The position numbers were made by a program, and so were the translations under genes. Under the pieces are notes generated by a model that saw only the letters and a program-made list of their open reading frames with translations, ran no database searches and was not told the origin of the DNA. Shown piece by piece: positions 1 through 21,188 of a DNA stretch of 21,188 nt. The stretch's first letter is position 1. Every line of letters starts with the position of its first letter. The DNA is from a virus: positions 1 to 21,188 of IMG/VR virus record IMGVR_UViG_3300020445_000097. One strand, given 5' to 3'.

Positions 1-3000
1 GGTGGTAGTGTCAATATCGGTGGTTCAGTAGATATCGATACTAACTTAGGTGTCACAGGCACATCACTCTTTACTGACGAAGTAGTAATAAAGGGTGCTT
101 CTAAGAGTTTCATACTTAAGGATGGTAGTAATAACGCTAAGATTACTGCAGTAACTACATCTGGTAATCTAACAATGGCAGGAATTCTTGCTGTTACAGG
201 TAATGTTGATGTTAATACTGACAAGTTTAATATAACAGCAGCATCTGGTAATACTGCTATTGCAGGTGTTACAACGATATCCAATGACGCTATTGTCAAG
301 GCAGACAATAAGATGTTCAAGGTTCAAACTGCTGCTGGTGTAGACAAGTTTACAGTTGATACAGATAATGGTAATACAGATCTTGAAGGTACATTAAATG
401 TTGGATCTTTAGTTCATCTTGAATCTACTGATGAACCTAACATTGCACTAAACAATGCTACAGACTTGTATGAGATACAGAGTTCTGACTATGGTGCATT
501 AAGAGTAGATGGTGGTGGATTCTTTGATAAGGCAGTATTGTTTGATAGTGATATCTACCTGAACGGAGACTTCAACCAGAGAGATAGTGGAACTGAGAGT
601 TGGGGTTTACGGAACTGGTTGCAGGTCAGATATAAGATCAGGGCTGGTTCTAGTGTTGCTTACAACCCAACTTATGCTACACATAATACTTCTAACCTAA
701 GAGTATATGGTGGTGCTGGTATTGCTCAGAACCTACATGTTGGTGCTACTGGATCTGGAGAAGGTTTCTTTGTAGGTAAAAAGAATAATGGTGATTCAAT
801 TAAGTTCCAAATTTTAGGTGCTACAGGTAATATAACATCTGAAGGTACACTAACTCAAAATGGTAACGCAGAATTTAATGGAACTGTTGATGTAGATGGT
901 AACTTTGCAGTTCGTTCTGGTACAACTGATAAGTTTACTATTGCTTCTGCTACTGGTAATGCAGTAAATGAAGGAGATCTAAATGTAAAAGGTGCAGTTG
1001 ATTTTGATACCACACTTAATGTTGATGGTGTTACTACATTACAAGGTCAAACAACTATTAATGAGTCACTCATTATTAATGCTGCTAATGAAGAGTTTGC
1101 TATTCAGAATGGTTCTGGTACTGATAAGTTTACAGTTGATACAGATAATGGTAATACATTAATTAAAGGTAGTCTCAGTGTTGATGGTGTAACTGCTATT
1201 GATAATGACTTTTCAGTTAGAGATGGTAGCAACACCTATAAGTTTAAAGTCCTCAATACAAGTGGTAATACAGATATAATTGGTACATTAACCGTTGGTG
1301 ATGCTACACAGATTAATGACACCTTCGGTGTTTCTGGTGTTGTAACTAGTACTAATAACACAGAGCAAACTTTATCAGGATCATATGCTGCTGATGGTTC
1401 TGTAAGACTCTCTGGTGGTCTTGGCATGGCTAAGAATCTAGCAGTTGGTGGCGGGGCACGAGTCTACGGTAATACAGAATTAACTGGTACATTAGATCTT
1501 AATAATGATGCTGATATATCTGGTAATTTAGTAGTTAGCAACACTGATGAAGCAACATCTCTTGCAGATGCTTCTGTTGCTCTACAAGTTGCTGGTGGTG
1601 CTACAATCGACAAGAATACATACGTTGGTGGAAACTTTGTAGTTTACGATGCTGGTAATACACGTCCAGCATTTACTGTAACTAATGCTACAGGTGATGC
1701 TGAACTTCATAATACATTAACGGTTGGAGGTAACTTAGTAGTAAATGGAACCACGACAACAGTTAACAGCACGACAGTTACTCTCGACGACCCTATTATT
1801 ACTCTGGGTGGTGACACAGCACCAGCGTCTAACGATGCTAAGGATCGTGGTGTTGAGTTCCGTTATTACGACGGTTCTGCGAAAATAGGTTTCTTTGGAT
1901 TTGATAGATCCTCACAAGAATTTACTTTCTTAACAGGTGCTACAAATACTTCTGAAGTATTTGCTGGTACTGATGGTGCATTGAGAATTGGTTCTCTAAA
2001 CGTTACTGGTGCAGGTACATCTGTTGACATTGATAATAACTTAAATGTTGATGGTACAGCAACAGTAGATGGTCAAATAATTTCTCAACTTGCTCAGGGT
2101 ACTGCTCCATTCGTAGTTGCATCTACTACAAAGGTTAACAATCTTAACGCAGATCTATTAGATGGATTAAATACAAGTGCTACAGATACAACTGGTAATA
2201 GTGTTGTAGTTAGATCATCTGGTAATTTCTCTGCTGATCAAATTACGGTCTCAAGTTCTGCTGGTGCTGCTGCTGGTATCTTAGGAAACGCATCTTCTGC
2301 TGATGTTTGGAAGACTGCTAGGACACTTACTATTGATGGTGTTGTAGATGGTACAGTATCAATCAATGGTGGTTCTGATCCAACACTCTCGGTTACATTT
2401 AATGATGCAGATATAACTGCACTTGCTGCACAGTCTGGTACTGGATACATGGTCAGGACTGCTGCAAACACATATGCTCATCGCACATTTGCGGTAACAG
2501 CATCTTCTGGTATAACTTTAACTAATGCTGATGGAACTTCTGGTAATACAACAATTAACGTTGCATCTTCTGCAGCTAACGCAGCCAACAACTTGGTCTT
2601 ACGTGACTCGTCTGGAGATTTTGCATCTAATCAAGTTAGTGCTAAACTTGTTGCAGGGAACGTTCAGGTAGGTGTTACAGGTACTAATGAGATTGATACC
2701 TCATCTGGTAATCTAACACTTGATTCTACTGGTGGAACTGTAGATATAGATGATATATTAACTGTTCAAGGAACTACAACATTCAATGATGATGTCACAT
2801 TTGTTGGCTCATCTGGTAATGCTGTTTGGGATAAGACGGACAATGCTCTTGAACTTGCAGACAATGTTGAATTAAAATTTGGTGCAGGAAGTGATCTGTT
2901 TATTGATTCAGATGGTACAGATGCATACTACAAATCAACAGGAACATCTAAACAAATAATTCAAACAGCACAACTTGAGGTTAAGAGTCAAGATGGTAGT

Positions 3001-6000
3001 GCATATGGACTTATAGTTGATGCTGACGGTTCAGTTACTTTAGGACATAATGGTACTGCTACATTTGTAACTACTGCTACTGGTGCTGAACTAACTGGTG
3101 ATCTACTTCCAGAAGCAAACAATACAAGAAGTATTGGTTCTACTACTAAGAAATATACAAACGTTCATTCAACAACCTTTACAGGTGATCTTGTTGGTGG
3201 TGTAACTGGTAATGTTTCTGGTAATGTAACTGGTAATTTAGTTGCAACTACATCAACTGCTAAGAATCTTAACCCTGCATCTGACAGTAATTTCGACTTA
3301 GGTACTAATACAGTTCGTTGGCAGAACATCTATGCTGATGCTGCAAATATTACAGCGATCACTGGTACTTTAACTGGTACTGCATCTAGTATTGCAAACC
3401 ATGATACTGATGCTCTTACTGAAGGATCTACAAATCTATACTACACTAACGAAAGAGTAGATGATAGAGTTGATGCTCTTATAGTTGCAGGTACAGGACT
3501 TACTAAGACTTATGATGATGCTGCTGGAACATACACACTAGCATTTGCATTCTCTGAGTTTGATAGTGATAGTGTTGTAGAAGGATCAACTAATCTCTTT
3601 ACTACTGCTGCTAGAACTAGAGGACACTTTACATATGGCACAGGTATTACACATGATGGTTCAGGTGGTCTATCTGTAACTCAGGCAGACATCAATACTG
3701 ATAACGTCACTGAAGGTTCAACTAATCTCTTTACTACTGCTGCACGCACGAGGACGCATTTCACATATGGAACTGGTATTACACATAGTTCAGGAACCCT
3801 ATCTGTAACTCAAGCAGATATTGATACCGACAATGTAACTGAAGGTTCTACCAACCTATTCACAACTGCTGCTCGTACACGTGGACACTTCACATATGGT
3901 ACAGGTATTGAACATAATGGTTCAGGTACTATATCGGTTACTCAATCTGAAATTAACACAGACAACGTAACTGAAGGATCTACAAATCTATTCACGACTG
4001 CTGCTAGAACTAGAACTCACTTTACATACGGTACTGGTATTACACACAGTGCTGGAACCCTATCAGTTACTCAGGCAGATATCAATACTGATAACATTAC
4101 TGAAGGATCTACAAATATATTCTTTACCAACACTCGTGCTGATACAAGAATTAACTTACAGACAGGTGCAAACTTAGATCTAAGTCAGAAGTCTACTACT
4201 AACCTTCCAGAAGGAACTAATCTATATCACACAGAAGCAAGAGTTCAAACAAAACTTGACAACGCCTTTGAGCAACTCAGAGCAATGTTAAACAATCTTG
4301 CTACTACAACAACATTAAAACTAAATCTATCTGGAGACCCAACTCCTGGTGCTGTTGTAACACTTGGATCTATCTCTAACGGTGGTGTTGGTGGATACAC
4401 ATCTGCCACAAACGTTGCTACAACAGGTGGTACAGGATCATCATTAACAGTTGACACTACAGCAAATGCTGATGGAGTCATCACTGGAATAGCTCTGAAT
4501 GCTGCTGGTACTGGATACTTAATAGGAGACACTCTAACAATTACTAACCCTAATCTTGGTGGTGTTGATACCTTTAACTTAGGTACTCTATCAGGTGGTG
4601 TTGGAGGATTCACTGGTGCTACTGGAGTTGCAACAACTTCCTCTGCAAGTGGTACTAATTTGACTGTAAACACTACTGTCAATGCTGATGGAGCAATCAC
4701 TAACGTTGCTATTAATAATGCTGGATCTGGATATGTTGCTGGTGAGACAATCACTATTGCTAACGCTAACGCAGGTGGAGTAGATACTGTTGACACTCTC
4801 GTGGGTGGTACAGGATATGCTAACGGCACTGCTATCGCAACTACAGGTGGTGGGGGAAGTTCTTTAACTCTTGACATCACAACATCTAATGGTGTTGTAA
4901 CTGGTGCTACTATTAACGCTGCTGGTACTGGATACGCAGTAGATGACACAATTACTATTGTGAACGCTAACGCAACTGGAGTTAGGACTCTTGGGTCTAT
5001 TGCTACTGCTGGTACAGGATATGCTGGTGGATCTGCTATTGCTACTACTTCCTCTGGAAGTGGTACAAACTTGACAGTTGATATTGCTGTTGATTCTGAT
5101 GGTGCTATAACAACTGCGACCATCAATGATGATGGATCTGGTTATGCAGCAGCTGAGACTATAACAATTACCAATGCTAACGCATCTGGAGTTAAGACTC
5201 TTGGATCTATTAGTGCAGGTGGTACAGGATACTCTGCTGGATCTGCAATCGCAACAACTTCTTCTGGAAGTGGTACAGGATTGACCGTTGATATTACAGT
5301 AAGTTCTGGGGTAGTCAATGGAGTTACCATTAACGGTGATGGATTAAATTATGCTGCATCTGAAGTAATTACAATTACTAACGCTAACGCATCTGGAATT
5401 GCAACTCTTGGATCTCTTGCTACTGCTGGTACTGGATATTCAACAGGAACTGCTATCGCAACAACATCATCTGGATCTGGAACCAGTGCAACTATTGACA
5501 TTACTTCTGTTTCTGGTACTGGTGCTATCACTGGTGTTGCACTTAATGGAGATGGTTCTGGTTATGCAGCATCTGAAGTCTTGACAATTACTAACGCTAA
5601 TGCCTCTGGAGCTAAGACTCTAGGAAACTTTGGTGCAACTGATTCATCAAGAACTCCTGGTACTTACACTGCCATTTCTTCTTATGTCTCTCAAGCATCT
5701 GGTCAAAATGCAACATTTACTGTTGTAATTGGCATAGGTGGAACTGTTGATTCTATAACTATTGTTAATGATGGTGATAGTTGGATTGTTAACGAGACAG
5801 TTACAATCGGTGATTCACAACTTGGTGGAGGTGGTGCTGCTGATCTCACATTCGATGTCACAGCAATTCATGGTAATGGTGCTACAATCCCAGTATCTGC
5901 CATACATGGAAACGGTGCAACTATACCTGTTTCTGCAATCCACGGAAACGGATGTACAATTCCTGTTTCTGCAATTCATGGTAATGGTGCAACAGTTGAT

Positions 6001-6252
6001 GTTGCTGCAATATGGGCTAACGCAACAGTGGATGTATCTACTGTATTTGAGAATGCTCAGTTTGCACTTGCTGATATTACAGCAATGGAAGTTGGAGCAA
6101 CTCTAACAGGTTCTACCTCTGGTACAACTGGAGTTATAACTGCTATGGATTCTACTTCTGTTACTGTCGATACTGTCGATGGTTTCTATAAGAAGGGAGA
6201 AACCGTTGGTGCTAATGATGTAACTAATTTGACTATAAGTTCATTCGGATAA
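1..6252 (+). CDS. Giant repetitive tail-fibre/whisker-like virion protein (5' truncated)
   Basis: The reading frame is open from base 1, so the true start lies upstream; 2083 codons are visible before TAA. The protein is rich in Gly, Thr, Asn, Asp and Ser and is built almost wholly of repeats. Approximate bases 1-1740 hold a fibre-shaft repeat of type DKFTVDTDNGNT followed by GTLNV. Near 1780-1815 is the LDDPIITLGGD block and near 2137-2166 NLNADLLDG, both common in marine T4-like phage fibres. Next come EGSTNLFTTAARTR repeats (3580-4107), glycine-rich repeats of about 70 residues (4363-5862), four 12-residue HGNG repeats (5863-6006), and a final GETV-type module. The position just before gp13 matches the fibre/whisker (wac) place of T4. 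A role as a fibre or neck/baseplate appendage is inferred from composition and place; no receptor-binding domain is identifiable. The stop lies 6 nt before gp13. Confidence 0.85.
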   Translation, partial: GGSVNIGGSVDIDTNLGVTGTSLFTDEVVIKGASKSFILKDGSNNAKITAVTTSGNLTMAGILAVTGNVDVNTDKFNITAASGNTAIAGVTTISNDAIVKADNKMFKVQTAAGVDKFTVDTDNGNTDLEGTLNVGSLVHLESTDEPNIALNNATDLYEIQSSDYGALRVDGGGFFDKAVLFDSDIYLNGDFNQRDSGTESWGLRNWLQVRYKIRAGSSVAYNPTYATHNTSNLRVYGGAGIAQNLHVGATGSGEGFFVGKKNNGDSIKFQILGATGNITSEGTLTQNGNAEFNGTVDVDGNFAVRSGTTDKFTIASATGNAVNEGDLNVKGAVDFDTTLNVDGVTTLQGQTTINESLIINAANEEFAIQNGSGTDKFTVDTDNGNTLIKGSLSVDGVTAIDNDFSVRDGSNTYKFKVLNTSGNTDIIGTLTVGDATQINDTFGVSGVVTSTNNTEQTLSGSYAADGSVRLSGGLGMAKNLAVGGGARVYGNTELTGTLDLNNDADISGNLVVSNTDEATSLADASVALQVAGGATIDKNTYVGGNFVVYDAGNTRPAFTVTNATGDAELHNTLTVGGNLVVNGTTTTVNSTTVTLDDPIITLGGDTAPASNDAKDRGVEFRYYDGSAKIGFFGFDRSSQEFTFLTGATNTSEVFAGTDGALRIGSLNVTGAGTSVDIDNNLNVDGTATVDGQIISQLAQGTAPFVVASTTKVNNLNADLLDGLNTSATDTTGNSVVVRSSGNFSADQITVSSSAGAAAGILGNASSADVWKTARTLTIDGVVDGTVSINGGSDPTLSVTFNDADITALAAQSGTGYMVRTAANTYAHRTFAVTASSGITLTNADGTSGNTTINVASSAANAANNLVLRDSSGDFASNQVSAKLVAGNVQVGVTGTNEIDTSSGNLTLDSTGGTVDIDDILTVQGTTTFNDDVTFVGSSGNAVWDKTDNALELADNVELKFGAGSDLFIDSDGTDAYYKSTGTSKQIIQTAQLEVKSQDGSAYGLIVDADGSVTLGHNGTATFVTTATGAELTGDLLPEANNTRSIGSTTKKYTNVHSTTFTGDLVGGVTGNVSGNVTGNLVATTSTAKNLNPASDSNFDLGTNTVRWQNIYADAANITAITGTLTGTASSIANHDTDALTEGSTNLYYTNERVDDRVDALIVAGTGLTKTYDDAAGTYTLAFAFSEFDSDSVVEGSTNLFTTAARTRGHFTYGTGITHDGSGGLSVTQADINTDNVTEGSTNLFTTAARTRTHFTYGTGITHSSGTLSVTQADIDTDNVTEGSTNLFTTAARTRGHFTYGTGIEHNGSGTISVTQSEINTDNVTEGSTNLFTTAARTRTHFTYGTGITHSAGTLSVTQADINTDNITEGSTNIFFTNTRADTRINLQTGANLDLSQKSTTNLPEGTNLYHTEARVQTKLDNAFEQLRAMLNNLATTTTLKLNLSGDPTPGAVVTLGSISNGGVGGYTSATNVATTGGTGSSLTVDTTANADGVITGIALNAAGTGYLIGDTLTITNPNLGGVDTFNLGTLSGGVGGFTGATGVATTSSASGTNLTVNTTVNADGAITNVAINNAGSGYVAGETITIANANAGGVDTVDTLVGGTGYANGTAIATTGGGGSSLTLDITTSNGVVTGATINAAGTGYAVDDTITIVNANATGVRTLGSIATAGTGYAGGSAIATTSSGSGTNLTVDIAVDSDGAITTATINDDGSGYAAAETITITNANASGVKTLGSISAGGTGYSAGSAIATTSSGSGTGLTVDITVSSGVVNGVTINGDGLNYAASEVITITNANASGIATLGSLATAGTGYSTGTAIATTSSGSGTSATIDITSVSGTGAITGVALNGDGSGYAASEVLTITNANASGAKTLGNFGATDSSRTPGTYTAISSYVSQASGQNATFTVVIGIGGTVDSITIVNDGDSWIVNETVTIGDSQLGGGGAADLTFDVTAIHGNGATIPVSAIHGNGATIPVSAIHGNGCTIPVSAIHGNGATVDVAAIWANATVDVSTVFENAQFALADITAMEVGATLTGSTSGTTGVITAMDSTSVTVDTVDGFYKKGETVGANDVTNLTISSFG
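3580..4107 (+). repeat. Fibre repeat block B, EGSTNLFTTAARTR units
   Basis: Four near-identical in-frame units of about 43 residues carry EGSTNLFTTAARTR, HFTYGTGI and LSVTQADI in that order. Diverged units flank them: EGSTNLYYTNERV upstream near 3420, and EGSTNIFFTNTRAD and PEGTNLYHTEARV downstream to about 4250. Protein identity is high while synonymous positions differ between copies, which points to old duplications under protein-level selection. EGSTNLYYT-type repeats are known from marine T4-like phage fibres. Confidence 0.9.
4363..5862 (+). repeat. Fibre repeat block C, about 70-residue Gly-rich units
   Basis: Six in-frame units of about 65-75 residues run from an LGSI-type start through GTGYAxGxAIATTSSGSG, a strand of LTVDI type, a GAIT turn, INxxGSGYAA, and an end of ETITITNANASGVKT type. 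A seventh diverged unit (from 5620) keeps the pattern but reads VNDGDSWIVNETVTIG. The regular strand-turn pattern suggests a repetitive beta shaft. Later copies are the most alike, as expected for recent tandem duplication at that end. Confidence 0.9.
5863..6006 (+). repeat. Four tandem 36-bp (12-residue) HGNG repeats
   Basis: Four adjacent 36-bp units encode AIHGNGATIPVS, the same again, AIHGNGCTIPVS, and AIHGNGATVDVA. A decayed fifth (AIWANATVDVS) follows. Each unit places one His and a GNG turn at the same register. The third unit holds the only cysteine I noticed in the visible protein. Confidence 0.92.
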
Positions 6253-6258
6253 TAAAAA

Positions 6259-7065
6259 ATGTCTGCAACAAGACCCGCAACTAAAACTGAAATAAAAGAT
6301 TATGCTCTTCGTAGGTTAGGATATCCTACGATAGACATCAACGTTGCAACTGAACAACTAGATGATCTAGTAGAAGAAGCAATAGATTACTATCAAGAAT
6401 ATCATTATAACGGAAGTTATAAGGCATTCTTACGGATAGAAATGACTCAAGCAATCATAGATGCTGGTCAAACCTATGCTCAAGAGGGTTCTTCTCCTTG
6501 GTATGGTATCAAAAATTATGTTGATACTGCTCCTGGTACATTGAGTATTAATCATGTATACACAAGTATCGGTGCTTCAAGTATAGTTCCAGGTAATATA
6601 TTCAATATTAAATATCAGATCTTTTTGAATGACATCTATGCTATGACGCATGGACATATATTACATTACTTCCTAACATCACAATATCTTGAGACATTAG
6701 ATTTCATTACAAACTCTCAAGCAAATCGTAGAGTTAAATGGAATGAGCATCAAGGTAGATTATATCTTGATATGGATTGGAAAGATTTTCAAGAAGGAGA
6801 CTATATACTTGTAGATTGTTTAATGAGACAAGATCCAGATACATATACAGGAATGTATAATGATAACTGGTTGAAGGATTATGTGGAAGCATTATTCCAA
6901 CAACAATGGGGAAGAAACCTAAGTAAGTATGATGGTATTCAGATGTTAGGTGGTGTATCACTTAATGGTCGTCAAATACTTGAGGATGGATCAAAGTTTA
7001 AATCAGATCTTGAAGAACAACTTCGTGATCGTTATGAATTACCACCATTGGATCTTGTAGGTTAA
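6259..7065 (+). CDS. 13: Neck protein gp13 (T4-like)
   Basis: 268 aa, similar to but shorter than T4 gp13 (about 309 aa). In T4, gp13 and gp14 form the neck that closes the filled head and accepts the tail. The N-terminus (SATRPATKTEIKDYALRRLG, then TEQLDDLVEEAIDYYQEY) has the pattern of marine T4-like gp13, and the gene sits directly before gp14. ATG follows the fibre stop by 6 nt with no clear Shine-Dalgarno sequence (the leader is A-rich), so translation is probably coupled to the fibre gene. No promoter is visible in front of it. Identification rests on sequence pattern plus synteny. Confidence 0.9.
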   Translation: MSATRPATKTEIKDYALRRLGYPTIDINVATEQLDDLVEEAIDYYQEYHYNGSYKAFLRIEMTQAIIDAGQTYAQEGSSPWYGIKNYVDTAPGTLSINHVYTSIGASSIVPGNIFNIKYQIFLNDIYAMTHGHILHYFLTSQYLETLDFITNSQANRRVKWNEHQGRLYLDMDWKDFQEGDYILVDCLMRQDPDTYTGMYNDNWLKDYVEALFQQQWGRNLSKYDGIQMLGGVSLNGRQILEDGSKFKSDLEEQLRDRYELPPLDLVG

Positions 7066-7069
7066 TTAT

Positions 7070-8002
7070 ATGGCAATATCGAATACGCCAGCACAAGATT
7101 ACGTCCAGTCGGATTATACTCATAGTGCACGTTTAAGAGCAAACGGTTCTGCTCAAGAGCAGAAGTTTATAGAAAACCTTATTGTAGAGACCATTGAAAT
7201 TTATGGCCAGGACATATACTATGTTCCGAGAACGATTGTCAACCGTGATACAGTCTTCGGAGAGGACTCTGATGGCAAATTTGAAAGTGCCAAAGCGATT
7301 CGAGCCTATGTCAATAATGTTGAAGGATGGGAAGGACAAGGTGAGCTTCTTACGAAGTTTGGAATCCGCATCGAGGATAAGACAACGTTTATATTCTCCC
7401 GTGAAAAATTTAAAGAAAAAGTTGACGACTCTACTGTCCTCAATGTCGAAGGAAGACCCAACGAAGGGGATTTAATTTGGTTCCCATTAACAAAGCATTT
7501 ATTTGAAATACAGTTTGTAGAAGTAGAACGTCCTTTCTATCAGTTAGGAAAAGGTTACGTTTGGGAATGTCAGTGTGAACTCTTCGAGTACAGTGATGAG
7601 GAGATTGATACTGGTCTTGCTGAACTTGATGCTATCGAGACTGCCTTTGCAAATGCTATTACAGTCGGTCTCGTTGCTGGTGGAAGTGGAGACTTTACAG
7701 TAGGTGAAACTGTAACTGGTGGTAGTTCTAACGTTACTGCTGAAGTTAAGTCTTGGGATTCTGGTACCAGAACACTTATTGTTATTAATCGCTCTGGTAC
7801 ATTCACCATACCAGAGACTTTGACAGGTGGAAATTCAAGTGCCTCTTGGACAACTGCTACATATAATACTATAGATAATAAGAACACTACTAGCAGTGTT
7901 GATCAGAACTACGAGTTCGAGACTGCTGATAATGATATTATCGACTTTACTGAAACCAACCCATTTGGAAGTGTTGGTAGTTCAACTGATCTTTCAATCT
8001 GA
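7070..8002 (+). CDS. 14: Neck protein gp14 with C-terminal beta-module
   Basis: 310 aa; T4 gp14 is about 256 aa. Residues 1-185 are the recognisable gp14 part, including ENLIVETIEIYGQDIYYVPR, a typical start for this family. Residues 195-265 are an extra Gly/Thr-rich segment with GDFTVGETVTGGSSNVTAEV and later FTIPETLTGGNSSA, two halves of the same small module. A short acidic tail follows. It acts at the head-tail neck together with gp13. The start is 4 nt after the gp13 stop, and the stop overlaps the gp15 start by one base (TGATG), so the block is translationally coupled. The added segment accounts for the length excess and may be surface exposed (inference). Confidence 0.9.
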   Translation: MAISNTPAQDYVQSDYTHSARLRANGSAQEQKFIENLIVETIEIYGQDIYYVPRTIVNRDTVFGEDSDGKFESAKAIRAYVNNVEGWEGQGELLTKFGIRIEDKTTFIFSREKFKEKVDDSTVLNVEGRPNEGDLIWFPLTKHLFEIQFVEVERPFYQLGKGYVWECQCELFEYSDEEIDTGLAELDAIETAFANAITVGLVAGGSGDFTVGETVTGGSSNVTAEVKSWDSGTRTLIVINRSGTFTIPETLTGGNSSASWTTATYNTIDNKNTTSSVDQNYEFETADNDIIDFTETNPFGSVGSSTDLSI

Positions 8003-9036
8003 TGTTAGGAACCTATTCATACCACGAAATATTTCGTAAAACTATTGTTGCCTTTGGTACTCTATTCAATAATATTGAATTGAGAAGACAAGATGAGGTG
8101 ATGAAAGTTCCTTTGGCTTATGGTCCGAAGCAGAAATTTTTAGCACGTTTGGATCAAAACCCTGATCCTACAAACAAAAGAGTTCAAATAACTCTTCCCA
8201 GATTATCATTTGAAATTTCTGGAATACAATACGACTCTACTAGGAAAGTTTCACCAACACAAAAGATACAGTTTAAGAGTAGTAATACTAAAAGTAAGAA
8301 TGCTTTTATGCCTGTACCTTATAATATAAATTTTGAATTAGCAATCATAGCAAAAAACCAAGATGATGGTTTACAGATTGTAGAACAGATATTACCATTC
8401 TTCCAACCTCATTATAATCTTGCAGTTAAACTAGCACCTTCTATAGGTGAAACAAAAGACGTTCCTGTAGTCCTTCAAGACCTTCAGTATGAGGATGACT
8501 ACGAAGGAGACTTTACATCTCGTAGAGCAATTATATACACATTTCAATTTATAGCAAAGACCTACCTATACGGACCAATTACAGAGTCCAAGATCATCAA
8601 GAAGGCACAGGTCGATATGTATACCTCCAAGGATACAACCAAGGCACCAAGACAGGTACGTTATACTGCTACTCCTACTGCACTAACAGATCAGGATGGA
8701 GTTGCAATTACTACCTTGTCATCACCTGTTGATTCTGATGATCAGAGACTAACAGTTGCCTCTGCTTCAGGCATTGCACAGTGGGATAATATCCAAGTTG
8801 GCAATGAGGTGATGAGAGTTACTGCTGTCAGTGGAAATGATGTTACTGTAATACGTGCACATAATAATACTACTGCTTCAGCACATGCTAGTGCAGCAAA
8901 TGTACTTAAGATAGACTCTGCTGATGATGCATTGCTAGATAGTGATGATGACTTTGGATTCAATGAAATCTATTCAGACTTTGTTGATAATAAGAAGTAT
9001 AATCCTGTGAGTGGAGCTGACGAGACAATAACATGA
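8002..9036 (+). CDS. 15: Tail completion / sheath stabiliser gp15
   Basis: 344 aa against about 272 in T4. In T4, gp15 forms the terminal hexamer that caps tube and sheath and joins the tail to the neck. The N-terminus MLGTYSYHEIFRKTIVAFGT, FNNIELRR and the KVPLAYGPKQKFLAR stretch are characteristic of the family. Residues 1-205 are the family core. Residues about 240-305 form an add-on with GIAQWDNIQVGNEVMRV and VIRAHNNTTASAH, followed by an Asp-rich tail. The start overlaps the gp14 stop by one base, and the stop overlaps the gp16 start (ATGA). Identification is firm; the add-on's role is unknown. Confidence 0.9.
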   Translation: MLGTYSYHEIFRKTIVAFGTLFNNIELRRQDEVMKVPLAYGPKQKFLARLDQNPDPTNKRVQITLPRLSFEISGIQYDSTRKVSPTQKIQFKSSNTKSKNAFMPVPYNINFELAIIAKNQDDGLQIVEQILPFFQPHYNLAVKLAPSIGETKDVPVVLQDLQYEDDYEGDFTSRRAIIYTFQFIAKTYLYGPITESKIIKKAQVDMYTSKDTTKAPRQVRYTATPTALTDQDGVAITTLSSPVDSDDQRLTVASASGIAQWDNIQVGNEVMRVTAVSGNDVTVIRAHNNTTASAHASAANVLKIDSADDALLDSDDDFGFNEIYSDFVDNKKYNPVSGADETIT

Positions 9037-9470
9037 ACCCATTTGAAGGACTAGATAAAGCATTTGGCAGTGAACCTTCTGAATTACAGAAGCATGTCGA
9101 AAAGGTGAAACCTTCTTTAAAGAAAAGTGAACAGGAGGATGTGATTAGTGATTACGAAACTTCTCGTGCTAATCTACACAACTTAGTAATGAAAGGACAA
9201 GAAGCAGTTGATGGCATTATGGATGTTGCAAGAGCATCCGATCATCCACGTGCTTATGAAGTCGCTGCTTTAATGATTAAAAACGTTGGAGATGTAACAG
9301 ATAAGTTAATTGATCTACAACGTAAGATGAAAGATTTGGATGCAGAAGACAAGAGAGTTACCAACAATACTACCAATGCTATGTTTGTTGGATCAACATC
9401 TGACCTACAGAAGATGTTAAAAAACATAAATAAATCAGAATCAACACGACAAGACAATGACAGTAATTAA
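9033..9470 (+). CDS. 16: Small terminase subunit gp16
   Basis: 145 aa, close to T4 gp16 (164 aa). The small terminase forms a ring that recognises the DNA and stimulates gp17 during packaging. The central SDHPRAYEVAALMIKNVGDV stretch is the most conserved part of T4-type small terminases. It is preceded by a helical segment (SRANLHNLVMKGQEAVDGI) and followed by a coiled-coil-like KLIDLQRKMKDLDAED. ATG overlaps the gp15 stop by 4 nt. The 3' end overlaps the next gene by 14 nt and carries a late-promoter-like CATAAATA. Confidence 0.88.
   Translation: MNPFEGLDKAFGSEPSELQKHVEKVKPSLKKSEQEDVISDYETSRANLHNLVMKGQEAVDGIMDVARASDHPRAYEVAALMIKNVGDVTDKLIDLQRKMKDLDAEDKRVTNNTTNAMFVGSTSDLQKMLKNINKSESTRQDNDSN
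9425..9432 (+). promoter_or_regulatory. Candidate late promoter CATAAATA
   Basis: 7/8 match to the T4 late consensus TATAAATA, 24 nt before the ATG at 9457. That spacing resembles the perfect late promoters elsewhere in the window (22-42 nt). It lies inside the gp16 coding end. In AT-rich DNA a one-mismatch hit can be chance. Confidence 0.4.
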
Positions 9471-9996
9471 TGTATTAAGCACTAACGCTTTAACTGCTGG
9501 TACACCAGAGTATCAAGTTGTAAAGACTGGGTATTACCGTGTAGTCGCAACAGGTGGTGATGGAACTATCGCATTCAATGATGGTCCTGCCATAACTCTA
9601 ATCCAAGATCAAGCAATTTTGGTTAAGGGTGGAAAGCCTGGTTCAGCAAAAGTAATGAAGGCTGTTGATGATTCAACTGCAGATTATGTTTTAGGAAGAC
9701 ATTTGCACGAGACATCACCTAGTCATCCATTTAGTGTAGGGGATTTTATTGCCGTTGAAGACGACAGTACTTCACCTGCTATTGACAGTAATTTTCTTTC
9801 TGCTGGCACTGCTGGTAAGAAGATAACTGCAGTCAGTACTTATAATCAAATTACTACAGATATAGATTCATCAGGTGCATCCGCAGATTATACCTACGGT
9901 CAATCTGGTCCTCAAGCTGTTGTTAAGCGTTGCGTTAAAGTCGCTGCTGTTACTAGCAACTGTGTACTAGAGGAAATTCAAGTAGTAGGTGGCTAA
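9457..9996 (+). CDS. Unrecognised protein, probably beta-rich virion component
   Basis: 179 aa; I cannot assign a family. The sequence is rich in Gly, Thr, Val and Asp with alternating strand-turn segments (GYYRVVATGGDGTIAF, ITLIQDQAILVKGGKPGSAK, VKRCVKVAAVTSNCVLEEIQ) and no membrane segment or enzyme motif. HLHETSPSHPFSVGDFI is a local His-containing stretch. It lies between gp16 and gp17, overlaps gp16 by 14 nt and may have its own late promoter at 9425. Composition and context suggest a small structural protein, but a non-virion role cannot be excluded. Confidence 0.75.
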   Translation: MTVINVLSTNALTAGTPEYQVVKTGYYRVVATGGDGTIAFNDGPAITLIQDQAILVKGGKPGSAKVMKAVDDSTADYVLGRHLHETSPSHPFSVGDFIAVEDDSTSPAIDSNFLSAGTAGKKITAVSTYNQITTDIDSSGASADYTYGQSGPQAVVKRCVKVAAVTSNCVLEEIQVVGG

Positions 9997-9998
9997 TA

Positions 9999-10661
9999 AT
10001 GCCAGCTGTTAATCAAGAAGCAGAACGTATAGTTAAAGGGATGAAGCGTCAATCAGCGAAACGCTTCAGAAGACTTTATGGGAAACGTGATAAAGAAGTC
10101 ATGTATGCGACTGCTAATAAATTGGCACAGAAGGAACAACTCAAGGTTATGTATTATAAAGATTTCATCAACATAGTAGAAGGAAATCCTACCACTAGGA
10201 TGTTAACCAAGTCAAAAACAAAAGTGACTGGTCATATTAGTGCAGATAGGGGTGGAGATGAAAAATCAAATAAAAAGAAACGAAAGGGTTTAGAAAAAGA
10301 TTTAAAAAAGAAAGGCATCGGATATAAGAAAGGTGTCGGAGAATACAAATACGACGATGGTAGTACAGGACGTGAAGTATCCTATCAAACTACAAAACCA
10401 GATAAAATGAGCAAGAGACGTTTCGGCAAACTAAGTCGTCGCCTCGGTAGAAAACATGGACAAGAATCTGTAATTACCAAAGACAAAGATAAACCCGCAA
10501 AGTTACATTACACCGATAAGAGTAAGAAGAAATCTGAAACGCTAGGCAAATCTAAGGCAGGAAAGCACCCAGATAGTTATGGTGAAACTTCAGGTACTAA
10601 AGTAAGAAGTGGGAAACTACCAAAGAAAACTAACAAACCAGCATACCACTACAACAAATAA
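9999..10661 (+). CDS. Unrecognised highly basic (Lys/Arg-rich) protein
   Basis: 220 aa starting 2 nt after the previous stop, so co-translated. The N-terminal part (residues 1-45) includes KRQSAKRFRRLYGKRDKEVM and a MYATANKLAQKE stretch. Residues about 78-170 run from GHISADRG through KKRKGLEKDLKKKGIGYKKG and EVSYQTTKP to KLSRRLGRKHGQESVI. This order (GHISADRG, helix, Gly strand, acidic-Ser strand, KxGQ) resembles small phage proteins of unknown function of DUF3293 type; that is recall, not a search. The C-terminal 60 residues are low-complexity and Lys-rich. The charge suggests nucleic-acid binding or an internal head protein (inference). A +1 frame continues for 32 codons past the stop. Confidence 0.75.
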   Translation: MPAVNQEAERIVKGMKRQSAKRFRRLYGKRDKEVMYATANKLAQKEQLKVMYYKDFINIVEGNPTTRMLTKSKTKVTGHISADRGGDEKSNKKKRKGLEKDLKKKGIGYKKGVGEYKYDDGSTGREVSYQTTKPDKMSKRRFGKLSRRLGRKHGQESVITKDKDKPAKLHYTDKSKKKSETLGKSKAGKHPDSYGETSGTKVRSGKLPKKTNKPAYHYNK

Positions 10662-10758
10662 AAAATTAACACCAGAGCAAATAAAGGAATTAGACAGACG
10701 GCATGAGGAAACTCTTTGTCGTAAGGCATCTAATTCGGTGTTGAAAGCAACAAAGTAG
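10609..10758 (+). CDS. Possible short ORF overlapping and extending past the basic-protein gene
   Basis: Frame +1 relative to the basic-protein gene is open from GTG at 10609 to TAG at 10758 (49 codons). After the upstream stop at 10659 it encodes KKLTPEQIKELDRRHEETL, then CRKASNSVLKATK. This is a helix-like composition, unlike a random AT-rich frame. It could be a separate 49-aa gene with a GTG start, or a C-terminal extension reached by a +1 shift at the AAA-TAA end of the basic-protein gene. It ends just before the promoter region of the next gene. No Shine-Dalgarno sequence is clear. Confidence 0.4.
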   Translation: MGNYQRKLTNQHTTTTNKKLTPEQIKELDRRHEETLCRKASNSVLKATK

Positions 10759-10776
10759 TAGTAAGTAATACTTATA

Positions 10777-10790
10777 TGGTATAATAAATA
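10777..10790 (+). promoter_or_regulatory. Extended -10 promoter overlapping a late-promoter motif
   Basis: TGGTATAAT (10777-10785) is a perfect extended -10 element (TGnTATAAT) of host sigma-70 type. AATAAATA (10783-10790), overlapping it, is a 7/8 match to the T4-type late promoter. No good -35 is seen at 17 nt, as expected for extended -10 promoters. The start codon of the 69-aa gene is 28 nt downstream, and GGAG (10804-10807) provides its ribosome binding site. Confidence 0.6.
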
Positions 10791-10818
10791 ACTAACGTAA
10801 CGTGGAGTTGAAAGAATC

Positions 10819-11028
10819 ATGTCCCACTATACTGTTGGTTATCACGACCTGCAAAAAAATAAGTACGAAATTTGCGAGTATGCCACGAGTGCATACGATG
10901 CAATAGAACACAGCAAAGAGGATGTCTCCTATCTACGGGAGCATCCTCATTCTATTGATTACTGCTCCAGCGAAGAGGTGAATAACATCTCTCGAATGAT
11001 GGCAGCAGGTATTCCTATGGGTCATTAA
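10819..11028 (+). CDS. Small hypothetical protein, 69 aa
   Basis: Starts MSHYTVGYHDLQKNKYEICE and contains YATSAYDAIEHSKEDVSYLR, REHPHSIDYC and a Met-rich end. The family is not recognised. It is soluble, with no signal or membrane segment, and is His/Tyr/Glu-rich. ATG is supported by GGAG 11 nt upstream and by the promoter at 10777. It is the first gene of the accessory cassette between the terminase genes and is followed 2 nt later by a tiny membrane-protein gene. An inverted repeat at 10918-10948 lies within it. Confidence 0.7.
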   Translation: MSHYTVGYHDLQKNKYEICEYATSAYDAIEHSKEDVSYLREHPHSIDYCSSEEVNNISRMMAAGIPMGH

Positions 11029-11030
11029 TT

Positions 11031-11144
11031 ATGAGCAACATAACAAGACATAAGCATGAGATCATGTGGTGGATGAGTAGACTTACAGTAATGGGAGTCT
11101 CACTAGGGTTAGCATTTAGACTTGCTGCTGAAGCATATGTTTAA
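11031..11144 (+). CDS. Tiny single-span membrane protein, 37 aa
   Basis: A 37-codon ORF from ATG 11031 to TAA 11142-11144, 2 nt after the preceding stop and overlapping the next gene by 8 nt. MSNITRHKHEIMWWMSRLTV gives a charged, His-containing N-terminus followed by a Trp-rich edge. The segment LTVMGVSLGLAFRLAA is one probable membrane helix. No family is recognised. Tight packing in the cassette supports it being a gene. Confidence 0.55.
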   Translation: MSNITRHKHEIMWWMSRLTVMGVSLGLAFRLAAEAYV

Positions 11145-11466
11145 ATTGACTAAAGAGGAGATAGGTTACAAACCTACAGATAAGATTCGCAAGATGTGGC
11201 TCCTCAATCCTCATGACCATCACATGCTATATGTGAGAGAGGATGGTTCCTTCTATGGGTTTACTCATATGAAAGGAGAGGATCCAGAAGAATGGTTTTG
11301 GGAACCAGATGGAATACAGACAGAGTTGTTTCCACCACCACCCCCTAAGAAGATTACATTTACACAAGAGCAACTTGATAGATCTCCTCACCATAATATG
11401 TTAGAGAAACACTATGGTAAGGATTGGAAACCTACACCACAGGAAGGACTAGAGGATCATTACTAA
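11137..11466 (+). CDS. Hypothetical protein, 109 aa
   Basis: I chose ATG 11137 over the upstream TTG at 11122 because it gives the natural MFKLTKEEIGYK start and an 8-nt overlap with the preceding gene. The protein has KMWLLNPHDHHMLYVREDGS, EEWFWEPDGIQTELF, a PPPPP run followed by KK, and the C-terminal HHNMLEKHYGKDWKP. It is Trp, His and Pro rich, with no membrane segment or recognised domain. TAA overlaps the next ATG by one base (TAATG), suggesting coupled translation. Confidence 0.65.
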   Translation: MFKLTKEEIGYKPTDKIRKMWLLNPHDHHMLYVREDGSFYGFTHMKGEDPEEWFWEPDGIQTELFPPPPPKKITFTQEQLDRSPHHNMLEKHYGKDWKPTPQEGLEDHY

Positions 11467-11612
11467 TGATAGTCTGGTCAATAAATATAATGTGTGCTAT
11501 ACTATTAGTAGCAGTTGGCATTTCAATTTATTGGATCTTTAAATATGATGATTGGTATCCTAATCCCATTATTACTTCTGATACCGACTCCGACCAAAGC
11601 GGAGGAAGTTGA
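11466..11612 (+). CDS. Small membrane protein, 48 aa
   Basis: ATG 11466 overlaps the previous stop (TAATG), which I prefer over the in-frame upstream start at 11424. The protein starts MIVWSINIMCAILLVAVGIS and continues IYWIFKYDDWYPNP, giving one strong membrane helix at residues about 2-26. A short acidic, Ser-rich tail (TSDTDSDQSGGS) follows. It overlaps the next gene by 68 nt in another frame. Unrecognised; the start coupling and the membrane helix support it. Confidence 0.5.
   Translation: MIVWSINIMCAILLVAVGISIYWIFKYDDWYPNPIITSDTDSDQSGGS
11480..11487 (+). promoter_or_regulatory. Weak candidate late promoter AATAAATA
   Basis: 7/8 match to TATAAATA inside the 48-aa gene and 57 nt before the ATG at 11545, slightly longer than the spacing of the perfect late promoters here. 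It may be chance in AT-rich DNA. Confidence 0.3.
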
Positions 11613-11802
11613 GGTTAATCCTTTTTATGGTCCTCCATTAGAAAGACAAGATCCCATTATTGATTGGAGTCCTGATCAATTTCATCAATGGATGGATAAG
11701 ATGAGAGAGTGGAAAGCAGAGCAAACTAGAACTGACCCAGAAGATTCCATAAATAAAGCTTTACTGGAATTTAACGATGGGAGCGATGACACCACCAAGT
11801 AG
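11545..11802 (+). CDS. Small secreted or membrane-anchored hypothetical protein, 85 aa
   Basis: I chose ATG 11545 over TTG 11515 because it starts a clean signal peptide: MMIGILIPLLLLIPTPTKA followed by EEVEV, with a plausible cleavage after Ala19. The mature part is acidic and Trp-containing (NPFYGPPLERQDP, DWSPDQFHQWMDKMREWKAE) and ends in an Asp/Thr-rich tail. No family is recognised. A phage protein with an export signal would act in the periplasm or inner membrane, consistent with lysis control or superinfection exclusion, but nothing specific shows this. It overlaps the neighbours on both sides (68 nt and 26 nt). Confidence 0.6.
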   Translation: MMIGILIPLLLLIPTPTKAEEVEVNPFYGPPLERQDPIIDWSPDQFHQWMDKMREWKAEQTRTDPEDSINKALLEFNDGSDDTTK

Positions 11803-12241
11803 GAAGTCCTGCTATAATTTTAGAGTTGTAAGTATTGATAAGGTTTTAGATGGTGATACTATCGATGTTACTATTGACCTCGGCTTTGATCTATACAAGA
11901 AAGAAAGAGTTAGAATTGCAGGAGTTGATACGCCAGAGAAGAGAACGAGAGATCTCGAAGAGAAGGCATTGGGATTAGATGCTACTGACTGGATGAAGAA
12001 ACATTTAGAAGATACAATCGAAGGAGATGAAGAACTTACTATTAGAACCGAACTCAAAGGTGGCATGGGTAAGTATGGTAGGCTTCTTGGTTGGTTATAT
12101 GTTGGCGAAGATACTATATCACTCAATGAACAAATGATTACAGAGGGTTATGCTTGGGAATATGATGGCGGGACTAAGCAAAAGAATTTTGAAGAGTTAC
12201 GTGAAATTAGGAGATCGTTTGGGACTTTGGATGAGTCTTGA
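11777..12241 (+). CDS. Staphylococcal-nuclease-like (thermonuclease) endonuclease
   Basis: 154 aa with an SNase (TNase) domain. All key residues of staphylococcal nuclease can be aligned: Asp27 in DGDT (Ca-binding D21), Arg46 (R35), Asp51 and Thr52 in RIAGVDTPE (D40, T41), Glu54 (E43, general base) and Arg102 in KYGR (R87). It is therefore probably an active Ca-dependent phosphodiesterase cutting DNA or RNA. No signal peptide is visible, so action is likely cytoplasmic unless partnered. ATG 11777 overlaps the previous gene by 26 nt; Met at 11786 is an alternative. It lies directly before the large terminase. Host DNA breakdown or a packaging-linked role is inference. Confidence 0.88.
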   Translation: MGAMTPPSRKSCYNFRVVSIDKVLDGDTIDVTIDLGFDLYKKERVRIAGVDTPEKRTRDLEEKALGLDATDWMKKHLEDTIEGDEELTIRTELKGGMGKYGRLLGWLYVGEDTISLNEQMITEGYAWEYDGGTKQKNFEELREIRRSFGTLDES

Positions 12242-12250
12242 TCAATCTAT

Positions 12251-12258
12251 TATAGATA
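12251..12258 (+). promoter_or_regulatory. Possible variant late promoter TATAGATA before gp17
   Basis: 7/8 match to TATAAATA, 39 nt before the gp17 ATG, within the spacing range of the perfect late promoters. The same octamer also occurs inside gp14 (7870-7877), so it is not specific on its own. Confidence 0.3.
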
Positions 12259-12261
12259 CTA

Positions 12262-12287
12262 AAGGAGTACAAAAACGCAGACTCCTT
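12262..12287 (+). promoter_or_regulatory. Hairpin containing the Shine-Dalgarno-like sequence in the gp17 leader
   Basis: AAGGAGT (12262-12268) pairs perfectly with ACTCCTT (12281-12287) across a 12-nt loop. The 5' arm is the only strong Shine-Dalgarno-like sequence before gp17, but it ends about 29 nt from the ATG, too far unless folding changes the geometry. There is no following U tract, so it is not an intrinsic terminator. It may be a translational control element or a 5' protective stem. Confidence 0.5.
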
Positions 12288-12297
12288 ATAGATTACG

Positions 12298-13950
12298 ATG
12301 GCTAAGGTACAGGAAATATACTTAGGTAATCCCAACCTAAAGAAATCAAATGTTCAACAACGGTTTACTAAAAAACAAGTTGCTGAATATTTGAAGTGTG
12401 CTGAAGATCCTATTTACTTCATAAGAAAGTATATTAAAATTGTTTCTCTTGATGAAGGTATTGTACCTTTTAACATGTATCATTTCCAAGAAGAAATGGT
12501 TACAAAGTTTCATGAGAATAGATTTAATATTGCAAAATTACCACGACAGTCTGGTAAGTCAACGATTGTAACAGCGTACCTATTATGGTATGTACTTTTT
12601 AATGCTAATGTTAACGTTGCTATCCTTGCTAACAAGGCACCTACTGCACGTGAGATGCTACAACGTTTACAATTAAGTTATGAAAACCTCCCAAAATGGC
12701 TCCAACAAGGAATCGTCGGATGGAACAAAGGGAGCTTGGAACTGGAGAATGGAAGTAAAATCCTGGCTTCAGCTACTTCTAGCTCTGCTGTGCGGGGTAT
12801 GTCGTTTAATATCATATTTCTGGACGAGTTCGCTTTCGTTCCGAATCATATCGCTGATCAGTTTTTCAGTTCTGTCTATCCTACTATATCTTCTGGAAAA
12901 ACAACTAAAGTTATTATCATATCTACCCCACATGGGATGAACATGTTCTACAAACTCTGGCATGATGCAGAGCGTGGAGCAAATAATTACATGGCAACGG
13001 AAGTTCATTGGTCTGAAATTCCTGGTAGAGATGCAGCATGGAAACAACAAACTATTGAGAACACATCTGAAGCACAGTTTAGAGTTGAGTTTGAATGTGA
13101 GTTCTTAGGATCTGTTGATACTCTTATCAGTCCTAGTAAATTAAGAGTCATGCCATATGAAGATCCTATACAACAGAATAGAGGATTGGCAGTATATGAA
13201 AAAGTAGAAGCAGAAAAGAATTATATTGTTACAGTTGATGTATCTCGTGGGGTGGGAAATGATTACTCTGCTTTCTGTGTCATGGATACTACTACTGTAC
13301 CATATACAATGGTAGCACGATATAAAAACAATGAGATTAAACCAATAGTCTTCCCTAATATTGTGGTGGACATAGCAAAGAATTATAATAATGCATATAT
13401 CTTATGCGAAGTAAATGATATAGGTGGTCAGGTTGCGGATATTATACAGTACGATTTAGAATATGAAAACCTTCTTATGGTTGCAATGAGAGGTAGAGCA
13501 GGTCAACAATTAGGACAAGGTTTCTCTGGTAAGAAGACTCAACTTGGTATTAAGATGAGTACTGCTGTGAAACAAATTGGATGTTCTAACCTAAAAGCAC
13601 TAATAGAAGACGACAAATTAATCATAAAAGATTATGATACTATTGCGGAATTAACAACCTTCATTCAAAAGGGTCAATCATTCCAAGCGGAGGATGGATG
13701 TAATGATGACCTTGCTATGTGTCTAGTTATTTTTGCATGGATGGCTCTACAACCTTACTTTAAAGAAATGCATGATAATGATGTAAGGCAAAGAATATTT
13801 GATGATCAAAGAAATGCTATTGAACAAGACATGGCACCCTTTGGTTTAATTAATGATGGACTGGAAGATGACCATATAATTGATGCCCAAGGAGAGAGAT
13901 GGGAGATTGCGGAATACGGAGATATACAGCACATGTTAGACTTCAGGTGA
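12298..13950 (+). CDS. 17: Large terminase subunit gp17 (packaging ATPase-nuclease)
   Basis: 550 aa; T4 gp17 is 610 aa. The motor pumps DNA into the prohead through gp20 and cuts it. N-terminal ATPase: Walker A RQSGKST (residues 83-89), Walker B IIFLDE with Asp176 and Glu177, and coupling motif STP (209-211). C-terminal RNase-H-like nuclease: Asp314 in TVDVSRG, Glu371 in LCEVND and Asp471 in NDDLAM, matching the three acidic metal ligands of T4 gp17. An in-frame TAG at 12289 excludes any earlier start. Unlike T4, gp16 and gp17 are separated by about 2.8 kb of other genes. No intron or intein interrupts it. Confidence 0.96.
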   Translation: MAKVQEIYLGNPNLKKSNVQQRFTKKQVAEYLKCAEDPIYFIRKYIKIVSLDEGIVPFNMYHFQEEMVTKFHENRFNIAKLPRQSGKSTIVTAYLLWYVLFNANVNVAILANKAPTAREMLQRLQLSYENLPKWLQQGIVGWNKGSLELENGSKILASATSSSAVRGMSFNIIFLDEFAFVPNHIADQFFSSVYPTISSGKTTKVIIISTPHGMNMFYKLWHDAERGANNYMATEVHWSEIPGRDAAWKQQTIENTSEAQFRVEFECEFLGSVDTLISPSKLRVMPYEDPIQQNRGLAVYEKVEAEKNYIVTVDVSRGVGNDYSAFCVMDTTTVPYTMVARYKNNEIKPIVFPNIVVDIAKNYNNAYILCEVNDIGGQVADIIQYDLEYENLLMVAMRGRAGQQLGQGFSGKKTQLGIKMSTAVKQIGCSNLKALIEDDKLIIKDYDTIAELTTFIQKGQSFQAEDGCNDDLAMCLVIFAWMALQPYFKEMHDNDVRQRIFDDQRNAIEQDMAPFGLINDGLEDDHIIDAQGERWEIAEYGDIQHMLDFR

Positions 13951-13961
13951 AGATTGAAAAA

Positions 13962-13969
13962 TATAAATA
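13962..13969 (+). promoter_or_regulatory. Late promoter TATAAATA before gp18
   Basis: Exact T4 late-promoter octamer in the gp17-gp18 gap, 42 nt before the gp18 ATG. AGGAG at 13998-14002, spaced 9 nt from the ATG, is the ribosome binding site. Confidence 0.87.
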
Positions 13970-14011
13970 ATCTTAGACAACCGAAGACGGCATTTCTAGG
14001 AGTTTATAAGC

Positions 14012-16264
14012 ATGGCATCTAATCAATCATCGCCTGGTGTAGTTATTCAGGAAAGGGATCTGACATCGATCTCTAGTATTCCAACCGCAAACGTGGGTGT
14101 GATTGCAGCACCGTTTGAATCTGGACCTGTAGAAGAAATAATTGACATCTCATCAGAGCGACAACTAGCAGAAGTATTTGGTAATCCAAATGATTCAAAT
14201 TACGAATACTGGTTTACTGCATCACAATTTTTAGCATACGGTGGTCTACTAAAAACTATTCGTGTTAACTCAACAGCTCTAAAGAACGCAGTTGACACTG
14301 GAACAGCTCCTTTAATTAAAAACCTTCTTGAGTATGAGTCAAGTTTTGAAGAAGCAAACAACTCTTGGACTTGGGCATCAAGAACTCCTGGCACAGACGG
14401 AAATTCAATCGGTATATTTGTAACAGACTCTGGTGCTGATCAAATCGCAGTTGTACCTGCTCCTGGATCTGGTAACGAGCATGAGTTCGTTGCTGACGCT
14501 GCACTTTCTGCTGCTTCAGGTGCTGCTGGTAAAGTATTTAAGTATTCAATTCGCTTAACAGTTGAAACAATCGTTGGAGACTTTACTCCTGGTACTGCTA
14601 CTACAATCGGTATTGGTGGTTCAAACGAGACTGTTAACGTTCTTGCTTACGATCCTACTAAGAAGTATATTGAAATCGGACTACCTTCTGGTGGTGTAAC
14701 TGGTATCATTGCTGCTGCACAAACAATCACACAGGGAACTAACACTGCTGTTATTTCATCTGGTGGTATTGAGCGTAGAGTACACGTTGCTCTTAACAAA
14801 GGAAGCATTGAGTTTGCTGGTACTGACGTAGTTCAGGATACAAACAGCACAAACATTACAATCTCATCTGTCAGAGATGACTATGCAGAGCGTGAGTATC
14901 TTCCTGGTGTATCTTGGATCAATGTTGCTCCACGTCCAGAAACTTCTTCTTATGCAAATAGTCTTGGTGGACACAGAGACGAACTACACATTCTTGTAGT
15001 TGACATTGACGGTGGAATCACTGGTACAGTTGGTGCTCTACTAGAGCGTTATATTGGTGTTTCAAAAGCATCTGACGCTAAGACAACTGTTGGAGAAACA
15101 AACTACTACCCTGAAGTTATTAAGCAAAAATCAGGTTACATTTTCTGGGGTGAGCACGAGTCAACAACATTCGCTGCAACTTCATCTGCATCTGATGGAC
15201 TTTGGGGAACTGCTGCTGCAAACAGACAGTACAACCTACTACGTTCTTCTGGTGGTACTACAGATTATCCTGCTGGACGCACAACAGTTGGTTCTAAGAA
15301 CAACTCAACTTACTACTACAGACTTGCAAGTGGTGTAAACTACTCTGTAGTTGCTGGACAGTACAGCATAAGCAACACTGATGTTGCTGGTGCATATCAG
15401 TTAGTTGAAGATCCAGAATCACAAATCATCGACTTCATTCTTGCAGGTCCATCTGGTACTTCAGATGCAAACGCACTTGCTAAGATTTCTTCTCTTGTAA
15501 ACATTGTAGAAGAGCGTCGTGATTGCATGTTATTCGTTTCACCTCGTAGAGGAAACGTAATTGGAATTAGTAATACTACAACAATTACAAATAACATAGT
15601 TAACTTCTTCAAGCAACTACCAAGTACATCTTACATGGTATTTGACTCTGGATACAAGTACATCTATGACAAGTACAATGATGTATATCGCTACGTACCT
15701 TGCAACGGTGATGTTGCTGGTCTATGCTTACAGACAAATGAAATTTCTGAACCTTGGTTCTCACCTGCTGGTTTCGCTAGAGGTGTTCTAAGAAATGCAA
15801 TTAAGTTAGCATACACACCAAACAAAGCACAAAGAGATACACTATACGCAAACAGAATTAACCCAGTTGTAACATTCCCAGGACAGGGAATAGTTCTATA
15901 CGGTGATAAGACTGCACTCGGATTTGCTTCTGCCTTTGACAGAATCAACGTTCGTCGTCTATTCCTTACTGTTGAGCGTGTTATTAGTGCTGCTGCTAAA
16001 GCACAACTCTTCGAGCAAAACGACGAATCACAAAGATCATTGTTCATCAACATTGTTGAACCATATCTAAGAGACGTTCAAGGAAGAAGAGGTGTTGTAG
16101 ATTTCATAGTTAAGTGTGATTCTTCCAACAACACTCCAGAGGCAGTTGACCGTGGTGAGTTCTATGCGGAGATATTCCTTAAGCCAACTCGCACAATCAA
16201 CTACATCACTCTAACCTTCGTGGCAACTAGAACTGGTGTTAGCTTCGCTGAGGTAGCAAGTTAA
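14012..16264 (+). CDS. 18: Contractile tail sheath protein gp18
   Basis: 750 aa; T4 gp18 is 659 aa. It polymerises around the gp19 tube and contracts on infection. The N-terminus SSPGVVIQERDLTSISSIPT and the C-terminal part (DRINVRRLFLTVERVISAAA, FINIVEPYLRDVQGRRGV, then EFYAEIFLKPTRTINYITLT) are hallmark sheath sequences. Residues about 182-250 look like an added module (GDFTPGTATTIGIGGSNE to TITQGTNTAVISSG) related to those in gp14 and the fibre. Codons ending in C (AAC, TAC, ATC) look more frequent than in neighbouring genes, as expected for a very abundant protein. It has its own late promoter and an intrinsic terminator after it. Confidence 0.95.
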   Translation: MASNQSSPGVVIQERDLTSISSIPTANVGVIAAPFESGPVEEIIDISSERQLAEVFGNPNDSNYEYWFTASQFLAYGGLLKTIRVNSTALKNAVDTGTAPLIKNLLEYESSFEEANNSWTWASRTPGTDGNSIGIFVTDSGADQIAVVPAPGSGNEHEFVADAALSAASGAAGKVFKYSIRLTVETIVGDFTPGTATTIGIGGSNETVNVLAYDPTKKYIEIGLPSGGVTGIIAAAQTITQGTNTAVISSGGIERRVHVALNKGSIEFAGTDVVQDTNSTNITISSVRDDYAEREYLPGVSWINVAPRPETSSYANSLGGHRDELHILVVDIDGGITGTVGALLERYIGVSKASDAKTTVGETNYYPEVIKQKSGYIFWGEHESTTFAATSSASDGLWGTAAANRQYNLLRSSGGTTDYPAGRTTVGSKNNSTYYYRLASGVNYSVVAGQYSISNTDVAGAYQLVEDPESQIIDFILAGPSGTSDANALAKISSLVNIVEERRDCMLFVSPRRGNVIGISNTTTITNNIVNFFKQLPSTSYMVFDSGYKYIYDKYNDVYRYVPCNGDVAGLCLQTNEISEPWFSPAGFARGVLRNAIKLAYTPNKAQRDTLYANRINPVVTFPGQGIVLYGDKTALGFASAFDRINVRRLFLTVERVISAAAKAQLFEQNDESQRSLFINIVEPYLRDVQGRRGVVDFIVKCDSSNNTPEAVDRGEFYAEIFLKPTRTINYITLTFVATRTGVSFAEVAS

Positions 16265-16282
16265 GATATAATTTTTTAAAAG

Positions 16283-16305
16283 AGCACCCTCTGGGGTGCT
16301 TTTTT
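16283..16305 (+). terminator. Intrinsic terminator after gp18
   Basis: AGCACCC (16283-16289), loop TCTG, GGGTGCT (16294-16300), then six T including the last stem base. Upstream A residues can extend the stem with the T tract. It lies 18 nt after the gp18 stop and would separate abundant sheath mRNA from gp19. Confidence 0.9.
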
Positions 16306-16327
16306 AATGCCTGAAAATAATCATAAG

Positions 16328-16335
16328 TCTAAATA
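16328..16335 (+). promoter_or_regulatory. Variant late promoter TCTAAATA before gp19
   Basis: 7/8 match to TATAAATA immediately after the gp18 terminator and 28 nt before ATG 16364, the same spacing as at 10790/10819 and close to that before gp20. A promoter is needed here because the terminator isolates gp19. It lies between the upstream in-frame ATG (16307) and ATG 16364, favouring the latter start. Confidence 0.5.
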
Positions 16336-16363
16336 TAAAGGACAGGATAAGACATTAATTAAA

Positions 16364-16939
16364 ATGGCTAAAAGAGGAACTATTGATGATTTTAAGGCGA
16401 AGGTCACTTCCGACTTTGCCCGTCCTAATCTGTTCCAAGTAGACTTGGCATTCCCTGCAGGACTTTCACTTTCTGCCGATTTAGTTGATCTAGGTAAATT
16501 TACGATTCGTGCTGCGAACTTACCTTCATCACAGATAGGTGTAATTGAAGTTCCTTTTAGAGGACGTGTTCTTAAGATTGCTGGAGACAGGACGTTTGAA
16601 CCTTGGACAATTACTATCATGAACGATAGTGGATTCAAGTTAAGAACTGCTTTTGAAACATGGGCATCAAGTATTCAAGCATATGCTGAGAACTATACTG
16701 CTGCTGCAGGATTAGGAGACAGTGCTGATAACTCTGGATATTTCGCAGACATGGAAGTACATCAGTTATCACGTGGACTTAAGGATGGTGAAGAGCCAAA
16801 AGTAACTAAGTCTTACAAGTTCTATAACATCTTCCCAAGCAACATTGCTGCAATCGATCTTGATTACGGAAACAATGATGCTGTTGAAGAGTTCACAGTG
16901 GAGATGCAGGTTCAGTACTGGACACCAATCGCCAGCTAG
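16364..16939 (+). CDS. 19: Tail tube protein gp19
   Basis: 191 aa from ATG 16364. The frame is open from ATG 16307, but that codon touches the terminator T tract, lacks a Shine-Dalgarno sequence and would add 19 polar residues. MAKRGTIDDFKAKV at 16364 is the natural start, with AGGA at 16344-16347. The protein forms hexameric rings of the inner tube through which DNA passes. Recognised by FARPNLFQVDLAFP, the RAANLPSSQIGVIEVPFRGR stretch, GDRTFEPWTITIMND and the end EFTVEMQVQYWTP. T4 gp19 is 163 aa. Placed between sheath and portal as in T4. Confidence 0.93.
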   Translation: MAKRGTIDDFKAKVTSDFARPNLFQVDLAFPAGLSLSADLVDLGKFTIRAANLPSSQIGVIEVPFRGRVLKIAGDRTFEPWTITIMNDSGFKLRTAFETWASSIQAYAENYTAAAGLGDSADNSGYFADMEVHQLSRGLKDGEEPKVTKSYKFYNIFPSNIAAIDLDYGNNDAVEEFTVEMQVQYWTPIAS

Positions 16940-16947
16940 TATAAATA
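16940..16947 (+). promoter_or_regulatory. Late promoter TATAAATA before gp20
   Basis: Exact octamer starting at the last base of the gp19 stop codon, 25 nt before the gp20 ATG. AGGA at 16952-16955 is a weak ribosome binding site. Confidence 0.87.
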
Positions 16948-16972
16948 GACTAGGATCAACAGTTAAAATATT

Positions 16973-18589
16973 ATGGCACAACAGCTCTTTGGATATTCAC
17001 TAGAAAGAGCGAAGAAGGTCCCAAAGGGGCCTTCTTTTGTTCAAAAAGATAGCTTAGATGGTTCACAGCCCGTAGTTGGTGGTGGATACTATGGATATTC
17101 AGTTGACTTTGACGGTCAGATTCGGAACGAATACCAATTAATCACTCGTTATAGAGAGATGGTTCTTCAACCCGAATGTGATAGTGCGGTTGACGATGTA
17201 GTGAATGAAACTATATGTGGGAACTTTGATGATGTTCCTATAGCAGTTAATTTAGCAAACTTAAATCAATCATCAAAAATTAAAAAATTAATCAAAGAAG
17301 AGTTTGATCATATACTCAGACTACTTGACTTTGATAATAGATCTTACGAAATCTTTCGTCGATGGTATGTCGATGGAAGACTTTTTTATCATAAGGTAAT
17401 CGACCCTAAAAAACCAAGAGAGGGTATGATTGAACTTAGATATATTGATCCTCGAAAGATTCGTAAAGTAACTGAGTATGAAGCAAAGCGTCCTGAAGAG
17501 TATAGATCTCAAGATCTAAATCAACAGCTTACTCAACGTGCAGCAAGTTATTATCTCTACAATCCAAAAGGATTGAAGAATGCTACTAATCAGGGAATGA
17601 AAATTGCACCTGATTCAATTTGCTATGCACACTCTGGTATTCAAGATCTTAATAAAAATATGGTCTTGTCTCACTTGCACAAAGCAATCAAGGCAGTTAA
17701 TCAACTGCGAATGATAGAAGACTCTCTTGTTATATACAGATTGTCACGTGCACCAGAAAGAAGAATTTTCTATATTGATGTAGGTAATCTTCCAAAGAAT
17801 AAAGCGGAGCAATACCTTCGTGAAGTAATGGGTCGTTACAGGAATAAACTTGTATACGATGCAAACACAGGAGAAATTAAAGATGACAAGAAGTTCATGT
17901 CGATGCTTGAGGACTTCTGGCTACCAAGAAGGGAAGGCGGTAGAGGAACTGAAATCTCTACGCTCCCAGGTGGACAAAATCTTGGAGAACTTGAGGATGT
18001 CAAGTACTTCCAGAAGAAGTTATACAAAGCATTAAACGTTCCTGGCTCAAGATTAGAGACAGAAACTACATTTAACATCGGACGTGCGGCTGAAATCACA
18101 CGTGATGAAGTTAAATTCCAAAAGTTTATTGCAAGATTGCGTAAACGTTTCGCTGAAATGTTTATCGATTTACTTAAAACTCAGTTAGTTTTAAAAGGTA
18201 TCGTTTCCATTGAAGAATGGGAGGAGATGAAGGAGCACATTCAGTTCGACTTTATCGCTGATAACTACTTTACTGAACTAAAAGAAATCGAAATCCGCAA
18301 CGAAAGGATGAATCAAGTTGCACAAATGGATCCTTACGTTGGTAAATACTTCTCTATTGAGTTCATAAGGAAGAAAGTCCTTAAGCAGTCTGATCAAGAA
18401 GCTAAAGAAATCGATAAGCAGATTGAAGAAGAGCAAGAAGCTGGACTAATACTGAGTCCTGAAGAGCAGATGGCTGCAGATATGGGTATGGTTGGCCCCG
18501 AAATGGAAGGCGATCCAGCAGCAGGAGGTGAACCTGCCGACCCAAAGTCGCAAGTTGATCCCGCAGATCAAAAAAGAGGCGAGATCTAA
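16973..18589 (+). CDS. 20: Portal protein gp20
   Basis: 538 aa; T4 gp20 is 524 aa. A dodecamer forms the portal vertex, starts prohead assembly with the scaffold, and docks gp17 and then gp13. The N-terminal MAQQLFGYSLERAK, GGGYYGYSVDFDGQIRNEYQ and RYREMVLQPECDSAVDDVVN are diagnostic of marine T4-like portals. The stretch PGSRLETETTFNIGRAAEIT, followed by RDEVKFQKFIARLRKRF, is the conserved C-terminal half. The last 60 residues are an acidic, Gly/Pro-rich tail (EEQEAGLILSPEEQ, then MEGDPAAGGEPADPKSQ). The coding start carries a terminator-like hairpin at 17014-17038. Confidence 0.96.
   Translation: MAQQLFGYSLERAKKVPKGPSFVQKDSLDGSQPVVGGGYYGYSVDFDGQIRNEYQLITRYREMVLQPECDSAVDDVVNETICGNFDDVPIAVNLANLNQSSKIKKLIKEEFDHILRLLDFDNRSYEIFRRWYVDGRLFYHKVIDPKKPREGMIELRYIDPRKIRKVTEYEAKRPEEYRSQDLNQQLTQRAASYYLYNPKGLKNATNQGMKIAPDSICYAHSGIQDLNKNMVLSHLHKAIKAVNQLRMIEDSLVIYRLSRAPERRIFYIDVGNLPKNKAEQYLREVMGRYRNKLVYDANTGEIKDDKKFMSMLEDFWLPRREGGRGTEISTLPGGQNLGELEDVKYFQKKLYKALNVPGSRLETETTFNIGRAAEITRDEVKFQKFIARLRKRFAEMFIDLLKTQLVLKGIVSIEEWEEMKEHIQFDFIADNYFTELKEIEIRNERMNQVAQMDPYVGKYFSIEFIRKKVLKQSDQEAKEIDKQIEEEQEAGLILSPEEQMAADMGMVGPEMEGDPAAGGEPADPKSQVDPADQKRGEI
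17014..17038 (+). promoter_or_regulatory. Terminator-like hairpin inside the gp20 start
   Basis: GAAGGTCCC (17014-17022), loop AAA, GGGGCCTTC (17026-17034), then TTTT. It has nine pairs with one G-U, and the preceding AA extends it with the T tract. It lies about 40 nt into the coding sequence, in codons for KKVPKGPSF, downstream of the late promoter. It could attenuate portal expression or be a coding coincidence. Confidence 0.5.
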
Positions 18590-18592
18590 ATC

Positions 18593-18600
18593 TATAAATA
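18593..18600 (+). promoter_or_regulatory. Late promoter TATAAATA before the prohead-core gene
   Basis: Exact octamer between the gp20 stop and the next gene, 21 nt before its ATG. GGGAG (18610-18614) is a good ribosome binding site for ATG 18622. Confidence 0.87.
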
Positions 18601-18621
18601 AATTATAATGGGAGTTACATT

Positions 18622-18963
18622 ATGCCTAGCGAAATAGCAAACCAAATAGTTAATCACATTTTCGGAGACGAAAAACAAAAAGCATTAGATGCTGCACATG
18701 ATGCAATGGCTGCTCATGCTTATGATGCTATACAAGCCCAGAAACTTGAGTTTGCAAAAACTCATGGGTTTAACCCAGATGATACTGCACAAGGTGTAGC
18801 AGATGAACTTGAGGACAAGATTGGTGCTCAGGATATACAGGATGTTGATACCTCTGGTATGAGACTTCCTTCAGATCCCGATCCACAAGATCCACCAGAA
18901 GAACCTGTTGCAGCAGTAGACGAACCAACCGAGGAACCTAAAGAAGATGAGACTGATAGCTGA
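18622..18963 (+). CDS. Small acidic prohead-core candidate (gp67/gp68 position)
   Basis: 113 aa. In T4 this interval, between portal and protease, holds the minor head-core proteins gp67 and gp68; I assign the role from place and charge only. The N-terminal half is helical: MPSEIANQIVNHIFGDEKQK, then DAAHDAMAAHAYDAIQAQ. The last 40 residues are Asp/Glu/Pro-rich (PDPQDPPEEP, EPTEEPKEDETDS), like the acidic end of T4 gp67. It has its own perfect late promoter and ribosome binding site and overlaps gp21 by 17 nt. Direct homology to gp67 cannot be shown by eye. Confidence 0.65.
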   Translation: MPSEIANQIVNHIFGDEKQKALDAAHDAMAAHAYDAIQAQKLEFAKTHGFNPDDTAQGVADELEDKIGAQDIQDVDTSGMRLPSDPDPQDPPEEPVAAVDEPTEEPKEDETDS

Positions 18964-19594
18964 GCAAATTACCGACGCAGAATTTATCTGTGAAGATCGC
19001 AAAGGCGGTGGAAAGAATTACTTCATCGAAGGTATTTTTCTACAGGCTGAATTGCAAAATAAGAACGGACGTATGTATCCGATGAAGACTTTGCAACGTG
19101 AAGTCGCTAAATATGAGCAGAAGTTCATACAAGGTGGACGTGCTCTAGGAGAGCTTGGACATCCTGAAGGACCATCTATCAATCTTGATAGAGTTTCTCA
19201 TAAGATAGAATCATTGAAAGAAGATGGAAATAATTTCATTGGACGTGCAAAGATTCTTGATACACCTAATGGTAAGATTGCAAAATCTCTACTTGACGAA
19301 GGTGTAAGACTCGGTGTTTCATCGAGAGGCATGGGATCTTTAAAGAAAGAATCTACATGTAACGTCGTGCAAGACGACTTTATGCTTGCAACTGCTGCTG
19401 ATATAGTGGCTGACCCATCTGCTCCTGACGCTTTTGTTGATGGAATCATGGAAGGAAAAGAGTGGGTATGGGATAATGGAAGACTTTGTGAGTCTGCTGT
19501 TGCCCAAATTAAACAAGAAATAGATCAAGCAACCCTTATAAACATACAAGAACGGAAGATTTCCGCATTCAGTAAGTTTTTAAAGAGTTTATGA
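18947..19594 (+). CDS. 21: Prohead core protease gp21
   Basis: 215 aa, matching T4 gp21 (212 aa). A serine protease of the phage/herpesvirus assemblin-like fold that digests the scaffold and trims gp23 after prohead assembly. Conserved blocks: NYFIEGIFLQAE, the NGRMYP motif, GELGHPEGPSINLDRVSHKI with catalytic His72, and RLGVSSRGMGSL with nucleophile Ser126 (T4 H85 and S140). ADPSAPDAFVDGIMEGKEW follows. MRLIAEQITDAEFICED is a typical family start. ATG lies inside the end of the preceding gene (17-nt overlap), so no own promoter is needed and translation is probably coupled. Confidence 0.94.
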   Translation: MRLIAEQITDAEFICEDRKGGGKNYFIEGIFLQAELQNKNGRMYPMKTLQREVAKYEQKFIQGGRALGELGHPEGPSINLDRVSHKIESLKEDGNNFIGRAKILDTPNGKIAKSLLDEGVRLGVSSRGMGSLKKESTCNVVQDDFMLATAADIVADPSAPDAFVDGIMEGKEWVWDNGRLCESAVAQIKQEIDQATLINIQERKISAFSKFLKSL

Positions 19595-19596
19595 TT

Positions 19597-19604
19597 TATA
19601 AATA
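19597..19604 (+). promoter_or_regulatory. Late promoter TATAAATA before gp22
   Basis: Exact octamer 2 nt after the gp21 stop and 38 nt before the gp22 ATG; GGAG (19630-19633) is the ribosome binding site. Confidence 0.87.
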
Positions 19605-19642
19605 AATACAGACAACGCTAATGCTTAACGGAGTTAAAAGAA

Positions 19643-20680
19643 ATGGCTGAGACCCTCGAAAAAAATTTAGATAACATGGAAGAAGTGGCCGAAGGTTCTA
19701 ATCCTGTTACTAAGAACGCAAAACCTGGAGAAAAGATTGACACCTCAAAAGGTGGTGGCAAGAAAGTTATCCATGTAGCTTCCGATAACTGGGAGAACGC
19801 TGCAGGAACTAAAAATGCAGGACAATCTGCTGCAGGAGATGTAAGTGTTGAGAAGGATAAGTCTATTAAGACGAAGCCATCTGACGCATCCGCAAAGCAA
19901 GAAGAGGTAGAATCCGATGGCGAAACAATCGCAGAAGAGACCCCTGAAACCAAGTACGACTTCAGTCAAGATGTTGACGCTCTTGTCGCTGGTGAAGAAC
20001 TATCAGAAGAGTTCAGGGTAAAAGCTGCAACTATCTTCGAGGCTGCTGTTACTGAGAAAGTTAATCAGGAAACTAAAGCGTTGACCGAAGCATTTGAAGA
20101 ATCTCTAACTGAAGAAGTAGAGAAAATCAAAACAGAATTGGCAGAAAAAGTAGATGACTATTTGTCTTATGCTGCTAAGACCTGGATGGAAGAGAATCAA
20201 CTCCAGATCGAGCATGGCATACAGACTGAGATGGCTGAGTCATTCTTTAACGGCCTAAAAGATCTTTTCGTGGAGCATAATTTTGGTGTTCCTGAAGAAA
20301 AGTATAACCTGCTCGATGGAATGGCAGGGGAACTAGATGAAATGGAAGGTAAACTCAATGAGCAAATCGACGCTAACGTATCTTTGAATAAGAGAATTGG
20401 CGAATTTATTAAAATGGAGATTGTGAACGAATGTGCTGCTGGACTCGCTGAAACCCAAAAGGAGAAGCTTGAGAAACTAGCAGAGGGTGTTGAGTTTGAA
20501 AATGAAGAGGACTTTAAATCTAAAGTCGAAACTATCAAGGAATCATACTTCACTAGGAAGGCTGAGATCGCAGAATCTGCGAAGGAACCCACCGAAGAAG
20601 CATCTGCACCTTTGGTAGAAAGTACAGCGAGTGATTCAATGTCGAAGTACGTTGATCAATTATCTCGTTGGTCCAAATAA
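19643..20680 (+). CDS. 22: Prohead scaffolding core protein gp22
   Basis: 345 aa, acidic, Glu/Lys/Ala-rich and mostly helical. In T4, gp22 is the main internal scaffold (about 269 aa) destroyed by gp21. Many sites fit the gp21 rule of cleavage after Leu/Ile-x-Glu: TIAE, ELSE, ALTE, ESLTE, ELAE, GLAE and LVE. Residues 1-110 are a disordered acidic/Lys leader, residues about 120-310 coiled-coil-like helix, and the end is SKYVDQLSRWSK. The place between protease and capsid gene is as in T4. The extra N-terminal length is typical of marine relatives as far as I recall. Confidence 0.92.
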   Translation: MAETLEKNLDNMEEVAEGSNPVTKNAKPGEKIDTSKGGGKKVIHVASDNWENAAGTKNAGQSAAGDVSVEKDKSIKTKPSDASAKQEEVESDGETIAEETPETKYDFSQDVDALVAGEELSEEFRVKAATIFEAAVTEKVNQETKALTEAFEESLTEEVEKIKTELAEKVDDYLSYAAKTWMEENQLQIEHGIQTEMAESFFNGLKDLFVEHNFGVPEEKYNLLDGMAGELDEMEGKLNEQIDANVSLNKRIGEFIKMEIVNECAAGLAETQKEKLEKLAEGVEFENEEDFKSKVETIKESYFTRKAEIAESAKEPTEEASAPLVESTASDSMSKYVDQLSRWSK

Positions 20681-20708
20681 TTAGTAAAAATCACTTAACT
20701 AGAGTCAA

Positions 20709-21188
20709 ATGACTATACAACAACTCCAGGAAAAGTGGGCACCCGTTTTGAATCACGATTCAGTTCCTGAAATCAAAGATTCATATAAAAAAGGCGTAGT
20801 CGCACAACTCCTAGAAAACCAAGAAAACGCAATTAAAGAAGAAGGTCAAGTTCTTAGCGAGACCCTTCAAACTACAGGTTATACTTCTGCTCACGCAGAC
20901 ACAGGTCCTGTTGCTGGTTTCGACCCTGTATTGATCAGTCTAATCAGACGTTCAATGCCACAACTCATTGCATATGACGTTGCTGGTGTTCAACCAATGA
21001 CTGGTCCTACTGGATTGATCTTCGCAATGAGATCCTTCTACGGTTCAGAGCGTAGACCTGCTAATGGTGACTTCAGAGAAGCACTATTCAACGAACCTAA
21101 CGCTGGTTTCACTGGTGGAAAGGGCACAGGATTATCAAACTACGATCCTACTGCTTCATCTTCTGGTGTTAACGATGCTGAAGGTGCT
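20709..21188 (+). CDS. 23: Major capsid protein gp23, N-terminal part (3' truncated)
   Basis: 160 codons visible, open to the window end. MTIQQLQEKWAPVLNH, AGFDPVLISLIRRSMPQLIA and YDVAGVQPMTGPTGLIFAMR are signature sequences of T4-like gp23. gp23 forms the hexamers of the head after removal of an N-terminal piece by gp21. VLSE at residues 48-51 fits the gp21 rule (Leu-x-Glu), and IKE at 42-44 is an alternative. ATG lies 28 nt after gp22 with a weak AGAG (20701-20704). No perfect late promoter precedes it; TCCAAATA (20672-20679) is only a 6/8 match. Confidence 0.96.
   Translation, partial: MTIQQLQEKWAPVLNHDSVPEIKDSYKKGVVAQLLENQENAIKEEGQVLSETLQTTGYTSAHADTGPVAGFDPVLISLIRRSMPQLIAYDVAGVQPMTGPTGLIFAMRSFYGSERRPANGDFREALFNEPNAGFTGGKGTGLSNYDPTASSSGVNDAEGA

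Follow-up and report, generated by a model that had tools for sequence, protein, structure and literature searches.

The DNA analysed here (the window) is a virus sequence of 21,188 bases with a T4-like gene order from gp13 to gp23, in which gp13, gp14 and gp18-gp23 were named by order and resemblance rather than by family search. The best matches for the large terminase gp17 and for the staphylococcal nuclease homolog (SNase) encoded upstream of it came from Prochlorococcus and Synechococcus myoviruses. A first-pass annotation made from the sequence alone had described some 2.8 kb between the terminase genes, filled in part by six overlapping or nearly contiguous ORFs. This description was accurate: the spacing between the end of gp16 (9470) and the start of gp17 (12298) is 2827 nt, and all six ORFs are present at the sizes given (69, 37, 109, 48 and 85 aa plus the SNase; Table 1). 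The 37-aa and 109-aa genes overlap by 8 nt, the 109-aa and 48-aa genes by 1 nt and the 48-aa and 85-aa genes by 68 nt, while the 85-aa gene enters the SNase gene by 26 nt in a different frame. The terminase interval also encodes a 179-aa DUF7243 protein and a 220-aa basic protein, adjoining gp16. The basic protein matched PF23780 (S-adenosylmethionine lyase family) at 30.8 bits, with a Pfam cut-off of 28, a match that may be compositional because the protein is very lysine-rich. At the left end of the window (1-6252, + strand), a 2083-aa ORF that is open at the window start and contains many short internal repeats (e.g. TEGSTNLFTTAARTR) probably encodes a tail fibre or other structural protein.

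Table 1. Genes and promoter motifs of the terminase interval; positions are those of the window.
Feature	Position	Strand	Remarks
gp16, small terminase	9033..9470	+	PF11053 34.7 bits (cut-off 25), phrog_445 E 4e-60; left border of the exchange region
179-aa protein, DUF7243, phrog_682	9457..9996	+	Stable neighbour; homolog at the equivalent place in P-SSM4
220-aa basic protein, phrog_12788	9999..10661	+	Stable neighbour; identity 98% in L426, 93% in L019
Late-promoter motif AATAAATA	10783..10790	+	36 nt 5′ of the 69-aa gene
69-aa protein, phrog_8866 family	10819..11028	+	Optional member; 33/68 non-redundant SNase loci
37-aa protein	11031..11144	+	Optional member; 11/68 SNase loci; dN/dS 0.08 against L019
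109-aa protein, phrog_14292	11137..11466	+	Rare member; 4/68 SNase loci
48-aa single-span membrane protein (alignment A3 family, phrog_25423/814)	11466..11612	+	Near-constant SNase partner
85-aa exported protein, phrog_15947	11545..11802	+	Cysteine-free, with hydrophobic N-terminus MMIGILIPLLLLIPTPTKA; optional, inserted between the 48-aa gene and SNase
Late-promoter motif CATAAATA within the 85-aa gene	11748..11755	+	29 nt 5′ of the SNase start
SNase, 154 aa, T4-GC228 family, phrog_452	11777..12241	+	N-terminal MGAMTPPSRKSCYNFRV, no export signal
gp17, large terminase	12298..13950	+	PF03237/PF17289; right border; inherited separately from SNase

According to the consulted parts of PMC2984593, cyanomyoviruses carry 4 to 14 inserted genes in a hyper-variable stretch bounded by g15 and g18, the hyperplastic region that this source attributes to Millard et al. 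2009. The consulted parts of PMC3037559 name the gp16-gp17 interval a 'hot-spot' and place the T4-GC228 endonuclease in a possible mobile cassette of metabolic genes. On whether T4-GC228 or T4-GC282 is a decayed homing gene, the main text and a supplement legend of that paper, as far as consulted, conflict; our data fit the legend. P-SSM4 has an equivalent arrangement with T4-GC228 5′ of gp17 and, together with the published cyanomyovirus layout, this indicates that split terminase genes are usual in the phage group and not peculiar to the window phage. The window interval is positioned within the structural module, between g15 and g18, and gene content there varies between relatives, with 14 combinations of the five small genes among 68 loci. 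It is almost certainly the cyanomyovirus hyperplastic region, an exchange region, which it resembles in position, in its variable small genes, in having the SNase as a frequent 3′ member and in its gp16 and gp17 borders; it differs in containing no recognised metabolic gene (petE, PTOX, gnd, zwf or pcyA). Membrane-like segments were found in 50 of 121 other small annotated genes from 21 phage loci, many of them beside petE and PTOX. A Fisher comparison of these with the SNase partners (20/20) counted related partners as independent and is given no evidential weight.

The nuclease scored 51.2 bits against PF00565 (cut-off 21) and belongs to phrog_452; the Pfam search returned PF00565 only, with no GIY-YIG, HNH, LAGLIDADG or related homing domain. 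An AF2 model built from 15 relatives (pLDDT 74.7) gave Foldseek matches to staphylococcal nucleases from E 2.3e-6 (TM 0.59, ∼22% identity over the structural match), and the predicted fold is that of staphylococcal nuclease (OB-type). At the sequence level the PDB yielded no match, either to the single SNase sequence or to a profile. Residues D27, R46, D51, T52, E54, K99, Y100 and R102 were invariant in 85/85 sequences, as was the N-terminal PPSRKSCYNFRV, upholding the earlier statement that the protein has all SNase catalytic residues; the invariant Asp, Arg, Asp, Glu and Arg are, we presume from the motifs, the staphylococcal catalytic set. While the window SNase shares the fold and catalytic residues of staphylococcal nuclease, it has neither a signal peptide nor a membrane segment, and it carries an extra invariant N-terminal PPSRKSCYNF. 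With the T4-GC228 endonucleases (P-SSM4 PSSM4_099 and P-HM2 PHM2_226; also Syn9 gp125) it forms a common family at 82-86% identity, with an equal N-terminus and a similar kind of neighbours, the sole difference being the set and order of upstream genes.

Matches to the SNase numbered 554, one in each of 554 phage records; 370 of these records bear the name Synechococcus phage, cyanophage or Prochlorococcus phage. Relatives of gp17 at ≥60% identity were found in 465 records; most, not all, therefore carry the SNase. Of the IMG/VR records G026 and G032 (those of loci L342 and L229), one has a stop codon within the SNase and the other matches it in two pieces that overlap; these are broken copies or sequencing errors. 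Two SNase relatives at ∼49% identity are encoded on the chromosome of the freshwater cyanobacterium Anabaenopsis elenkinii (L093, L094). They align from residue 10 onward, the first part of the phage N-terminus being missing.

Selection was assessed for each of the six genes. Against the closest relative, L426, dN/dS was 0.20 for the 69-aa gene, 0.13 for both the 109-aa and the 85-aa gene and 0.05 for the SNase, whose range was 0.05-0.08; the value for the 37-aa gene is listed in Table 1. Pairwise values for the 48-aa gene (0.77 and 1.01) are spoiled by gene overlap, and its family gave a median of 0.15 (986 pairs, 51 distinct genes). These comparisons indicate that all six are real genes, with purifying selection seen pairwise for five and via the family for the 48-aa gene.

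The first-pass annotation had further proposed that the six genes form a functional cassette, and it took small genes in random combinations among SNase-bearing relatives as a sign against this. Co-occurrence was scored by tblastn in those non-redundant SNase loci, 68 without the window, that have 2.5 kb or more of upstream sequence. Such combinations are what we found, and the six-gene unit did not hold: the 48-aa gene was detected in 37 loci and the 85-aa gene in 26 (the other three genes are in Table 1), 23 loci had none of the five small genes, and only L019 had them all. In the reverse direction, starting from the 69-aa protein, 80 loci were found; an SNase followed in 37 of them, and in 18 of the 25 whose downstream sequence extends for 3.5 kb or more. 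L426, which lies outside the 68-locus census, also has all five. Its flanking genes are 95-99% identical to those of the window, the 69-, 37- and 109-aa genes are 72-84% identical, and synonymous divergence of these three is several times that of the flanking genes. By these comparisons L426 is a recombination mosaic relative to the window. The genes further upstream of the 48-aa gene are exchanged separately. What survives of the proposed association between the nuclease and membrane or exported partners is narrower: the 48-aa membrane family is tied to the SNase, and an exported protein is often encoded between them.

The SNase loci comprised the best 80 by SNase identity, among which conservation is biased upward because they were picked by closest identity, and 20 further phage regions added as an offset (16 from the spread listing, 4 from the best listing). 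SNase loci totalled 110, of which 91 were counted as non-redundant. A search with the 48-aa family alone yielded 80 loci, four of which end within 500 nt. In the 76 with ≥500 nt downstream or an SNase in view, the SNase was adjacent in 68, 56 of them at an identical offset. The remaining eight have a membrane gene without an adjoining SNase, with its own stop and overlapping gp17 or another gene; no SNase was found elsewhere on those eight fragments. Among 24 SNase-bearing phage genomes, 23 contained exactly one copy of the 48-aa family, and coordinate comparison placed a copy <600 nt upstream of the SNase and on the SNase's strand in 22. The exceptions are S-TIM66, where the membrane gene lies about 5 kb from a divergent SNase, and S-RIM8, where the family fell below threshold though the sequence shows a peptide like it. 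Both genes are missing from S-PM2 and from its deletion mutant, and both are present in S-SSM7 and S-SKS1. In 29 contigs chosen from earlier matches, a biased sample, the SNase was present in all and the membrane gene in 28. The single-span membrane gene and the SNase are very probably a co-inherited unit. In S-SKS1 the two are separated by a single gene annotated as a homing endonuclease (L447, 2215-2664), which marks the junction as an insertion spot. The papers returned by literature searches, judged mostly by title and the opening of the abstract, contained no description of a membrane peptide-SNase pair or of an SNase function in cyanophages. The region and the nuclease are already known; the pair is the part worth testing.

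Inheritance was compared through pairwise distances rather than trees, and the related loci entering these correlations are not independent. Distances for gp15, gp16, gp17 and gp18 agreed with one another in each of the three pairs compared (r 0.86-0.94; gp17-gp18 0.90, gp17-gp16 0.94), and the two halves of the SNase agreed with each other (r 0.70, 91 loci). The SNase itself gave r 0.05 with gp17 (32 loci), 0.10 with gp16 (17 loci) and 0.18 with gp18 (19 loci; 36/999 permutations as high). With its upstream partner it gave r 0.54 in 35 single-span loci and 0.48 in 40 exported-class loci selected without regard to gp17; exported-class loci with gp17 gave r 0.13 but number only six. In 22 common single-span loci, SNase-partner r was 0.66 (0/999 permutations), SNase-gp17 r was 0.145 (31/999 permutations as high) and partner-gp17 r was 0.151. 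The SNase adjoins gp17 in 10 of 18 sampled phage genomes and lies elsewhere in eight. These results show the membrane-SNase module to move among cyanophage genomes independently of gp17.

A promoter had been placed at 10777 in the first-pass annotation. It is better read as the late motif at 10783, a copy of the cyanophage consensus NATAAATA given in the portions of the literature consulted. Late motifs number nine on the + strand of the window and none on the − strand; 50 shuffles averaged 3.6 and reached at most 9. Of the 91 SNase loci, 36 have NATAAATA within 60 nt of the SNase start, at one of a few set distances, compared with a shuffle control of mean 1.9 and maximum 6 and with 1/83, 3/87 and 0/91 in neighbouring control windows. 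When loci were divided by partner class, set by patterns with 5/80 reassigned by eye, the motif was present in 33/44 exported, 0/36 single-span and 3/11 partnerless loci. Because none of the 36 loci with the membrane gene directly before the SNase has the motif, late expression cannot be generalised from it. At the motif site in the exported class, Ile is encoded by ATA in 87/87 and Asn by AAT in 87/87, while other Ile codons in those ORFs are ATA in 225/428. Where no SNase follows the exported gene, inspection of the sequences found the motif missing in 14 of 18 loci. It is likely that the window SNase has its own late promoter, the motif at 11748. The single-span A3 genes contain the DNA TATATACTA at codons 20-25, at the end of the membrane span, with few codon alternatives compared with other sites; where NATAAATA is missing, this stretch may conceal a different kind of promoter.

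The 85-aa-type exported protein is an optional insert, found between the membrane gene and the SNase in some phages including that of the window. Its anchor varies and can be a signal peptide, a lipobox, or a coiled coil with a membrane span. In L042 and L054 a coiled-coil membrane anchor is joined to the cysteine-containing outer part that lipoproteins carry elsewhere; here the anchor has been swapped and the exported part kept.

Two readings of the SNase junction were rejected. The upstream ORF usually enters the SNase gene in another frame, as expected if a programmed frameshift joined the nuclease to the membrane or exported protein. This was discarded because an ATG stands at the SNase start in 90/91 loci, a Shine-Dalgarno-like site precedes it in 62/91 (6/83 in the control) and sequence changes in the overlap are synonymous when read in the SNase frame; a nuclease translated from its own ATG, as we propose, would not be a frameshift fusion. 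The second reading was a common functional tail, DAINxAL...GSDDTTK, on unrelated upstream proteins. It fails because the closing residues of this tail come from reading the start of the SNase gene in another frame, and DAIN is where the promoter motif is encoded. A late promoter embedded in the coding end of a neighbouring gene can in this way give unrelated genes what looks like a conserved tail.

As a whole, the observations are best explained, in our moderately confident view, by an exchanged membrane-peptide/nuclease pair that is expressed late and probably degrades host DNA inside the cell. In the window phage, a NATAAATA promoter inside the 3′ end of the 85-aa gene would drive late transcription of the SNase. 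The product, a putative calcium-dependent, sequence-nonspecific nuclease, would act inside the cell with host DNA as its presumed main target, and the membrane peptide would most likely hold or restrain it at a host membrane. Host-DNA cutting as the job of the SNase is a tentative assignment, and a tethering or controlling role for the peptide is doubtful. T4 itself cuts host DNA with denA, denB and ndd. In the consulted parts of PMC2984593 these three genes are reported absent from cyanomyoviruses, and the literature, as far as consulted, reports that host DNA is broken down in a matter of hours when Syn9 or P-HM2 infects; the host-DNA reading is based on this reported absence and rapid loss. 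The likeness to the T4 genes concerns the proposed job only, and no sequence relation is claimed. The reading has weak points: a late promoter suits early host-DNA breakdown poorly, late synthesis of a nonspecific nuclease would put phage DNA at risk, and staphylococcal nuclease yields 3′-nucleotides, not direct dNTP precursors. A bolder version, rather unlikely in our estimate, would make peptide and SNase a dedicated two-part system in which the peptide keeps the nuclease off phage DNA or steers it to membrane-bound host DNA, the pair being traded as one piece whatever else travels and constituting the missing host-DNA destroyer of T4-like cyanophages.

Other roles were weighed against this one. 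A mobility role for T4-GC228 was proposed by Sullivan et al. 2010 (PMC3037559, consulted in part), and the SNase could accordingly be a recombination or mobility factor whose cuts promote regional exchange, spreading itself and neighbouring genes. Its history is indeed decoupled from those of gp17, gp18 and gp16, it stands last in a cassette of small and metabolic genes both beside gp17 and elsewhere, and L426 is a mosaic with near-identical flanks and far more divergent 69-, 37- and 109-aa genes. However, the SNase does not have a homing-nuclease fold, and to our knowledge the PF00565 fold has no site specificity. Single-copy occurrence, catalytic residues that are never lost and low dN/dS argue that, in contrast to decaying homing genes, it is maintained in working form, and we consider a mobility role unlikely, though to be taken seriously. 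A nuclease made late beside the terminase might instead aid DNA packaging or trim branched DNA, as the HNH nuclease of HK97 and endonuclease VII of T4 do. The late motif and the frequent position directly 5′ of gp17 would suit such a role; the lack of Endonuclease_7 in 24 cyanophage genomes carries no weight, as the positive control failed too. A packaging partner would not be expected to lie away from gp17 in 8/18 sampled genomes or to have a history independent of gp17 and gp16, and we know of no structure-specific activity for the SNase fold, leaving this role improbable.

The membrane and exported genes invite two further interpretations. The first-pass annotation had suggested envelope-located attack on incoming DNA, that is, superinfection exclusion in which envelope proteins and the nuclease jointly destroy the DNA of a second phage. 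The near-constant small membrane partner and the exported or lipoprotein insert of many loci are in keeping with it, but an SNase without signal peptide or membrane segment and with its own late-type motif, found in the exported-insert class, speaks against stopping incoming phage DNA. The exported gene is moreover not always present, and in 18 of 77 judgeable loci it stands without the SNase; membrane-like small genes are so common in this region that finding them says little for envelope attack. This suggestion found no support and is very improbable. The same genes could be holin- or spanin-like lysis genes that merely lie before the SNase. One insert class combines a coiled coil and a membrane span with a weak match to the phrog_1193 hemolysin (E 3.6e-5), another has a lipobox, and the motif is of the late type. 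Yet holin-family matches were at chance level (E 0.02-0.08), the anchors substitute for one another rather than forming a two-part spanin set, and the window 85-aa protein, having no cysteine, lacks the lipobox that its relatives in other phages possess; a lysis function is distinctly unlikely.

By published accounts, cyanomyoviruses break down host DNA although they have none of the T4 genes for doing so. The nuclease-membrane peptide pair, our preferred explanation for the locus, offers a concrete candidate for this activity: it is near-constant, is inherited apart from its neighbours and has a readable promoter in many relatives.
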